Shown piece after piece: positions 1 to 64,000 of a DNA stretch of 64,000 nucleotides (its first letter is position 1; every line of letters starts with the position of its first letter). A program made the translations under genes and the position numbers. The notes under the pieces were generated by a model. The model worked only from the letters and a program-made list of their open reading frames with translations, did not search any database and was not told the DNA's origin. The stretch lies in the NCBI RefSeq assembly GCF_038003525.1, contig NZ_JBBOPI010000001.1:673001-737000 (forward strand). The letters run 5' to 3'. The DNA is from Solibacillus sp. FSL H8-0538 (lineage in GTDB: Bacteria; Bacillota; Bacilli; Bacillales_A; Planococcaceae).

Positions 1-2
1 GT

Positions 3-242
3 GCGCCGTTAACACGTGCACAAATGGCGAAAATTTTAGTTGTTGCCTATGATTTAACAGGCACAACGGATACGAAATTCAAGGACGTTAGCAGTAAGCA
101 TTGGTCATATGAATATGTGCATACATTAGCTGCGAATAAGATTACCACTGGTTATGAAGACAATACATTCAAGCCAGGTGTCGAAGTTTCGCGTATGCAT
201 TTTAGCTTATTCCTATATCGAACAATTACGCAGCAACAATAA
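3..242 (+). CDS. SLH-domain protein, C-terminal end (partial, runs off the left edge)
   Basis: The reading frame is open to the window edge, so this is the 3' end of a larger gene and not a 72-residue protein starting at the internal ATG at 24. It encodes the end of one S-layer homology repeat (LTRAQMAKILVVAYDL) and then a complete one: FKDVSSKHWSYEYV, then ITTGYEDNTFKPG, then VSRMHFSLFLYR. The usual TRAQF of the last repeat is VSRMHF. SLH repeats bind pyruvylated secondary wall polysaccharide, which fits the csaB gene just downstream. C-terminal SLH repeats suggest a wall-anchored exported protein. The protein ends TITQQQ and is followed by a stem-loop split by an insertion. Confidence 0.85.
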   Translation, partial: APLTRAQMAKILVVAYDLTGTTDTKFKDVSSKHWSYEYVHTLAANKITTGYEDNTFKPGVEVSRMHFSLFLYRTITQQQ

Positions 243-364
243 TAAAACCTTTGCGGAAGTTTGCGAACGAAACATGCAACTTCGAGGGCACTGAAGAAGT
301 CTATAAAGTAGTTTAGCCAGTTCTTGAACGATGTCTTGTTCAAGAACTGGCTTTTTTCTTCGAT

Positions 365-500
365 GTCGTTGATTTCCGTTGCGGCGAACGCTTTTCTGGG
401 GGCGAGCCTTGAGCCGCTTCCCTCGCTGCGCTCAGTCCAGGGTCTCAAGCTGCTCGCTAATCCCCTAGAAGTCGTCGCCTCCACTCCAATCAACTTGTAT
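365..500. repeat. GC-rich palindromic core repeat, copy A
   Basis: This 136-bp GC-rich stretch runs from GATTTCCGTTGCGGCGAACG to CGCCTCCACTCCAATCAAC. It is an imperfect palindrome seen, with variable centre, at 16379-16580, 1110-1225, 22850-22965, 17030-17066 and 54810-54915. Open frames across it on both strands are composition artefacts. The sequence is far richer in G+C than its surroundings. Confidence 0.8.
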
Positions 501-620
501 TTGTTAGAAATGAATGCGTCATTCTCTCATCTAAAAAGAATGCTTCATTGTATTCTTAAAGGAACATATTAAAGGTAGTATTTCTAAATTTTTCCAATCC
601 AATAAACACTCAACTTTAGC

Positions 621-800
621 CTGTTTATGGCGTTTTACGATGTTAATGTGCCAAAAGATAACATGCTTTGCCAAATCAATGAACTTGATGATTTTTCATT
701 CATTTTAGAAGAGTTAAAAATAAAATATTGTTTAGACAACGGGTGGAACGCGATACATGATGTATCAGACGTCTACTTAGTGGAACCCTCAAAATACTGA
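621..800 (+). pseudogene. Transposase fragment, N-terminal part
   Basis: The frame reads FYDVNVPKDNMLCQINELDD, then FSFILEELKIKYCLDNG, then an abrupt junction to DVSDVYLVEPSKY and a stop. As recalled, this is the conserved N-terminus of IS1182-family transposases, with the segment between CLDNG and the SDV motif deleted in frame. No start codon with a ribosome binding site is visible and the catalytic DDE core is missing, so it cannot be active. Confidence 0.65.
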
Positions 801-840
801 ATAATTTAAGCAATTACCCGCAAATTACTACAAAGTAGAA

Positions 841-966
841 AAGAAGAATAGTGAATTGAAAAAGGAAACGGCATCGGGTCTATTGGGCATAGAAATTCAA
901 AGTGCCACAACGATATTTGCTGTCAAACTGAAACAAATATTAAAGCTACTGAATGAAAAAGAGTAA
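841..966 (+). pseudogene. Transposase fragment, C-terminal tail
   Basis: The frame reads SELKKETASGLLGIEIQSAT, then TIFAVKLKQILKLLNEKE and a stop. It resembles the end of the same kind of transposase as the fragment upstream, and a diverged, frame-damaged copy lies at 16856-16980. The middle of the gene is absent. Confidence 0.6.
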
Positions 967-1050
967 GGAATAGAGAAGGAAATAATTCATTTTCTGTTCA
1001 AAATTGAACAAGAAGTGAATTATTTTTAACTGAAAAAGATTCGTTATTAT

Positions 1051-1261
1051 TAGGGTCTTTACCAAAACATGTCCTTTACTTTAAAAGAAAGTGTACTACT
1101 TTATAGGCACATGGAACGGAAGGCGGCGACTCCTGCGGGAAAAGCGTGAGCCTTGAGACCCCGCACGAAGCGAAGCGGAGGAGGAGGCTCAAGCCACGCC
1201 CGCGGAAAGCGACCGCCTGGAGTGGAATGTGCTGTCAAGTTCAGATTTTGGTGTAGGGCCC
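1051..1261 (-). mobile_element. Small inverted-repeat element (MITE-like), nested copy B
   Basis: About 210 bp with imperfect terminal inverted repeats: GGGTCTTTACCAAAA at the left, and GGGCCCTACACCAAAA reading in from the right. It is flanked by ATTATT on both sides. The related sequence at 16977-17010 lacks it, which marks it as an insertion. Outer parts match the copy at 22814-23019 in the opposite orientation, while the GC-rich centre differs. There is no coding capacity. Confidence 0.75.
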
Positions 1262-1331
1262 ATTATTAAAATATAAGTTTTTCAGTGCCCTTTGCAACTT
1301 CCGCAGAGGTTTTTTCGTTTTAGAGACATTA

Positions 1332-1340
1332 TGCTATACT
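1332..1340 (+). promoter_or_regulatory. Candidate extended -10 promoter for csaB
   Basis: TGCTATACT is an extended -10 box (TGn plus TATACT). It lies about 20 bp beyond the split terminator and about 165 bp before csaB. No good -35 is visible. The leader to csaB (1341-1505) shows no recognisable riboswitch. Confidence 0.4.
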
Positions 1341-1505
1341 TGTAGCAGATAAAAGCAGTGTAGAATAAGCACGAACAACGCATGTAAACAATAGGTTCTG
1401 TTAAATCTATTTGTTGGTAGTTATTAATAAATAACATTGCACACTTGCTTGCAAATCAACAGCAGTGTTTAACAGCGCCAAAATAATAAAAGGATGTATG
1501 AAAAC

Positions 1506-2651
1506 GTGAAAATTGGAATTGTTGGTAACTACGGAAATGATAATAATGGGGATGAAGCAATTTTACTAAGCATCATCCGTCAACTGCAAAAAGTGTTTAA
1601 CATCCCGACTAAGAATTTAGTCGTATTTAGTAATAATCCACAGCAAACAGCGGACCGCTATGAGGTTGAAAGCTACCCGCTATATTATAAAAATGGCAAT
1701 GCCCCGAAAACATTTTTCAAAACGTATAAGGAAAATTCAAAAGTGGTGAAAAATCTGGATTTCGTTGTCATTGGTGGCGGCGGTATTTTAATGGATTTGT
1801 ACAAGCGTGAAGCACCGTTATATGGATCTTATGCGATGATGGCGAACAATGCGGGCGTACCCTATGTAGTATATGGCTGTGGTGCTGGTCCATTAAATAC
1901 GGGTCTAGGCAAATGGTTTATTCGTTATATGGCCAAACATGCAGAAAACATTTCAGTCCGTGATCCACAATCGCAAAAGCTATTGAAGTCAATTGGTGTG
2001 AAGCGTGACGTGCATGTTATTGGCGACCCTGCGTTTAGTTTAGAAGTAGCACGTACACAGTATAGCGAAGCACCGAAAAAGGTTGGTGTAACAGCTGTCC
2101 CTTATTACAACGCATCTTATTGGCCAACAGGGGACGAAACGCTGTATAACAACTACATTGACGGCATGGCGAAAAACCTAGACCATTTAGTAGCGGAGCA
2201 TCATGTAGAAATTACGTTCTTTGCGACAAAATATCCACAAGATGCAGATGTGACGAAAGAAATTCAACAGCGTATGCGACATGGTGCAACAGTAACCATT
2301 ATTGATGAAAACTTACCACCACAGCGCATTTTAGATTTAACTGCATCATTTGATGTGTTAGTTGGGACGCGCCTGCATTCACTAATTTTAGCAACGGATG
2401 CAAAAACGCCGATTATTGGGGTGTCTTACCATGTGAAGGTTAATGACTTTTTGCAAATGGCTGGTTTAGGCGACTATTCTTTACCGATTCATTCTTTACA
2501 TGAAACAGACGATCAATTTGCCAAGCTATTTAATCAAATGGCGACAAATTGGAACGGCGCGCAACAACTTGCTGCTACGACGAATGCTTCATTTAAAGAG
2601 AAATCAAGTCTTGGTGAACAGCTGTTAAAAGAAGGTGCTGCGAAGCGATGA
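1506..2651 (+). CDS. csaB: Polysaccharide pyruvyl transferase CsaB
   Basis: CsaB transfers pyruvate from PEP to secondary wall polysaccharide and so creates the ketal that SLH domains bind at the cell surface. The N-terminus reads VKIGIVGNYGNDNNGDEAIL, the usual family start, with the GGGGILMD loop near residue 90 and the C-terminal GTRLHSLILAT motif holding a conserved Arg-His pair. At 381 residues it has the family length. The GTG at 1506 is preferred because AAAAGG (1488-1493) abuts the alternative in-frame ATG at 1494 and would leave no spacing. Its stop overlaps the next start (ATGA), so the two are translationally coupled. The SLH gene upstream supports the role. Confidence 0.85.
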   Translation: MKIGIVGNYGNDNNGDEAILLSIIRQLQKVFNIPTKNLVVFSNNPQQTADRYEVESYPLYYKNGNAPKTFFKTYKENSKVVKNLDFVVIGGGGILMDLYKREAPLYGSYAMMANNAGVPYVVYGCGAGPLNTGLGKWFIRYMAKHAENISVRDPQSQKLLKSIGVKRDVHVIGDPAFSLEVARTQYSEAPKKVGVTAVPYYNASYWPTGDETLYNNYIDGMAKNLDHLVAEHHVEITFFATKYPQDADVTKEIQQRMRHGATVTIIDENLPPQRILDLTASFDVLVGTRLHSLILATDAKTPIIGVSYHVKVNDFLQMAGLGDYSLPIHSLHETDDQFAKLFNQMATNWNGAQQLAATTNASFKEKSSLGEQLLKEGAAKR

Positions 2652-3739
2652 AAAAAGTATTAGTCATTAGCAATATGTATCCGACCGAGGAGCATTTGGC
2701 TTACGGCATTTTCGTCAAAAATCAGGTCGAGCAACTTGAAGCTGAGGGTATTGAAACATTACTTGCCGTGAATACCAATCCTGCGACGGGCAAGAAAAAT
2801 GTACTGCTAAAGTATGCAAAATGGGCACTAAATGTAGGCAAGGTATTCCGGGCAAATAAACACGATATAGGCTTAACCCATAGTCATTATGTGTTCCCGA
2901 GCGGCTTGTTTAGCTATTATTTAAAGCAACGTCATAATATCCCCTATATCGTGACAGCGCATGGCGGAGATATTAATAAAATGGCGAAAAAAAGTGGACG
3001 CATTCGCGATTTAACGGAGAAAATATTGCAAAATGCAGATCATGTCATTGCGGTAGGAGAAGAGCTTGCACAAACGATTCAGCAAGACTTCCGAGTAGGA
3101 AAGGACCGCATTACGGTAATGAGCATGGGCATCGATCGTACCGTATTTGCAGAAGCACCGAATAAGGCTGAAGCTGCACAAAAACTTGGGATGGACCCAA
3201 CGAAAATCAATTTCTTATTTGTCGGCAATATTATTCGTGAAAAAGGTGTGGCGGAGCTCATTAAAGCGTTTAAGAAGCTAAACAGCAGCCAACCAAGTAA
3301 AGCCGAATTGTATTGTGTTGGTTCAACGAAGGACGTTAATTTTACTACGCAAGTAAAAGAGCTTGCAGTTGGGGAACCGGGGATTCATTTTATTGAGCCG
3401 ATGCCACAGCAAGAGCTTTCTGCGTATTTCAAAGCGGCCAATGTGTTTGTGCTGCCATCTTATATTGAAGGACTTGGGCTTGTTGCACTAGAGGCGATGA
3501 GTTGCGGGACGCCGGTTATTGCGTCAGATGTTGGCGGCCTTCATTATTTACTAGCTGATGAAGCGGGTGTATTAGTACCACCAAAAGACGAGATTCTACT
3601 GTATAATGTGCTGGCAAAAGTTGTCCAGGACTGCGGTCTTCAAGTAAACGAAGCGCAAGTGGAAGAGCTACTGCAAATACATGATGCAAAAACAATCATT
3701 ACGCGTTTAATCGCGCTCTATGGCAATTATTCAAAGTAA
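2648..3739 (+). CDS. GT4-type glycosyltransferase
   Basis: A 363-residue GT-B-fold glycosyltransferase of family 4. The N-terminal acceptor domain has the GIFVKNQVEQLEAEG helix. The C-terminal nucleotide-sugar domain begins at FVGNIIREKGVAELIKAF and carries the EGLGLVALEAMSCGTPVIAS signature near residue 271, including the E-x7-E pair. It overlaps csaB by 4 bp and lies 42 bp before a flippase. A role in assembling the secondary wall polysaccharide, or another exported glycan, on the inner face of the membrane is inferred from these neighbours. The exact sugar cannot be read from the sequence. Confidence 0.8.
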   Translation: MKKVLVISNMYPTEEHLAYGIFVKNQVEQLEAEGIETLLAVNTNPATGKKNVLLKYAKWALNVGKVFRANKHDIGLTHSHYVFPSGLFSYYLKQRHNIPYIVTAHGGDINKMAKKSGRIRDLTEKILQNADHVIAVGEELAQTIQQDFRVGKDRITVMSMGIDRTVFAEAPNKAEAAQKLGMDPTKINFLFVGNIIREKGVAELIKAFKKLNSSQPSKAELYCVGSTKDVNFTTQVKELAVGEPGIHFIEPMPQQELSAYFKAANVFVLPSYIEGLGLVALEAMSCGTPVIASDVGGLHYLLADEAGVLVPPKDEILLYNVLAKVVQDCGLQVNEAQVEELLQIHDAKTIITRLIALYGNYSK

Positions 3740-3780
3740 CTAGGCGCAAATGTGCTTTTCTAAAAGGAATGTGATTTAAG

Positions 3781-5292
3781 TTGAATCGAATTTTAAAAAT
3801 CGTTGGAGCGGTAGCAGTTATAAATATACTCGCTCGACTATTCGGCTTTCTCCGAGAAATTATTATCGGAGTTCAGTTTGGGACAACCGAACTTGCCGAT
3901 AGTATCATTAATGCATATACGATTCCCAACTTTATATACTTAGTAGTGGGTGGTGCATTCACAACCGCCTTCATTTCGATTTACCATAAAACGAATGCGT
4001 CGATTGAAGATTATATTCGTCGCACATTTACGACGATTGTATTGTCGATTACAGTTATTACGGTTGCGTTTATCGTGCTTGCGGATCCCATTTTACATTG
4101 GTATTTTAAAGAGAAAACAGAGGCAGAGTTTGAGGTATTAAAATCACTTTATATGTGGATGATGCCTTCGACGATTATGCTTGTGCTTTCGACATGGCTC
4201 AGTGGTGTACTTAATGTACAGGGGAAATATAATTTATCCAGTTTTTCCGTGCTCGTTTATAATTTATCGTTTTTAATTGTGTCAGTGGGCTTGTCACTAA
4301 TTATTGGGCCAGTTGGATATGGGGTTGGGGCATTAGTAGGCGCCTTCTTTATGTTCGGATTTTTAATTTATGGTGTGCGTAATGTCGACCATATGTCATT
4401 TAAGCTAAGCTTCATGCGAGCAGAGGATCAAAAGGAATTGTGGAAGGTAGCACTACCTATTATGCTTGGTGGTGCCACGGCACAAATGTATATTATGATT
4501 CAACGCTTCTTTACAAATGACTTAGCGGATGGTGTTGTATCAGCGATGAACTATGCAACGAAAATGTCGCAATTCCCGCAGGCTATTTTAATGACAGCTG
4601 TCACGACAGTCATTTTCCCGCTACTTAGTAAAAAAGAGGGCGAGGGCGATACGGCAGCGGTTAAGGGACTATATATTCGGGGGTTACGCTTACTTTACTT
4701 ACTCGTTATGCCGATTTCGGTGTATTTCTATTTCCAAGCAGAGCCCATCGTTAAAATTGTCTATGAATATAATAAATTTGATGCCGCTTCAACGGCAATG
4801 ACAGCACCGCTCGTACAAATTTTTAGTACGACGATGTTCTTCCTGGCAGCGAATTTATATGTGACGCGCTTCTATTACGCAAAAGGGAATTCCATGACAC
4901 CGGTTATTTTTAGTTTAATTACGGTGTTTGGGGTAAATATTGCGGTCATTATGGCTTTTATTGATGAGCTGGGTGCAGATGCGATTGCTTGGGGGACATT
5001 AGTAAGCGCAATCGTTAACTTCCTGCTACTTGTCCTAGTGTTACAAACGAAGTATAAGTTAAACATCGTGCAAAATAATTTAGGGCAGTACGTAAAATTC
5101 ATCCTTGTAACAATTGGATATATTGTAGTAACTGCAACTGTGAGTGAGTTTATTGTCATCGATCAAAAGTGGGTACATGTGATTGTGACGTTTATGCTAA
5201 CATTCATTGGTTATATTATTTTACTATTATTAATCAAGTTTTCTGAGTTTGATGATTTAATTAGGAAAGTAAAGAAGAAACTAGTTAAATAG
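3781..5292 (+). CDS. MurJ/MviN-like lipid-linked oligosaccharide flippase
   Basis: A 503-residue integral membrane protein with about 14 hydrophobic segments. It begins ILKIVGAVAVINILARLFGF and LREIIIGVQFG, the family start of MurJ/MviN flippases. Conserved features include the polar QFPQAILMTAVTTVIFPLLS segment mid-protein. It likely translocates undecaprenyl-linked glycan across the membrane. Given csaB and the glycosyltransferase directly upstream, export of secondary wall polysaccharide precursor is a reasonable alternative to lipid II flipping. Translation starts at TTG (3781), with AAAAGGAATG upstream. It is the last gene of the csaB operon, and a terminator follows at 5303. Confidence 0.75.
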   Translation: MNRILKIVGAVAVINILARLFGFLREIIIGVQFGTTELADSIINAYTIPNFIYLVVGGAFTTAFISIYHKTNASIEDYIRRTFTTIVLSITVITVAFIVLADPILHWYFKEKTEAEFEVLKSLYMWMMPSTIMLVLSTWLSGVLNVQGKYNLSSFSVLVYNLSFLIVSVGLSLIIGPVGYGVGALVGAFFMFGFLIYGVRNVDHMSFKLSFMRAEDQKELWKVALPIMLGGATAQMYIMIQRFFTNDLADGVVSAMNYATKMSQFPQAILMTAVTTVIFPLLSKKEGEGDTAAVKGLYIRGLRLLYLLVMPISVYFYFQAEPIVKIVYEYNKFDAASTAMTAPLVQIFSTTMFFLAANLYVTRFYYAKGNSMTPVIFSLITVFGVNIAVIMAFIDELGADAIAWGTLVSAIVNFLLLVLVLQTKYKLNIVQNNLGQYVKFILVTIGYIVVTATVSEFIVIDQKWVHVIVTFMLTFIGYIILLLLIKFSEFDDLIRKVKKKLVK

Positions 5293-5302
5293 TAATTAAA
5301 AT

Positions 5303-5346
5303 AGGTTTGGGTTCCGATTCTTTCATCGGAGTTCAAGCCTTTTATT
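5303..5346 (+). terminator. Terminator after the flippase gene
   Basis: The stem AGGTTTGGGTTCCGAT pairs with ATCGGAGTTCAAGCC and is followed by TTTTATTG. It closes the csaB operon. Confidence 0.7.
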
Positions 5347-5527
5347 GTTGTTGAAAACCTTAAATTACTCATAAATAATTTAAGCTTACTACTAAAAATG
5401 AGAAAATATGTTATTTTTATGGCGAAAACCTTTATTTTGAAAAAATTTTAATATATAATGAATGTGCAATATTTGGCAATTATAAAGTGCATAAACATCT
5501 AAAATAGAGAGATAAAGGTGGATAAAT

Positions 5528-6103
5528 ATGGCAAGAGGACGCAGAGTAAATTCAAGTGGAGAAAAAAGTAAGCAGTTATTATTGGAAAAAGCGATTGAGC
5601 AATTTTCAACTTATGGATACCATCAAACTAAAATTAGTGATATTGTGAAAGCGGCTAATTTAACGCAGCCAACTTTTTATTTGTACTTCAAAAGTAAAGA
5701 ATCGTTATTTAAAGATTTGAATGAGCAATTCCAAAATGATTTAGGCGAAGTTTTTTCAGATGGTTATACTGCTAAAAAAAATGACTCTAATGGAATGAAA
5801 AATCACATTCAAGAAAATCTTACACGCATATTTTCTTACTTTGTAGAAAATCCAAAATTAACGAAGATCGGATTTTATGAATCGGAGCAAGCGGCAGATG
5901 TGAAAGAAATGCTGGTCACTCGATTATTGAATGAAATTGAAAATGAACAACACCAAATAAATACGTTAACTCATGTAGATACGCGAATATTAGCGGACAG
6001 CTTACTAGGCTCGATGGAACGGTTGACGTGGACAACCTTATTGACGGAAAAATCGAACCCTGAGAAACTTTCTGAAGATATCGTTAATATTTACTTTGCA
6101 TAG
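5528..6103 (+). CDS. TetR/AcrR-family transcriptional regulator
   Basis: A 191-residue regulator. Residues 17-63 form the TetR DNA-binding domain: AIEQFSTYGYHQTKISDIVK, then AANLTQPTFYLYFKSKESLF. The C-terminal two thirds, a helical ligand and dimer domain, is not recognisable by family. AAAGGTGG precedes the ATG. It is a single gene between two terminators, so its target is not told by an operon. It could control itself or the convergent protease gene, but nothing in the sequence proves this. Ligand unknown. Confidence 0.85.
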   Translation: MARGRRVNSSGEKSKQLLLEKAIEQFSTYGYHQTKISDIVKAANLTQPTFYLYFKSKESLFKDLNEQFQNDLGEVFSDGYTAKKNDSNGMKNHIQENLTRIFSYFVENPKLTKIGFYESEQAADVKEMLVTRLLNEIENEQHQINTLTHVDTRILADSLLGSMERLTWTTLLTEKSNPEKLSEDIVNIYFA

Positions 6104-6130
6104 CAACGCAATAGTGTGCGATAAAAAAGA

Positions 6131-6158
6131 ACATGTCCAGTTCATTTACTGGACATGT
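6131..6158 (-). terminator. Terminator for the S41 protease gene (minus strand)
   Basis: Perfect inverted repeat ACATGTCCAG / CTGGACATGT with an 8-base loop. On the minus strand it is followed by TCTTTTTTATC, so it acts in that direction. Confidence 0.8.
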
Positions 6159-6161
6159 CAG

Positions 6162-6199
6162 AGTGTAGAAGTAGTCGGAATGTTGACTACCTCTACACT
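6162..6199 (+). terminator. Terminator for the tetR gene (plus strand)
   Basis: AGTGTAGAAGTAGTC pairs with GACTACCTCTACACT with one mismatch, and is followed by TTTATTTTTT on the plus strand. With the neighbouring hairpin it gives two one-way terminators placed back to back between convergent genes. Confidence 0.8.
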
Positions 6200-6200
6200 T

Positions 6201-7577
6201 TTATTTTTTGGGAGCTACTGTAATGTGAAGGTAGTAACCTCTTTTGATTTTCTTGCCGGATGCATCTTTAATCGTTGGGTGAATAATTAAAGCATACTCA
6301 CTACCAGCATTTAGCGGCTTTGTAGGCGTTATGATTAATTGACGGTCCTGTTGTGTAAACTTTGTTGCCACAGTATCGCCGCCTAATTCCACAAGCTCTA
6401 CGGCACCAGAAGCAACTAATTGTGTTAAGGAACCGTTAAAAGAAATGGCGAACGATTTAGTAGTGGGGACATTCAGTAAACTAGTTTTTTGTCTGTACGT
6501 TCGTAGTTGCTCTGTTATTGCATCTAAATGCGCTTGATAGAGCGGATTAGAAGTCGTCGTTATTGTCGGCTTCACACCGACATTATTAATGACGGTATTT
6601 GCTGGACCCATGAAATGGCCAATCGTTAATTTTAAATAACTGCCGTCAGAAAGCTCAAAGAAGGATTGCATAGAGCCCTTCCCGTATGTTTGCTCCCCGT
6701 ATAAAACAGCGGATTGCTGGTCAAGTAGTGCAGCTGCAGTCATTTCAGAAGAACTTGCACTAAAGCGATTGACGAGTAGTTTTGTATTTGCCGGAAACTT
6801 GACGGCTTGAGGGATTGCTTTTGCTACGGACGTGCCCGTTGCTAGCTTTAGTTTATAGGCATTCACTGCATTTGGAAACATTCCAATGAGCTGTTCAGCT
6901 GCTGTAACATAGCCGCCCCCATTATTTTGCAAATCTAAAATAAAGGAAGTCGCACCTTTACGCTTCAAACTTTTCACAGCTTTTGCTACAAGGCTTGCTG
7001 CATCATTGGAGAATGAGCTTAATGAAATATAACCGACATTCCCGTACAGTAATGAACTCGTTACATTTGGTAGTGAAAAAGCTTTTCGTTCAATTGTTTT
7101 TGTTTCACTGCTGCCATTTTGCTTTAGGAGTGTCAGTTTAACGGACGTATTTTCTTTTCCTAAAATAAGTGAGGATGCCTCCTGTACCGACATTGTCACA
7201 GTAGAGGTATTATTTACGGCCGTAATAACATCCCCAGCCTCAATGCCAGCCAGTTGCGCACTTGCACCTTCAATGACTTGTAAAATTAAAATGCCATTGT
7301 CGTGTTTTTCGATGACCACGCCAATGCCGACAGATGTTAAATCGACGGAATTGAGAAATTCTTCAAACTCATCGGCAGTAAAATAAGTAGAGTAAGGATC
7401 TAATAATTCGATGACCGACTCAATTGAGTTTGCCTTGTTCAAATTGCCATTCATATCCCCGACGTAATTATCGCGTACGTATTCTTTTACTTCATCTAGT
7501 GGACTAGCAAAAGTGGCTAGTGGAAAGGTTAATAACACTAAGCAAGTAAGGAACAAGGATAGTTGTCTTTTTATCAT
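6201..7577 (-). CDS. Exported S41-family C-terminal processing protease
   Basis: A 458-residue protease of the CtpA/Prc type. It has a signal peptide (LSLFLTCLVLLTFPLATFAS) and a PDZ domain around residues 85-160 (GIGVVIEKHDNGILILQVIE, AGIEAGDVITAVN). The catalytic domain holds the SASSSEM motif (Ser near residue 276) and YGKGSMQ (Lys near residue 300), the Ser-Lys dyad. The last 80 residues resemble an SbsA-type Ig-like segment (LNAGSEYALIIHP, DASGKKIKRGYYL), which is unusual for CtpA. The start at 7577 is chosen because AGGTG lies just upstream and a signal peptide follows; a longer frame to 7646 runs into a dispersed repeat. Role: processing of envelope proteins outside the membrane, substrate unknown. 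Confidence 0.8.
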   Translation of the reverse strand: MIKRQLSLFLTCLVLLTFPLATFASPLDEVKEYVRDNYVGDMNGNLNKANSIESVIELLDPYSTYFTADEFEEFLNSVDLTSVGIGVVIEKHDNGILILQVIEGASAQLAGIEAGDVITAVNNTSTVTMSVQEASSLILGKENTSVKLTLLKQNGSSETKTIERKAFSLPNVTSSLLYGNVGYISLSSFSNDAASLVAKAVKSLKRKGATSFILDLQNNGGGYVTAAEQLIGMFPNAVNAYKLKLATGTSVAKAIPQAVKFPANTKLLVNRFSASSSEMTAAALLDQQSAVLYGEQTYGKGSMQSFFELSDGSYLKLTIGHFMGPANTVINNVGVKPTITTTSNPLYQAHLDAITEQLRTYRQKTSLLNVPTTKSFAISFNGSLTQLVASGAVELVELGGDTVATKFTQQDRQLIITPTKPLNAGSEYALIIHPTIKDASGKKIKRGYYLHITVAPKK

Positions 7578-7603
7578 ACATTCACCTCTATTTTTTAAGT
7601 GGA

Positions 7604-7679
7604 TAAGAAAGTATACCTTTCCCATCCATATAAGTAAGGACATCAACTCACCTTATTTTGGATGAGTTGTGTCTTTCTG
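7604..7679 (+). repeat. 76-bp dispersed hairpin repeat, copy 1
   Basis: TAAGAAAGTATACCTTTCCC, then ATAAGTAAGGACATCAACTC, then the hairpin CAACTC...GAGTTG and GTGTCTTTCT. The same unit occurs at 53141-53216 and 60726-60800, with a partial reversed copy at 10541-10583. This copy sits in the 5' leader of the S41 protease gene. Confidence 0.75.
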
Positions 7680-7762
7680 ATAAATCTATTATATACATTA
7701 AAGACTAAATATTGGAACTATATGCGATGTAGGCGTTGTAGGTAAATAATATTGTTATTGAT

Positions 7763-7791
7763 TCTATAGTATTTTATACAGAAAATAACAA
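7763..7791 (-). promoter_or_regulatory. Candidate sigma-A promoter for the S41 protease
   Basis: On the minus strand TTGTTA (7791-7786) and TATAGA (7768-7763) are separated by 17 bp. The transcript would include repeat copy 1 in its leader. The remaining spacer (7680-7884) shows no gene. Confidence 0.4.
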
Positions 7792-7884
7792 ATGTATGCG
7801 TTGGTCAATTAGAAAATAACAAAAAGCAGTACAATGAATTGAATGTAGGAAATGAAAGAAGTGAACTACTATTTTAACATTAAA

Positions 7885-7928
7885 AAAAGCGTAGTCATTC
7901 TCCAATGTTGGAGAATGAACACGCTTTT
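7885..7928 (-). terminator. Terminator after brnQ
   Basis: On the minus strand AAAAAGCG, TTCATTCTCCA, loop, TGGAGAATGA and CGCTTTTTTT form a long stem directly after the brnQ stop codon. Confidence 0.85.
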
Positions 7929-7930
7929 TG

Positions 7931-9247
7931 TTATTTCTTAAGCAATTGTATAATAAACCCGATAATCGCACCGATGATTGCTGGAATCAACCAACCAATA
8001 CTTTGTTCATATAAAGGAAGCTTTGCTAGTAAATCACCATAAGCGGCAATTTCAATTCCAATTGCTTTTATTCCATCATATAAACTAACAACACCAGTAA
8101 AAATTAGGGCCATACCGTATACATATGAAGAATGATTAAATACTTCGCCGAATAATGAAAGAATCATTAAAACGATGGCAATTGGATAAATCGCTAGTAA
8201 AACAGGTAAAGAAATAGAAATTAAGTTTTCTAAGCCAACGTTTGCCACAGCTAAACTAAATACTGCAAATGCGATTAAATATGTTTGGTATGAGAACTTC
8301 GGAAGAATTTTAGCGAAAAATGAAGCATTCGCAGATAGTAAACCGACTGAAGTTGTTAAACAAGCCAAAATAATTGTTGCAGATAAAATGACGCTACCTG
8401 CACCCCCGTAAAGCACTTTTGCAGACTCAGAAATAATTTGTCCGCCATCACCGAGAATACCAATCGCACTTGTACTCGTTACACCTATATATGCTAAAGC
8501 AATATAAACAAATGCTAGACCGACTGCCGCAATAATACCCGCGAAGATTGAAATTTTTACTTGCTTCGAACGTTCTGTAATCCCGCGTGAATTTAACGCT
8601 TGTACAATAACAATTCCGAATACTAATGCACCAAGTACGTCCATTGTTAAATACCCTTGAACGAACGATTCACCAAATGCATTGTCGATATAAGGACCTT
8701 GTGCCTCACCGATGTCACCCATTGGCGAAATAACTGCCTTAGCAGAAAGTAAACAAATAACAATAATTAATGCAGGTGTTAACACTTTACCGACGCGATC
8801 AACAATTTTTGTTGGATTAAACGCTAAGAATAATGTGATACCAAAGAAAATTACTGTCGTAATAAATAGTGGAATCCAACTATTTTGTAAAGAACCAGAT
8901 AATAGTGGTGCAACCCCGATTTGGTAAGATACTGCACCTGTACGCGGAATCGCAAACAATGGTCCAATTGATAAGTAAACAATTGATGTGAAAATAATCC
9001 CGAAATACGGATTTACTCGGTTTGATAATACTTGTAGATCTCCACCATTTTTTGCAACAGCAACAATCGCTAGTAGTGGCAAGCCTACACCGGTAATTAG
9101 AAAGCCGATAATCGATACGACGATTGTTTCACCAGCCTGCTGTCCAAGTAGGGGAGGGAAAATAATGTTACCAGCTCCAAGGAATAAGGCGAATAGCATA
9201 AATCCTACAGCGATATTTTCCTTAAAAAAGCTCATATTGTTTTTCAT
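7931..9247 (-). CDS. brnQ: Branched-chain amino acid:cation symporter BrnQ
   Basis: A 438-residue membrane protein with about 12 hydrophobic segments. It imports leucine, isoleucine and valine with Na+ or H+. Family marks are the N-terminal AVGFMLFALFLGAGNIIFPP, the LGQQAGE segment, and SIGPLFAIPRTGAVSYQIGV. The length is normal for LIV-II transporters. It is a single gene with its own promoter and terminator, and AAGGAG precedes the ATG. A CodY-like sequence overlaps the -35 region, which would fit repression in rich medium as known for branched-chain amino acid genes in Bacillus. That regulation is inference. Confidence 0.9.
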   Translation of the reverse strand: MKNNMSFFKENIAVGFMLFALFLGAGNIIFPPLLGQQAGETIVVSIIGFLITGVGLPLLAIVAVAKNGGDLQVLSNRVNPYFGIIFTSIVYLSIGPLFAIPRTGAVSYQIGVAPLLSGSLQNSWIPLFITTVIFFGITLFLAFNPTKIVDRVGKVLTPALIIVICLLSAKAVISPMGDIGEAQGPYIDNAFGESFVQGYLTMDVLGALVFGIVIVQALNSRGITERSKQVKISIFAGIIAAVGLAFVYIALAYIGVTSTSAIGILGDGGQIISESAKVLYGGAGSVILSATIILACLTTSVGLLSANASFFAKILPKFSYQTYLIAFAVFSLAVANVGLENLISISLPVLLAIYPIAIVLMILSLFGEVFNHSSYVYGMALIFTGVVSLYDGIKAIGIEIAAYGDLLAKLPLYEQSIGWLIPAIIGAIIGFIIQLLKK

Positions 9248-9319
9248 AATGTAAAGTAAACTCCTTTTTAATTAGAAAAGCCTAAACTTTCAAATAATTT
9301 ATCTTGTATACAAATAAGA

Positions 9320-9353
9320 ATTGTATCATAGAAAAGATAATTTTCAAACTGTT
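9320..9353 (-). promoter_or_regulatory. Candidate brnQ promoter with overlapping CodY-like site
   Basis: On the minus strand TTGAAA (9347-9342) and TACAAT (9325-9320) are 16 bp apart, with TGA before the -10. Plus-strand 9339-9353 reads AATTTTCAAACTGTT, matching the CodY consensus AATTTTCWGAAAATT at 11 of 15 positions. Confidence 0.45.
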
Positions 9354-9385
9354 TAGTCATATATACACGGCTAATGTCGAAAAAA

Positions 9386-9394
9386 TGATATAAT
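9386..9394 (+). promoter_or_regulatory. Candidate extended -10 promoter for the LysM hydrolase
   Basis: TGATATAAT is an extended -10 element. The leader that follows contains a short hairpin (CCC/GGG within 9407-9440) ending in TTTTTTTT at 9433-9440, which might act as an attenuator. A c-di-AMP riboswitch was looked for and not seen. Confidence 0.4.
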
Positions 9395-9493
9395 ACAGAT
9401 TTTTTCGAGCGTATAGTCCCTTGCAATGGGTGCTTTTTTTTCAGTAATATGATACTAGAGTTTAAGTTTCGCTGGAAAGGATGAGTTTTCAAG

Positions 9494-10480
9494 ATGAACA
9501 AAAAATGGAGAATTTTAGTAGCTGGGGCGGTTCTAGCAACAGCAATTGTTGCACCAACTGTAGAAGCATCAACTTACACTGTTCAAAAAGGCGATACACT
9601 AACAAAAATTGCGAAAGCTCACAACACGACGATACAGCAGCTGAGACAATGGAATAGTTTAAAAACTGATAGTATTTTTATTCAACAAAAGCTTGTCGTA
9701 TCAAAAGTTAGTAACGAAGAAGTATCAAAACCAACTGTACCCGTTCCACCAAACCTAGTTGAAACATCCGAAAAAACGACTACACATAAAGTAGTAAAGG
9801 GTGATGCATTAGCGAAAATTGCAAAACAATATAATACGACTGTGGCGAATATTAAACTATGGAACGCATTAAAATCAAACAATATATATATTGGCCAAAG
9901 CTTAATCGTAGCTAAAACTACGGTGAAGCCTAAACCAAATGATAATAAAGAAGAGTCACAAGTCACGGGTGAAGAGATTCCAGCTGCTGAGGTAGAGGGC
10001 GTTGTCGATTTTGTACCAACAGAAATCTCCGAGGCGGACAAGGTGATAGCGTCTCAGCTTGCAAGTGAGCAGATCATAACATATGTACCGACTACTACAG
10101 GACAAGCTAAGTATAATAATGTAATAACATTAGCGAAGGAACTAATCGGTATTCCTTATGCTTACGCAGGCAACACGGTAGCAGGCTTTGATTGTAGCGG
10201 TTTTATTAATTATGTTTACGCAGCTTCAGATGTGAAAATATTAAGGAAAAGTAGTTTAAATTATTTCCTACAAGATACGACGCAAGTGCAGGATCCGCTA
10301 CCAGGTGATATAGTGTTTTTTAAAAATACGTATATTCCTAATATTTCTCATATGGGTATATATATTGGAAATAATGAGTTCATTCATGCCGGTACGCGCG
10401 GGATTGAAATTTCCAAGCTAGATTATAGTTACTGGGCAGAACGCTTTGTCGCATTCAAACGCTTTAACGAAATTCGCTAA
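9494..10480 (+). CDS. Exported LysM-LysM-NlpC/P60 cell-wall endopeptidase
   Basis: A 328-residue wall hydrolase of the LytE/LytF/CwlS type, which cuts the D-Glu-to-diamino-acid bond of stem peptides at the cell surface. It has a signal peptide ending near VEAS. LysM 1 covers residues about 27-70 (YTVQKGDTLTKIAKAHNTT), and LysM 2 about 97-141 (HKVVKGDALAKIAKQYNTT). A linker rich in Glu and Pro follows, then the NlpC/P60 domain from about 205. Catalytic residues visible are Cys234 (FDCSGF), His286 (SHMGIYIG) and His298 (FIHAGTRG). AAAGGATGAG precedes the ATG. It probably functions in wall turnover or separation. Confidence 0.9.
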   Translation: MNKKWRILVAGAVLATAIVAPTVEASTYTVQKGDTLTKIAKAHNTTIQQLRQWNSLKTDSIFIQQKLVVSKVSNEEVSKPTVPVPPNLVETSEKTTTHKVVKGDALAKIAKQYNTTVANIKLWNALKSNNIYIGQSLIVAKTTVKPKPNDNKEESQVTGEEIPAAEVEGVVDFVPTEISEADKVIASQLASEQIITYVPTTTGQAKYNNVITLAKELIGIPYAYAGNTVAGFDCSGFINYVYAASDVKILRKSSLNYFLQDTTQVQDPLPGDIVFFKNTYIPNISHMGIYIGNNEFIHAGTRGIEISKLDYSYWAERFVAFKRFNEIR

Positions 10481-10540
10481 AAAACTAGGGTGCTGTCTAA
10501 TAAGTAAGATTTTGAATGAAACTTAGATAGCCTAATTAAA

Positions 10541-10583
10541 AAGACACAACTCGCCCAAAATAGGACGAGTTGTGTTTTTCTAA
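10541..10583 (-). repeat. Partial dispersed hairpin repeat, copy 2 (reversed)
   Basis: AAAGACACAACTCGCCCAAA and TAGGACGAGTTGTGTTTTTC are complementary arms and match the hairpin half of the 76-bp repeat in reverse orientation. Because it ends in a T-run on the plus strand, it may serve as the terminator of the hydrolase upstream. Confidence 0.65.
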
Positions 10584-10666
10584 TTGTTTGAGTACATGAT
10601 AAAGGACATTTTCTTTCCCTATTTAGGGGAATATGTGACTTTATAAGGTATATAGAAGACTATGAT

Positions 10667-10691
10667 TGTTACAAATGTTACAAAATGTAAA
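10667..10691 (+). promoter_or_regulatory. Direct TGTWAH half-sites, possible WalR-type operator
   Basis: TGTTAC (10667), TGTTAC (10676) and TGTAAA (10686) are in direct orientation upstream of a wall hydrolase gene. WalR normally needs two half-sites separated by 5 bp; here the gaps are 3 and 4 bp, so this is only suggestive. The rest of the spacer 10584-10905 is AT-rich and holds a short direct repeat (TAATGTTATGAAA, near 10815-10845), without a gene. Confidence 0.2.
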
Positions 10692-10911
10692 ATTAAAGTA
10701 ATGCAAAATACATAAAAAAGTAGATTGTAAGTTTAGAAACTAGAGTAAAACCTTGATATATAAGGATGGAAGCAATATGTTGAAAATTATTACATTATAG
10801 GTTTTATGTAACTATAATGTTATGAAACTGTAATGTTATGAAATGGTATAACATGATAATCTAAGAATAGTTAAGTTTTCAGAAAATTACTTGGGATTTT
10901 GGAGGAATACG

Positions 10912-11466
10912 ATGAATCACTATAAGTTATTAGGAAATATGGTTCTAGCATTTGTTGCAACATTCGTCATTTTCTTCACACCAATTGGAGAAAACGAGGC
11001 AGCAGCGGCATCAAGCGCGACATTAACAACTGAAGAACTTAAAACAACAGCTTCAAAATATATTGGGGTTCGCTATTCATACGGCGGGACGACAACAAGT
11101 GGTTTTGATTGTTCCGGTTATGTTCGATATGTATTTAACGAACTAGGCGTTTCATCTCTACAACGTACATCTTCTTCAATGTATGGACAGGGTGAAGCAG
11201 TAAAAAAGAGCGATTTAACTGAGGGAGACTTAGTATTCTTTAATACATCAGGAAGCGGCATCTCTCACGTAGGTATTTACATAGGTTCAGGGAAATTCAT
11301 TCACTCGTCAACTAGTGAAGGTGTTACGATTACAAAGTTAGATGATCCATACTACTGGAGTTCAAAATATGTAGGGGCGAAGCGTATCGCAACTGTACAA
11401 ACAGCAAAAGAAGTGGCTGCAGAAAATAAAAAAGTAGAAGAAAAAGAACAAACAAACGAATCATAA
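10912..11466 (+). CDS. Exported NlpC/P60 cell-wall endopeptidase
   Basis: A 184-residue single-domain hydrolase with a signal peptide (NMVLAFVATFVIFFTPIGEN, cut near EAAAA). The NlpC/P60 domain spans residues about 38-165. Catalytic Cys67 lies in FDCSGY, His119 in SHVGIYIG and His131 in FIHSST. A charged tail rich in Glu and Lys (AAENKKVEEKEQTNES) follows the domain. Unlike its neighbour it has no LysM repeats, so wall binding must come from elsewhere. The start at 10912 is set by GGAGG at 10901 with 6-bp spacing. A strong terminator follows. Confidence 0.88.
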   Translation: MNHYKLLGNMVLAFVATFVIFFTPIGENEAAAASSATLTTEELKTTASKYIGVRYSYGGTTTSGFDCSGYVRYVFNELGVSSLQRTSSSMYGQGEAVKKSDLTEGDLVFFNTSGSGISHVGIYIGSGKFIHSSTSEGVTITKLDDPYYWSSKYVGAKRIATVQTAKEVAAENKKVEEKEQTNES

Positions 11467-11494
11467 TATCCACTACTATACATAGTAATCTCAA

Positions 11495-11530
11495 AATCTC
11501 CTAGCTGTTTAATAGCTAGGAGATTTTTTT
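11495..11530 (+). terminator. Terminator after the NlpC/P60 gene
   Basis: AAATCTCCTAGCT and AGCTAGGAGATT form the stem, followed by TTTTTT. Confidence 0.85.
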
Positions 11531-11560
11531 TAGCCTATTAATATATGCCAATAAAAAAAA

Positions 11561-11591
11561 GTGGGAAGAGCATTTTAATTGCTCTTCCCAC
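11561..11591 (-). terminator. Terminator after the S-layer assembly gene
   Basis: GTGGGAAGAGCA and TGCTCTTCCCAC are perfectly complementary. A T-run follows on the minus strand (TTTTTTTTATT), so it ends the secA2 operon. Shorter T-tracts on the plus strand may make it bidirectional. Confidence 0.85.
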
Positions 11592-11606
11592 TTTTAACTA
11601 TTCTTA

Positions 11607-12506
11607 CTATTGAGGTACACGTGCTGTCCAACGAGAGAAATCGGCACCATCAGCTGTTACAAGCTGCTCTGGGAAAATAAATGTCCAAGGCTTCGTCGAA
11701 TTCGGTTGAACTGTTAAAACTGGATCTAACTTGAATGAACCTTTAGCTACTAGATTACTGTTTGCATCAATAATTTCTAGAGGTAATTGCTCTAAATTAA
11801 TCGCTTTTTCATTCCCATTACGAATGAAAATTGACGTGTGTAGTGTGTTATCATCTTGTAGCTTAATTTGTAGGCCAGTGAAATTCACTTCTGTTTTACC
11901 AAGCTTCGGAAGTTCTTTAACAATTTTCGCTAACGCTTCTTGCTGCTCTTTTGGTAACTGTTTTTTCCATGTGTCATCAAGGTCTAATTGGTGACCGCGT
12001 AATGAAATTAGGTTGAAGGCAATTTTCCAACCGTCTTCAGGTACTGTTTCTGCATCGATTGAGGCAGCGTCGAATGTGAATACCCAAGGGCGAGCACTTT
12101 CTGGAGGAATCGTTCCAAGGTCTTTAAAGTTGAACGTTTTTGCTGCTAAACGGTTGTCCTCTTTATCTAAAATGAATAGTTCGATTTCACTAAGCTCAAT
12201 TGCTTGTGCTAAAGATGAACGGAAAAATGCTTTTACATTCCACGCACCAGAACGAATATCTTCTTCAATATTAATCGCAGATAATGATAATTGGTTCGGC
12301 TTTAATGGTTGTAAGTCATTTGCTAAAAAGTTAAATACATATTGTTGTTCTTGTGGAACTTGCCACTCTGGGTGGAATGATAGTTTCGTTTTTACGTCTT
12401 GGTCGTTGTTCTTTGATGATTTTGCGTTTTGACCTAATTGTGCCGAGTCGATTGCGCTATCTTTTCCGACTTTATCTTTTTTGTTGAAAAATGAAAATAA
12501 TGCCAT
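11607..12506 (-). CDS. Accessory Sec system S-layer assembly protein (SLAP/SlaP-like)
   Basis: A 299-residue cytoplasmic protein with no signal peptide. Two similar halves can be seen: one with LKPNQLSLSAINIEEDIRSG then RPWVFTF near residue 145, the other with LGKTEVNFTGLQIKLQDDN then KPWTFIF near residue 278. This duplicated layout is typical of the accessory-Sec S-layer assembly family, whose B. anthracis member SlaP works with SecA2 to export S-layer proteins. The start lies one base after the secA2 stop, and its AGGAGG is inside the end of secA2, so the two are coupled. This makes it a dedicated partner of the SecA2 upstream. Confidence 0.8.
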   Translation of the reverse strand: MALFSFFNKKDKVGKDSAIDSAQLGQNAKSSKNNDQDVKTKLSFHPEWQVPQEQQYVFNFLANDLQPLKPNQLSLSAINIEEDIRSGAWNVKAFFRSSLAQAIELSEIELFILDKEDNRLAAKTFNFKDLGTIPPESARPWVFTFDAASIDAETVPEDGWKIAFNLISLRGHQLDLDDTWKKQLPKEQQEALAKIVKELPKLGKTEVNFTGLQIKLQDDNTLHTSIFIRNGNEKAINLEQLPLEIIDANSNLVAKGSFKLDPVLTVQPNSTKPWTFIFPEQLVTADGADFSRWTARVPQ

Positions 12507-12507
12507 T

Positions 12508-14871
12508 TTAAATTTCCTCCTGATTCGTCGAGATTGTTTTCATAAATGTAATGAGTTCTTCAACAATGCTTCGACGTAATTCCTGGTAGTTTTTCCCGAA
12601 TAATTCTAAACCTTCACGCTGGTAAATACGCATCGGATCTTCTTGTTGGTAATGACGTAAGCCAATACCTTCTTTTAAGTGTGCCATTTGCTCTAAATGT
12701 TTTACCCACATACGGTCAATAAATCCAAGCATTACTTGTGGGATAATGGCCATTACTTGTTCGTTTTCTTGGAATGTATCGATCGTTGCTTTTAGCGCAT
12801 CCATTTCTGGTTGCATCGCTGCTAAAATACGTGCCACTTTCGCTTCTTCGCGGTCAACAATGACATCTGTTAAGAACAGTGAGTTGACTGTGCGTTCCAT
12901 TTTGTCATAATCCCATTCAATGCGGTCTAATTCTTCTGGTGCCGCATCTCGAACAGCGAAATCAATTGTTTCATCGAACATGCTCTTTAACTGAGCAATT
13001 AAATCTTCACGACGTAAAACACTATCACGTAATGCATAAACGACACGACGTTGGTCATTAATAACATCATCTAGCTTTAAGTTGTATTCGCGCATCGAGA
13101 AGTGTGCACCTTCTACAATGCGTTGTGTGCGTTCGATTAGCTCGTTAACTTCTTTATTTTCAATACGGCCGATTTCGTTTCTGACCATTTTTTTATTGAA
13201 TTTCTCAACATCGTCTTTGGCGAAGCGTTTAAACATATCATCTTCAATTGATAAGATAAACTGAGTTTCGCCAGGATCCCCTTGACGACCTGAACGTCCA
13301 CGAAGTTGATTATCAACGCGACGGCTTTCGTGCTTTTCAGTACCGATTACATATAGTCCGCCTAGCGCTTCAACGCCTTCGCCTAGCACGATATCAGTAC
13401 CACGTCCAGCCATGTTTGTTGCGACTGTAATACGATTTTTTTGTCCGGCTTCAGAAATTAATTCAACTTCTTGCTCAACCGTTTTTGCATTTAATAATTG
13501 GAACTTTAGACCATATTTTTTTAAGTAACTTGCGACTTTTTCGGATTGTAAAATAGAAGTTGTCCCGATTAACACGGGCTGTCCTGTTTCATGACGACGC
13601 AGTGCCTCTTGTGCAACATACTCATATTTTTCTTCTGAAGTGGCAAACACAAGATCGGTTTGGTCTATACGTATGCGCGGACGGTTTGTAGGGATTTGAA
13701 TAACCGACATAGCGTATACTTCCATAATTTCTTTTTCCTGTGTTTTTGCTGTACCCGTCATCCCTGATAATGTTGGATACATACGGAAGTAGTTTTGGAT
13801 GGTTACTTGTGCTTGTGCTTTATTTTCTTCCGTAATTGTTACGCCTTCTTTAGCTTCGATTGCTTGGTGTAAACCGTCTGACAGAGAACGGCCTTCCAAA
13901 ATACGTCCCGTGAACATATCGACTAGCTCGATTTTATCGTCACGTACGATGTAATCTACGTCACATTCGAACATTACGTGTGCACGAACCGCCTGAATAA
14001 CGTAGTGATAAAGTGTTTGGTGCTCAAGATCATAAAGATTGTCCACGCCAAATGCAGCTTCAACCTTTTCAATTCCTGTTTCAGTTAAAGAAGTCGCCTT
14101 CGTTTCATCGTCAAAGTCATAATCTTCTTCTACTTTGAAACGTGTTGCTAGCATCGCAGCAATTCGGTGAAGTTCTTCATTTGCTGACATTTTACCAGCA
14201 ATGATTAACGGTGTTTTCGCTTCATCAATTAATACTGAGTCAACCTCATCGATAATCGCGAAATGGTAAGGACGTTGAACTTTATCTGCAATCGAATGCG
14301 CCATATTGTCACGTAAATAGTCAAAACCAAATTCTGTACCTACTCCGTATGTAATATCTGCATTATATGCTACCTTTTTATCCGCAGGCTCCATCATTGG
14401 TACGTTTAAACCAACTGTAAGACCTAGGAAACGGTGAATTTGACCGATTAACTCAAAGTCACGTTTCGCTAAATAGTCATTGACCGTAATAACGTGAACG
14501 CCTTTGCCTTCTAAAGCTCGTACATACGACGGAAGAGAGGCTACTAATGTTTTCCCTTCACCTGTTGGCATTTCAGCAATATTGCCTTCTGTTAATACAA
14601 GACCACCGATCAACTGAACGTCGAAGTGACGCATGTTTAAGACACGTTTCGACGCTTCACGCACGACTGCAAATGCATCAGGAACAATTGCTTGTATCGT
14701 TTCGCCGGCATCTAAACGCTCTTTAAATTTTAAAGTCATCGCTTGAAGCTCTTCATCTGTCATTGGAGAATATGTTGCTTCAAGTTGATTAATTTGCTCT
14801 ACGATTTTGTAGTATTTTTTTAACTCTCGAGCACTTGTTTGCTCTTTACTTCGCTTGAAAATTGAGAACAT
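12508..14871 (-). CDS. secA2: Accessory preprotein translocase ATPase SecA2
   Basis: A 787-residue SecA-type motor ATPase. It has Walker A MPTGEGKTL, the DEVDSVLIDEAKTPLI motif, [10 protein letters not shown], and the [14 protein letters not shown] motif VI. It ends after the helical scaffold at STNQEEI and lacks the C-terminal zinc-binding tail seen in the second SecA at 55118-57628. That, with the S-layer assembly gene coupled downstream, identifies it as the accessory paralogue that drives export of a subset of proteins, probably SLH/S-layer proteins. AAAGGAG precedes the ATG. Confidence 0.9.
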   Translation of the reverse strand: MFSIFKRSKEQTSARELKKYYKIVEQINQLEATYSPMTDEELQAMTLKFKERLDAGETIQAIVPDAFAVVREASKRVLNMRHFDVQLIGGLVLTEGNIAEMPTGEGKTLVASLPSYVRALEGKGVHVITVNDYLAKRDFELIGQIHRFLGLTVGLNVPMMEPADKKVAYNADITYGVGTEFGFDYLRDNMAHSIADKVQRPYHFAIIDEVDSVLIDEAKTPLIIAGKMSANEELHRIAAMLATRFKVEEDYDFDDETKATSLTETGIEKVEAAFGVDNLYDLEHQTLYHYVIQAVRAHVMFECDVDYIVRDDKIELVDMFTGRILEGRSLSDGLHQAIEAKEGVTITEENKAQAQVTIQNYFRMYPTLSGMTGTAKTQEKEIMEVYAMSVIQIPTNRPRIRIDQTDLVFATSEEKYEYVAQEALRRHETGQPVLIGTTSILQSEKVASYLKKYGLKFQLLNAKTVEQEVELISEAGQKNRITVATNMAGRGTDIVLGEGVEALGGLYVIGTEKHESRRVDNQLRGRSGRQGDPGETQFILSIEDDMFKRFAKDDVEKFNKKMVRNEIGRIENKEVNELIERTQRIVEGAHFSMREYNLKLDDVINDQRRVVYALRDSVLRREDLIAQLKSMFDETIDFAVRDAAPEELDRIEWDYDKMERTVNSLFLTDVIVDREEAKVARILAAMQPEMDALKATIDTFQENEQVMAIIPQVMLGFIDRMWVKHLEQMAHLKEGIGLRHYQQEDPMRIYQREGLELFGKNYQELRRSIVEELITFMKTISTNQEEI

Positions 14872-15092
14872 GTTTTTACGCTCCTTTAATCTTGTCTACC
14901 TTATTAGAAGACACTACCTTATTTTATCAAACTATGAGCAAAATGACTACCAGACAACAGGTAAAACATAGGAATTTATAAAGAAATATGGTATTAATTG
15001 GAGCTGAAACTTACTATAAATTTGATTTTTACTTTTTAAGCACTATTTGCTTGTTCAGTTTATTAGAAAAACTATATTTAAAAATTTGTTCA

Positions 15093-15101
15093 TGGTATAA
15101 T
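15093..15101 (+). promoter_or_regulatory. Candidate extended -10 promoter for tagO
   Basis: TGGTATAAT is an extended -10 box 58 bp before the tagO start codon. The divergent secA2 start is about 220 bp to the left; the spacer 14872-15092 shows no other feature. Confidence 0.5.
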
Positions 15102-15158
15102 TAGTATGGATGAAATTGTATATAAGAAAAGATATTATTTATTTTAAGGAGGAGAGAC

Positions 15159-16217
15159 ATGATTTACGTGTCTTTAATCGTGGCGTTTTTAGCGTCTATT
15201 TTACTAACTCCACTTGTGAAGCGTTTAGCATTTCGTATCGGTGCTGTCGATGCACCTAACTATCGGAAGGTTCACGCACGCATCATGCCACGACTTGGTG
15301 GATTGGCAATTTACTGTGCGTTTATTATAGGGTTTATCTTTTTAAAACTAACAACTGGCTTTGAAAGTAAATATGCATATGCAATCCTAATTGCCGCAAC
15401 AATTGTTGTCATTACAGGTGTAATTGATGATATGCGCGAAATTTCTGCTAAAGCAAAGTTACTTGGGCAGATCATTGCCGCTTGTATTGTTGTGTTTGCT
15501 GGCGGGATTCAAATAAATGAGATTAACTTACCATTCGGTGGTGAGCCATTAGCATTTGGTTGGTTAAGTATTCCATTAACGATATTATGGATTGTTGGGA
15601 TAACAAATGCGATTAACTTAATTGATGGGTTAGACGGCTTAGCAGCAGGAGTTTCCACGATTGCGCTTGTTACATTAGCGGCAATGGCGATGTTGATGGG
15701 GAACGGTTTTGTTATTGCCATGGCGTCTATTTTAGCGGCAGCATCAATCGGATTTTTGTTTTATAACTTCCACCCAGCCAAAATTTTCATGGGGGATACA
15801 GGAGCGCTGTTTCTAGGCTTTATGATTTCGGTTTTTGCCTTGTTAGGGTTTAAAAATGTAACAGTCATTTCATTAATCATCCCTATTATTATGCTAGGTG
15901 TACCAATTTCGGATACATTTTTCGCAATCGTACGTCGCGTGCGTATGAAACAAAAATGGTCAGATCCAGATAAATCGCATTTACATCACCGTTTACTCGA
16001 TCTTGGTTTTTCGCATCGTCAAACGGTATTACTCATTTACGGTATTGCCATTATGTTTGGCTTAGCTGCAATTATTTTCTCCATGGCGAAAGTATGGGGA
16101 GCGATATTACTCATTACGGTTATCTTAGTTATTTTGGAGCTTTTCGTTGAAATTATCGGACTAGCTGGCAAAAACTATAAGCCTCTATTAAATCTTGTAC
16201 GTATTTTTAATAAGTGA
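15159..16217 (+). CDS. tagO: Undecaprenyl-phosphate GlcNAc-1-phosphate transferase (TagO/WecA family)
   Basis: A 352-residue polytopic enzyme of the MraY/WecA superfamily. It links N-acetylhexosamine-1-phosphate to undecaprenyl phosphate and so starts wall teichoic acid or secondary wall polymer synthesis at the inner membrane face. Motifs: DAPNYRKVHARIMPRLGG near residue 28, the Asp pair in GVIDDMREI, NLIDGLDGLAAG, FMGDTGALFLG, and a His-rich cytoplasmic loop (KSHLHHRLLDLGFSHRQT). In this type of organism the polymer made is likely the pyruvylated SCWP that CsaB modifies (inference). GGAGGAG precedes the ATG. A terminator follows. Confidence 0.9.
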   Translation: MIYVSLIVAFLASILLTPLVKRLAFRIGAVDAPNYRKVHARIMPRLGGLAIYCAFIIGFIFLKLTTGFESKYAYAILIAATIVVITGVIDDMREISAKAKLLGQIIAACIVVFAGGIQINEINLPFGGEPLAFGWLSIPLTILWIVGITNAINLIDGLDGLAAGVSTIALVTLAAMAMLMGNGFVIAMASILAAASIGFLFYNFHPAKIFMGDTGALFLGFMISVFALLGFKNVTVISLIIPIIMLGVPISDTFFAIVRRVRMKQKWSDPDKSHLHHRLLDLGFSHRQTVLLIYGIAIMFGLAAIIFSMAKVWGAILLITVILVILELFVEIIGLAGKNYKPLLNLVRIFNK

Positions 16218-16223
16218 TTTCAG

Positions 16224-16255
16224 AGCTGTTCGCGTTTCATGCGAGCAGCTTTTTT
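16224..16255 (+). terminator. Terminator after tagO
   Basis: AGCTGTTCGC and GCGAGCAGCT form the stem, followed by TTTTT. Confidence 0.85.
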
Positions 16256-16378
16256 CGTCTTAGAAAATCGCATTTTGTGCTATAAATAGGGTGGGATGAT
16301 GGAGGGTACTGAAAAAGTCTATAAAGTAGTTTAGCCAGTTGTTGAACGAGACATCCTAAAGAACTGGCTTTTTTCTTC

Positions 16379-16580
16379 GATGTCGTTGATTTCCGTTGCG
16401 GCGAACGCTTTTCTGGGGGCGAGCCTTGAGCCGCTTCGGGGAAATAAAGGAACAAAGGCTAAGTACGCCACGTCCTGTGGCAACGCCTTTGTGACCAACA
16501 TCGTGTTGGCCTCAGTCCAGGGTCTCAAGCTGCTCGCTAATCCCCTAGAAGTCGTCGCCTCCACTCCAATCAACTTGTAC
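16379..16580. repeat. GC-rich palindromic core repeat, copy C, with replaced centre
   Basis: Outer parts match copy A nearly base for base, but the short centre of copy A (CCCTCGCTGCG) is replaced by about 75 bp (16438-16512). That segment contains its own inverted repeat, with AAAGGCTAAGTACG on one side and GGCAACGCCTTTGTG on the other. The change keeps the ends able to pair. Confidence 0.75.
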
Positions 16581-16855
16581 CTGTTAAGGATGAATGCGTC
16601 ATTCTCTCATCTAAAAAGAGTGATTTTCTTATCTACTAAAAGGAACGATTACTAACCAAAGCCAAGCATACTATTTTGATATTGAAAAGTGCAATTAAGC
16701 CCGTTACAAAATGGATGTTAAAAAGAAGGCACAAAAAGTAAAACGTATTTTGTCATAATTAAGTCGGATACACTTGCGGAGCAGGGAGCTTTTTAAAATA
16801 AGGTATCATTTAAGTAATTAGCCTCAAATTGCTATAACATAGAAGTGAAGAATAT

Positions 16856-16980
16856 TGAATTGAAAAACAGACTCGGGCACGATACGACAACGGGTGCTGG
16901 TCTATTTGGCATTGAAATTCAAGGTGCCACAAGATATTCGCTTTCAATCTGAAACCGATATTGAAGTTGCTGACTGAAAA
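16856..16980 (+). pseudogene. Transposase C-terminal remnant (frameshifted)
   Basis: The frame reads ELKNRLGHDTTTGAGLFGIE, then IQGAT, after which a one-base shift disrupts the rest. It is homologous to the tail fragment at 841-966. Confidence 0.55.
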
Positions 16981-17029
16981 AGATTCGTCATTATAAAACA
17001 TTAGTTTTTCATTGCCTTCAGCTCATGCT

Positions 17030-17066
17030 ATTCCCGCAGGTGTCGCCGCCTCCGCTACAATCAACA
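17030..17066. repeat. Fragment of the GC-rich palindromic repeat, copy F
   Basis: ATTCCCGCAGGTGTCGCCGC and then CTCCGCTACAATCAAC match the right end of the GC-rich repeat family. Only this half is present. Confidence 0.6.
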
Positions 17067-17076
17067 GGAACAAAAA

Positions 17077-17107
17077 TACGCGATTTCGAAAATATCGAAA
17101 TCGCGTA
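17077..17107 (-). terminator. Terminator after the LCP gene
   Basis: TACGCGATTTCGA and TCGAAATCGCGTA are a perfect 13-bp stem with a 5-base loop. On the minus strand TTTTTG follows. Confidence 0.85.
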
Positions 17108-17167
17108 GTATTATTAGGCCATCTTCATGTCACTCGAAATCTGACTTAGTAGATAGCGCACTATTTT

Positions 17168-18229
17168 TTATTGTTGGTCAATCGAAGAGTTGTTATCCAC
17201 TTGTGTTTGTTCAATGCCAGTTACGTTATTTGTTCCTGAAATACTTGATGAATCAGGAATTAAACCGAGATGGCTTTGCAGAATATGTTTCGTTTCCTCT
17301 AAAGATTCTTGATCCAACTGGTAATAATACGTACCTGTCGACATATCATCATAGCCGTTAAGCGTCAATGAATCGATACGTGGCATACCGGCTGATAAAT
17401 AACTGAAGAAGGACTTCATTTCAGAGAAAGTCATATCCGTTTTCATATTGTCACCAACTGCTTGAATGACATCATCATACTTGGTAATTGATGTTACGGA
17501 TGAGGCTTGCTTGGCGACTGCCTTTAAAATTTCTTGCTGACGCTTACCTCGCTCAATATCACTATCTTTTTTGCGGGTACGTGCTAAAGCAAGTGCCTCA
17601 CTACCGTCTAGTTTTTGTAAGCCAGGCTGTAAATGAATTGCGTTACGATCAAATTCATCCTTTTCATTTAATACGTACGGAACTTCCGCTTCAATTCCAC
17701 CTAATGCGTCAACGACATCGATAAATGCATTGAAATTCATACGTACATAGTAATCGATTGGAATATCAAATAATTCTTCGACTGTTTCAATGGTAGCGAG
17801 TGTACCACCGTAAGCATGAGCGTGGGTAATTTTATCGTTATAACCTACATGTGGAATATAAACCTTAGAATCTCGTGGAACACTTAATAGTTTTACTGTT
17901 TTCGTTTTATTGTTCAATGTTGCGAGTAAGAGTGCATCCGAGCGAGAACTGTCCGCACCTTGTCCGCGTTTATCGCTATCGTCTACACCCACGAATAAAA
18001 TTGAAACATTATCATCGACTGGTTCAACTTTTGCCTCGCGTTTACCAGATACTTCACGGTTTTCAATAGCTTCATAGGCGCTATTTGCGGCATGTTCTGC
18101 TTTTTTTGTTAAATAAATACCGTAAGCAGTTACGCATATTAGTAGAGATACAGCTAATAAAAGTGAAGTTTTTATGATGAGCGAGAGCTTGGACGATTTC
18201 TTTTTCGCTTTTTTCTGCGTAATTTTCAT
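17168..18229 (-). CDS. LytR-CpsA-Psr (LCP) family wall polymer ligase
   Basis: A 353-residue membrane-anchored protein. It has a Lys-rich cytoplasmic start, one transmembrane helix (residues about 18-38) and an extracellular LCP domain at about 80-240. Motifs include SILFVGVDDSDKRGQG, SDALLLATLN, VPRDSKVYIP, and LARTRKKDSDIERGKRQQEI with the Arg residues that hold the polyprenyl-pyrophosphate. LCP enzymes move undecaprenyl-linked wall polymer onto peptidoglycan. The location beside tagO matches the B. subtilis tagO/yvhJ neighbourhood and suggests attachment of the polymer started by TagO. The Ser/Asn-rich tail is likely disordered. AGGAG precedes the ATG. Confidence 0.88.
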   Translation of the reverse strand: MKITQKKAKKKSSKLSLIIKTSLLLAVSLLICVTAYGIYLTKKAEHAANSAYEAIENREVSGKREAKVEPVDDNVSILFVGVDDSDKRGQGADSSRSDALLLATLNNKTKTVKLLSVPRDSKVYIPHVGYNDKITHAHAYGGTLATIETVEELFDIPIDYYVRMNFNAFIDVVDALGGIEAEVPYVLNEKDEFDRNAIHLQPGLQKLDGSEALALARTRKKDSDIERGKRQQEILKAVAKQASSVTSITKYDDVIQAVGDNMKTDMTFSEMKSFFSYLSAGMPRIDSLTLNGYDDMSTGTYYYQLDQESLEETKHILQSHLGLIPDSSSISGTNNVTGIEQTQVDNNSSIDQQ

Positions 18230-18340
18230 TTTTATTCTCCTCTGAATTAGGAATCATGTAGTTACTATTTGGTAGTTGATGGAATTTCTCGATAACTTCT
18301 ATTATACTATTACGAACAATTGCAGTAAATCAAAATAAAT

Positions 18341-18976
18341 TTATAAGCGAATAAATTCAAGGAATTGCTCGCCCTCAAAAGAAATTACTGCTTGTCCGCT
18401 CGTAAGCTCGGTCATCCAATCAGTAAAAGCGTGCTGTTCGGCCTTCACAACCAATACATAAAGTTGGACACCTTCCGCATAATTAATATCGCGCAATATA
18501 TAGTCGGAATCGCGGATTTCATTTTCTACTTTACCGAGCCAAGTATAATCAATGGCAATTTTCATCACATAATGTAACTTTCGCTCAACAACCTGAGCCG
18601 CTGTAATTCCTTCTGACGTCGCCTTGCCGTAAGCGCGGATTAAGCCGCCACCGCCAAGCTTAATTCCACCAAAATAACGGGTAACGACAACAACGGTATC
18701 CTTTAATCCTTGTTTTTTTAAAACTTCTAGCATAGGGACGCCCGCCGTTCCACTAGGTTCCCCGTCATCATTCGCCTTTTGGATATTATCGTGCTCTCCA
18801 ATCATGTAGCAGGAGCAATTATGAGTAGCATTAGCATGCATTTTTTTGATTTTTTCGATAAAAGCTAGTGCTTCTTGTTCAGTTTCAGCTCGATTTACAT
18901 ACGTAATAAACCGAGATTTAGAGAGGATTATTTCAGATTCTCCGTAGCTCTTCACAGTAAAATAGTCATTTCGCAT
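18341..18976 (-). CDS. yvyE: YvyE/YigZ-type IMPACT-family protein
   Basis: A 211-residue protein with the UPF0029 (IMPACT N-terminal) fold in residues about 14-125: KSRFITYVNRAETEQEALAF, then DDGEPSGTAGVPML near residue 72 and VVVTRYFGGIKLGGGGLIRA near residue 100. A smaller C-terminal ferredoxin-like domain follows. The family is linked to translation control and amino-acid sensing in other organisms, but its bacterial role is not settled. The yvyE-degS divergent order is the same as in B. subtilis. AAAGGAG precedes the ATG. Confidence 0.88.
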   Translation of the reverse strand: MRNDYFTVKSYGESEIILSKSRFITYVNRAETEQEALAFIEKIKKMHANATHNCSCYMIGEHDNIQKANDDGEPSGTAGVPMLEVLKKQGLKDTVVVVTRYFGGIKLGGGGLIRAYGKATSEGITAAQVVERKLHYVMKIAIDYTWLGKVENEIRDSDYILRDINYAEGVQLYVLVVKAEQHAFTDWMTELTSGQAVISFEGEQFLEFIRL

Positions 18977-19146
18977 TATTAAATCTCCTTTATATTACAA
19001 AAAATCAAGTGTTATGTGGTTATAAAATATGTTAAAAAATGTTCATTTAATGCTATAATAGTAAAGAATTATATTGTTTGCTATGTTAATGCAGTAAATG
19101 AAATATATTAAAATAGCATTCACACCAATGAGATTGGGGAAAAACT

Positions 19147-20307
19147 ATGTTTCCAAACGATAAAATTGATATTGCTTCGCTGGATGTAATTTTTAATCGA
19201 ATGTTAGAAACAATTACAAATTCAAAAGATGATATATTCATTATAAGCGAACAAAGCCGAAGAAGCTTTGAAGATATGCAAAATGAGTTAGAAATTGTTC
19301 GACAAGAAATTTCAATGATTATTGACGAGGGAGATAATTTTGAAAAATTAACGCAACTCGCAAAGCAAAGACTTGTTCAAGTGAGTAAAGCTTTTAATAA
19401 ATATACTGAAGAGCAAGTTCGAGCAGCCTATGAAAATGCAAATAGTTTACAATTGAAACTTTCACTATCTCGAGAACGTGAAAAACAATTGCGAGATAAG
19501 CGTGATGATTTAGAGCGTCGAATGAAAAAGCTTTATGATACGATTGAACGCGCTGATCACATTGTGAATCAAGTCAATGTTGTGATAAATTATTTAACTA
19601 CCGATTTAATACATGTTAGCCAAGCACTAGAACAAGCAAAAATTAAGCAAGAATTTGGCATTCGTATTATTGCCGCTCAGGAAGAGGAGCGAAAACGCCT
19701 CTCAAGAGAAATTCATGATGGCCCAGCGCAAATGATGGCGAATGTATTAATGCGATCCAATTTAATAGACCGCACATTCCGCGAAAGGGGTGTAGAGGCG
19801 GCTGTTCAAGAAATTAGTGATTTAAAAGGATCGGTACGTAATGCCTTATCCGAAGTACGTCGAATTATTTATGATTTACGTCCTATGGCATTAGATGATT
19901 TAGGCATTGTCCCGACGTTGAAAAAATATTTATCAACTGTAATGGAGTATAACTCAGGTGTTGATATCCAATTCCAGTCTTATAGCAATGAAAAAAGAAT
20001 TTCATCAGATTACGAAGTATCGATTTTCCGCCTTGTTCAAGAATGTGTAACAAATGCATTGAAACATGGCAAACCGACAGAAATTTCTGTCAAAATAGAG
20101 TGGCTAAGAAGCGATATAAATATTGTTGTAAAAGATAATGGTGCAGGTTTTGACAAAAATAATACCAAAGAGCAATCATTTGGTATTATCGGCATGACTG
20201 AGCGCGTGGAACTTTTAAATGGCACTATTGATATTACAACTTCAGTGGGAAAAGGAACAATCGTTATGTTCAAAATCCCATATCAAGAAGAAGCTGACTT
20301 AGTTTAA
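19147..20307 (+). CDS. degS: Two-component sensor histidine kinase DegS
   Basis: A 386-residue cytoplasmic kinase. Residues 1-170 hold a DegS-type coiled-coil sensor region with long charged helices. The HisKA_3 domain carries the phosphoacceptor His in EEERKRLSREIHDGPAQ. The HATPase_c domain at about 285-380 has the N box VQECVTNALKHG, then VKDNGAGFD and SFGIIGMTERVELLNG. There are no transmembrane helices, as expected. It phosphorylates DegU, 28 bp downstream, to control exoenzymes, competence and motility. The N-terminus is complete; AGATTGGGGAAA precedes the ATG. Confidence 0.95.
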   Translation: MFPNDKIDIASLDVIFNRMLETITNSKDDIFIISEQSRRSFEDMQNELEIVRQEISMIIDEGDNFEKLTQLAKQRLVQVSKAFNKYTEEQVRAAYENANSLQLKLSLSREREKQLRDKRDDLERRMKKLYDTIERADHIVNQVNVVINYLTTDLIHVSQALEQAKIKQEFGIRIIAAQEEERKRLSREIHDGPAQMMANVLMRSNLIDRTFRERGVEAAVQEISDLKGSVRNALSEVRRIIYDLRPMALDDLGIVPTLKKYLSTVMEYNSGVDIQFQSYSNEKRISSDYEVSIFRLVQECVTNALKHGKPTEISVKIEWLRSDINIVVKDNGAGFDKNNTKEQSFGIIGMTERVELLNGTIDITTSVGKGTIVMFKIPYQEEADLV

Positions 20308-20334
20308 TCCGTACCGAAATTAGGGGGAAAAAAG

Positions 20335-21009
20335 ATGACAAAAATTATTATTGTAGATGACCACCAACTATTCCGTGAAGGTGTGAAACGAATTTTAGAT
20401 TTCGAAGATTCATTCGAAGTTGTTGCAGAAGGTGATGACGGTGTTAATATCGTAAGTCTTTATGCAAAAAATTTACCGGATGTTGTATTAATGGACATTA
20501 ACATGCCAACTAAAAATGGTGTAGAAGCTACGGCAGATTTAATTGCTGAATATCCAGAAGCAAAAGTCATGATGTTATCGATTCACGATGACGAATCTTA
20601 TGTAACGCATGCATTAAAATCAGGTGCACTTGGTTATATGTTAAAGGAAATGGATGCAGATGAAATCGTTGACGCGATTAAAGTAGTGTCAAATGGCGGA
20701 TCATACTTACACCCGAAAGTAACGAAAAACTTAGTAGCGGAATTCCGACGCCTGTCAGAGCATGAAAACAAAGGGAATTTCCATCAAACAGAAATTCGCC
20801 GTCCATTCCACTTACTAACGAAACGTGAGTGTGAAGTGCTTCAATTATTAACAGATGGCCAAAGTAACCGTACAATCGGTGAGACACTTTATATTTCTGA
20901 GAAAACGGTAAAAAACCATGTATCTAGCATACTTCAAAAAATGAATGTGAATGACCGTACACAAGCAGTCGTTACGGCAATTAAAAACGGTTGGGTAGAA
21001 GTACGCTAA
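20335..21009 (+). CDS. degU: Response regulator DegU
   Basis: A 224-residue NarL/LuxR-type regulator. The receiver domain covers residues 1-120, with the acidic pair in [10 protein letters not shown] and phosphoacceptor Asp54 in [14 protein letters not shown] linker leads to the LuxR-type helix-turn-helix at residues about 161-220 ([20 protein letters not shown], then [17 protein letters not shown]). In Bacillus it controls exoprotease genes, comK and the flagellar operon, all relevant in this window. GGGGGAAAA precedes the ATG, and a terminator follows. Confidence 0.95.
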
Positions 21010-21012
21010 TCG

Positions 21013-21062
21013 TCAGTCCCTGATTTTCTTCTGTTATTAGAAGAAGTCGGGGATTTTTTTTT
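21013..21062 (+). terminator. Terminator after degU
   Basis: AGTCCCTGATTTTCTTCT pairs with AGAAGAAGTCGGGGA, followed by TTTTTTTTT. Confidence 0.85.
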
Positions 21063-21242
21063 GAAGAAGGTTGTTTGGCATAGAGCGGACACAAGTATTA
21101 AAAATTTGTACTAATAGCTTCAATTCATGCAACATCGCTACCATTTGAGCGTCCTATATTGAGGACTAAATGGAAAAAACCATCTGAAATAGTCTTTTAA
21201 AAAGTTCTATGCTACAATATTTCGCGGGAGGGTTTTTGACAT

Positions 21243-21761
21243 ATGAAGAAATGGTTAATCGCAGTAATGGCGGTATTTACGCTGGTTGCTTGTAATGATA
21301 CAGAAGAATTAAACACGGATGAAACAGCGGACGTTATTGAACAAGGCACAGTGGGCTTCGAGGTATCGGGTGGTACTGTTGAGGAAGCGACAGGTGTTCC
21401 AAATGATGTAAAGAAAGACATCTTGGCAGCTTTTGAAGAATATATGGCAGCCTTTAAAGAAAAAGACATTGACCGGTATGCAGCAACACTTTCACCAAAT
21501 GCGAGTGGCTTTGATTATGATGATGATATAGCTGAAGCTGCAACTATTTTTGAACAATATGAAATTCAGCGTACAGCAGAAGATGTGACGATTATTAAAT
21601 ATAGCGAACAAGAGGTGCAAGTGTTTGCCCATGTTGCAATTGAAATGACCCAACTCGAAACAGGGGCAGAACTTTCGGATAAGGGTCGTCAAGTAACGGT
21701 GTTTGTTAAGGAAGACGAATCTTGGAAGATTTCGAGCATTTATTATATTGGAAATGAATAA
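21243..21761 (+). CDS. Predicted lipoprotein with an NTF2/SnoaL-like domain
   Basis: A 172-residue protein. The signal peptide ends in the lipobox LVAC with Cys17 as the lipidation site, so it should sit on the outer face of the membrane. A short acidic linker (NDTEELNTDETADVIEQ) precedes a small alpha+beta domain from residue about 58 (DILAAFEEYMAAFKEKDIDR, then ending VFVKEDESWKISSIYYIG). That pattern is typical of NTF2-like/SnoaL folds used as ligand or stabilising domains. Function is unknown. It is a single gene between degU and degV. Confidence 0.75.
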   Translation: MKKWLIAVMAVFTLVACNDTEELNTDETADVIEQGTVGFEVSGGTVEEATGVPNDVKKDILAAFEEYMAAFKEKDIDRYAATLSPNASGFDYDDDIAEAATIFEQYEIQRTAEDVTIIKYSEQEVQVFAHVAIEMTQLETGAELSDKGRQVTVFVKEDESWKISSIYYIGNE

Positions 21762-21782
21762 AGTGTTTTTTGCATAGCAATA

Positions 21783-21815
21783 GCGTCCTGTGATGGAAAA
21801 TCGCAGGGCGTTTTG
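21783..21815 (+). terminator. Terminator after the lipoprotein gene
   Basis: GCGTCCTGTGAT pairs imperfectly with ATCGCAGGGCG, followed by TTTTGTAAT. Confidence 0.65.
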
Positions 21816-21882
21816 TAATATTACCAATTCACAATTATACACAGATACGGTAATATAGTGGACATAGGAGAGTGGGAGATGA

Positions 21883-22725
21883 ATGAAGACTGCGATCGTA
21901 ACCGATAGTACAGCATATTTAACGCCAGAAGAACGTACACGCTATAATATTCGCATGGTGCCTTTAAGCGTCAATTTAGCAGGTGGTACGTACGATGAAG
22001 AGGTTGACATTACAGCTTCTGAATTTTATGAGAAAGTACGAGGGTCGAAGGAATTTCCGAAAACGACTCAACCACCAATTGGTAAGTTTATAGAGCTATT
22101 TGAAGATTTAGCAACAGAGTATGAAGACATTGTTACTATTCACTTATCAAGTGGTATTAGTGGCACATACCAAGGTGCAATTCAAGCTGGAAATATGGTT
22201 GAAAATATAGATGTTTTTGCATTTGATAGTGAAGTAGCTTGCTATGTGCAAGGAATGTTCGTAATCGAAGCAGCAAAAATGGCGAGTCTAGGCGCTTCAG
22301 GTAAGGAAATTATGGCTCGGCTAGAAGAATTAAAAGAAACAATGGATGCTTACTTCATTGTAGATGACTTAGCTCACCTGCAACGCGGCGGAAGACTGTC
22401 AGCAGCAGCAGCGTTAATCGGGGGATTACTGCAAGTGAAGCCAGTTCTTCACTTTCAAAACAAAGTAATCGTGCCGTTCGAAAAAATTCGGACGCGAAAA
22501 AAAGCGCTGCGTAAAGCAGAGGACCAGTTAGTAGCGGCAATGGAGAAACACGGCGCGCTTCAAGCAACGGTTATTCATGGGAACTGTGAAACCGAAGCAA
22601 GAGAGTGGATGGCGTATTTAGCACAAACGTATCCAACCGTGGACTTTACATTGAGTTATTTCGGTCCAGTAATCGGCACCCATTTAGGTGAAGGCTCAGT
22701 TGCACTTGGTTGGATGAAAAAATAA
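21883..22725 (+). CDS. degV: DegV family fatty-acid-binding protein
   Basis: A 280-residue DegV (FakB-like) protein. The start KTAIVTDSTAYLTPEE carries the TDS(T/S) motif that contacts the fatty-acid carboxylate, with LSSGISGTYQGA near residue 90 and IGTHLGEGSVALGW at the C-terminus. Members present fatty acids to the kinase FakA for phosphorylation. The degU-degV-comFA order is conserved with B. subtilis, where it is yviA. GGGAG upstream sets the ATG at 21883. A terminator follows, so the comF genes have a separate start. Confidence 0.9.
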   Translation: MKTAIVTDSTAYLTPEERTRYNIRMVPLSVNLAGGTYDEEVDITASEFYEKVRGSKEFPKTTQPPIGKFIELFEDLATEYEDIVTIHLSSGISGTYQGAIQAGNMVENIDVFAFDSEVACYVQGMFVIEAAKMASLGASGKEIMARLEELKETMDAYFIVDDLAHLQRGGRLSAAAALIGGLLQVKPVLHFQNKVIVPFEKIRTRKKALRKAEDQLVAAMEKHGALQATVIHGNCETEAREWMAYLAQTYPTVDFTLSYFGPVIGTHLGEGSVALGWMKK

Positions 22726-22742
22726 ATAAAACAATCTTTAGG

Positions 22743-22775
22743 CAGTCTCTACATAACTAGTAGAGGCTGTTTTTT
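22743..22775 (+). terminator. Terminator after degV
   Basis: CAGTCTCTAC and GTAGAGGCTG form the stem, followed by TTTTTT. Confidence 0.8.
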
Positions 22776-22813
22776 AGTCGTTATGCAAATATCTCTTTCA
22801 TAACGATCTTCCA

Positions 22814-23019
22814 GCTTTACACCAAAATCTGTAGTTGACAGTACATTCCACTCCAGGCGGACGCTTTCCGCGGGCAAGCACCGAGCCGCTTCCCTCGCTA
22901 CGCTCAGTCCAGGGTCTCGGATCGCTTGCTTTTCCCGCAGGAGTCGCCGCCTTCCGTTCCATGTGCTTATAAAGTAGTACACTTTCTTTTAAAGTAAAGC
23001 ACATTTTTTAGTAAAGAAC
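22814..23019 (+). mobile_element. Small inverted-repeat element (MITE-like), copy D
   Basis: A 206-bp element with a perfect 10-bp flanking direct repeat, CGATCTTCCA, at 22804-22813 and 23020-23029. The ends are inverted: GCTTTACACCAAAATC at the left, and GTTCTTTACTAAAAAATG reading in from the right. The arms match copy B at 1051-1261 in reverse orientation, including the stretch that reads TTTAAAAGAAAGTGTACTAC on the minus strand. The GC-rich centre differs from copy B. It has no coding capacity. The remaining spacer to comFA (23030-23223) shows no gene. Confidence 0.85.
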
Positions 23020-23223
23020 CGATCTTCCAAAGGATTTTTTCGCACGATTCTTACGAGATGTATTTTTTCAATCGTGATTTGTGCAATTTGGCGAGATTGT
23101 CATACGACTTATTAGAAATTAAGCGACATTGGCACTTATTTACGGTTAAGTTGTATGTTCAATTCGTCTGTTTTAGAAATTTGCGATTTGTAAATAAGTC
23201 TGAATAAAATGGAGGTTAATAAA

Positions 23224-24657
23224 ATGAGAAGGGAAAATAGTTTTCGAGCTTATAAAGGGATGATTATCGATCCAACCATTCAATCTTTTTTTACCGGGCG
23301 CATTTGGCCGCGTACTGAAACACCATTTCCATCAAATAAAATTGAAGCCTATGTGAAGCGCGGTTATTTTACCGTTATCCCAGCGATTGAGCAACTAAAT
23401 AGTAAGTGGCAGCAGCGCTATAAATGCAATCGTTGCCATAATGACAATCCGAAAAGCTTCATTACATTTCATTGTGCGCGTTGTCAGAAGTCGTGTCGGT
23501 ACTGTCGCCACTGTATTAATATGGGCCGGATGAGCAGCTGTACGGAATTAATTGTTTGGAACGGGCCAGCACCTAAAGCGCAACGGTCACATGCACTCTA
23601 TTGGAAAGGTCAATTTACACAAGCGCAGCAACAGGCCTCGTTGGAGTTGACGCAAAGTATCGAGTTGCGGCGTGATCATCTTATTCATGCTGTATGTGGG
23701 GCAGGAAAAACTGAGATACTCTTCCAAGCGGTACACAAAGCATTAAATGAAGGCTTGCGCGTTTGTGTAGCAACACCGCGGACCGATGTCGTATTAGAAT
23801 TATTCCCGCGTTTTCAGCAAGTATTTCCACAGACAACCATTCACGCATTATACGGCGCGGCACCAAAGCAAGCTGGATTTGCCCAACTTGTGTTAGCAAC
23901 AACCCATCAGCTATACCGTTTTGAGCAGGCATTTGATGTCATGATTGTCGATGAGGCAGATGCCTTTCCGTACACAATGGATGCATCCCTTCAAAAGGCT
24001 GTTATGAAGGCCAAAAAAACGTCAGCGCCCATCACCTATGTCACCGCAACACCATCACCACAGCTATTATCGCGCTGTAGAAAAGAGCACTGGGGCTATT
24101 CATTTATCCCGAGACGCTATCATGGCTATCCATTACCGGTCCCACGATTCCAGTCTTTATGGAATTACGATAAAACATTGGAAAAGGGAAGAATCCCGCC
24201 GAAGTTAGGTCACTGGCTACAGGAAAAAATCGACAATAAACAACCATTTCTCATATTTTTCCCGACAATTGAACTAATGGAAAAAGCTGTCCCATTATTT
24301 CAACAAATCGACCCATCTATTATTTGCGTACATGCGGAAGATCCTGACCGTAAAGAAAAAGTAGTGCAGCTGCGCAATGAACAAATAAAAGGACTGCTCA
24401 CAACGACCATTTTAGAGCGCGGCATTACGATTAAAAATGTACAAGTAGCGGTCATTGGTGCAGAAAGTCCAATCTTTACGGCAAGCGCACTTATTCAAAT
24501 TAGCGGTCGCGTCGGTAGGAATATCCACTATCCGGCAGGTGACGTTGTATTCTTCCATCACGGTATCACAACGGAAATGGACGTGGTGAAGGCTGAAATT
24601 ACCCGGTTAAACAATGCGGATATGAGGGGGGACGATCATGAAGCAAGCCGTTACTAA
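23224..24657 (+). CDS. comFA: Competence DNA helicase ComFA
   Basis: A 477-residue DEAD-type ATP-dependent translocase that helps pull transforming DNA across the membrane. An N-terminal four-cysteine zinc region (CNRCHND, CARCQKSCRYCRHCINMG) is followed by Walker A AVCGAGKTE, the DEAD box (IVDEADAFPY), motif III VTATPSP, and the motif VI region QISGRVGRN. The start at 23224 is set by GGAGG at 23211. The end overlaps comFC by 20 bp. No comFB is present between comFA and comFC, unlike B. subtilis. Confidence 0.92.
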   Translation: MRRENSFRAYKGMIIDPTIQSFFTGRIWPRTETPFPSNKIEAYVKRGYFTVIPAIEQLNSKWQQRYKCNRCHNDNPKSFITFHCARCQKSCRYCRHCINMGRMSSCTELIVWNGPAPKAQRSHALYWKGQFTQAQQQASLELTQSIELRRDHLIHAVCGAGKTEILFQAVHKALNEGLRVCVATPRTDVVLELFPRFQQVFPQTTIHALYGAAPKQAGFAQLVLATTHQLYRFEQAFDVMIVDEADAFPYTMDASLQKAVMKAKKTSAPITYVTATPSPQLLSRCRKEHWGYSFIPRRYHGYPLPVPRFQSLWNYDKTLEKGRIPPKLGHWLQEKIDNKQPFLIFFPTIELMEKAVPLFQQIDPSIICVHAEDPDRKEKVVQLRNEQIKGLLTTTILERGITIKNVQVAVIGAESPIFTASALIQISGRVGRNIHYPAGDVVFFHHGITTEMDVVKAEITRLNNADMRGDDHEASRY

Positions 24658-25243
24658 CTGTTTACTATGTGGGCGGGAATTACAGGGCGTGATTTCATGG
24701 ACTGCGATTTTTAGTAAGCAACTACCACAAACGATTTGCACTCGTTGTGAAGGACGTTTCACTAAAATTGTCGATCAAAAGGAAGTTGGGGTTGTTTCTT
24801 TATATGAATATAACGACGCAATGAAAGATTATTTGCATCGCTATAAGTTTATGCATGATATTGTACTTGCGAAAGTGTTTAATCGTGAGTTGAATAAACA
24901 GCTAGTACATCAAGCTGCGACGATTATTCCAGTTCCGATGCATGAGGACAACTTGAATAATCGGACATTTGCTCATTTAGATGAATTACTACATGCCGCA
25001 AAACTACCATTTGAACAATTATTATATAAAACAACAACCGAAACACAAGTAGGTAAAACACGTGAACAACGAATCTGCAGTGAACAATTGTTTCAGGTAA
25101 TAGACAATCGTAAAATAATAAATAATAACTTTATAATCGTAGACGATATATATACGACAGGTACAACAATGGCGCATGCGAAAAGGGCATTATTAGAAGC
25201 GGGTGCACAAGCTGTCGAAGGATTTACGCTTATTCGCGGATAG
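24638..25243 (+). CDS. comFC: Competence protein ComFC (phosphoribosyltransferase-like)
   Basis: A 201-residue protein of the ComF/GntX family. It has an N-terminal zinc ribbon (CLLCGREL, then CTRCEGRF), the stretch TIIPVPMHEDNLNNRTF, and the PRTase signature FIIVDDIYTTGTTMA near residue 165. It is needed for DNA uptake and works with ComFA. GGGGGGAC within comFA precedes the ATG; the 20-bp overlap implies coupled translation. Confidence 0.92.
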   Translation: MKQAVTNCLLCGRELQGVISWTAIFSKQLPQTICTRCEGRFTKIVDQKEVGVVSLYEYNDAMKDYLHRYKFMHDIVLAKVFNRELNKQLVHQAATIIPVPMHEDNLNNRTFAHLDELLHAAKLPFEQLLYKTTTETQVGKTREQRICSEQLFQVIDNRKIINNNFIIVDDIYTTGTTMAHAKRALLEAGAQAVEGFTLIRG

Positions 25244-25368
25244 AAAGTTATCATTGAACTATAGGAAACAATTAAAATAGTAGGATTTCCGAAAGAAAAT
25301 AATGAAATAGGATACGATTAATGTATAATGTGTATAAATCTAAGCTCGGAATAAACGGAGGTCTAATG

Positions 25369-25785
25369 ATGGCTGAATTAAGAAACTGCCCGATGTGTGA
25401 TGAATTTTTCAACTATACAGGGTTACGCGAAGTTTGTCATAAATGTGCGAATAAAGAAGAAGAAATGTATCAAGTCGTGTATCGCTTTTTACGAAAACGT
25501 GAAAATCGTGCAGCAAATGTCGATCGAATTGAAGAAGCAACAGGAGTATCCCGCGATTTATTGTATAAATGGGTTCGTAAAGGTCGATTGCATCCAGCAA
25601 CATTCCCAAATTTAGGCTATCCTTGTGATAATTGTGGTAAATTAACGCATAAAGGAAAGCTATGTAAGGATTGTCAAGATGATTTGAAATCCGATTTACG
25701 CACGTTTAACGCGGCGAAGGAATTCCGTGATGATATTATACGCCGGGACCGTGGAACATACCATTCAGATCGCGACAAAAACTAA
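25369..25785 (+). CDS. yvyF: Flagellar operon protein YvyF
   Basis: A 138-residue protein of the YvyF family (TIGR03826-type). It has an N-terminal zinc-finger pair (CPMCDEFF, then CHKCANKEEE) and a central MerR-like or homeodomain-like helical region (VDRIEEATGVSRDLLYKWVR). A second pair of Cys motifs follows (CDNCGKL, CKDCQDD). A helix-turn-helix between zinc knuckles suggests nucleic-acid binding; in B. subtilis it influences flgM expression. GGAGG at 25357 supports the ATG at 25369 over the ATG 3 bp earlier. Confidence 0.85.
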   Translation: MAELRNCPMCDEFFNYTGLREVCHKCANKEEEMYQVVYRFLRKRENRAANVDRIEEATGVSRDLLYKWVRKGRLHPATFPNLGYPCDNCGKLTHKGKLCKDCQDDLKSDLRTFNAAKEFRDDIIRRDRGTYHSDRDKN

Positions 25786-25792
25786 TGCAGTT

Positions 25793-25833
25793 ACCGCTTA
25801 TCGGTCGAGTATCATACGACGCGATAAGCTTTT
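25793..25833 (+). terminator. Terminator after yvyF
   Basis: CCGCTTATCG and CGCGATAAGC form the stem, followed by TTTTTTC. It separates yvyF from flgM. Confidence 0.65.
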
Positions 25834-25847
25834 TTCGTTATAATCGT

Positions 25848-25873
25848 TAACAATCTAGAGGATGAACCGAAAT
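25848..25873 (+). promoter_or_regulatory. Candidate sigma-D promoter for flgM
   Basis: TAAC, a 14-bp gap, and ACCGAAAT resemble the sigma-D consensus (TAAA, 15 bp, GCCGATAT), 40 bp before flgM. Two changes from consensus make it tentative. Confidence 0.35.
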
Positions 25874-25912
25874 ATAAAGTAGATAATGTATCACATGAGG
25901 GGAGGTTTTATG

Positions 25913-26173
25913 ATGAAAATTAATTCTTTCGGTGTGCAAGCAATTAGTGCTTACAATAATCAACAACGTACAGTTAAAGAAACAAAGTCAGGTGCATCAT
26001 TTGCCGATAAAATTGAAATTTCTTCAAAGGCTAAAGAAATGCAAGTGACGTCAAACCTTACGACAGAACGAGCAGAACGTGTACAAAAGTTAAAAGCAGA
26101 TATCCAATCTGGTGACTACCAAGTAAACGCACGCCAAGTAGCACAAGATATGCTGAAATATTACCGAGGTTAA
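25913..26173 (+). CDS. flgM: Anti-sigma factor FlgM
   Basis: An 86-residue protein with the FlgM layout: a disordered N-terminal half (KINSFGVQAISAYNNQQRTV, then the SADKIEISS-like FADKIEISSKAKEMQ). The helical C-terminal half that holds sigma factor reads ERAERVQKLKADIQSGDYQV, ending VAQDMLKYYRG. It holds sigma-D until the hook is complete. GGAGG at 25902 favours the second of two adjacent ATGs (25913). It precedes flgN by 32 bp. Confidence 0.92.
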   Translation: MKINSFGVQAISAYNNQQRTVKETKSGASFADKIEISSKAKEMQVTSNLTTERAERVQKLKADIQSGDYQVNARQVAQDMLKYYRG

Positions 26174-26205
26174 ATGTTAATTTGTATATAAAGGAGTTCC
26201 GGTCC

Positions 26206-26709
26206 ATGTCCATCGAAAAAATCGTATCAACACTCGAAAAACTTGAAAAAATGCATAAAAGTTTACTCGATTTAGCGTATAAAAAAACAGAGCATGTTAA
26301 ACAAGGTGACATGGAAGAACTAGACAAAATGCTAAAAAATGAGCAGGCTCATGTAGCCGCTATTGAAACGCTCGAGCAACAGCGTCAGTTGATGGTAACG
26401 GAATATCTTCGAGCAAAAGGATTTGCTCTCACTGACCAACCGACTGTAGCCGACGTCATCGAAGCTGCTTCAGCAGGTGAAGAAACACAAAAGCTAACAG
26501 TAGTTCGTAATCGCTTAATGCAGGTCATTGAGGAATTGCGGAAACAAAATGATCTCAATCAAAAGCTCGTGTTCCAGTCATTACAATTTGTAAATATTAC
26601 ACTCGATGCTATGCGCCCACAACGGACGGAGCAATTTAACTACTCCGGTCAAGAAGTAAGCGGTACGAATACAATTGCGAAAAAAACATATTTTGATTCT
26701 CAAGCATAA
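26206..26709 (+). CDS. flgN: Flagellar export chaperone FlgN (YvyG-like)
   Basis: A 167-residue helical protein. Residues 1-140 form the FlgN-type helical bundle: EKIVSTLEKLEKMHKSLLDL, then LDKMLKNEQAHVAAIETLEQ. It keeps the hook-filament junction proteins FlgK and FlgL soluble for export, and flgK is the next gene. AAAGGAG with 8-bp spacing sets the start at 26206. The tail (AKKTYFDSQA) matches the usual ending of Bacillus FlgN. Confidence 0.88.
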   Translation: MSIEKIVSTLEKLEKMHKSLLDLAYKKTEHVKQGDMEELDKMLKNEQAHVAAIETLEQQRQLMVTEYLRAKGFALTDQPTVADVIEAASAGEETQKLTVVRNRLMQVIEELRKQNDLNQKLVFQSLQFVNITLDAMRPQRTEQFNYSGQEVSGTNTIAKKTYFDSQA

Positions 26710-26783
26710 ACGCATGTAACGCAACCGCATGCCGCGGCCAACTTACAGGCGTTTTCATCTGAAGGAAAAAGGAGGAACACTAA

Positions 26784-28424
26784 ATGCGCTCAACATTTAT
26801 GGGGTTAGAAGCAAGTAAACGCGGCCTGTTCACACAACAAAGTGCGCTTTACACAACAGGACATAATATTTCAAATGCCAATACTCTCGGGTACTCTCGC
26901 CAACGAGTAAATTTTGAAACAACACAAGGCTATCCAGGTACAGGCTTAAATGCCCCGAAAACACCTGGTCATATCGGGACAGGGGTACAAGCATCATCTG
27001 TACAACGTATCCGGGATGAGTTTATTGACCGTCAGTATCGTCAGGAAACGAATAAGCTTGGGTACTGGGAAGCGAAAAGTCAGTCGATTTCTCAAATGGA
27101 AGATATTATGTCAGAGCCTTCTGAGTTTGGGATTAATCAGGCATTCAATGATTTTTGGAAGTCACTACAGGATATTAGTACAAATCCAAGTGACGTTGCA
27201 GCTCGTAAGGTGGCACTTGCTAAAGCACAGTCACTGGCACAGTCATTTAATTACAATGATACCCAGCTTAAAACAATTCAAGGGAATATCGGAAATGAGA
27301 TTGATGTTTCAACAGATCAAATTAACTCAATTCTTAAACAAATCGCTGAAATTAACAAACAAATCCAAGCGGTGGAGCCGAATGGTTATATGCCAAATGA
27401 TTTATATGATGCACGCGATATGTTAGTCGATCAGTTAAACGAATACATGCCGGTATCCGTGTCATTTGAAAAATCAGGTGGGAACGCACTCGACATTGCT
27501 GAAGGGAGCATGACGGTTAAATTTAAGCCCTTTGGCGGTACCGATGCGGATGCAATCACATTAGTACAAGGAAAAGATTATGCAACACTTAAGACTTTAG
27601 ATACTACTGGGACTAAAGTTGATGGTAATATTGATAACCCAAATACTTCACAAGTTTATAATGCCTTTGGGAAAATTAGTGTTACTGGAATGGGCAATAT
27701 TCCTAATGGAGAAATGGAATATGGTGATTTCGAGGCTTCTAAAGGGAAGTTACTATCACTAATTAATTCATATGGTTATACGCAGACAGATGTTAATGGA
27801 AATACAGTAACCAAGGGTCATTACCCAGAAATGATTGCCAACTTAGATAAACTGGTCAACGCTTTTGTACAATCATTTAATGCTGTACATAATGCTGGGT
27901 ATTCATCAAATTCGGACTCTACTCTAACATCAGGAGATGGTGGTGATTTCTTTGATGCTACTGGATTGACTGCTGGAACGATTAAAGTAGCTATTACAGA
28001 TCCTAGTAAAATTGCTGCGTCTTCAGGTACTGGTGAGGAAGGAAACGGTAAATGGGCAATCGAGCTAGCAAACCTTCAATTTTTAGGGATTAAGGATGGA
28101 GCTGGAGTGTCAATAGGTAACATTACTGCAACACTTCCTAATGGTCTAAACTTAGAAGGCGCAACGTTCCAATCATTCTATGAGGGTCTGATTGGTCAGC
28201 TTGGTGTAGACGGAAAAGAAGCCGTTCGCCTAGAGTATAATTCTGCAACAATTCTTTTAACCGTAGAAAATAATCGTTCATCAATGAGCTCAGTATCACT
28301 CGATGAAGAAATGACAAATATGATTACATTCCAGCAAGCATACAATGCCAACGCACGTATGATTACGGTAGTCGACGAAATACTAGACAAAATCATCAAT
28401 GGCATGGGCCGTGCAGGACTATAA
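26784..28424 (+). CDS. flgK: Flagellar hook-associated protein 1, FlgK
   Basis: A 546-residue hook-filament junction protein. The conserved N-terminal D0/D1 rod reads STFMGLEASKRGLFTQQSAL, then TTGHNISNANTLGYSRQRVN. The C-terminal rod ends NMITFQQAYNANARMITVVD, then EILDKIINGMG. The middle (residues about 230-470) is a variable surface domain rich in Gly, Asn and Thr. AAGGAGG lies 8 bp before the ATG. It is exported through the flagellar channel with help from FlgN. Confidence 0.95.
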   Translation: MRSTFMGLEASKRGLFTQQSALYTTGHNISNANTLGYSRQRVNFETTQGYPGTGLNAPKTPGHIGTGVQASSVQRIRDEFIDRQYRQETNKLGYWEAKSQSISQMEDIMSEPSEFGINQAFNDFWKSLQDISTNPSDVAARKVALAKAQSLAQSFNYNDTQLKTIQGNIGNEIDVSTDQINSILKQIAEINKQIQAVEPNGYMPNDLYDARDMLVDQLNEYMPVSVSFEKSGGNALDIAEGSMTVKFKPFGGTDADAITLVQGKDYATLKTLDTTGTKVDGNIDNPNTSQVYNAFGKISVTGMGNIPNGEMEYGDFEASKGKLLSLINSYGYTQTDVNGNTVTKGHYPEMIANLDKLVNAFVQSFNAVHNAGYSSNSDSTLTSGDGGDFFDATGLTAGTIKVAITDPSKIAASSGTGEEGNGKWAIELANLQFLGIKDGAGVSIGNITATLPNGLNLEGATFQSFYEGLIGQLGVDGKEAVRLEYNSATILLTVENNRSSMSSVSLDEEMTNMITFQQAYNANARMITVVDEILDKIINGMGRAGL

Positions 28425-28468
28425 AACTAACATCTTAGAGTAAACAGAAGGAAGGTTCTTAATTTAAT

Positions 28469-29374
28469 ATGCGCGTTACACAATCAATGCTTTCTAATAA
28501 TATGCTACGTAACCTGAATAGCAGTTTCAGTAAGATGAGCAAGCTACAAGACCAGATTAATTCAGGTTCAAAGATTTCACGACCATCCGACGATCCCGTT
28601 GTGGCCATTAAAGGCATGGGATACAGAACTGATTTAGGAAAAATTGAACAATTTACGCGTAACTTAAACGAAGCGAACAGTTGGCTAGATTCGACGGATG
28701 AAGCGCTAGACCAAGTTGGTTCAGCACTTAAACGTGTGCAAGAACTAGTGACTCAAGCGGGAAACGATACAAACACTGCGGAAGACCGTCAAAGTATCCA
28801 AGTTGAAATAAGCCAAATTCAACAGCAAATTCGTGATGTAGCGAATACTCAAATCTCAGGAAAATATATTTTCTCTGGGTCACATACGTCATCGCCTTTA
28901 TTTAAAGATACTGCTTCGACTGACGTAGGTGCGGATGCAATGATTAGTATAACAGACAAGTTAGGCTACAATAATGATATCCGTATTGAAGTAGCAGATG
29001 GCATTCAACTAGCTGTCAATTCACCTGCCTATGATTTATTTAAGGGAGTCGATGAAATGATGGCGGGGGTAAATAAAGCGCTAAAGGATGGATTGTCTGG
29101 CGATGATATTCGAGGAAAACTAACGGATATTCAAAATTCATTAAATAATGTACTTGAGGTACGTGCGGATGTTGGAGCAAAACAAAACCGTACAGAATTG
29201 CTTTCCAATCGCTTTGCTATTCAAGAAGTAAATGTCACAAAACAAATGTCATTAAATGAAGATGTTGATTATGCAGAAGCCATCACAGAAATGACAACAC
29301 AAGAATCAATTCACCAAGCAGCACTTTCTGTTGGTGCAAAAATTATTAGACAAACATTAGTGGACTTTTTATAA
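28469..29374 (+). CDS. flgL: Flagellar hook-associated protein 3, FlgL (first copy)
   Basis: A 301-residue flagellin-like junction protein. N-terminal rod: MRVTQSMLSNNMLRNLNSSF, then QINSGSKISRPSDDPV. C-terminal rod: LNEDVDYAEAITEMTTQESI, then HQAALSVGAKIIRQTLVDFL. It links FlgK to the filament. It ends in LVDFL with no extension, unlike the second copy. A second, closely related flgL follows 98 bp later, so this is a tandem duplication. AAGGAAGG lies about 13 bp upstream, a rather long spacing. Confidence 0.93.
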   Translation: MRVTQSMLSNNMLRNLNSSFSKMSKLQDQINSGSKISRPSDDPVVAIKGMGYRTDLGKIEQFTRNLNEANSWLDSTDEALDQVGSALKRVQELVTQAGNDTNTAEDRQSIQVEISQIQQQIRDVANTQISGKYIFSGSHTSSPLFKDTASTDVGADAMISITDKLGYNNDIRIEVADGIQLAVNSPAYDLFKGVDEMMAGVNKALKDGLSGDDIRGKLTDIQNSLNNVLEVRADVGAKQNRTELLSNRFAIQEVNVTKQMSLNEDVDYAEAITEMTTQESIHQAALSVGAKIIRQTLVDFL

Positions 29375-29472
29375 CATGTAAATGAAGTGGTAAAACACAA
29401 TCATCCAGACTAGAAAACACCAAGAGCGTAAAAGTGTTTGTCACCATTTCTTCATTTGAAAGGGGAATGACA

Positions 29473-30375
29473 ATGCGCGTTACACAATCGATGTTATCAA
29501 GTAATATGCTACGTAATTTAAATTCAAGTTACGGCAAAATGTCAAAGCTTCAAGATCAAATTAACTCTGGCAAAAAAATTACCCGTCCCTCTGATGATCC
29601 CGTCATAACGATTAAAGGAATGGGCTACCGAACAGATTTAGGTAAGGTTGAGCAGTTTATCCGTAACACGAATGAAGCAAATGCGTGGATGGATACAACA
29701 GATGATGCGCTAGCACAAGTGGGAGATCGACTTAAACGTGTACAAGAACTCGTTGTGCAAGCTGCCAATGGTACGAATACAGCAGAAGACCGCGATAAAA
29801 TTAAAAGTGAAATGGAACAAATTCAACTGCATATGCGCGATGTGGCAAATACAAAAATTTCCGACAAATATATTTTTTCTGGTACGAATACACAGAAACC
29901 CCTATATAAAAGTGGTGACTCGATGATAAATCCAGAGATTACTGCGCCTACAGGGGAAGTCCGTATGGAAGTATTTGATGGCATCCAATTGACGGTTAAC
30001 TCTCCAGGAAAGACCTTGTTTAGTCAAATTAATAGCGTACTTGACGATGTTTTAGGCGCATTAACGAGCAATGACGGATCAAAACTTAGTTCATTACTAG
30101 GCGATGGGAGTTCTATTTCGAAGAGTCTCTCCAGTGCACATAATTCGGCGCTAGAGCTACAGGCAGATATTGGCGCAAAGCAAAATCGTCTAGAAATCAT
30201 GGAAAACAGACTGAGCATGCATGAAATCAATGTTACAAAACAAATGTCCAATAATGAGGATGTTGATTATGCAGAGGCAATTACACAAATGACGACGCAC
30301 GAGTCCATTCATCAAGCAGCGCTATCTGTCGGCGCGAAAATCATTCAACAAACTTTAGTAGATTTTATGAGATAA
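29473..30375 (+). CDS. flgL: Flagellar hook-associated protein 3, FlgL (second copy)
   Basis: A 300-residue paralogue of the gene just upstream. It is very similar in the N-terminal rod (MRVTQSMLSSNMLRNLNSSY) and the last 60 residues (NNEDVDYAEAITQMTTHESI), but diverged in the exposed middle (residues about 150-235). The start at 29473 is fixed by AAAGGGG 7 bp upstream and by alignment with copy 1. Its last codons (VDFMR, stop) form the first part of a 93-bp tandem repeat that continues downstream. Both copies appear intact and could be used alternatively at the hook-filament junction. Confidence 0.92.
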   Translation: MRVTQSMLSSNMLRNLNSSYGKMSKLQDQINSGKKITRPSDDPVITIKGMGYRTDLGKVEQFIRNTNEANAWMDTTDDALAQVGDRLKRVQELVVQAANGTNTAEDRDKIKSEMEQIQLHMRDVANTKISDKYIFSGTNTQKPLYKSGDSMINPEITAPTGEVRMEVFDGIQLTVNSPGKTLFSQINSVLDDVLGALTSNDGSKLSSLLGDGSSISKSLSSAHNSALELQADIGAKQNRLEIMENRLSMHEINVTKQMSNNEDVDYAEAITQMTTHESIHQAALSVGAKIIQQTLVDFMR

Positions 30376-30660
30376 AATCTACTAAAGTTCTGCCCCGAAA
30401 GCGAAGCGACAGGGGTAAACGGTTTACAGCTATGAATACGCGTAGTTGAAGTAGATTTTATGAGATAAAATCTACTAAAGTTCTGCCCCGAAAGCGAAGC
30501 GCCAGGGGCAAACGGTTTTCGGCTATGAATACGCGGAGTTGAAGTAGATTTTATGAGATAAAATCTACTAAAGTTCTGCCCCGAAAGCAAAGCGACAGGG
30601 GCAAACGGTTTTCAACAATGAATACACGGAGTTGAAGTAGAATTTATTTGATAAATTAGG
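30358..30660 (+). repeat. 93-bp tandem repeat, three copies plus a partial fourth
   Basis: Units start at 30358, 30451, 30544 and 30637, exactly 93 bp apart. Each begins with the palindrome GTAGATTTTA-TGAGA-TAAAATCTAC and then holds a second pairing, GCCCC and GGGGC, around AAGCGAAGCG. The last ends after about 24 bp with changes. The first unit includes the final codons and stop of the second flgL. A frame on the minus strand repeats every 31 residues, but only because 93 is a multiple of 3. Confidence 0.95.
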
Positions 30661-30694
30661 AGCGTTTGAACAATTTGTTCAAACGCTTTCTTTG
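30661..30694 (+). terminator. Stem-loop before yviE
   Basis: AGCGTTTGAAC and GTTCAAACGCT form a perfect stem followed by TTCTTTG. It may terminate or attenuate transcription from the flgL genes ahead of yviE-fliW-csrA. Confidence 0.65.
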
Positions 30695-30711
30695 AAGGGA
30701 AGGTAAACTAG

Positions 30712-31278
30712 ATGAGACTCCCACAAATTCAAATTACAACTAACGATCTTAAAATGAATTATGAAATACAAGATGCTACTCAAAAAATACGACAGCCAAA
30801 AGCAGAGCAAACGATTGAGCAACCAGCTGCAACCTTAGAAATTAATACGACGAATGGAAAGCTGTCTATCGATTCATCACAGGCTCGTCGGGATATAGGG
30901 ATGATTGGTCCTCTTGAATCGACAAAGAATTTTGCACAAAAAGGAACACAAGTAAATTTAGAGGGAATTGCAAAGCGAGTTCGAGAAGGACGACAGATGA
31001 TGTTAGGTGCGGGGAAAGGTCAAGGCCGGGCAACGATCCAAAATATCGCAAAGCAAAATCATGGTCCGAAGCGTCCGGGCCCGTACAATATTAAATTTGT
31101 CCCTTCAATAGGTTCAGTAAAAATTGATTATACGCCAGGAACGACCAATATTGATATTGAAGCAAACAGCCCAAAAATTGACACAAAGGTGAACAAACCA
31201 ATTCATGACTATACAGGAGGAAAAGTAACTGGCACAATGGTACAAAGACCGACTATTAGCATAGACGTGCTCAAATAA
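30712..31278 (+). CDS. yviE: YviE-type flagellar-region protein (DUF6470-like)
   Basis: A 188-residue protein in the position of B. subtilis yviE, between flgL and fliW. It starts [20 protein letters not shown], with the [20 protein letters not shown] segment typical of the family. The repeated beta-strand pattern continues to the end ([20 protein letters not shown]). No enzyme motif or signal peptide is present. Its function is not established, but linkage to flagellar genes is conserved in Bacillales. AAGGGAAGG precedes the ATG. Confidence 0.8.
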
Positions 31279-31292
31279 AAGGAGTGTCCGGT

Positions 31293-31736
31293 ATGAACAT
31301 TGAAACAAAATTTTTAGGTGAAGTAGAAATAAATGAGCTTGATATTTTAACATTTGAATACGGCTTACCAGGATTCCCCTTACTAAAGCAGTTCGTCTTA
31401 TTACCCATTGAACAGGATATGCCACTTGCCCTATTACAAGCGGTGGAACAGGCTGAAATTGGTTTTATTGTCGCGTACCCATTTGCTTTTAAAAAAGACT
31501 ATGCCTTTGATCTTAGCGAGGACGATAAAGAGGATTTACAAATCATGGATACAGAGGACGTTGTGACGTATGTGATTGTGACATTAAAAGATGCACTATC
31601 AACCTCAACGATGAACTTAATGGCTCCAGTCGTCATTAATATAAAAATGAAACTAGCAAAGCAAATCGTGCTACAGGCAAGTGATGCTTACCCACTACGT
31701 CATCCTATCGGCGTTATGGAAGGAAGTGCAAAGTAA
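31293..31736 (+). CDS. fliW: Flagellar assembly factor FliW
   Basis: A 147-residue cytoplasmic protein. Family marks are [20 protein letters not shown] near residue 27 and [19 protein letters not shown]. FliW binds newly made flagellin; when flagellin is exported, FliW is released, binds CsrA and relieves repression of hag. The gene abuts csrA (its stop codon is followed at once by the csrA ATG), and hag follows, giving the full three-part circuit. The start at 31293 is set by AAAGGAG 8 bp upstream. Confidence 0.93.
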
Positions 31737-31952
31737 ATGCTTGTACTTTCACGGAAAAAAAATGAATCCATTATTATCGGCGATCAAATTGAAGTAAGAG
31801 TATTAGCAGTTGAGGGCGACCAAGTAAAGCTTGGCATCGTAGCACCCAAAAAAGTAAAGGTGCACCGTGCTGAAATTTTCGAAGCCATCCAAGCCCAAAA
31901 TGAAGAAGCTTTGAATGTTTCTACCGATATTTTTAAAAATATAAAAAAATAA
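31737..31952 (+). CDS. csrA: Translational regulator CsrA
   Basis: A 71-residue RNA-binding protein. It has the conserved start [20 protein letters not shown], followed by [20 protein letters not shown], which holds the Arg and the beta-5 surface that contact GGA motifs. It dimerises and represses hag translation. The tail ([21 protein letters not shown]) is a Bacillus-type extension. There is no gap to fliW, so translation is coupled. A matching target hairpin is present in the hag leader. Confidence 0.95.
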
Positions 31953-31976
31953 ACTTAAAAAATTTGGAAAAACTAT

Positions 31977-32002
31977 TAAACAATCAAAACTAGATACGAT
32001 AT
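31977..32002 (+). promoter_or_regulatory. Sigma-D promoter of hag
   Basis: TAAA at 31977 and TACGATAT at 31995, separated by 14 bp, match the sigma-D consensus well. They lie 90 bp before the flagellin start. Confidence 0.75.
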
Positions 32003-32046
32003 ATAAATTGTAAAGAGAGTGAAGGTAACTTTTTTCTCCGAACATT

Positions 32047-32060
32047 CCACAAGGACGTGG
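32047..32060 (+). promoter_or_regulatory. CsrA-binding hairpin in the hag leader
   Basis: CCACAAGGACGTGG folds as CCAC/GTGG with AAGGAC in the loop, so GGA is presented in the loop exactly as CsrA prefers. A second GGA is in the ribosome binding site (CAAGGAGGAATTCC, 32077-32090), giving two sites about 30 nt apart for one CsrA dimer. Confidence 0.8.
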
Positions 32061-32091
32061 ATTAAAAAACAAATTCAAGGAGGAATTCCAA

Positions 32092-33726
32092 ATGAGAATT
32101 CAACACAATATCGCGGCATTAAACACGCACCGTAACTTAGGTGCCAACCAAACACAATCTGCAAAAAATCTTGAAAAATTATCTTCAGGTTTCAAAATCA
32201 ACCGTGCTGGCGATGACGCTGCAGGTCTAGTAATCTCTGAAAAAATGCGTTCTCAAGTACGTGGTCTTGATATGGCTACAAAAAACTCACAAGATGGTAT
32301 CTCTTTAATCCAAACTGCTGAGGGTGCACTAAGCGAAACTCACTCAATCCTACAACGTATGCGTGAACTAGCTGACCAATCTGCAAACGGAACAAACACA
32401 GCTGCAGACCGTGACGCAATCCAAAAAGAAGTTTCAAACCTTAAAGACGAAATCGACCGTATCGGTAACACAACTGAGTTTAATACACAAAAATTATTAG
32501 ACGGTAACTTGAAGTCTGCTGGTGGTGTATCAGTAGGTCAAAACCAAACAATTGGTGCTCAAGTAGCGAAATTAACGAACGGTAATGTTACAGGTAGTGG
32601 TACTATTACTTCTGGACTAAATATATTAAGTGGTGGAAGTGCGGAATTTAAAGAAGAAACAATTAAAATCGATGGTACAGATATTAAAGTAAATTGGGGT
32701 TCTTTAACGCAAGATGAAAAAAATACACTGACAGGTGTCGGCACTGATGCTACTTCTCGTGGCAAAGCAGCCGAGTTAATTGTGAACAAAATTAATGAAG
32801 CGATTGATGCTCAAGGTGGACCAGTAGAAAAAATTTCTGGCTATATCGATGGTTCTGGTAATTTAGTTCTTGAGAGTGGTTCGGAAGGTATTGATTCTGA
32901 AATTACAGTGACTGCTGGTGGTATCGTGGGACACGCATTAGGTTCAGCTGCAGCAACGGGTACTTCTACAGCTGGTACGACTAACTATAATGGTTCAACA
33001 GTAGCTTCAGGTGAAAAGTTTACTGTTGAAATTAACGGCGCAACAATGACAGCTCAACTGGGTTCGGGTATTACTACTGGTATGTCGATGGCATCAGGTG
33101 CAGCGCTTCTTGAGTCTGCTATTAATGGTGCTATTTCAGGGGCGAATACGAGTGCAGGAGCAACACAAGCTGGTGACCCTGGCTATATAGCGAAAGTGAA
33201 AGTAAATGTAACGGATGATGGACGTTTTGAAATTACGAGTGAAACAGGTCCTGTAAAAATCAGCGATAAAACAGGTAAAACAGCAGTAAAAGATTTAGGC
33301 TTAACAGATGCTCAAACATCTGCTTCTGGAAATGGTGGTATGACACTACAAATTGGTGCTAATAAAAATCAATCTTTAACATTTGGTATTGCTGATATGC
33401 GTTCTGCATCATTGGGTGTGACAGGGGTTAATGTATCATCAGCTGCTGGTGCTCAAAATGCACTTGAAACATTAGATAAAGCAATTGCAAAAGTTTCTGA
33501 CCAACGTGCAAGCCTTGGTGCGGTACAAAACCGTCTTGAGCACACTATCAACAACTTAGGTGCGACTTCAGAAAACCTAACAGCTGCTGAATCTCGTATC
33601 CGTGATGTTGATATGGCAAAAGAAATGATGGAATTCACTAAAAATAACATCCTAACGCAAGCTGCTCAATCTATGTTAGCTCAGGCTAACCAACAACCAC
33701 AAGGTGTACTACAATTATTAGGTTAA
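32092..33726 (+). CDS. hag: Flagellin with a large variable domain
   Basis: A 544-residue flagellin, about twice the length of B. subtilis Hag. Residues 1-165 are the conserved D0/D1 rod ([20 protein letters not shown], then [20 protein letters not shown]). Residues about 455-544 are the C-terminal rod ([20 protein letters not shown], then [20 protein letters not shown]). In between lie nearly 300 residues rich in Gly, Ser, Thr and Ala, a surface-exposed D2/D3 region with many possible O-glycosylation sites. This fits the glycosylation genes that follow. AAGGAGG precedes the ATG; a terminator follows. Confidence 0.96.
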
Positions 33727-33744
33727 TACGTGTGCTCCTTCCAA

Positions 33745-33774
33745 AACCTTCCGATATTTTTCGGAAGGTTTTTT
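33745..33774 (+). terminator. Terminator after hag
   Basis: AACCTTCCGA and TCGGAAGGTT form a perfect stem, followed by TTTT. Confidence 0.9.
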
Positions 33775-33775
33775 C

Positions 33776-33802
33776 TATATAAAAGTAAATGGTAACCGAT
33801 AT
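33776..33802 (+). promoter_or_regulatory. Candidate sigma-D promoter for the maf gene
   Basis: TATA, 15 bp, then ACCGATAT. Almost the same stretch (TATATAAAAG, then AACCGATATAAT) recurs at 46714-46742, which supports both as real promoters. Confidence 0.6.
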
Positions 33803-33839
33803 AATGAGTAGATAACAAATGAAGTAGGGGGTTTTATCA

Positions 33840-36620
33840 GTGATCGAAAAAAAAATAGAGATGTTGGATAGTAAGATAAATCTCCCAATTATTCAAGTAG
33901 AGCATGAGGGGCATATGCTGCCAATACATAGTAAATACAATCCAATAGCTGAAGCGGAGCGATTAATCGATTCTTATGCAGAACAAATCGAACAAGCTGA
34001 CCATATATTTTTCTATGGCGTTGGCTTAGGCTATCATGTAAAAATAACTCAGGAGCGCTATCCAGAAAAAATGATTTCGACATATGAACCAATTGCAAAT
34101 GTACACAAAGTATTTGCAGAAAATGCAAAAAAAATTGGTGTCAACGTGGTCGATATTGTTAATCAATATATAGAATACACAGAAGATGATATAATAAAAA
34201 ACTTGACTCAATTTAAACCATATTTTGCACAGCGTATAGTAATATTAATTCATCCTGTATATGGGAAAATAGCTCAAGGTCAATTTAAACAATTTTCAGA
34301 TATTTTTCAGCAGTTTATTCAGGATACACGATTCAATACACAGACAAAGCTAGTATTTAATGATCGCTGGGTCATTAATATGATTATGAATGCGCAATGG
34401 ACTTTAAATACACCGAATATTTTAGCTCAATCGAATAATCCTTTTAAAGGGAAACCAATAGTATTAGTAGCTGCAGGTCCATCGCTTTCTGAGGAAATAG
34501 ACAATTTGCGTTATATTAAAGATCGAGGTTTAGCTTTTATTTTTACTGTTGGATCAGCAAATGAAGTGTTAATTAAGCAAAGTATTTACCCTGATGCTGT
34601 GTTGTCCTATGATCCAGGGGATGACAATTATACAGTATTTATGGAGCTAGTTAAGCAAAATATAAAAGATATACCTCTTATTTTTGGAACAACTGTAGGG
34701 CATGAAACTGTACCAATGTTTCCAGGACCTAAAATACATATGGTAATGAATAGGGATAAATTTTCGCTGTTCTTACATGATGAACTTTTTGAAACTATCA
34801 ATGATTCTGGGACAATTTCAAATGTAACATTGCAATTAGTAGCAAAACTAAATGTGAGCCAAGTTATATTAGTTGGACAAAACTTCGCCTATAAGAAAGA
34901 TGCATTTTATGCAAAAGGAATTAAAACATATGATGACAAGCGTTATATTGATAGCATATTGCAAAAAATCGAATTAGGTGAGACATTTTATGTAGAGGAT
35001 GTACATGGTGGACAAGTACAAACTGAGCAAGGGTTTAATCAAATGCGTCGTGAAATGGAGTTTTATATTCAACAAATGTCAAACCTAAAGATAGTTAATA
35101 CGACACAAGGAGGGGCAAAAATTGAAGGCACAGTATTTCAATCCTTAAAAGAAGTGATTGATACGGAGCTAACTGATAAAGCAGTACTAACAAAATGGTG
35201 GGAGCAGTTAGAGCAACCTACAAAAATAGTAAATACTAAATTGGTCGAAAAGATGAAAAAAGCCTCTGTTGAGTATCGATTATTATATAATGATATGATG
35301 GATATATTAGAGAGACTTGAAAAAAAACATGACTCTACAAATGGCAAGCAAATTAATCAATTGTTGGATAAAATGTATAAATTATTAGGTAAATTAACGA
35401 AAAACCTGCTGTTTGAGCTTATTTTTTCTCCGATAATGAGTGTACATACAGAACGTATTTATTCGAATTTAACATTATGTCAACGAATGAGTGATAATAG
35501 TGAAAAAATAAAGAAAGTTATTAAAATTTACCGTGAATATATGCTGATTACTTTAGATATTTACCGGAGTATCAATCCGGTTATACAACTACAGCTATTA
35601 CCACAAATCGAAAATAAGGAGCGGTGGAAATATTACGAATCGATATGTGGTGTTGTACATTATGAAGGAGATTGGAAGAAAAAGTCGTTCCTGCGAAAGG
35701 AGCCTAAGGGTGAGATAGTTAGCTATGGTGCAAGTGCAGAAACTACACAGTCTGGTGCAATATTTCACTTCAAATTTACAGGCACTGCCTTACAACTATT
35801 AGGTACAAATGCTGTGAAATCTACATTAAAATTAAAAATAACAATTGACCGACAAGAAAAATTAGTTTCTGTTTTTGAGTATATTGATGAGAAGTTCACT
35901 ACATTCCACCAACAAATTTTATTTGAAACTTCAAAGCTTTCAGAAGGAATGCATGAGGTGACAGTAGAAATTTTATCAAATGAAGTGCATTTCAATTTAC
36001 TAGGCATCCGAGTTAACAATGAAAATCGAGCTTATCATATACATGAAGTAGAAAAAATAGGGGAATTAGTAGTAGGTAAATGCATTCGCTGTCATTATGA
36101 AGCTAGTTTTAATACCCTTGGTGAGTTTACGAGGGCAGGAGAAGAAAGCGGAGAATATTTATCATCTAGCACATTGTCAAATCCAAATGGGGATTTTTAT
36201 TTCATTATGGTCAATGATAGTAATGGAGAAAAGATATTGATTGCAGACCGAGTATTACAAAATAGAATAAGTAAAACTGCCATAGTGGATAAGGAAATTA
36301 TATTGTGTAGTAACAAAGCTGGAATTTCTTTATTGACTAGTTCTGTAGACTTGGAGAAAAGCGAGTGGGATCAATATTTAGCATCAAAGCAAAATATTAG
36401 AAATAATAATCTACAATGGAATGCCGATTCTTTTTCAGCAAGCTGGGTGGAGGATGTTGATAAGACTGACAAAGAACAATTCCTTCTTCGAGGTAGTTAT
36501 CTAGGTGATGATGGGTCCATTAACATGGATGATGGTTTAGAACACAGGACAATTAACTTATCTTCTGAGGCGATGAAAATGACTGGTTATAGACCTAAAT
36601 TGGTGATCTACAGTATATAA
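33840..36620 (+). CDS. Maf-type flagellin glycosyltransferase with extra C-terminal domains
   Basis: A 926-residue protein. Residues about 1-590 resemble motility accessory factors (Maf, with the MptE-like/DUF115 domain around residues 195-430). Marks include FYGVGLGYHVKITQERYPEK near residue 57, then KPIVLVAAGPSLSEEIDNLR near residue 204 and YPDAVLSYDPGD near residue 250. Maf proteins move nonulosonic acids from CMP-sugar to Ser/Thr of flagellin before export. Residues about 600-926 are unusual. First comes a beta-sandwich segment (GAIFHFKFTGTALQLLGTNA, then LSEGMHEVTVEIL), then one resembling phage or surface beta-modules (VGKCIRCHYEASFN, then GDFYFIMVNDSNGEKILIAD). Start GTG, with AGGGGG upstream. 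It heads the glycosylation island. Confidence 0.8.
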   Translation: MIEKKIEMLDSKINLPIIQVEHEGHMLPIHSKYNPIAEAERLIDSYAEQIEQADHIFFYGVGLGYHVKITQERYPEKMISTYEPIANVHKVFAENAKKIGVNVVDIVNQYIEYTEDDIIKNLTQFKPYFAQRIVILIHPVYGKIAQGQFKQFSDIFQQFIQDTRFNTQTKLVFNDRWVINMIMNAQWTLNTPNILAQSNNPFKGKPIVLVAAGPSLSEEIDNLRYIKDRGLAFIFTVGSANEVLIKQSIYPDAVLSYDPGDDNYTVFMELVKQNIKDIPLIFGTTVGHETVPMFPGPKIHMVMNRDKFSLFLHDELFETINDSGTISNVTLQLVAKLNVSQVILVGQNFAYKKDAFYAKGIKTYDDKRYIDSILQKIELGETFYVEDVHGGQVQTEQGFNQMRREMEFYIQQMSNLKIVNTTQGGAKIEGTVFQSLKEVIDTELTDKAVLTKWWEQLEQPTKIVNTKLVEKMKKASVEYRLLYNDMMDILERLEKKHDSTNGKQINQLLDKMYKLLGKLTKNLLFELIFSPIMSVHTERIYSNLTLCQRMSDNSEKIKKVIKIYREYMLITLDIYRSINPVIQLQLLPQIENKERWKYYESICGVVHYEGDWKKKSFLRKEPKGEIVSYGASAETTQSGAIFHFKFTGTALQLLGTNAVKSTLKLKITIDRQEKLVSVFEYIDEKFTTFHQQILFETSKLSEGMHEVTVEILSNEVHFNLLGIRVNNENRAYHIHEVEKIGELVVGKCIRCHYEASFNTLGEFTRAGEESGEYLSSSTLSNPNGDFYFIMVNDSNGEKILIADRVLQNRISKTAIVDKEIILCSNKAGISLLTSSVDLEKSEWDQYLASKQNIRNNNLQWNADSFSASWVEDVDKTDKEQFLLRGSYLGDDGSINMDDGLEHRTINLSSEAMKMTGYRPKLVIYSI

Positions 36621-36662
36621 AATATGTTTTTGTTATAATTAATGTATATAAAGAGAGAGTGA

Positions 36663-37640
<978 letters not shown>

Positions 37641-37674
37641 TCACTGACTACATTTTTTTTAAGGAGAACATACG

Positions 37675-38832
37675 ATGAGAGATTCCAATTTACCATATGG
37701 CAAGCAATGGCTAGATGATGCCGATATAGAAGCAGTAGTAAATGTGTTGAAAAGTGATTATTTAACAACAGGTCCTGCAATTCAAAAATTTGAAGAGAAG
37801 TTTTCAAATTATGTAGGGTCAAAATATTCTGTAGCTTTTTCGAATGGAACTGCGGCTTTACATGGTGCTTGTTTTGCCGCTGGGATTGGCGAGGGTGATG
37901 AAGTTATTACAACACCGATGACATTTGCAGCAAGTGCAAACTGCGTGCGTTATGTAGGCGGAACTATTGTATTTGCAGATATTGATGAAAAAACATACAA
38001 TATCGATCCCATTGAGGTGGAGAAAAAAATTACTGCAAAAACAAAAGCTATCATCCCTGTGCATTTTACTGGACAACCTGTTGATCTAGATGCCATTCAC
38101 CAGTTAGCAAATGAGTTTCATCTAGTAGTTATTGAAGACGCTGCACATGCATTAGGTGCTTCATATAAGGGGCGGAAAATTGGTGCACTTAGTGATATGA
38201 CAATGTTTAGCTTCCATCCAGTCAAGCATATTACTACTGGTGAAGGTGGCATTATATCGACGAACAATGAGGAATATTATCAAAAATTGCAGCAGTTCCG
38301 TTCACATGGGATCACAAGAGATAAAGATAAAATGACTAAAACAGAAGGAGCATGGTACTATGACATGCAGTTTTTAGGTTATAATTACCGCATGACAGAT
38401 ATTCAGGCAGCACTCGGTGTTAGTCAGATGTTGAAATTAGAAGGCTTTGTGGAAAGGCGCAAAGAAATTGTTAAGCAATATAATGAAGCATTTGCTGATA
38501 TAGATGGAATCATTACACCATATCAAAGTACTGAATGTGATTCCAGCTGGCATTTATATATTATTCAATTAAGGTTAGAAAAGTTAAAGGTTACACGAAA
38601 GGTGATTTTTGATACTCTTCAGAATAAAAATATCGGAGTAAATGTTCATTATATTCCTGTACATAAGTTAAGTGCGTATAAAAATATCGGTTATAATAAG
38701 GAAATCCTTCCAAAAGCCGAGGCATTGTACGAAGGTATTATTACATTGCCATTATTTCCGGCAATGGTTGAACAAGATATAAAAGATGTTATTAAAGCAG
38801 TAAAAGAAGTTATTCAATATTATTCAATATAA
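37675..38832 (+). CDS. pseC: UDP-4-amino-4,6-dideoxy-AltNAc transaminase, PseC
   Basis: A 385-residue PLP enzyme of the DegT/DnrJ/EryC1 family. It aminates the C4 keto group made by PseB, using glutamate. Start: SNLPYGKQWLDDADIEAVVN. Also seen are SNGTAALHGACFAAGI, VVIEDAAHALGASYKG, and SFHPVKHITTGEGG with the catalytic Lys. AAGGAG precedes the ATG. The product has a free 4-amino group, which in the standard pathway PseH acetylates; no pseH is seen here. Confidence 0.92.
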   Translation: MRDSNLPYGKQWLDDADIEAVVNVLKSDYLTTGPAIQKFEEKFSNYVGSKYSVAFSNGTAALHGACFAAGIGEGDEVITTPMTFAASANCVRYVGGTIVFADIDEKTYNIDPIEVEKKITAKTKAIIPVHFTGQPVDLDAIHQLANEFHLVVIEDAAHALGASYKGRKIGALSDMTMFSFHPVKHITTGEGGIISTNNEEYYQKLQQFRSHGITRDKDKMTKTEGAWYYDMQFLGYNYRMTDIQAALGVSQMLKLEGFVERRKEIVKQYNEAFADIDGIITPYQSTECDSSWHLYIIQLRLEKLKVTRKVIFDTLQNKNIGVNVHYIPVHKLSAYKNIGYNKEILPKAEALYEGIITLPLFPAMVEQDIKDVIKAVKEVIQYYSI

Positions 38833-38846
38833 AGGAATTAGTCTAA

Positions 38847-39728
38847 ATGAAACTTGCATTGGGAACAGTTCAATTTGGAATGGATTATGGCATTACCAAT
38901 TCAGAAGGAAAGACCTCCTTTCAAGAAATAGAGAGTATTTTAAGATTTTCACATGAACAAGGTATAGTACTTTTAGACACTGCTCCTTCATATGGTGATA
39001 GTGAAAAGGTATTGGGAGGGAATTCCTTAAATGACTTTGATGTTATTACCAAAACCCCATATATTAAAAATGAGGTAATTGCGAAAAGTGATATTGAGGA
39101 AATTGAGGAAGTATTTTATCAATCTTTAGAAAATTTAAATGTAGATTCATTATATGGCTTATTTGTGCATCAAACAAAAGATATGTATAAAGAAGGTTCA
39201 GATAAATTATACGAAAAAATGCTCGATTTTAAAGAAAGAGGAATTGTTCAAAAAATTGGTGTATCTATATATGAAAAATCAGAAATCACAGATCTATTCA
39301 ATCGGTATAAATGGGATATGGTTCAGATTCCAGTTAACGTCTTAGATCAAAGGTTGATAAAAGATGGAACACTATCTGAGTTAAGTGATAAGGGTATTGA
39401 GATTCATGCTCGTTCAATTTTTTTACAAGGTTTACTTTTAACAGATTCCTTTAAACTGGAAAGTCGATTTAAGAGTGTCAATAAATATCTCGCTCAATAT
39501 TATAATGATTTACATTTAATTGGTATGACAAAAATAGAAGGTGCATTAAACTATATTAATGAGATATCAGAGATTGATTATGCTGTAATTGGAGTAAATA
39601 ATTTGCTGCAGTTAAAGGAAATATTACTAGCCTATAAAAGGATTAACAATGATAATTCTTTTAGAATTGATTATTCTAATTATGCTGTAGTTAATGAAAA
39701 TATTATAGATCCTAGAAAATGGGGATGA
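38847..39728 (+). CDS. Aldo/keto reductase family protein
   Basis: A 293-residue TIM-barrel oxidoreductase. Start: KLALGTVQFGMDYGITNSEG. The catalytic tetrad is visible as Asp and Tyr in DTAPSYGDSEKVLG, Lys in DVITKTPY and His in LYGLFVHQTKDM. Such reductases are frequent in nonulosonic-acid and spore-coat sugar clusters beside SpsF-like cytidylyltransferases, but the reaction is usually unassigned. Here it follows pseC by 14 bp and precedes the cytidylyltransferase by 4 bp. It may reduce a keto group on a variant sugar. Base composition is clearly AT-rich. Confidence 0.8.
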   Translation: MKLALGTVQFGMDYGITNSEGKTSFQEIESILRFSHEQGIVLLDTAPSYGDSEKVLGGNSLNDFDVITKTPYIKNEVIAKSDIEEIEEVFYQSLENLNVDSLYGLFVHQTKDMYKEGSDKLYEKMLDFKERGIVQKIGVSIYEKSEITDLFNRYKWDMVQIPVNVLDQRLIKDGTLSELSDKGIEIHARSIFLQGLLLTDSFKLESRFKSVNKYLAQYYNDLHLIGMTKIEGALNYINEISEIDYAVIGVNNLLQLKEILLAYKRINNDNSFRIDYSNYAVVNENIIDPRKWG

Positions 39729-39732
39729 AGAG

Positions 39733-40482
39733 ATGAATTTAGCTATTCTTCAAGCACGCATGTCATCAAGTAGGCTGCCTGGTAAAGTTATGAAGCTATT
39801 ATTGGGTAAACCCATGCTTCTTAGACAAATAGAACGAATTAAGAGAAGTAATGGAATTGATGCTTTAATCGTAGCAACAACAACAGAAGTGGAGGATGAT
39901 GAGATAGCATTTATGTGTAAAGAAAATAACATTCTATGTTATCGTGGGAGTTTGGAAAACGTATTAGATCGTTTTTATAAAATTTCAATTAAATACCAAC
40001 CAGATAATATCATACGTCTGACGGGTGACTGTCCTCTAATTGATCCAGATATTATTGATAAGGTTATTGAATGTCATTTAAATAATGGAAATGATTATAC
40101 AAGTAACATTATTCCACCTACGTTCCCAGATGGTTTAGATACGGAAGTGTTTACAGTAAATGCACTTGAAAAAATATATAATGAGGCTAATCGACCATCA
40201 TTAAAGGAGCATGTAACTTTATATGTTAATGAGAATCCGTATCTATTTAAGAGAGAAAATGTAGTAAATACAGTAGATTTATCCCTCCATAGATGGACGG
40301 TGGATGAGCAGGAAGACTATGAATTAGTATGTAGAATTTATGAGAATTTATTTCCGGAAAATCCGAATTTCAATATGCATGATATATTACATTTTTTAGA
40401 GGATTACAAAGAATTACAAAAAGTGAATGCAATTTTTACGAGAAATGAAGGGTTGACAAAATCGCTTCAACGAGAAAAATAG
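39733..40482 (+). CDS. SpsF-like cytidylyltransferase, candidate CMP-pseudaminate synthetase
   Basis: A 249-residue nucleotidyltransferase of the SpsF/COG1861 kind. Start: NLAILQARMSSSRLPGKVMK, the CTP-binding loop. Also seen are NIIRLTGDCPLIDPDIIDKV with the metal-binding Asp near residue 98, and VDLSLHRWTVDEQEDYELVC. It is the only cytidylyltransferase in the island, so it is the best candidate for activating the product of PseI to the CMP-sugar (the PseF role). Classical PseF/NeuA proteins belong to a different COG, so the assignment is inference from context. Confidence 0.7.
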   Translation: MNLAILQARMSSSRLPGKVMKLLLGKPMLLRQIERIKRSNGIDALIVATTTEVEDDEIAFMCKENNILCYRGSLENVLDRFYKISIKYQPDNIIRLTGDCPLIDPDIIDKVIECHLNNGNDYTSNIIPPTFPDGLDTEVFTVNALEKIYNEANRPSLKEHVTLYVNENPYLFKRENVVNTVDLSLHRWTVDEQEDYELVCRIYENLFPENPNFNMHDILHFLEDYKELQKVNAIFTRNEGLTKSLQREK

Positions 40483-40511
40483 ATATCGCTTATAGAAAGA
40501 AGTTGGATTGA

Positions 40512-41801
40512 ATGTCTAGAACATACGAACAGTCAGAATTAATTTTAGAGAGAGCAAAAAAATCTATTCCACTTGGTGCTCAAACATATAGCAAAAGTAT
40601 TACTCAGTTGCCGTACGGTGTTTCGCCTTACTTTGCTAGCCGTGGTGAAGGAGCATATTTATATGATGTTGATGGAAATAAGTACATTGATTTTATAAAT
40701 AGTCAGGCGGCAATTACTCTGGGATATAATAATTCAGAAGTTAATCTTGCTGTCAAAAATCAATTAGAAAACGGTTCTATTTTTTCTTTGTCCCATTCAC
40801 TTGAAACAGAAGTAGCTGAAAAAATAATAGAAATGGTACCTTGCGCGGAAATGGTTCGTTTTGGTAAAAATGGTTCTGACGCTACAGCAGGTGCTGTTAG
40901 ACTAGCACGTGCCTATACAAGTAGACAATATATAGCTGTGTGTGGTTACCATGGATGGCAAGATTGGTATATTGGCTCTACAACTAAGGATTTAGGGGTG
41001 CCTGATGCCGTTAAAGAATTGACATTAACATTTGAATATAATAATTTGAATTCATTACAAAAGTTATTTGAAAAATATCCAAATCAAATTGCAGCAGTGA
41101 TTATAGAACCAATGAATGTTAAGGAGCCAGAGCCAGGATTTTTAGAAGAGGTTAAAACTATAACGCACCAAAATGATGCCATATTAATTTTTGATGAAAT
41201 GATTACAGGATTTAGATTTGCAAATGGAGGAGCTCAAGAATACTTCGGAACAATACCTGATTTAGCCACTTTTGGCAAGGGATTAACTAATGGATTTCCT
41301 TTATCAGCTATAACAGGTAAAAAGGAAATTATGATTTTAATGGAGGAAGTTTTCTATTCTTTTACATTTGGAGGTGAAACGCTATCATTAGCGGCAGCAC
41401 TTGCAACTATGAATAAATTACAAAGAGAACCCGTTTTAGAAGCTATTAAACAAAAAGGTATTAAAGTAATAGAAACTGTTTCTAAGATAATCGATCAATA
41501 TAAATTAACTGATGTGTTATCAGTTTCTGGACATCCAAGTTGGTCGTTTTTAAATATTAAGGATACTGAACATTATTCTAGTTATGAAATTAAAACATTC
41601 TATATGCAGGAAATGTTTAAAAGAGGAATTTTAGCTTATGGTACGCACAATATTAGCTATGCTCACTCAGAAGCGGATTTAAATCAGTTATTTACTGCAT
41701 ATGATGAAATTTTGGAGAAGTTAGCTTTATATTTAGAATCAAATTCTCTATTAAAATATTTAGATTGCGAACCTCTAGTTCCATTATTTAAAGTAAGGTA
41801 A
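40512..41801 (+). CDS. Class III aminotransferase (glutamate-1-semialdehyde aminomutase-like)
   Basis: A 429-residue PLP enzyme. Seen are IPLGAQTYSKSITQLPYGVS near residue 16, NGSDATAGAVRLARAYTSRQ, AAVIIEPMNV, LIFDEMITGFRFANGG (PLP-ring Asp), and FGKGLTNGFPLSAITG with the catalytic Lys. It resembles HemL/GsaB in layout but lies in a sugar cluster between the cytidylyltransferase and a methyltransferase, so a keto-sugar or a small amino donor is a more likely substrate than tetrapyrrole precursors. With the aldo/keto reductase and SpsF-like protein it forms a trio seen in many nonulosonic-acid loci (from memory). Confidence 0.75.
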   Translation: MSRTYEQSELILERAKKSIPLGAQTYSKSITQLPYGVSPYFASRGEGAYLYDVDGNKYIDFINSQAAITLGYNNSEVNLAVKNQLENGSIFSLSHSLETEVAEKIIEMVPCAEMVRFGKNGSDATAGAVRLARAYTSRQYIAVCGYHGWQDWYIGSTTKDLGVPDAVKELTLTFEYNNLNSLQKLFEKYPNQIAAVIIEPMNVKEPEPGFLEEVKTITHQNDAILIFDEMITGFRFANGGAQEYFGTIPDLATFGKGLTNGFPLSAITGKKEIMILMEEVFYSFTFGGETLSLAAALATMNKLQREPVLEAIKQKGIKVIETVSKIIDQYKLTDVLSVSGHPSWSFLNIKDTEHYSSYEIKTFYMQEMFKRGILAYGTHNISYAHSEADLNQLFTAYDEILEKLALYLESNSLLKYLDCEPLVPLFKVR

Positions 41802-42012
41802 ATTTGACCCTTAATAGATTTTCTGGAGTTTTTATTACCTTATGCTATTGCAGCATAGCACAGTTGAGGTGCTTACGTTTTGACTGAGTCTAAAGTATGC
41901 ACCTCTACTATCCACGGGTTTAATTTCTGAATAATCTAACTACAAAAGAGATGTAGGTTCCTTCCTGTATATTTAAATATGTATAAGGGGAAAAGAATTA
42001 AAGGAGGAAATT
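41802..42012 (+). other. Noncoding spacer inside the glycosylation island
   Basis: No frame is open here. It holds a weak inverted repeat, AGGTGCTTAC (41859-41868) and GTATGCACCT (about 41894-41903), without a T-run, and ends with AAAGGAGG before the next gene. It may hold an internal promoter. Confidence 0.4.
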
Positions 42013-42657
42013 ATGAGGAATTTTCAAAAAGAAATATTTCTTGAATCTGAAGGTGATAAGTGGTATTTGAGAAATAATATGAAATTAGTCAATGAAATTG
42101 AAATGAATTTTTATTCGAAATTTCTTTCTGATGGAAAAAAAATCTTAGAAATTGGATGTTCTAATGGCACAAAATTAGATTTCCTAAGACAAAGATATAA
42201 TTGTGAATTTTTTGGAATAGATCCTTCTTCTGAAGCCGTTGAAATAGGGAGTAAAAAATTTCCTGGAATTATTTTAAATATAGGTACAGCAGATAATTTG
42301 AATTTTGAAGATGAATTTTTTGACTTCGTAATATTTGGATTTTGTTTTTATTTGATTGATAGGGATTTAATTTCTAAAGTTGTTGCAGAAGCAGATAGAG
42401 TTCTTAAGAATAAAGGATATTTAGGAATAACAGATTTTGATGTTAAAATACCACAAACGAGAGAGTATAGTCATTTTGAAGGAGTGAAAACATTTAAAAT
42501 GGATTATTCGCAATTATTTCTAACATATCCTCATTTTGTTCTTGCGGATAAATGTTGTTACTCCCATAATTCGGACCTTTTTGTTGATGACATAAATGAA
42601 AGGGTTAGTTCAGTAGTTTTATACAAAGATCATAGTGGAGCATATTCCTTAATATAA
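42013..42657 (+). CDS. Class I SAM-dependent methyltransferase
   Basis: A 214-residue methyltransferase. The SAM site KILEIGCSNGTKLDFLRQRY is near residue 48, followed by FFGIDPSSEAVEIGSKKF (acidic residue for ribose) and FDFVIFGFCFYLIDRDLI. The fold is complete in length. In the island it could O- or N-methylate the nonulosonic acid or its precursor, but the substrate is not visible from sequence. AAAGGAGG precedes the ATG. It is among the most AT-rich genes in the window, suggesting separate acquisition. Confidence 0.75.
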   Translation: MRNFQKEIFLESEGDKWYLRNNMKLVNEIEMNFYSKFLSDGKKILEIGCSNGTKLDFLRQRYNCEFFGIDPSSEAVEIGSKKFPGIILNIGTADNLNFEDEFFDFVIFGFCFYLIDRDLISKVVAEADRVLKNKGYLGITDFDVKIPQTREYSHFEGVKTFKMDYSQLFLTYPHFVLADKCCYSHNSDLFVDDINERVSSVVLYKDHSGAYSLI

Positions 42658-42674
42658 AGAAAAGGTATCTAAAG

Positions 42675-43697
42675 ATGAATATATTTATTAGAGTAGATGC
42701 TTCAGTAGAACTTGGAACAGGGCATTTGATGCGCTGCTTAACACTAGCAAACAGAATAAAAAAAGAAGGTAAAGAAGTTTCCTTTATTTGTCGTAGAGCT
42801 AAAGGGGACTGTATTCAATTAATAAAGGATAATGGTTTTGAAGTTTATACGCTACCTGCCGTAGAATTATCATTATGGGTTTATGCAAAAATAGAGTGGC
42901 AAATAGATGCTACACAAACTATCGAGATTTTACGTAAATTTAATGTTCAGCAAGTTGTGGTTGATCATTATTCATTAGATGAAAAGTGGGAAAAACAAAT
43001 TCGTCCTTTTACAAAGGAAGTTATGGTCATTGATGATTTAGCGAATCGCCCACATGATTGTGATTTACTGCTAGACCAAAATTATTATTTGAATATGGGG
43101 TCACGGTATAATGGATTAGTACCATCGCATGCAAAGTTGTTACTGGGGCCACAGCATGTCCTTTTACGTGAGGAATTCAAAGAGGCAAGAAAGTACATTA
43201 AGCCTTTTAATGGAAAAGTAGAGAGACTATTTATTTTCTTTGGTGGGAGTGATCCTACAAATGAAACAGAAAAGGTACTTCGAGCTATTAAGCCACTGGT
43301 GCAAAAGTATCGATTAAAAGCAGATGTTGTTGTTGGCAATACTAATCCTAAAAAAGAAGTGATTGAAGCTTTATGTACTGAAATAACTGGAGTTTCATAT
43401 CAGGGTCAAATTAATAACATGGCAGAGTTAATGGCAAGAGCTGATTTAGCTATCGGTGCAGGCGGTGCGACAACCTGGGAGCGTATTTATTTACAATTAC
43501 CAAGTATTGTTATTACAGTTGCTGATAATCAAATTGAAATTGCGAAAGCTGTTCATTTCAAACAGCTGTGCTTCTATTTAACTCATTATAGTGAGGTTTG
43601 TCCTTATATGATTAGTGATTTTTTAGAGTATATACTATATTCACCTAAATGTATTGAAAATAGTATTTTGAATATGCATAATTTTATTATTAATTGA
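42675..43697 (+). CDS. pseG: UDP-2,4-diacetamido-2,4,6-trideoxy-altropyranose hydrolase, PseG
   Basis: A 340-residue GT-B-like hydrolase that removes UDP from the altrose intermediate. Start: NIFIRVDASVELGTGHLMRC, with the catalytic His in GTGH. VVDHYSLDEKWEKQIRPFT and VIDDLANRPHDCDLLLDQNY follow. The nucleotide-binding part has FIFFGGSDPTNETEKVL and the loop AIGAGGATTWERIYLQLPSI. The length and ending show no fused acetyltransferase domain of the PseH type. AAAGG is upstream. It is followed after 12 bp by the formyltransferase. Confidence 0.88.
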   Translation: MNIFIRVDASVELGTGHLMRCLTLANRIKKEGKEVSFICRRAKGDCIQLIKDNGFEVYTLPAVELSLWVYAKIEWQIDATQTIEILRKFNVQQVVVDHYSLDEKWEKQIRPFTKEVMVIDDLANRPHDCDLLLDQNYYLNMGSRYNGLVPSHAKLLLGPQHVLLREEFKEARKYIKPFNGKVERLFIFFGGSDPTNETEKVLRAIKPLVQKYRLKADVVVGNTNPKKEVIEALCTEITGVSYQGQINNMAELMARADLAIGAGGATTWERIYLQLPSIVITVADNQIEIAKAVHFKQLCFYLTHYSEVCPYMISDFLEYILYSPKCIENSILNMHNFIIN

Positions 43698-43709
43698 GGT
43701 ATGGTATAG

Positions 43710-44294
43710 ATGAATATTTTGTATTTGGGTCCGTTAAGTTCTAATTTTTTTAACAATTTAAAGAGTTTTTCAGATAATATAATTCAAACTGAAGAACGTA
43801 TAACAATTGAATTTTTAAAAAAACATTCTATTGAATTGATAGTAAGCTATGGGTATAGACATATTATATCTAAAGAATTAATTGGATTTATGAAGAATAG
43901 AATTGTTAATCTTCATATTTCATATTTACCTTGGAATCGAGGGGCAGATCCTAACTTTTGGAGTTTTTTAGAAAATACTAAAAAAGGGGTAACTGTTCAT
44001 TTAATCGATGGAGGTATTGATACTGGACCAATTATTGTACAAAAAGAAGTAACTTTCTCACATAATATAACTCTTCGCCAAAGTTATGCTATCCTTTCTA
44101 ATGAACTTGAAAAACTCTTTTTTGAGAATTGGTCAAATATTCGAATAGGGAATTTTGAAGCAGTCCCTCAAAATTTTGAGATAGGAAATATACATTTTAT
44201 TAAGGATAAAAAGAAATATGAACATTTATTAACAAACGGTTGGGATACACCTGTTTCAAAACTGAATGAATTGAGGCCAAAAAATGAAATTTGA
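43710..44294 (+). CDS. Sugar N-formyltransferase-like protein (Formyl_trans_N)
   Basis: A 194-residue protein with the catalytic core of N10-formyl-tetrahydrofolate-dependent formyltransferases. The Asn-His pair lies in NLHISYLPWNRGADPNFWSF (near residues 70-72), and the Asp in VTVHLIDGGIDTGPIIVQKE. It is short, without the C-terminal domain of Fmt, as in sugar formyltransferases. It sits between pseG and pseI and overlaps pseI by 11 bp. In that slot it may formylate the 4-amino group of UDP-4-amino-4,6-dideoxy-AltNAc, taking the place of PseH; this is inference. Confidence 0.75.
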   Translation: MNILYLGPLSSNFFNNLKSFSDNIIQTEERITIEFLKKHSIELIVSYGYRHIISKELIGFMKNRIVNLHISYLPWNRGADPNFWSFLENTKKGVTVHLIDGGIDTGPIIVQKEVTFSHNITLRQSYAILSNELEKLFFENWSNIRIGNFEAVPQNFEIGNIHFIKDKKKYEHLLTNGWDTPVSKLNELRPKNEI

Positions 44295-45327
44295 AACGTC
44301 GTTATTAACGAATTCAACACAGCCATTTATTATCGCAGAAATGTCTGGAAATCATAATCAATCATTAGAACGTGCGTTAGAAATTGTTGATGCCGCAGCT
44401 AAAGCAGGAGCTCATGCATTAAAAATTCAAACCTATACAGCTGATACACTAACACTCAATATTGAAACTGAAGATTTTATGATTCGTGATGAAGACAGTT
44501 TGTGGGAAGGTAAGTCATTGTATGAATTATATGGAGAAGCCTATACACCATGGGAATGGCATAAGCCAATTTTTGATCGTGCGAAGGAATTAGGTATGAT
44601 TGCGTTTAGTACACCTTTTGATGATACAGCTGTTGATTTTTTAGAGTACCTTGAGGTGCCATTATATAAGATTGCTTCATTCGAGAATACCGATTTACCA
44701 TTGATTAAAAAAGTTGCTTCAACTGGGAAACCTATGATTGTATCAACTGGTATGGCTACAGTTGCAGAACTTTACGAATTAGTAACTACAGCAAAAGCAG
44801 CGGGATGTAAGGATTTGATATTACTGAAATGTACGAGTACGTATCCTGCTACACCTGAAAATACGAATATCTCTACAATCCCACATATGCGAGAGTTATT
44901 TGATGTACAGGTTGGCTTATCAGATCACACGATGGGGACGGGCGTTTCTGTTGCTGCAGTTGCATTAGGTGCTACCGTAATTGAAAAGCATTTTACACTA
45001 AATCGTGCTGATGGTGGCGTCGACTCTGCTTTTTCAATGGAGCCAACAGAAATGCAGTCACTAGTAGAAGAAACTAAACGGGCATGGCAGGCAATTGGTA
45101 AGGTTAAATATGGTCCTACTGAAAAGGAAAAATCATCATTAAAATTCCGTCGGTCACTTTATGTTTCAGAGGATCTTAGAGCAGGTGATTTTTTTACAAA
45201 CGATAATGTGAAAATTGTTCGACCGGGCTACGGATTAGAGCCTAAGTATATTGAAAGTGTTCTAGGTAAGAAAGCAAAAACGGATATTGTAAGAGGTACA
45301 CCACTTAATTGGAAACTGCTAATATAA
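44284..45327 (+). CDS. pseI: Pseudaminic acid synthase PseI
   Basis: A 347-residue NeuB-family enzyme that condenses the altrose derivative with PEP. The TIM barrel begins PFIIAEMSGNHNQSLERALE and includes AGAHALKIQTYTADTLTLNI, then IVSTGMATVAELYELV and VIEKHFTLNRADGGVDSAFS. The C-terminal SAF (antifreeze-like) domain starts near residue 283 (SLYVSEDLRAGDFFTNDNVK). The AEMSGNHN variant points to PseI rather than NeuB or LegI. It overlaps the upstream gene, implying coupling. Confidence 0.93.
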   Translation: MKFETSLLTNSTQPFIIAEMSGNHNQSLERALEIVDAAAKAGAHALKIQTYTADTLTLNIETEDFMIRDEDSLWEGKSLYELYGEAYTPWEWHKPIFDRAKELGMIAFSTPFDDTAVDFLEYLEVPLYKIASFENTDLPLIKKVASTGKPMIVSTGMATVAELYELVTTAKAAGCKDLILLKCTSTYPATPENTNISTIPHMRELFDVQVGLSDHTMGTGVSVAAVALGATVIEKHFTLNRADGGVDSAFSMEPTEMQSLVEETKRAWQAIGKVKYGPTEKEKSSLKFRRSLYVSEDLRAGDFFTNDNVKIVRPGYGLEPKYIESVLGKKAKTDIVRGTPLNWKLLI

Positions 45328-45357
45328 AGTTCTTGAAAAAATTTAAGAGGTGAGACG

Positions 45358-46443
45358 ATGGCTATAACTGAAAGTATCAATATTCCAGCACACCATAATA
45401 TATACAATGGACAAAATGAAAGGAATTTACGAATTGATTTTGCAATTCCTGAAAAAGGAACTAATGCAGAGACAGGTATTTTTGTTTTTGTACCGGGCTT
45501 TGGAGGTCATATTGATTCGAATGTATATAAAAAAATGCGTGAACAGTTTGCTGATTTATATAATATGGTTACTGTTCAGTGCGAGTATTTTGGTAGCCAA
45601 TTTATGCAGAGTACGGAAGAGTTTACGTTGAAAGATGGATATTCATCACTAGCAAATATATTTTTAGAGGAAGAAATTAAACAAATTAAAAATAATTTTG
45701 CTGATTTTATACCGTTATTATCAAATAAAACCGTGAATTTCCCTGTGCTTGCGAAGTTAGGTGAAAGTACGGAAGAGTTTGTAGATATGGGTTATATGCA
45801 GGCAATAGATGTTATCACATCTATTGAAGCAATCCAAATTATTCTAAAGGAAAATGTATTAGCATACGATGAAAATCGAGTAATAGGGTTTGGTCAATCC
45901 CAAGGAGCCTATTTATTGCATCTTTGTAATCGATTAGTCCCGCATTTGTTTTCTCAAATTATTGATAATGCTGCGTGGGTATCACCTGTTTATTTATACT
46001 CTAATCGTTGGCTTTATAAACAACTAAATAATGCAACATTATGTATTGAATTCGACTACATAGCAAAAAATATTATAGAGGATAAAAAGGCGTTATCTTT
46101 ACATGAGTTATACAAGCGTTTTAAAAATGGCGCTTATATTTATTCTTGTATTGGTACGACTGATAATTTAGTAAATGTACAAGATAAACGAAGTAGCTTA
46201 AGTAAATTGAACTATGTTAAATTTGAAGTGATTGACAGCAAAAAAGTAGACGGCATTATTTTTAAATCAACGAATCATGGTTTAGATGCAGATTTTATAC
46301 AACTGGTTGATTATGTATTTAGTCAAAAATCTACTCATCTTAATAAAAATAAAAAACGTATACAATATGATGTTGTTAGTTCGAAAACGAAAATACATGT
46401 AGATTATAGTTATGGTTTACCTTTATTTCAGTTTGTTGATTGA
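45358..46443 (+). CDS. DUF2920 family predicted alpha/beta hydrolase
   Basis: A 361-residue protein with an alpha/beta hydrolase pattern: FVFVPGFGGHIDSNVYKKM near residue 41 (oxyanion loop), and a nucleophile elbow GFGQSQGAYLLHL with Ser in GxSxG near residue 180. A late His is in STNHGLDADFIQLVDYV. The same kind of protein (DUF2920, the 617 family of Campylobacter) occurs in flagellar glycosylation loci (from memory), function unknown. It could trim acyl groups from the sugar or the glycoprotein. GAGGTGAGA precedes the ATG. Last gene of the island, followed by a terminator. Confidence 0.7.
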   Translation: MAITESINIPAHHNIYNGQNERNLRIDFAIPEKGTNAETGIFVFVPGFGGHIDSNVYKKMREQFADLYNMVTVQCEYFGSQFMQSTEEFTLKDGYSSLANIFLEEEIKQIKNNFADFIPLLSNKTVNFPVLAKLGESTEEFVDMGYMQAIDVITSIEAIQIILKENVLAYDENRVIGFGQSQGAYLLHLCNRLVPHLFSQIIDNAAWVSPVYLYSNRWLYKQLNNATLCIEFDYIAKNIIEDKKALSLHELYKRFKNGAYIYSCIGTTDNLVNVQDKRSSLSKLNYVKFEVIDSKKVDGIIFKSTNHGLDADFIQLVDYVFSQKSTHLNKNKKRIQYDVVSSKTKIHVDYSYGLPLFQFVD

Positions 46444-46479
46444 ATTATAGCGAAATTAGAGAAAGTTTTTCACTTCCCC

Positions 46480-46520
46480 AAAACCAGCAATTCCGTTTAT
46501 ATGGAGAGCTGGTTTTATTT
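46480..46520 (+). terminator. Terminator ending the glycosylation island
   Basis: AAAACCAGC and GCTGGTTTT form the stem, followed by ATTTTG. The following 200 bp (46521-46713) show no gene. Confidence 0.7.
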
Positions 46521-46713
46521 TGAATTTTAGTGAATGAAAAGTATTCTCATAATCGGGATATGTTGTAGTAAACTTATTCAATCATCATTACTATTTTTGG
46601 AAAGACTCTTGTACAATTGGCCCATTTATACATGGGGAAAAGCAACTGTTGTCCTTCCCTAAAATATTTGTGTATATATTTTACTCGGTATTTCCGGGGA
46701 TCAATAACAATGC

Positions 46714-46740
46714 TATATAAAAGCAATTGTCAACCGATAT
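46714..46740 (+). promoter_or_regulatory. Candidate sigma-D promoter
   Basis: TATA, 15 bp, then ACCGATAT, in a stretch almost identical to the one before the maf gene. It lies 40 bp before the small gene at 46780 and would place it in the motility regulon. Confidence 0.6.
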
Positions 46741-46779
46741 AATAGAATAAAAGACAATGTACTTTTGGAGGAATTTATT

Positions 46780-47136
46780 ATGAAAAACGAGTTATTAGTA
46801 GAAACACAACAATCATATTATGACTATGTAGTGAAAGTAAAAGGCGGTTGCCAACAAATTGCCGACTACTTGCGTGGAGGTAAACAGGCAGAAGCATTTG
46901 AAGTGATTGCGAATTTGAGTGAAGGAATTGCGTGGCTTGTATCTGTTGAGCAGCATATGTCTGAAAACTTCTTTCGCGTAAATAGTCGAATGAATGAAGT
47001 GTTAGACATGTTAAATGAAGTAAATCAAGCGTTAGAAATTGGTGATTTTGTTACAGTTGCTGATTTATTTGAATATGAAATTGCTCCGATGTTTGAAAGT
47101 GCTACAGAATGGACGTTTGAAAAGATAAAAAACTGA
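46780..47136 (+). CDS. Small helical protein of unknown function
   Basis: A 118-residue protein without a signal peptide or known motif. It appears mostly alpha-helical (YYDYVVKVKGGCQQIADYLR, then NSRMNEVLDMLNEVNQALEI) and is acidic. AGGAGG lies 7 bp before the ATG. The sigma-D-like promoter upstream and the location between the glycosylation island and flaG-fliD suggest a motility role, such as a chaperone or regulator. I do not recognise the family. Confidence 0.7.
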   Translation: MKNELLVETQQSYYDYVVKVKGGCQQIADYLRGGKQAEAFEVIANLSEGIAWLVSVEQHMSENFFRVNSRMNEVLDMLNEVNQALEIGDFVTVADLFEYEIAPMFESATEWTFEKIKN

Positions 47137-47208
47137 TAAGCAGACAAATATGGGCATTCTTGTATTAGGGTATATACATAAGTATTTTTTTGTTTGGAAA
47201 GGAATACT

Positions 47209-47451
47209 ATGGATCAAGATGAGCGAGAACGAAGAAAATTTCTTGAAGAACAGCTTGAATGGTGTAAAGAAAAAAATATTATTCTAGATGAGATAGACAA
47301 TGTACTAAAACAAATGAAAGCAATAGCTGAAGACGTTCTTCAATCTGAGTTTGCACCGGATGAAATTGAGGAGTCAAATCGTCAATTGACTAAGTTGAAA
47401 CTTAGAATAAACTTTTTGGAACAACAATTGTATGTTGAAGTTGTGAATTAA
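47209..47451 (+). CDS. Small coiled-coil protein of unknown function
   Basis: An 80-residue, highly charged protein, predicted to be nearly all helix (ERERRKFLEEQLEWCKEKNI, then SNRQLTKLKLRINFLEQQLY), with heptad-like spacing of Leu and Ile. AAAGGAA precedes the ATG. No family is recognised. It lies 72 bp after the helical gene at 46780 with no clear terminator between, so the two may be co-transcribed. Confidence 0.65.
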   Translation: MDQDERERRKFLEEQLEWCKEKNIILDEIDNVLKQMKAIAEDVLQSEFAPDEIEESNRQLTKLKLRINFLEQQLYVEVVN

Positions 47452-47565
47452 TGAAGCTCTACATCAAAACTTCTGTTACTATTTAGGGCTTGCTAGAGGT
47501 AAGTCCGTTTGACGAGCCAGTTATTTAATGCTTGAGCAATTAATAGAAGAGGTAGTGACAAATAT

Positions 47566-49248
47566 ATGAACGAACAATTCAAACAGTGGTTAGAAAAATC
47601 CAATTACCGAGAGGAATTACAAGCAATTGAAAATAGCGAATCCGAAATCACCGATCGTTTCTATCAAACAGTTCCATTCGGTACAGGCGGTATGCGCGGT
47701 AAGCTTGGTGTAGGTTCGAATCGCATGAATACCCATACGATTCGTCTTGTGGCAGAAGGGCTTGCGCGACAAATTGAAGTGCAAGGCGAAGTAGCGAAAA
47801 TACGCGGAGTCGTCATTGCGTACGACACGCGCCATTTCTCTCAAGAATTTGCATATGAGACTGCAGGCGTGCTAGCGGCACATGGCATTCAAAGCTATGT
47901 GTTTACGGAAAGCCGCCCAACGCCCGAGTTAAGCTTTGCAGTTCGATATTTAGCGGCATTTGCGGGTGTGGTCATTACGGCGAGCCATAATCCGAAGCAG
48001 TACAACGGTTTTAAAGTGTACGGTGAGGACGGAGCGCAGCTAACACCACTGTTTGCGGATGAAATTGTGAACCATATGACTGCGGTGGAAGATTTATTTG
48101 GGATTGCAGCGTTATCAAAAGAAGAACTACTTGCTTCAGGGCACTGCGTTGAGATTTTAGACAAGATTGATGATGTTTATGCGCAAGCGTTAATGAAACT
48201 ACAACTTCGCCCATCTGTAAAAAAAGATGTTTCGATTGTCTACACGCCACTACACGGTGCGGGCTTAGTACCAACAAAGCGAGGACTTGAGCAATTCGGA
48301 TTTTCGAATGTTCATATTGTGGCGGAGCAAGCGAAGCAGGACGGTGAATTCCCAACAGTTACTTATCCGAATCCAGAAGAATCTGCAACATTTGCCATGG
48401 CGATTGAACTTGGTCAGCAAGTCGAAGCAGAACTCCTTCTTGGGACTGATCCAGATGCGGATCGTCTTGGTGTAGCGGTTCGAAATGGTGAGGAATATAA
48501 ACTATTAACAGGTAACCAGCTTGGGGCACTGTTGCTTCATTACATTTTATCTACGCACAAAGAACACGGTACTTTACCAAACAATGCGGCGATGTTAAAA
48601 ACGATTGTGACGTCTGAGTTAGGTGCAGCGATTGCGCATTCATTTGGCGTAACTACAATCAATACGTTAACAGGTTTCAAATTTATCGCAGAACAAATCG
48701 CGGAGTTTGAAGCAACCGGTAGCCATACCTTTATGTTCGGCTACGAGGAAAGCTACGGTTATTTAGCTGGGGACTTTGTGCGCGACAAAGATGCAGTGCA
48801 AATCGCGCTACTTACAGCGGAAATGGCTGCGTATTATAAGGAGCAAGGCAAAACGTTACTAGATGCGTTAGACAACTTATACAAACAATACGGTCATTAT
48901 CAAGAGTCCTTATTATCGTTAACGTTCGAAGGCATCGAAGGACAGCAAAAAATTGCATCGATTATGAAAAGTTTCCGAGATAATCCACCGAAGCAGTTTA
49001 ACAATGTAGAAGTCGTGCGAGTTGAAGATTATCAAACAAGTCTTGCTAACGGTGTGGAGCAGCTCACATTACCGAAAGCCGATGTATTAAAATTTATTTT
49101 GGCAGACGGCACGTGGATTTGTGTGCGTCCATCTGGAACAGAACCGAAGTGCAAATTTTATATTGGGGTTTGTACAGATTCTATTGTGGCATCGGAAAAA
49201 AGATGTGATCAACTTGTTAGGAATTTAAAGGAATTGGATATAGTCTAA
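47566..49248 (+). CDS. pgcA: Alpha-phosphohexomutase (phosphoglucomutase/phosphomannomutase, PgcA-like)
   Basis: A 560-residue enzyme of the alpha-D-phosphohexomutase superfamily, which interconverts hexose 1- and 6-phosphates. Motifs: GTGGMRGKLGVGSNRMN near residue 37, the phosphoserine loop VVITASHNPKQYNGFKVYG, metal loop LGTDPDADRLGV, sugar loop MFGYEESYGYLAGDFVRDKD, and phosphate loop VRPSGTEPKCKFYI. It likely supplies glucose-1-phosphate for UDP-glucose and wall or flagellar glycans. The location inside the flagellar region, next to the sugar island, is not the B. subtilis position. Confidence 0.9.
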   Translation: MNEQFKQWLEKSNYREELQAIENSESEITDRFYQTVPFGTGGMRGKLGVGSNRMNTHTIRLVAEGLARQIEVQGEVAKIRGVVIAYDTRHFSQEFAYETAGVLAAHGIQSYVFTESRPTPELSFAVRYLAAFAGVVITASHNPKQYNGFKVYGEDGAQLTPLFADEIVNHMTAVEDLFGIAALSKEELLASGHCVEILDKIDDVYAQALMKLQLRPSVKKDVSIVYTPLHGAGLVPTKRGLEQFGFSNVHIVAEQAKQDGEFPTVTYPNPEESATFAMAIELGQQVEAELLLGTDPDADRLGVAVRNGEEYKLLTGNQLGALLLHYILSTHKEHGTLPNNAAMLKTIVTSELGAAIAHSFGVTTINTLTGFKFIAEQIAEFEATGSHTFMFGYEESYGYLAGDFVRDKDAVQIALLTAEMAAYYKEQGKTLLDALDNLYKQYGHYQESLLSLTFEGIEGQQKIASIMKSFRDNPPKQFNNVEVVRVEDYQTSLANGVEQLTLPKADVLKFILADGTWICVRPSGTEPKCKFYIGVCTDSIVASEKRCDQLVRNLKELDIV

Positions 49249-49349
49249 CTATCTGGACCAATCTTATTTAAATCAATGCGATAAAAACAACTTGGCTTTT
49301 ACAATTGAGCGTAGAGGACTAGGCACAGGCGATGAAATATTAAAAACGC

Positions 49350-49382
49350 AGGGCGAGAGAAATATCGCACCTGCATTTTTTT
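49350..49382 (+). terminator. Terminator after pgcA
   Basis: GCAGGGCGA and TCGCACCTGC pair, followed by ATTTTTTTG. Just after it lies a 50-bp stretch repeated near 54610. Confidence 0.7.
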
Positions 49383-49432
49383 GTGCGCTTAGCACGGTTG
49401 TATTAGGGATTAAAAAACAGTAGCGTTTATTC
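49378..49432 (+). repeat. Direct repeat shared with 54609-54661
   Basis: TTTGTGCGCTTAGCACGGTT, then ATTAG, then ACAGTAGCGTTTA occur in the same order in both places. Confidence 0.7.
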
Positions 49433-49552
49433 GATCCTTCTTGTAAAGTAGTAAGTTATTTTTACTTGATTTTCTGATATCTTCTTTAATAATAGAAAAA
49501 ACAATCCGATAGTAAGGGTAATAACATTAATTTCTAGAACGGAGGCACTGTT

Positions 49553-49963
49553 ATGCGTATTACTTCGCAAAATACAGAAGCTACGATGAAAATGAGTTCG
49601 TTACCTCTGAAAAATAATTCGACGGTAACGCAAATGGAAGATTCAAAAGTTTCGACTCTAGTAAAAAAAGATGAAGTGAAATTAGAGAACTCACCAGAAC
49701 AGTCTAAAACAAATTCTGTATCTCGTAGTGATCAAGTAACAAAGGACAAGCTAGAAGAAGCAGTTGCTTCAATTAATGAATTTATCCATACGGAGAAAAA
49801 GAATTCTAAGTTTGTATTACATGAAGGACTAGATAAATATTATGTACGTTTAGTCGATGCAGATACAGATGAGCTGATTAAAGAAATTCCACCAGAGCGA
49901 TTACTCGATGCATTTTATGAAATGCAAAAGCTTGCTGGAATGATTGTAGACGAAAAAATTTAA
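49553..49963 (+). CDS. flaG: FlaG family flagellar protein
   Basis: A 136-residue protein. Residues 1-60 are low-complexity and likely disordered. The FlaG domain occupies residues about 65-136: LEEAVASINEFIHTEKKNSK, then LHEGLDKYYVRLVDADTDEL, then IKEIPPERLLDAFYEMQKLA. It influences filament length in other bacteria. The order flaG-fliD-fliT/fliS matches B. subtilis yvyC-fliD-fliS-fliT. GGAGG lies 8 bp before the ATG. Confidence 0.9.
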   Translation: MRITSQNTEATMKMSSLPLKNNSTVTQMEDSKVSTLVKKDEVKLENSPEQSKTNSVSRSDQVTKDKLEEAVASINEFIHTEKKNSKFVLHEGLDKYYVRLVDADTDELIKEIPPERLLDAFYEMQKLAGMIVDEKI

Positions 49964-49991
49964 CACTAATTTTTAAAGGAGGTATTTGATT

Positions 49992-52175
49992 ATGGTAAAT
50001 CGTATTGGTGGTTTGGCATCAGGGATGGATATTGATAGTATGGTCGCAAAATTAATGGCAGCCGAAAAAACACCGTTAAATAAGTTATATCAAAAAAAGC
50101 AAACTGCAGAATGGCAACGGGATGCGTATCGTTCGGTTAACACGAAGATGAAAACATTTAGTGATCATACTTTTGATAATCTGTTATTAGCAAGTAATTT
50201 CAGAAAAAAGACTCCGAGTATTACTGGGACAAATAGTAGTAAAGTGACTGTGAATGCAGGTGCTGGAGCAACGGGGAATTTAGATATTCAAGCAGTAAAA
50301 AAATTGGCAACAAATGCAAAAACAGGAGTTGCTACAGTTAGTAATACAACTCACCGCTTGGCAAAAGGGGCAGATACTTTAGATAAATTTGGTGCTTCTG
50401 CTAGCGGCTCTTTTAAGTTAAGTGTAACTAATGCATCGGGAACTGTTGAGGAGAAAACTATTTCATTTGATGCATCAGATACAATTGACACTTTTATCGG
50501 TAATTTAAAAGCTGCAGGACTATCAAAATCAGCTTACGATGAGAAAACAGGGAAATTTACAATTGCTGGGGCTGATTATACAATCGCTGATGCGGATAGC
50601 GCTGGTGAGTTGGCGAAAATCGGTTTCTTACCTTCATCAAAAAGTCTTGCAGACACAACAACAAAGGACACTAAGTTAAGCGCTCTTGGCATTAGTGCCG
50701 GCGACTTTAAATTAGATGTAGGGGGTACAGAGAAAACTTTTGCAATTGATGCTGAAGATACAATTGAAACGTTTTTAACAAAACTAAATGCCGCGGATAG
50801 TGGTGTCAAAGCAACTTTTGATGAAAAGACAAAGCAATTTTCGATTGCCTCCACAACCGTTGGACAGACGGTAACAGCTGCTGATGACAGTACGTTTGTA
50901 GCTTTCCAAAAACTGGGTATAAGTTCAACGGCACCAGTCAGCTCTACTCAGTTCGTAGCAGCAGGAGCAGGAGCAGCTCCAACTGGCAGTACACTATTAG
51001 GAGAACTAGGTCTTGAAAATGGTTCAGTGACATTTAATGTCATACAAGCAAATGGTGAAACAAAAGAAACGAAAATTGCTTACAGTAATACGGATACGAT
51101 TGACTCTTTGATGAAGCAATTAAATACTTCAGGTGTTGGTATTACAGCCCTATTCTCCAATGGAAAACTAACGATTGGTGCAAATAATTCTGGAGCAGTT
51201 AAAGATAGTAGTACAAGTGGAATTCAAGTAATCAATGATGGTAGTGCCAATGAGTTTCTTAATGCGTTAGGATTAAAGGCAGCGGGTGATACCGCGACAG
51301 GAGCTGCTAAAGGCGTTGCTAATACGGCATTCGACTTAGCATCTACGCAAGGTCAAGATGCTGAATATACGATCAATGGAATAGAGATGAAAAGTAATTC
51401 TAATTTAATAAATGTCTCAGGATATGAGATTACTTTAAATGGTGAATTTTCCGATAGTTCAGTGTCTGTATCTTCAACAAACGATATTAGTCATATGGTC
51501 GATAAAATTAAAGAATTTGTTACGAAGTACAATGAATTCATTGGTGGCATTAACGAACAGTTAAAGGAAACAAAATATCGTTCTTACGCGCCTTTAACAG
51601 ACGAACAGCGCAAAGAAATGTCTGAACATGAACAAAAACTGTGGGATGAAAAAGCAAAGAGCGGGCTTTTACGAAGCGATTCCATGTTACGACAAGGCTT
51701 AAGTGACATGCGTAGTGCACTTGGTGGTCGTGTTAATGGTTTAGGTGATAATATTCTTGATACAATGGCAGAAATGGGAATTACAACGTCTAGTTCTTAT
51801 AATGACGGTGGTAAATTAATCATTGATGAAACGAAACTTCGTAAATCATTAAGTGATGATCCAGATCGAGTGATCAATACGCTAACTCAATCAGGGGAAA
51901 AGAAAGCTGATGGCACGGATACACGTGGTGTAATATATAGATTACGAGATACAATGTCGGACCTTACAAAAAAAATAGATGCAAAAGCTGGCCGTACAAC
52001 AATGACGGATAGCCAATACTCAATCGGAAAAAATTTGGTTGATATGGACAAACGTATTGACACTTGGAAACTAAAGCTAGAAAACATTGAATCTCGTTAC
52101 TGGAAACAGTTTACTGCTATGGAAAAAGCGATTAGTAAAGCAAATGAACAATCTAGTTTCTTCACAACGGCATAA
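49992..52175 (+). CDS. fliD: Flagellar filament cap protein FliD, enlarged
   Basis: A 727-residue cap protein; B. subtilis FliD is about 500. N-terminal domain: VNRIGGLASGMDIDSMVAKL, then KTPLNKLYQKKQTAEWQRDA. The C-terminal FliD_C domain contains KIKEFVTKYNEFIGGINEQL and ends with the helical DMDKRIDTWKLKLENIESRY. The middle (residues about 125-430) has three related units, each with DTID/ET-F-LK-L (DTIDTFIGNLKAAG, DTIETFLTKLNAAD, DTIDSLMKQLNTSG) and each ending in K-LGIS- or ALGLK-like text, resembling flagellin IN/hook motifs. The start at 49992 is set by AAAGGAGG 10 bp upstream. Confidence 0.93.
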   Translation: MVNRIGGLASGMDIDSMVAKLMAAEKTPLNKLYQKKQTAEWQRDAYRSVNTKMKTFSDHTFDNLLLASNFRKKTPSITGTNSSKVTVNAGAGATGNLDIQAVKKLATNAKTGVATVSNTTHRLAKGADTLDKFGASASGSFKLSVTNASGTVEEKTISFDASDTIDTFIGNLKAAGLSKSAYDEKTGKFTIAGADYTIADADSAGELAKIGFLPSSKSLADTTTKDTKLSALGISAGDFKLDVGGTEKTFAIDAEDTIETFLTKLNAADSGVKATFDEKTKQFSIASTTVGQTVTAADDSTFVAFQKLGISSTAPVSSTQFVAAGAGAAPTGSTLLGELGLENGSVTFNVIQANGETKETKIAYSNTDTIDSLMKQLNTSGVGITALFSNGKLTIGANNSGAVKDSSTSGIQVINDGSANEFLNALGLKAAGDTATGAAKGVANTAFDLASTQGQDAEYTINGIEMKSNSNLINVSGYEITLNGEFSDSSVSVSSTNDISHMVDKIKEFVTKYNEFIGGINEQLKETKYRSYAPLTDEQRKEMSEHEQKLWDEKAKSGLLRSDSMLRQGLSDMRSALGGRVNGLGDNILDTMAEMGITTSSSYNDGGKLIIDETKLRKSLSDDPDRVINTLTQSGEKKADGTDTRGVIYRLRDTMSDLTKKIDAKAGRTTMTDSQYSIGKNLVDMDKRIDTWKLKLENIESRYWKQFTAMEKAISKANEQSSFFTTA

Positions 52176-52207
52176 TAGAAATTAGATAAGAGCTGGAGAG
52201 AATATGA

Positions 52208-52567
52208 ATGAGTCAAGTCCAACAGTTGTTACAAGTATCAGCTAGACTATATCAGCATCTATCAGAAATTCCACACAGTGATCAACGTGATGCATATATC
52301 GAAACTATCAATATAATGCTTGATGAACGCGAGGGTATTATATATATGCTTCGTGAAGAAGGCTTTCTGGTAGATACTACGAATCGTGCTCATACTACGC
52401 TAGTAGAGCTAGATAAAGGAATACGCGAACGTTTGTCAAAAGTAATGGATGCAGTAAAGCATGATATGAAAGACTTACAAAACCAAAAGAAAAATGAAAA
52501 ACAGTATATGAATCCATACTCAGACGTCCGCGTAATGGACGGCATGTATTACGACAAGAAGAAGTAA
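52208..52567 (+). CDS. fliT: Probable flagellar chaperone FliT
   Basis: A 119-residue helical protein between fliD and fliS. It has LLQVSARLYQHLSEIPHSDQ near the start and DALIDERE-like text (TINIMLDEREGIIYMLREEG). The tail YMNPYSDVRVMDGMYYDKKK resembles the ending of Bacillus FliT (from memory). FliT binds FliD before export. In B. subtilis the order is fliD-fliS-fliT; here fliT and fliS are swapped. GGAGAG precedes the ATG. Confidence 0.75.
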   Translation: MSQVQQLLQVSARLYQHLSEIPHSDQRDAYIETINIMLDEREGIIYMLREEGFLVDTTNRAHTTLVELDKGIRERLSKVMDAVKHDMKDLQNQKKNEKQYMNPYSDVRVMDGMYYDKKK

Positions 52568-52669
52568 TTATATATGTTTTGAAAAAATGTCATATTTAAC
52601 TACACTTCTTCTTAAATACTCGGGTACAATTAGGCTAACAACATCAGCTTCAAAAGGAGTGTCTAACTA

Positions 52670-53074
52670 TTGGCAGCACAAACTTCCGCATTTAATGCTT
52701 ATAAACAAAATAGTGTTACGACAGCATCGCCAGGTGAGCTAACATTAATGCTATACAATGGCTGTTTGAAGTTTTTAACAAAAGCGAAAAAGGCGATTGA
52801 AGAGCAAGATATACAAGAGAAAAACTTAAATCTACAAAAGTCACAAGCAATTATTGCTGAACTCATGTCAACACTAAATATGGATATGGAAATTTCTAAG
52901 CAAATGATGCCTCTATATGAGTATATTAACCGACGCTTAATTGAAGCGAACTTAAAAAATGATGTAGCCATTATTGTAGAAGTTGAAGGTTTAGTATCGG
53001 AATTCCGTGACACATGGAAGGAAGTTCTACGTATTACACGTCAAAAACAATATGGTAATACTCAACAAATTTAA
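52670..53074 (+). CDS. fliS: Flagellar export chaperone FliS
   Basis: A 134-residue flagellin chaperone. It has FNAYKQNSVTTASPGELTLM near residue 6, LYNGCLKFLTKAKKAIEEQD, then AQAIIAELMSTLN-like text and LYEYINRRLIEANLKNDVAI. It binds the flagellin C-terminus in the cytoplasm and, in Bacillus, works together with FliW. Translation starts at TTG, 10 bp after AAAGGAG. Confidence 0.93.
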   Translation: MAAQTSAFNAYKQNSVTTASPGELTLMLYNGCLKFLTKAKKAIEEQDIQEKNLNLQKSQAIIAELMSTLNMDMEISKQMMPLYEYINRRLIEANLKNDVAIIVEVEGLVSEFRDTWKEVLRITRQKQYGNTQQI

Positions 53075-53083
53075 GTATTTTTT

Positions 53084-53120
53084 AAGACTTACATTTTATA
53101 CTAAATTGTAAGTCTTTTTT
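53084..53120 (+). terminator. Terminator after fliS
   Basis: AAGACTTACA and TGTAAGTCTT form the stem, followed by TTTTTATT. Confidence 0.85.
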
Positions 53121-53140
53121 TATTTGTATTTTTTGGTATT

Positions 53141-53216
53141 TAAGAAAGTATAACTTTTCCATCTACATAAGTAACGACACCAATTCTCCCTATTTAGGGC
53201 GTGTTGTGGCATTCTA
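53141..53216 (+). repeat. 76-bp dispersed hairpin repeat, copy 3
   Basis: TAAGAAAGTATAACTTTTCC, then CATAAGTAACGACACC, then the diverged hairpin around CCCTATTTAGGG and ATTCTAAT. It matches copies at 7604 and 60726 with more substitutions. The rest of the spacer to 53379 shows no gene. Confidence 0.7.
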
Positions 53217-53379
53217 ATATTAATTTAATGAATTTAATAAGTGGATTTAGTTATAATGAATCAGAAATCTCAATTAATTAAATGGTATAAATAGGGAGTA
53301 AGTAGATAGACATATAGATGTTATTTAATGGATAATAATGTTAGATGGCTAAATAACTATGCAAGCTGGAGGAAATGAT

Positions 53380-53769
53380 ATGCTGTTTAAACGTAAAGAG
53401 GGTTTTCGCTTTGCTTTTGGTGAACCGGTACCAGCAAATTTTGTAATACTCGTAAACGGAAAGCCAGTTGATATTGAACAATCGATTAATCCTTGCCAAA
53501 TTTTAGATATAAGTCCAAGAGGCATAAAAATGTTTACGGAAGTAGATATTGGTGAACATATGAATAAGCTGCTACAACTAGAAGTTATTTTTGTTTTAGA
53601 TGTAACAACAATTCGGGCAGTTGGTGAAATCGTTTGGTCAAGACCCTATGGCCGCGGCAAACATTACGGACTGATTTTTGACAATCAACCACTTATTGAA
53701 GGATTAATTATAAGTGAGCTTAAAATGCGTCGCAAAAAAGAAATCAAGCGTGGGAAAGTTGGTAAATAA
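53380..53769 (+). CDS. PilZ domain protein
   Basis: A 129-residue single-domain protein. A degenerate N-terminal PilZ loop (FKRKEGFRFAF, Lys in place of the first Arg of RxxxR) is followed by ILDISPRGIKMF, the DxSxxG motif, and a beta-barrel ending VGEIVWSRPYGRGKHYGLIF. PilZ domains bind cyclic di-GMP and often slow flagella; the position right after fliS supports a motility link. The Lys substitution may weaken ligand binding. GGAGG is 8 bp before the ATG at 53380. Confidence 0.75.
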   Translation: MLFKRKEGFRFAFGEPVPANFVILVNGKPVDIEQSINPCQILDISPRGIKMFTEVDIGEHMNKLLQLEVIFVLDVTTIRAVGEIVWSRPYGRGKHYGLIFDNQPLIEGLIISELKMRRKKEIKRGKVGK

Positions 53770-53877
53770 CTACTTTTGTTGTTTATTGTCGATATTTGAA
53801 AAACATTTCTTAATGAAGCAGGACTTTTTGCAAGCAGTGTAGAAATAGTTAGTATAGCCGATTAAGGAGGAGTTCAC

Positions 53878-54432
53878 ATGCTAAATTTTAACATTCGTGG
53901 TGAGAACATTGAGGTAACTCCAGCGATTCGCGACTACGTTGAAGGTAAAATTGAAAAAATTGAACGCTACTTCAACGAAGATGTTAACGCAAACGCTAAC
54001 GTAAATTTAAAGGTTTATAATGATAGACAAACAAAAGTGGAAGTAACAATTCCAATGAAAAATGTAACGCTACGTGCAGAAGAACGTCATAACGATATGT
54101 ATGCTGCCATTGACTTAATTGTAGATAAGCTTGAGCGTCAAATTCGTAAGCACAAAACAAAGGTGAATCGTAAATTCCGTGAGCGCGAAGGAGTGGGTCT
54201 TTACTTTGCTAATGTCTCACAAACAGGAGTGGCAACGGAAGCAACGGAAGAAGAATACACGGTTGTTCGTACAAAGCAGTTTGACCTAAAACCAATGGAC
54301 GAAGAAGAAGCAATTCTTCAAATGAACATGCTAGGTCACGATTTCTACATTTTCACAGATGCAGAATCAGAAAGCACAAACATTGTGTACAAACGTAAAG
54401 ATGGTAAATACGGGTTGATTGAAACGAATTAA
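53878..54432 (+). CDS. hpf: Ribosome hibernation promoting factor, long form
   Basis: A 184-residue HPF. Residues 1-100 are the S30AE domain (FNIRGENIEVTPAIRDYVEG, then VTLRAEERHNDMYAAIDLIV, then KLERQIRKHKTKVNR). The C-terminal dimerising tail at about 125-184 reads VVRTKQFDLKPMDEEEAILQ, then NMLGHDFYIFTDAESE. It pairs two 70S ribosomes into 100S particles in resting cells. Same position as B. subtilis yvyD, before secA. AAGGAGG precedes the ATG. Confidence 0.95.
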   Translation: MLNFNIRGENIEVTPAIRDYVEGKIEKIERYFNEDVNANANVNLKVYNDRQTKVEVTIPMKNVTLRAEERHNDMYAAIDLIVDKLERQIRKHKTKVNRKFREREGVGLYFANVSQTGVATEATEEEYTVVRTKQFDLKPMDEEEAILQMNMLGHDFYIFTDAESESTNIVYKRKDGKYGLIETN

Positions 54433-54443
54433 TATAGGAAGTA

Positions 54444-54474
54444 AAAGCTCTCGTACATTGCGGGAGCTTTTATT
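54444..54474 (+). terminator. Terminator after hpf
   Basis: AAAGCTC and GAGCTTT with partial inner pairing, followed by TATTTATT. Confidence 0.75.
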
Positions 54475-54542
54475 TATTATTAGGCTATGTTAAATAATAT
54501 TGTTGTTTTTATGGAATTAACCATTAGTAGTGGAATTTACTA

Positions 54543-54661
54543 CAACCGTGCCTTGCACAAAGCGCGAAGACGAACCGTAGGATACCACACTACAGTGGGC
54601 TCATGCGGTTTGTGCGCTTAGCACGGTTGGATTAGCAAATAAAACAACAGTAGCGTTTAAC
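54543..54661. repeat. Inverted-repeat segment partly shared with 49378-49432
   Basis: CAACCGTGC (54543-54551) and GCACGGTTG (54621-54629) are inverted. The right half (TTTGTGCGCTTAGCACGGTT to CAGTAGCGTTTA) repeats the stretch after pgcA. It may be a relic of another small element. Confidence 0.6.
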
Positions 54662-54689
54662 AGCTCCTTTTATTATGTGAATGAATATT

Positions 54690-54990
54690 TAGGAAGAAAC
54701 TGAAAAAGAATTAAATGAAGAGTGGGTCGACAATGAGGGCATTGAAAAACCCCGAAACAGTATATTCCATAGTACTTTTATGCTTTTGCTTTATTTTATT
54801 CAGAAAGCATCGGTGCGGCGGCACGAGACTCCTGCGGGAAAAGCGGTACAGGTGAGACCCCGCAGGAGCGTAGCGACGAGGAGGCTCGCCACCGCCAGCG
54901 GAAAGCGAGTGCCAGCCAGAGCACCAACGATCTATCACTGTTTAGTATATACTGATTAGAATTTTCAGTAGAAATCAACTTTTTCAGTGC
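54690..54990. mobile_element. Short relic with IS1182-like ends and GC-rich core, copy E
   Basis: GAAACTGAAAAAG at the left and CTTTTTCAGTGCAC at the right echo the ends of the elements at 284 and 16302. Between them is a GC-rich core (54810-54915: GAGACTCCTGCGGGAAAAGC, then GTGAGACCCCGCAGGAGCGT). With the repeat above, it fills most of the 685-bp gap between hpf and secA; no gene is present. Confidence 0.55.
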
Positions 54991-55117
54991 ACTCACGACA
55001 ATGGCAGTTTATTTTTTATTGCCAAACTTTCTTTACCCAACTAGGATGTTAATTTGCACCATCTCTATACTAAATGTTAAAATGTAAGTTGAGACTATAT
55101 TGGGAAGTGACCAATTC

Positions 55118-57628
55118 ATGCTAAACATATTAAATAAAATGTTTGACTTTAATAAAAAAGAATTAAAAAAGCTTGAGAAGATTGCCGATCAAGTAGAAGC
55201 ATTAGCTGGCAAAATGGAGGCGCTTTCGGATGAAGCACTTCAATCAAAAACTGCTGAATTTAAAGAACGCTACTTAAAAGGTGAAACAGTCGATCAGCTT
55301 TTACCTGAAGCATTTGCTGTTGCGCGTGAGGCATCACGCCGCGTACTAGGGATGTATCCATTCCGCGTCCAAATTATGGGGGCAGCTTCTTTAAATGAAG
55401 GTAATATTTCTGAAATGAAAACCGGTGAAGGTAAAACGTTAACTTCTACTATGGCCGTTTATTTAAATGCGTTAACGGGTAAAGGCGTGCACGTTGTAAC
55501 AGTCAATGAATACTTAGCAAGTCGTGACGCAACGGAGATGGGTGAGCTGTATAACTGGTTAGGCTTATCGGTTGGCCTCAACTTAAATAGCTTATCGAAG
55601 GAAGAAAAGCGCGAGGCGTATGCTGCAGATATTACGTATTCAACAAACAATGAACTTGGCTTTGATTATTTACGTGATAATATGGTGCTTTATAAAGAGG
55701 ACTGCGTACAGCGTCCACTTCACTATGCCGTAATTGATGAAGTCGATTCGATTTTAGTGGATGAAGCGCGTACACCGCTTATTATTTCAGGACAAGCGGG
55801 TAAATCAGCGCAACTTTATGTGCAATCAAATGCATTTGTGCGCATGTTAAACAAAGACGAAGACTATAATTATGAAGAGTCTACAAAAGGCGTTACATTA
55901 ACGGAAGCGGGGATCGAAAAGGCAGAGCGTGCGTTTGGCATAGACAACTTATTCGATTTAACGCATGTTCGTTTAAACCATGCCATTAACCAATCATTAA
56001 AAGCGCATGCTTCTATGCATTTAGATGTAGATTATGTGGTACAGGACGGCGAGATTGTAATCGTCGACGGCTTTACGGGTCGTTTAATGAAAGGTCGTCG
56101 CTATTCTGATGGCCTTCACCAAGCGATTGAAGCAAAAGAAGGCTTAGACATCCAAAATGAATCGATGACAATGGCAACAATTACGTTCCAAAACTACTTC
56201 CGTATGTATGAAAAGCTTGCTGGTATGACGGGTACTGCGAAAACGGAAGAAGAGGAATTCCGTAATATTTACAATATGAATGTTGTTGCAATTCCAACGA
56301 ACAAGCCGATTGCGCGTGATGACCGACCAGATTTAATTTATGCATCAATGGCTGGGAAGTATAAAGCCGTGGCGGAAGATATTGCTGAACGTCATAAAAA
56401 AGGACAACCTGTATTAGTGGGTACGGTAGCAATTGAAACGTCTGAAATCATTTCGGACTACTTAACTAAATACAAAATACCCCATAACGTATTAAATGCG
56501 AAAAACCATGAACGCGAAGCTGAAATTATTTTAAATGCTGGTCAAAAGGGTGCGGTAACAATCGCAACAAACATGGCTGGTCGTGGTACGGATATTAAAC
56601 CAGGTGAAGGCGTATTAGAGCTAGGCGGTTTATCTGTTATAGGTACCGAGCGTCATGAATCTCGTCGTATTGATAACCAGTTACGTGGTCGTTCTGGACG
56701 TCAAGGGAATCCCGGGGTAACGCAATTCTATCTGTCACTTGAAGATGAGTTAATGCGTCGTTTCGGCTCTGACAACATGAAATCAATGATGACGAAGCTT
56801 GGCATGGACGATACACAGCCAATCCAGTCAAGAATGGTTTCTCGTGCAGTGGAATCTGCGCAAAAACGTGTTGAAGGTAATAACTTTGATGCACGTAAAC
56901 GCTTATTACAATACGACGATGTATTACGTCAGCAACGTGAAATTATTTATAGAGAGCGCTTTGAAGTACTCGACACTGAAAATATGCGTGCATTAGTTGA
57001 GTCAATGATTCAGCAAGCGATTGAAAATGCAGTAGCGCTTCATACGCAAGGCGAGCAAGCAGACTGGACTTTAAATGCGCTTGAAGATTATATAGCAGCA
57101 AATCTTTTAGAAGAAGGCGTAATCACTGCAGCGGAATTAGAAGGTAAAACGGTGGATGAAATGGTTGAATTCATTTTCGCTGCGGTACTAGTTCGCTACA
57201 ATGAGAAGGAAGAATTGATGACTCCTGAACGTATGCGCGAGTTCGAAAAAGTTATTTTACTCCGTTCAATTGATACGAAGTGGATTGACCATATCGATGC
57301 AATGGATCAGCTACGTCAAGGGATTCACCTACGTGCTTACGGCCAAAATGACCCGCTACGCGAATACCAACAAGAAGGCTTCGCAATGTTCGAGGATATG
57401 GTGGCATCGGTACGTGAAGATGTAGCGAAATATGCAATGAAGGCTGAAATCCGTAGTAATCTTCAACGTGAAGAGGTCGCAAAAGGTCAAGCTGTGAATC
57501 CAAAAGAAGAAGGCACTGCGAAACCGAAAAAGCTACCAGCACGCAAAGCCGAAAACATCGGTCGTAACGATCCATGTCCATGCGGTAGCGGCAAGAAGTT
57601 CAAAAACTGTCACGGAGTTGGGCAGTAA
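55118..57628 (+). CDS. secA: Preprotein translocase ATPase SecA (housekeeping)
   Basis: An 836-residue motor ATPase for SecYEG export. Start: [20 protein letters not shown]. Walker A is MKTGEGKTL, with [26 protein letters not shown] and [13 protein letters not shown]. The C-terminal zinc tail [14 protein letters not shown] is present, which SecA2 lacks. The ATG at 55118 matches the family start; the ribosome binding site is weak (GGGAAGTGA), and a TTG 18 bp earlier is in frame. It lies between hpf and prfB as in B. subtilis. Confidence 0.96.
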
Positions 57629-57639
57629 CCAGATTTTGT

Positions 57640-57968
57640 GATAGCGGGGTTGTGACTTTACTGGAGGCTGCAACTTAGTTCGTTAAGGTGGGGAGTTAGT
57701 GCGTTCGCTGCAACTTAGTGCGTTCAGTGGCCAAGTTGGTGCGTTCACACCTGGAGTTGGTGCGTTCGCCAGCTAACTTAGTTCGTTCACACCTCAAGTT
57801 AGTGCGGAGCCTGCAACTCGGTTCGTTCAGATGGGAAGTCAGTGCGTTCACACCTGGAGTTGGTGCGTTCCCCAGCTAACTTAGTTCGTTCACACCTCAA
57901 GTTAGTGCGGAGCCTGCAACTTGGTTCGTTCAGATAGAAAGTTAGTGCGTTCACACCCCAAGTCAGTA
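57640..57968 (+). repeat. Minisatellite with 103-bp period between secA and prfB
   Basis: The stretch CACACCTGGAGTTGGTGCGT starts at 57746 and 57849; a third, diverged copy starts at 57952, so the period is 103 bp. Within each unit a shorter motif of about 20 bp (AGTTAGTGCGTTCACACC and variants) recurs, and the same motif extends left to about 57660. No frame is conserved. The remaining spacer to prfB holds a weak hairpin (58009-58042). Confidence 0.9.
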
Positions 57969-58105
57969 CGAATACCCACGAATTTAAAACACATCTTTAT
58001 AGCAATAAATTAACCGTGGTCATCAGTGAGGGTGGCCCGGTTTTACTAATTTTATAATCGAGAAAATGCTTGAATAACAAGCACTCGGGTGACGGAGGAT
58101 CATAC

Positions 58106-59213
58106 ATGATTGAATTAGCAGATGTAAGAAACACATTGGAAAATACAGCTACGAAACTAGCGGACTTTAGGGGGTCTCTTTGACTTAGAAAACAAAGAGG
58201 CACGTATACAAGAGCTTGATGAAATGATGCTGGAGCCGAACTTTTGGAATGATCAGCAAGGTGCGCAAGTAGTTATTAATGAAGCAAATGGCATTAAAGC
58301 TATAGTGAATGAGTATAACGATTTATTATCAACACAGGAAAATCTTGAAATGACACTGGAGCTTTTACGTGAAGAACCAGACGAGGAATTACAAGAGGAG
58401 CTGGGCAATGAGCTTGTAGAATTCAAAGCGAAAGTGGCTGATTTTGAGCTGCAGATGCTGTTATCAGAACCATATGACCGCAACAATGCGATTTTAGAGC
58501 TTCATCCAGGTGCGGGCGGTACGGAATCTCAGGATTGGGGTTCAATGCTGCTGCGTATGTATACGCGCTGGGCGGAGAAACGCGGTTTTAAAGTGACGAC
58601 AATGGATTACCTACCAGGTGATGAAGCGGGAATTAAATCTGTAACACTATCAATTACTGGTCATAATGTATACGGCTATTTAAAAGCGGAAAAAGGCGTT
58701 CACCGTCTTGTTCGTATTTCGCCATTTGATTCATCGGGTCGTCGTCATACGTCATTTGTTTCTTGTGAAGTAATGCCGGAATTCAATGATGAAATTGAGA
58801 TTGAAATCCGTACAGAAGATTTAAAAATTGATACGTACCGTGCAACGGGTGCGGGTGGTCAGCATATTAATACGACGGACTCAGCTGTTCGTATTACGCA
58901 TACCCCAACTGGCACAGTCGTTCAATGTCAGGCGGAACGTTCTCAAATTAAAAACCGTGAAAAATGTATGAAATTGCTACAAGCAAAGCTCTATCAACTA
59001 GAAATTGAAAAACAACAGGCACAACTAGATGAGATTCGTGGGGATCAAAAGGAAATCGGTTGGGGTTCTCAAATCCGTTCTTATGTATTCCATCCGTATT
59101 CAATGGTGAAAGATCACCGTACAAATGAAGAAACAGGGAATGTTAATGCAGTGATGGATGGGGATTTAGATGCATTCATTAACGCCTATTTACGTTCTCG
59201 CATTGCCAATTAA
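58106..59213 (+). CDS. prfB: Peptide chain release factor 2 with programmed +1 frameshift
   Basis: RF2 of 368 residues after frameshifting. The first 25 codons end at UGA (58181-58183) in the context AGGGGG, UCU, CUU, UGA, C, the classic internal Shine-Dalgarno plus slippery CUU. Ribosomes then shift +1 and read GAC at 58182. Motifs: [14 protein letters not shown] (SPF-type stop codon recognition near residue 207) and [14 protein letters not shown], with GGQ at the peptidyl transferase centre. GGAGG is 8 bp before the ATG. Low RF2 promotes the shift, which makes the gene self-regulating. Confidence 0.96.
58168..58184 (+). promoter_or_regulatory. RF2 programmed frameshift site
   Basis: TAGGGGGTCTCTTTGAC contains the internal Shine-Dalgarno AGGGGG, CTT as the slippery codon, and TGA as the in-frame stop followed by C. 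Confidence 0.95.
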
Positions 59214-59221
59214 TAATATGG

Positions 59222-59254
59222 ACCTTTTCAGCGTATTGCTGGGAAGGTTTTTTT
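59222..59254 (+). terminator. Terminator after prfB
   Basis: ACCTTTTCAGC and GCTGGGAAGGT pair with two mismatches, followed by TTTTTT. Confidence 0.85.
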
Positions 59255-59351
59255 GTGCTTAAAAAGGAAGTTTGATTTTTATAGTTGGTGCTTTCAGGAA
59301 ATTACATTGTTTTACTTGCAATTGATATAAAAGCATGCGAAAATAAAAATA

Positions 59352-59365
59352 CGAACAAATGTTCT
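59352..59365 (+). promoter_or_regulatory. LexA (SOS) box
   Basis: CGAACAAATGTTCT matches the Gram-positive LexA/DinR consensus CGAACNNNNGTTCG at 9 of 10 fixed positions. It lies just upstream of the ribosome binding site of the next gene. Confidence 0.7.
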
Positions 59366-59382
59366 TAAAGGAGGTTGGTTTT

Positions 59383-59736
59383 GTGACGCAAATTCCTTCT
59401 GGAGCGAGTCCATATTTTGAGGCGGGCATTTATTTGCCGATGCTACTCATTATACTCGAAAAAGATTACCTACTATTTGAGCAGGGGAACTTTAAATTTA
59501 AAAAGCCCTATTTACATTTACTTAATGAAACAAAAACTCGGATTGAACAGGAACTAAAAAAAACAAAGGCGTATTTTAATTGTAATCAGATGAGATTAAC
59601 CCGAGGAAATACCGATGAGTTTTTTACAGAATATCTTTTTTATTATAAGGATTTCATGGAGTGTCGACGATATTCTAATATACGCCTTCGTAATTTTTGC
59701 GAGCAATTACTAATACAATATATGGAAAACCGTTAG
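59383..59736 (+). CDS. YhjD-like small protein, probable SOS gene
   Basis: A 117-residue protein of no known domain. Text such as FEAGIYLPMLLIILEKDYLL, then FKFKKPYLHLLNETKTRIEQ, then TDEFFTEYLFYYKDFMECRR recalls B. subtilis YhjD, which as I remember belongs to the LexA regulon. The function is unknown. Start GTG at 59383, 8 bp after AAAGGAGG; the upstream ATG at 59359 lies inside the LexA box. A LexA box directly upstream supports damage induction. It is convergent with comK, and the gene ends are joined by an inverted repeat. Confidence 0.7.
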   Translation: MTQIPSGASPYFEAGIYLPMLLIILEKDYLLFEQGNFKFKKPYLHLLNETKTRIEQELKKTKAYFNCNQMRLTRGNTDEFFTEYLFYYKDFMECRRYSNIRLRNFCEQLLIQYMENR

Positions 59737-59755
59737 CCGGTATATATTGTATTAG
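59710..59755. terminator. Shared inverted repeat at convergent gene ends
   Basis: CTAATACAATATAT and ATATATTGTATTAG are perfectly complementary, 18 bp apart. They cover the last codons of the YhjD-like gene and the stop of comK. No T-run follows, so it is either a weak bidirectional terminator or an RNA-stability element. Confidence 0.55.
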
Positions 59756-60249
59756 CGATGGAAGCCGCGGTTAAGTATTAAATGCTTATAGAACATCATG
59801 GCACGTACGTACTGTTGGTTGAATGATTTATAATGAATAGGAAGCACTTCCTCAGACATATCCGTTAAGGTAATAATCGTTTCGTCGCCACGTTCAACAA
59901 TATTAGTGATTGACTGTAAATTAACCCAAATATTAGAGGTAGAATGTGGTGAAAATAGCGGGAAAAATACGCATGGATTGCCATAATCGATTGAAATCAT
60001 AATCGGTAGCTTATGCCTGTTATCGCCAAAAAATAATTTTGCCATCTTTTGAGCTGCCTCGAATGTTGTTCCGTGAATTCTACAAGTCGCGCGCACAATT
60101 TTTATAGGCTTTTGCGCAAATTTTACCTTCCCTTGCTTGTCGTGAATTATTGTGTGAGTTTTTCCGTTTGCTGTTATAGAACGTAACAAAAATGTTGTGT
60201 TGGATGCGATGTAGCTAGTTACGTACCTAAAGTCTTTGTTCATTTTCAT
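59752..60249 (-). CDS. comK: Competence transcription factor ComK
   Basis: A 165-residue ComK-family protein. Marks: IKIVRATCRIHGTTFEAAQK near residue 48, then HKLPIMISIDYGNPCVFFPL, and FSPHSTSNIWVNLQSITNIV; in B. subtilis the corresponding text also has a Cys, a GTTxEG-type turn and FPTHSP. ComK activates late competence genes such as comFA and comFC, which are present at 23-25 kb. AGGAGG precedes the ATG. A possible weak ComK-like motif (AAAT, 5 bp, TTTC) lies in the intergenic region at about 60386. Confidence 0.85.
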   Translation of the reverse strand: MKMNKDFRYVTSYIASNTTFLLRSITANGKTHTIIHDKQGKVKFAQKPIKIVRATCRIHGTTFEAAQKMAKLFFGDNRHKLPIMISIDYGNPCVFFPLFSPHSTSNIWVNLQSITNIVERGDETIITLTDMSEEVLPIHYKSFNQQYVRAMMFYKHLILNRGFHR

Positions 60250-60380
60250 TCCTCCTATTTTCCTATAGTAAGCAGTAAAAAGAACTGCTTGTTACTAAAA
60301 GATAATATAAACAAATGGGAAAAGCAATCTAAAATTAGAAAATTCTGTATATTAATTAAAAATGAAATGTTCAGAAAATA

Positions 60381-60409
60381 TTGCAAATTGATATTTCTTT
60401 TTTTATAAT
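60381..60409 (+). promoter_or_regulatory. Candidate sigma-A promoter for the IDEAL-type gene
   Basis: TTGCAA and TATAAT are separated by 17 bp, ending 27 bp before the start codon. It is divergent from comK. Confidence 0.5.
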
Positions 60410-60436
60410 AGAAAAAAGGGTATCGGGGTGATATCG

Positions 60437-60679
60437 ATGGATAAATATTATTCGTACACAGATTTTCTACGTGCAGTAGGGCAGTACCCTCGCGAGAATC
60501 AATGTGAGAAGCTGTTGAACGACATTTATTTAGATTTGTTTTTAAATCGTATACAACGATTGTACCGAATTGAACAATTGGAAAAGCTCATCGATGGGTC
60601 ATTGGATCAAAGAAACAAGGCGGCATTTCTGTCTCATACGCTGGAATTAAAAGAGTTGCTAGAAACAGCTTCACAATAA
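60437..60679 (+). CDS. Small IDEAL-domain-like protein
   Basis: An 80-residue protein. The C-terminal half (IEQLEKLIDGSLDQRNKAAF, then LELKELLE) follows the pattern of the short IDEAL domain, in which Leu-Ile-Asp-x-(A/S)-Leu-Asp is followed by Phe and a Leu-rich helix. The N-terminal half is helical, with many Tyr. Function unknown; divergent from comK, so a role near competence is possible but not shown. GGGGTG sets the ATG at 60437. A terminator follows. Confidence 0.65.
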   Translation: MDKYYSYTDFLRAVGQYPRENQCEKLLNDIYLDLFLNRIQRLYRIEQLEKLIDGSLDQRNKAAFLSHTLELKELLETASQ

Positions 60680-60684
60680 GTTAG

Positions 60685-60714
60685 AGCCGCCTAAAATTAG
60701 GTGGCTTTTTGCAT
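60685..60714 (+). terminator. Terminator after the IDEAL-type gene
   Basis: GCCGCCTAA and TTAGGTGGC form the stem, followed by TTTTTG. Confidence 0.85.
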
Positions 60715-60725
60715 TTGTTGATGGT

Positions 60726-60800
60726 TAAGAAAGTATAACTTTCTTAACCACATAAGTAAGGACATCAACTCGCCCTATTTTGGGCGAGTTGTGTCTTTCT
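60726..60800 (+). repeat. 76-bp dispersed hairpin repeat, copy 4
   Basis: TAAGAAAGTATAACTTTCTT, then CATAAGTAAGGACATCAACT, then CGCCCTATTTTGGGCG and AGTTGTGTCTTTCTAA. The hairpin is the best preserved of the four copies (CAACTCGCCC pairs with GGGCGAGTTG). Confidence 0.8.
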
Positions 60801-60814
60801 AATGTAAATTAAAA

Positions 60815-60828
60815 AGAATGTATGTTCG
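60815..60828 (+). promoter_or_regulatory. LexA-like box before uvrB
   Basis: AGAATGTATGTTCG matches CGAACNNNNGTTCG at 8 of 10 fixed positions. It lies upstream of an extended -10 (TGCTAAAAT, 60857-60865). uvrBA is a known SOS operon in Bacillus. Confidence 0.55.
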
Positions 60829-60900
60829 TTTTATTATCGCTATTAAAAAAAGGGTATGCTAAAATAAACATACTAGATTTTACGAAAGGACGAACCGTGC

Positions 60901-62883
60901 ATGACTGAAACTTTTCATATCCAGTCTCATTACAGCCCAAGTGGTGACCAGCCTGTTGCCATTAAAGAACTGGTGCAAGGGGTTAATGAGGAAAAGCGCC
61001 ATCAAACGCTTCTTGGTGCAACAGGTACCGGAAAAACTTTTACGATTTCAAATGTAATTCAACAAGTAAATAAGCCAACGCTCATTATGGCTCATAATAA
61101 AACATTGGCGGGGCAACTATATAGTGAGTTTAAGGAATTTTTCCCTAATAACGCGGTTGAATATTTTGTTAGTTATTATGATTACTTTCAGCCAGAAGCG
61201 TACGTACCGCAAACGGATACGTATATAGAGAAGGATTCGAGTATTAACGATGAAATCGATAAATTACGTCACTCGGCAACCTCTGCCTTATTTGAACGCA
61301 GAGATGTCATTATTATTGCGTCAGTTTCTTGTATTTACGGCCTCGGTTCGCCGGAGGAATACCGCGATATGGTCGTTTCTATTCGTACAGGTATGGAAAT
61401 TGAGCGCAATCAGTTGCTGCGCAGATTAGTGGACATTCAGTATGAGCGTAATGATATAAGTTTCACACGTGGGACATTTCGTGTACGTGGAGATGTGGTG
61501 GAAATCTTCCCGGCATCTCGTGATGAAAAATGCATTCGAGTGGAGTTTTTCGGCGATGAAATAGACCGGATTCGTGAGGTGGATGCGTTAACTGGTGAAA
61601 TTATGGGTGAACGTGATCACGTAGCCATTTTCCCAGCATCTCACTTCGTTACACGTGAAGAAAAAATGGTAAAGGCAATTGAAAATATCGAAAAAGAACT
61701 AGAGCAACAATTAGAAAAGTTCCGCTCAGAGAATAAATTACTGGAAGCGCAGCGTTTAGAGCAGCGTACAAACTACGATTTAGAAATGATGCGTGAGATG
61801 GGCTTCTGTTCAGGTATTGAAAACTATTCACGTCATTTAACGCTACGTGATGCGGGGGCGACACCCTATACATTGCTCGATTATTTCCCAGAGGACTTCT
61901 TACTGGTTGTCGATGAAAGTCACGTAACATTGCCGCAAGTGCGTGGTATGTATAACGGGGACCAAGCACGGAAGCAAGTTTTAGTAGACCATGGCTTCCG
62001 TTTACCTTCTGCACTTGATAATCGTCCGTTAAAGATTGATGAGTTTCAGTCAAAGGTGCAACAGGCTATTTATGTTTCAGCAACGCCGGGACCGTTTGAG
62101 CTCGAGCATACACCGGACATGGTGGAGCAAATTATTCGTCCGACCGGTTTACTCGATCCAACCATTGATGTGCGTCCAAGAGAAGGGCAAATTGATGATT
62201 TAATCGATGAAATTCAGGAGCGCATCAAGAAAAACGAACGTGTTTTAGTCACAACCTTAACGAAGAAAATGTCCGAGGATTTAACGGATTATTTAAAGAA
62301 AATGGGCTTGAAGGTTGAATATTTACACTCTGAAATTAAAACATTGCAACGTATTGAAATCATTCGTGAGCTACGTAAAGGCACGCATGATGTCCTAATC
62401 GGTATTAACTTATTACGAGAAGGCTTAGATATACCGGAAGTTTCGCTTGTCGTCATTTTGGATGCAGATAAGGAAGGCTTCCTGCGTTCAGAACGTTCAC
62501 TCATTCAAACGATTGGGCGAGCAGCACGTAATGCAAGTGGCCATGTCATTATGTATGCTGACAATATGACAGATTCGATGAAAAAGGCGCTTGATGAGAC
62601 AAAGCGTCGCCGTGATATTCAACGGGCATATAACGTGGAACATGGCATTACCCCAAAAACAATCATTAAGAAAATTCCTGAAATCATTCGTGCAACACAG
62701 GTGGCGGAAGAGGAAGAAACATATGTAACGAAAGTAACGAAAGGCAAGAAGCTGACGAAGGCGGAGCTAGACAAGCTAATGGCGAAGCTTGAAAGTGAAA
62801 TGAAAGATGCTGCAAAGGCGCTTGATTTCGAACGGGCAGCAGAACTGCGTGATACGATATTTGAACTGAAAGTAGAAAGGTGA
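60901..62883 (+). CDS. uvrB: Excinuclease ABC subunit B
   Basis: A 660-residue UvrB, the damage-verifying helicase of nucleotide excision repair. Walker A is GATGTGKTF near residue 41. The beta-hairpin that inserts between strands reads [20 protein letters not shown], and the DEAD-like motif is [11 protein letters not shown]. Motif VI text includes [20 protein letters not shown]. The C-terminal UVR domain that binds UvrC reads [20 protein letters not shown], then RDTIFEL. It precedes uvrA by 6 bp, as a uvrBA operon. Confidence 0.97.
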
Positions 62884-62889
62884 CATAGC

Positions 62890-64000
62890 GTGAAAAATAC
62901 AGAAATCGTCGTGCAAGGTGCACGCGCACATAATTTAAAAAATATTGATGTCACGATTCCTCGCGATAAGCTAGTTGTGCTAACGGGCTTATCTGGATCA
63001 GGGAAGTCGTCACTAGCTTTTGATACGATTTACGCAGAAGGACAGCGCCGCTACGTGGAGTCTTTATCGGCGTATGCGCGCCAATTTCTCGGTCAAATGG
63101 ATAAGCCGGATGTGGATGCCATTGAGGGGTTGTCGCCTGCTATTTCAATTGACCAAAAAACAACGAGCCGTAACCCGCGCTCAACGGTAGGTACAGTAAC
63201 GGAAATTTATGATTATTTACGTTTATTATATGCGCGCGTAGGAAAGCCAATTTGTCCAAATCACGACATCGAAATTAGCTCGCAAACGATTGAGCAAATG
63301 GTGGATCGCCTACTAGAATATCCAGAGCGTACGAAAATGCAGCTACTTGCCCCAATCGTGGAAGGGCGTAAAGGGACGCATGTGAAGTTGTTTGAAGATT
63401 TAAAAAAGCAAGGCTATGTTCGTGTCCGCGTGAACGGCGAGCTGCGTGATCTAGATGATAATATTGAGCTCGATAAAAACAAAAAGCATACGATTGAAGT
63501 CGTAGTGGACCGAGTTGTGATGAAGGAAGGCATTGCCACACGTTTAAGTGATTCATTAGCGGCCGCGTTGAAATTAGCGGAAGGTCGTGTGTTAGTCGAC
63601 GTCATGGAACGTGAAGAACTGTTATTTAGTGAGCATCACGCATGTCCTCAATGTGGATTTTCTATTGGCGAGCTCGAACCGCGTATGTTTTCATTTAATA
63701 GTCCGTTTGGAGCCTGTTCGTCTTGTGATGGATTAGGGATGAAGCTAAAAGTGGATCCGGATTTGGTCATTCCAGATTGGAGCCGTACATTGCTTGAGCA
63801 TGCAATTGCGCCGTGGGAACCGACAAGCTCGCAGTACTATCCGCAGCTATTAAAATCGGTTTGTGATCATTATGATATTCCCATGGATGTCCCTGTACAA
63901 GATATTCCAAAAGAGAAAATGGATAAAATTTTAAAAGGCTCAGGCAAGGATAAAGTTCAGTTCAACTATGAAAATGAATTTGGCAGAACATTTGATAAAC
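62890..64000 (+). CDS. uvrA: Excinuclease ABC subunit A (partial, runs off the right edge)
   Basis: The first 370 codons of UvrA. GTG start with AAAGGTG upstream, inside the end of uvrB. Text: [20 protein letters not shown], then Walker [21 protein letters not shown] and [21 protein letters not shown] first zinc module is [20 protein letters not shown], then [12 protein letters not shown]. UvrA dimer finds lesions and loads UvrB. The frame is intact to the window edge. Confidence 0.96.

Follow-up and report, generated by a model that had tools for sequence, protein, structure and literature searches.

A pseudaminic acid gene cluster of Solibacillus sp. FSL H8-0538 with a probable pseJ formyltransferase gene in the place of pseH

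The window analysed here is a stretch of 64,000 nucleotides from a contig of Solibacillus sp. FSL H8-0538 (NZ_JBBOPI010000001.1). It harbours a pseudaminic acid cluster (36669-45327), preceded on its 5' side by genes for a flagellin and a Maf-like protein (Table 1). The first-pass annotation of this sequence had reported pseB, pseC, pseG and pseI, and all four products indeed score above their NCBIfam equivalog cut-offs. It had also described a Formyl_trans_N protein encoded between pseG and pseI, which we recovered: its gene is separated from pseG by 12 bases and shares 11 bases with pseI. The cytidylyltransferase does not reach the cut-off of the PseF equivalog TIGR03584 (28.7 vs 205.7 bits), and we infer its role as PseF from its PF02348 match and from the position of its gene. 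By analogy with other Maf proteins, the Maf-type protein is probably a glycosyltransferase. A FlaG-like gene, with a match below cut-off (94.8 of 107 bits), is found 3' of the cluster. Together with the flagellin and Maf/MptE-like genes on the 5' side, it supports a role of the cluster in flagellin glycosylation. Relatives of the DUF2920 protein with 50-55% identity are found in the pse neighbourhoods of three other genomes of the family (G034, G128 and G154).

Table 1. Features of the pseudaminic acid cluster and its surroundings (positions in the window)
Feature	Position	Strand	Evidence
Flagellin, likely glycan acceptor	32092..33726	+	PF00669 E 1.1e-46; PF00700 E 1.2e-32
Maf-type (MptE-like) protein, probable flagellin nonulosonate glycosyltransferase	33840..36620	+	PF01973 E 5e-32
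pseB, UDP-GlcNAc 4,6-dehydratase (inverting)	36669..37640	+	TIGR03589 546.4 bits (cut-off 407.75)
pseC, C4 aminotransferase	37675..38832	+	TIGR03588 517.4 bits (cut-off 423.5)
Aldo/keto reductase	38847..39728	+	PF00248 E 3.3e-20
CMP-sugar cytidylyltransferase, probable pseF	39733..40482	+	PF02348 E 4.3e-37; below TIGR03584 cut-off
Class-III (glutamate-1-semialdehyde-type) aminotransferase	40512..41801	+	PF00202 E 9.9e-56; NF004856 417.3 bits (below cut-off 486)
SAM methyltransferase	42013..42657	+	PF13649 E 3e-15; weak match to Pse methylase TIGR03587, 36.9 bits (below cut-off 112.05)
pseG, UDP-sugar hydrolase	42675..43697	+	TIGR03590 317.6 bits (cut-off 153.55)
pseJ (by homology), sugar N-formyltransferase in place of pseH	43710..44294	+	PDB 6ci2 E 5.2e-59; PF00551 E 1e-18
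pseI, pseudaminic acid synthase	44284..45327	+	TIGR03586 521.5 bits (cut-off 340.25)
DUF2920 protein	45358..46443	+	PF11144 E 2.9e-15

The formyltransferase is a protein of 194 residues. Its best PDB matches using phmmer are entries named 'formyltransferase PseJ' (6ci2, 6ci4, 6ci5 and 6edk), with an alignment that is near full-length (residues 3-187) and 93 identities over 185 aligned residues with 6ci2. The catalytic Asn-His-Asp set noted in the first-pass annotation corresponds to N67, H69 and D104; it is the same in all four aligned sequences, those of the window protein and three relatives, and is also visible in the alignment with 6ci2. The next-best solved relatives are formylation domains of linear gramicidin synthetase (5jnf, 5es5 and others; E about 6e-34), which belong to a peptide synthetase with chains of at least 587 residues, whereas the window protein is stand-alone and encoded in a sugar cluster. 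The housekeeping enzymes PurN and Fmt were considered and rejected, with scores of 58.0 and 58.6 bits below the respective cut-offs of 150.1 and 201.5, PseJ being far closer. By homology, the gene is thus pseJ, a new example of a named enzyme with solved structures. A plasmid search returned two records, with matches of 71-80% of the query.

By definition, PseJ formylates UDP-4-amino-4,6-dideoxy-L-AltNAc with N10-formyl-THF. The structures are attributed to Reimer and colleagues (ACS Chem Biol, 2018), who worked on the enzyme of Anoxybacillus kamchatkensis; 6ci2 is reported to be that enzyme, which reportedly formylates the product of PseB and PseC in vitro. PseJ reportedly does so en route to 7-formamido pseudaminic acid, in agreement with the 5-N-acetyl-7-N-formyl product predicted in the first-pass annotation. 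The PseH route to Pse5Ac7Ac is that of Campylobacter and Helicobacter. The window cluster shares with it PseB, PseC, PseG, PseI and the order of the reactions, and differs from it by a formyl rather than an acetyl step and by having no PseH above the TIGR03585 cut-off. From the PseJ systems of the PDB entries it may differ by its additional genes for an aldo/keto reductase, a class-III aminotransferase and a methyltransferase.

According to a title cited in PMC7281560, Pseudoalteromonas distincta was the source of a 7-formamido pseudaminic acid described in 2001. The flagellin glycosylation islands of Geobacillus also resemble the window cluster: types II-IV harbour PseC, PseF, PseG and PseI without PseH, and type III has the formyltransferase gene fmt2 in both strains (PMC5109656). 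The authors of that paper left the role of formylation open. In the open-licence literature, subscription journals being outside the scope of the search, neither a PseJ formyltransferase nor names of the Pse5Ac7Fo type gave a match. With an enzyme named in four PDB entries and a 7-formamido sugar from 2001, the chemistry is already known. Since its best matches are the named, structurally solved PseJ, the window gene is a further example of a known variant.

We then considered whether PseH might be encoded elsewhere. The first-pass annotation had seen no GNAT-type acetyltransferase in the window and no fusion of one to PseG. Both observations hold: a PseH profile derived from the proteins of 28 relatives found no match at E <= 1e-3 among the open frames of at least 50 residues in the window, which rules out a PseH fused to PseG or located elsewhere in the window, and the TIGR03590 model spans residues 1-292 of the 340 of PseG. 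The genome-wide search for pseH that the annotation had proposed gave 24 matches to TIGR03585 in the 3.93-Mb, 99.96% complete genome, none of them above the cut-off (best 60.6 vs 93.1 bits). At the same loose threshold, TIGR03585 has matches in 14 of 14 control genomes, and above the cut-off in one of them; thus, such sub-cut-off matches represent background. With the relatives' PseH profile, the eight top genomic matches score 21-83 bits. Over-cut-off PseH proteins of the relatives score 212-271 bits, values inflated by the use of nearly all those sequences to build the profile. Six of the top eight genomic GNATs were scanned, and models of spermidine, ribosomal-protein or other acetyltransferases match them about equally well or better, with none over cut-off. 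The gene of the highest-scoring one (L001, 83 bits) is ~1.9 Mb away from the cluster.

To place the cluster in its family, 200 genomes including that of the window were compared. Formyltransferase matches at E <= 1e-10 are present in 187 of them. Near full-length matches with about 48% identity or more (E 6e-59 or better) are limited to five, the window's own included; the next match has an E value of 3e-16, and the remaining ones are mostly partial. The four relatives with a PseJ-type protein are Lysinibacillus fusiformis ATCC 7055 (G150/L101), L. antri (G179/L100), Viridibacillus arvi (G005/L146) and a Lysinibacillus MAG (G183/L099). PseG was found above cut-off in 44 genomes and PseH in 28, all within those 44. 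Among the PseG-positive genomes, 28 have PseH, five have PseJ and none has both (hypergeometric P 0.004, relatedness ignored). The other 11 have neither PseJ nor an over-cut-off PseH (G036, G070, G091, G098, G128, G130, G138, G149, G154, G173 and G185). In two of these, G149 (L185) and G138 (L190), other genes follow pseG; in G149 these are a NeuB-like gene (32% identity to PseI), followed by a small frame which, judged by eye, resembles hexapeptide-repeat acetyltransferases.

The neighbourhoods of all 44 PseG-positive genomes were compared, some of them ending at contig ends. The order pseF-pseG-X-pseI is found in eight clusters in which X is a PseH of at least 217 bits (G144, G146, G072, G034, G103, G083, G089 and G088), and in five clusters in which X is PseJ, those of the window (G000), G179, G150, G005 and G183. 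In relatives with this gene order, the position between pseG and pseI is thus occupied by PseJ in some and by PseH in others. In the remaining 20 PseH-positive clusters, PseH is encoded elsewhere in the neighbourhood. G035 has about 1 kb of unassigned sequence between pseG and pseI. In G128, a weakly matching GNAT (PseH profile, 81 bits) and another gene stand in the position of X; weak GNATs follow pseG in G036 (58 bits) and G091 (60 bits), and a GNAT of 82 bits is encoded upstream of pseF in G154. Given such in-cluster scores, to be compared with that of L001, the PseH cut-off may miss a divergent PseH. More distant formyltransferases (26-36% identity) are present in 10 of the 44 clusters (L193, L195, L198, L201-L205, L208 and L211), seven of which also have an over-cut-off PseH. 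A formyltransferase in such a cluster therefore need not replace PseH.

The first-pass annotation had pointed out that PseG would have to accept the formyl intermediate. In a maximum-likelihood tree of the 44 PseG proteins, the five PseJ-type rows do not separate from the nine PseH-place rows, G128 among the latter, but interleave with them. Three changes are needed for each of the two labels, and the starred branches force three. Shuffled labels gave equally low numbers in 61 and 66 of 500 cases, so that neither label is clearly clustered. We considered a PseG specialised for the formyl intermediate, and the tree does not split the two groups. As the PseGs of the two kinds are intermixed, the enzyme probably accepts the formyl as well as the acetyl group. 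The interleaved tree fits repeated exchanges between pseJ and pseH without specialisation of PseG. The base composition gives a weak indication that the end of pseG and pseJ were swapped together as a cassette: the GC content is 27.4% for pseJ and 20.3% for the last 123 bases of pseG (43575-43697), vs 35.7% for the first 900 bases of pseG and 37.7% for pseI. The sign is weak because the methyltransferase (27.4%) and aldo/keto reductase (29.1%) genes are likewise AT-rich.

Outside the family, genome contigs were scanned and yielded 157 relatives; the best 80 were retained as PseJ-like loci. These are 3.3 to 20.6 kb long, and absence of a gene from the short ones says little. Counting up to 10 kb of flanking sequence, as far as the contig extends, PseI is encoded in 56 of these best 80 loci and PseG in 36; PseI is at most 1.2 kb away in 50 only, which counts against the replacement of PseH by PseJ. 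PseB, PseC, PseG and PseI are all encoded in 22 of the 80, and none of these 22 loci has a match of at least 100 bits to the PseH profile. Nevertheless, a strong PseH (170-186 bits) is found in four of the best 80 loci, which refutes a strict mutual exclusion of PseJ-like proteins and PseH. It is a separate gene in L172. In the other three, a single frame codes for a PseJ-like formyltransferase and a PseH-like GNAT (170-173 bits; L114:1712-2830, L121:5888-7345 and L162:9953-11101), and these fused proteins are possible bifunctional acyltransferases. Eight more of the best 80 loci have weaker matches to the PseH profile (20-80 bits; L102, L124, L126, L132, L133, L145, L159 and L175), and L102, L124 and L133 belong to the 22 loci with PseB, PseC, PseG and PseI. 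L145:1156-2307 is a candidate for a weaker fusion of the same type (20.5 bits).

Gene content, the homology to PseJ, the lack of an over-cut-off PseH and the same-place exchange with PseH in relatives were directly observed. The last three support the view, put forward in the first-pass annotation, that formylation takes the place of the acetylation by PseH, at what becomes N7 of the final sugar. The catalytic steps, the final sugar and its acceptor are predicted from the genes. Very probably, PseJ formylates the C4 amine in PseH's stead, leading to Pse5Ac7Fo on flagellin. In this pathway, PseB and PseC would generate UDP-4-amino-4,6-dideoxy-L-AltNAc, and PseJ would formylate the C4 amine with N10-formyl-THF as the donor, where PseH would add an acetyl group. 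PseG would then remove UDP, PseI would condense the sugar with phosphoenolpyruvate, and the cytidylyltransferase would produce CMP-Pse5Ac7Fo, from which flagellin would receive the sugar via the Maf protein.

The three additional genes at 38847-42657 may code for enzymes that modify the sugar further. No match to the aldo/keto reductase or the class-III aminotransferase was found in the 43 other PseG neighbourhoods, and the methyltransferase has a single one there (32% identity, in G149). Of 261 genomes of the order that were searched, only that of the window has a match to the aldo/keto reductase at E <= 1e-35, and the 260 others have none. Among the best 80 PseJ-like loci, matches to the reductase and the aminotransferase were found in 10 and 15, respectively. 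Oxidation of C8 followed by amination has a precedent in 8-amino-Kdo synthesis. A more elaborate proposal, which we regard as rather unlikely as a whole, is that the reductase oxidises C8, the class-III aminotransferase aminates it and the methyltransferase adds a methyl group, yielding a 7-formamido-8-amino (methylated) derivative on flagellin, with pseH and pseJ behaving as a cassette that can be swapped between a conserved pseG and a conserved pseI. The gene combination is already in print, since a table in PMC3694923 describes a Legionella O-antigen cluster with a GNAT, PseG, a glutamate-1-semialdehyde aminomutase, a cytidylyltransferase, an aldo/keto reductase, DegT and CapD.

In an alternative scenario, the formyltransferase would act on another amine, created by the aldo/keto reductase and then the class-III aminotransferase, with an unlinked GNAT acetylating C4. 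Several points speak for it: there is a second aminotransferase gene in the cluster, none of the other 43 clusters compared harbours this aminotransferase or the reductase, the genome holds 24 sub-cut-off matches to the PseH model, and seven of the 44 clusters combine a distant formyltransferase with PseH. We nevertheless consider it highly improbable. G150, G179 and G005 have PseJ orthologues with 48-64% identity at this very position, and their 18.9-kb neighbourhoods contain neither the reductase, nor the class-III aminotransferase, nor any match above 45 bits to the PseH profile; in addition, six of the best genomic GNATs fit models of other acetyltransferases as closely as PseH, or nearly so, or better. 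Dual use, with both 7-formyl and 7-acetyl forms made and a sub-cut-off GNAT acting as PseH, would find support in the three fused proteins and in the G128 GNAT, which scores no higher than L001, but it is at least as improbable, as the window has no PseH-like frame and L001 is encoded so far from the cluster.

Formylation by PseJ in place of acetylation by PseH thus remains our favoured reading. PseJ-type clusters are now on record for relatives in Lysinibacillus and Viridibacillus, and the exchange of PseH and PseJ at one site provides a simple genomic rule to predict formylated pseudaminic acid.
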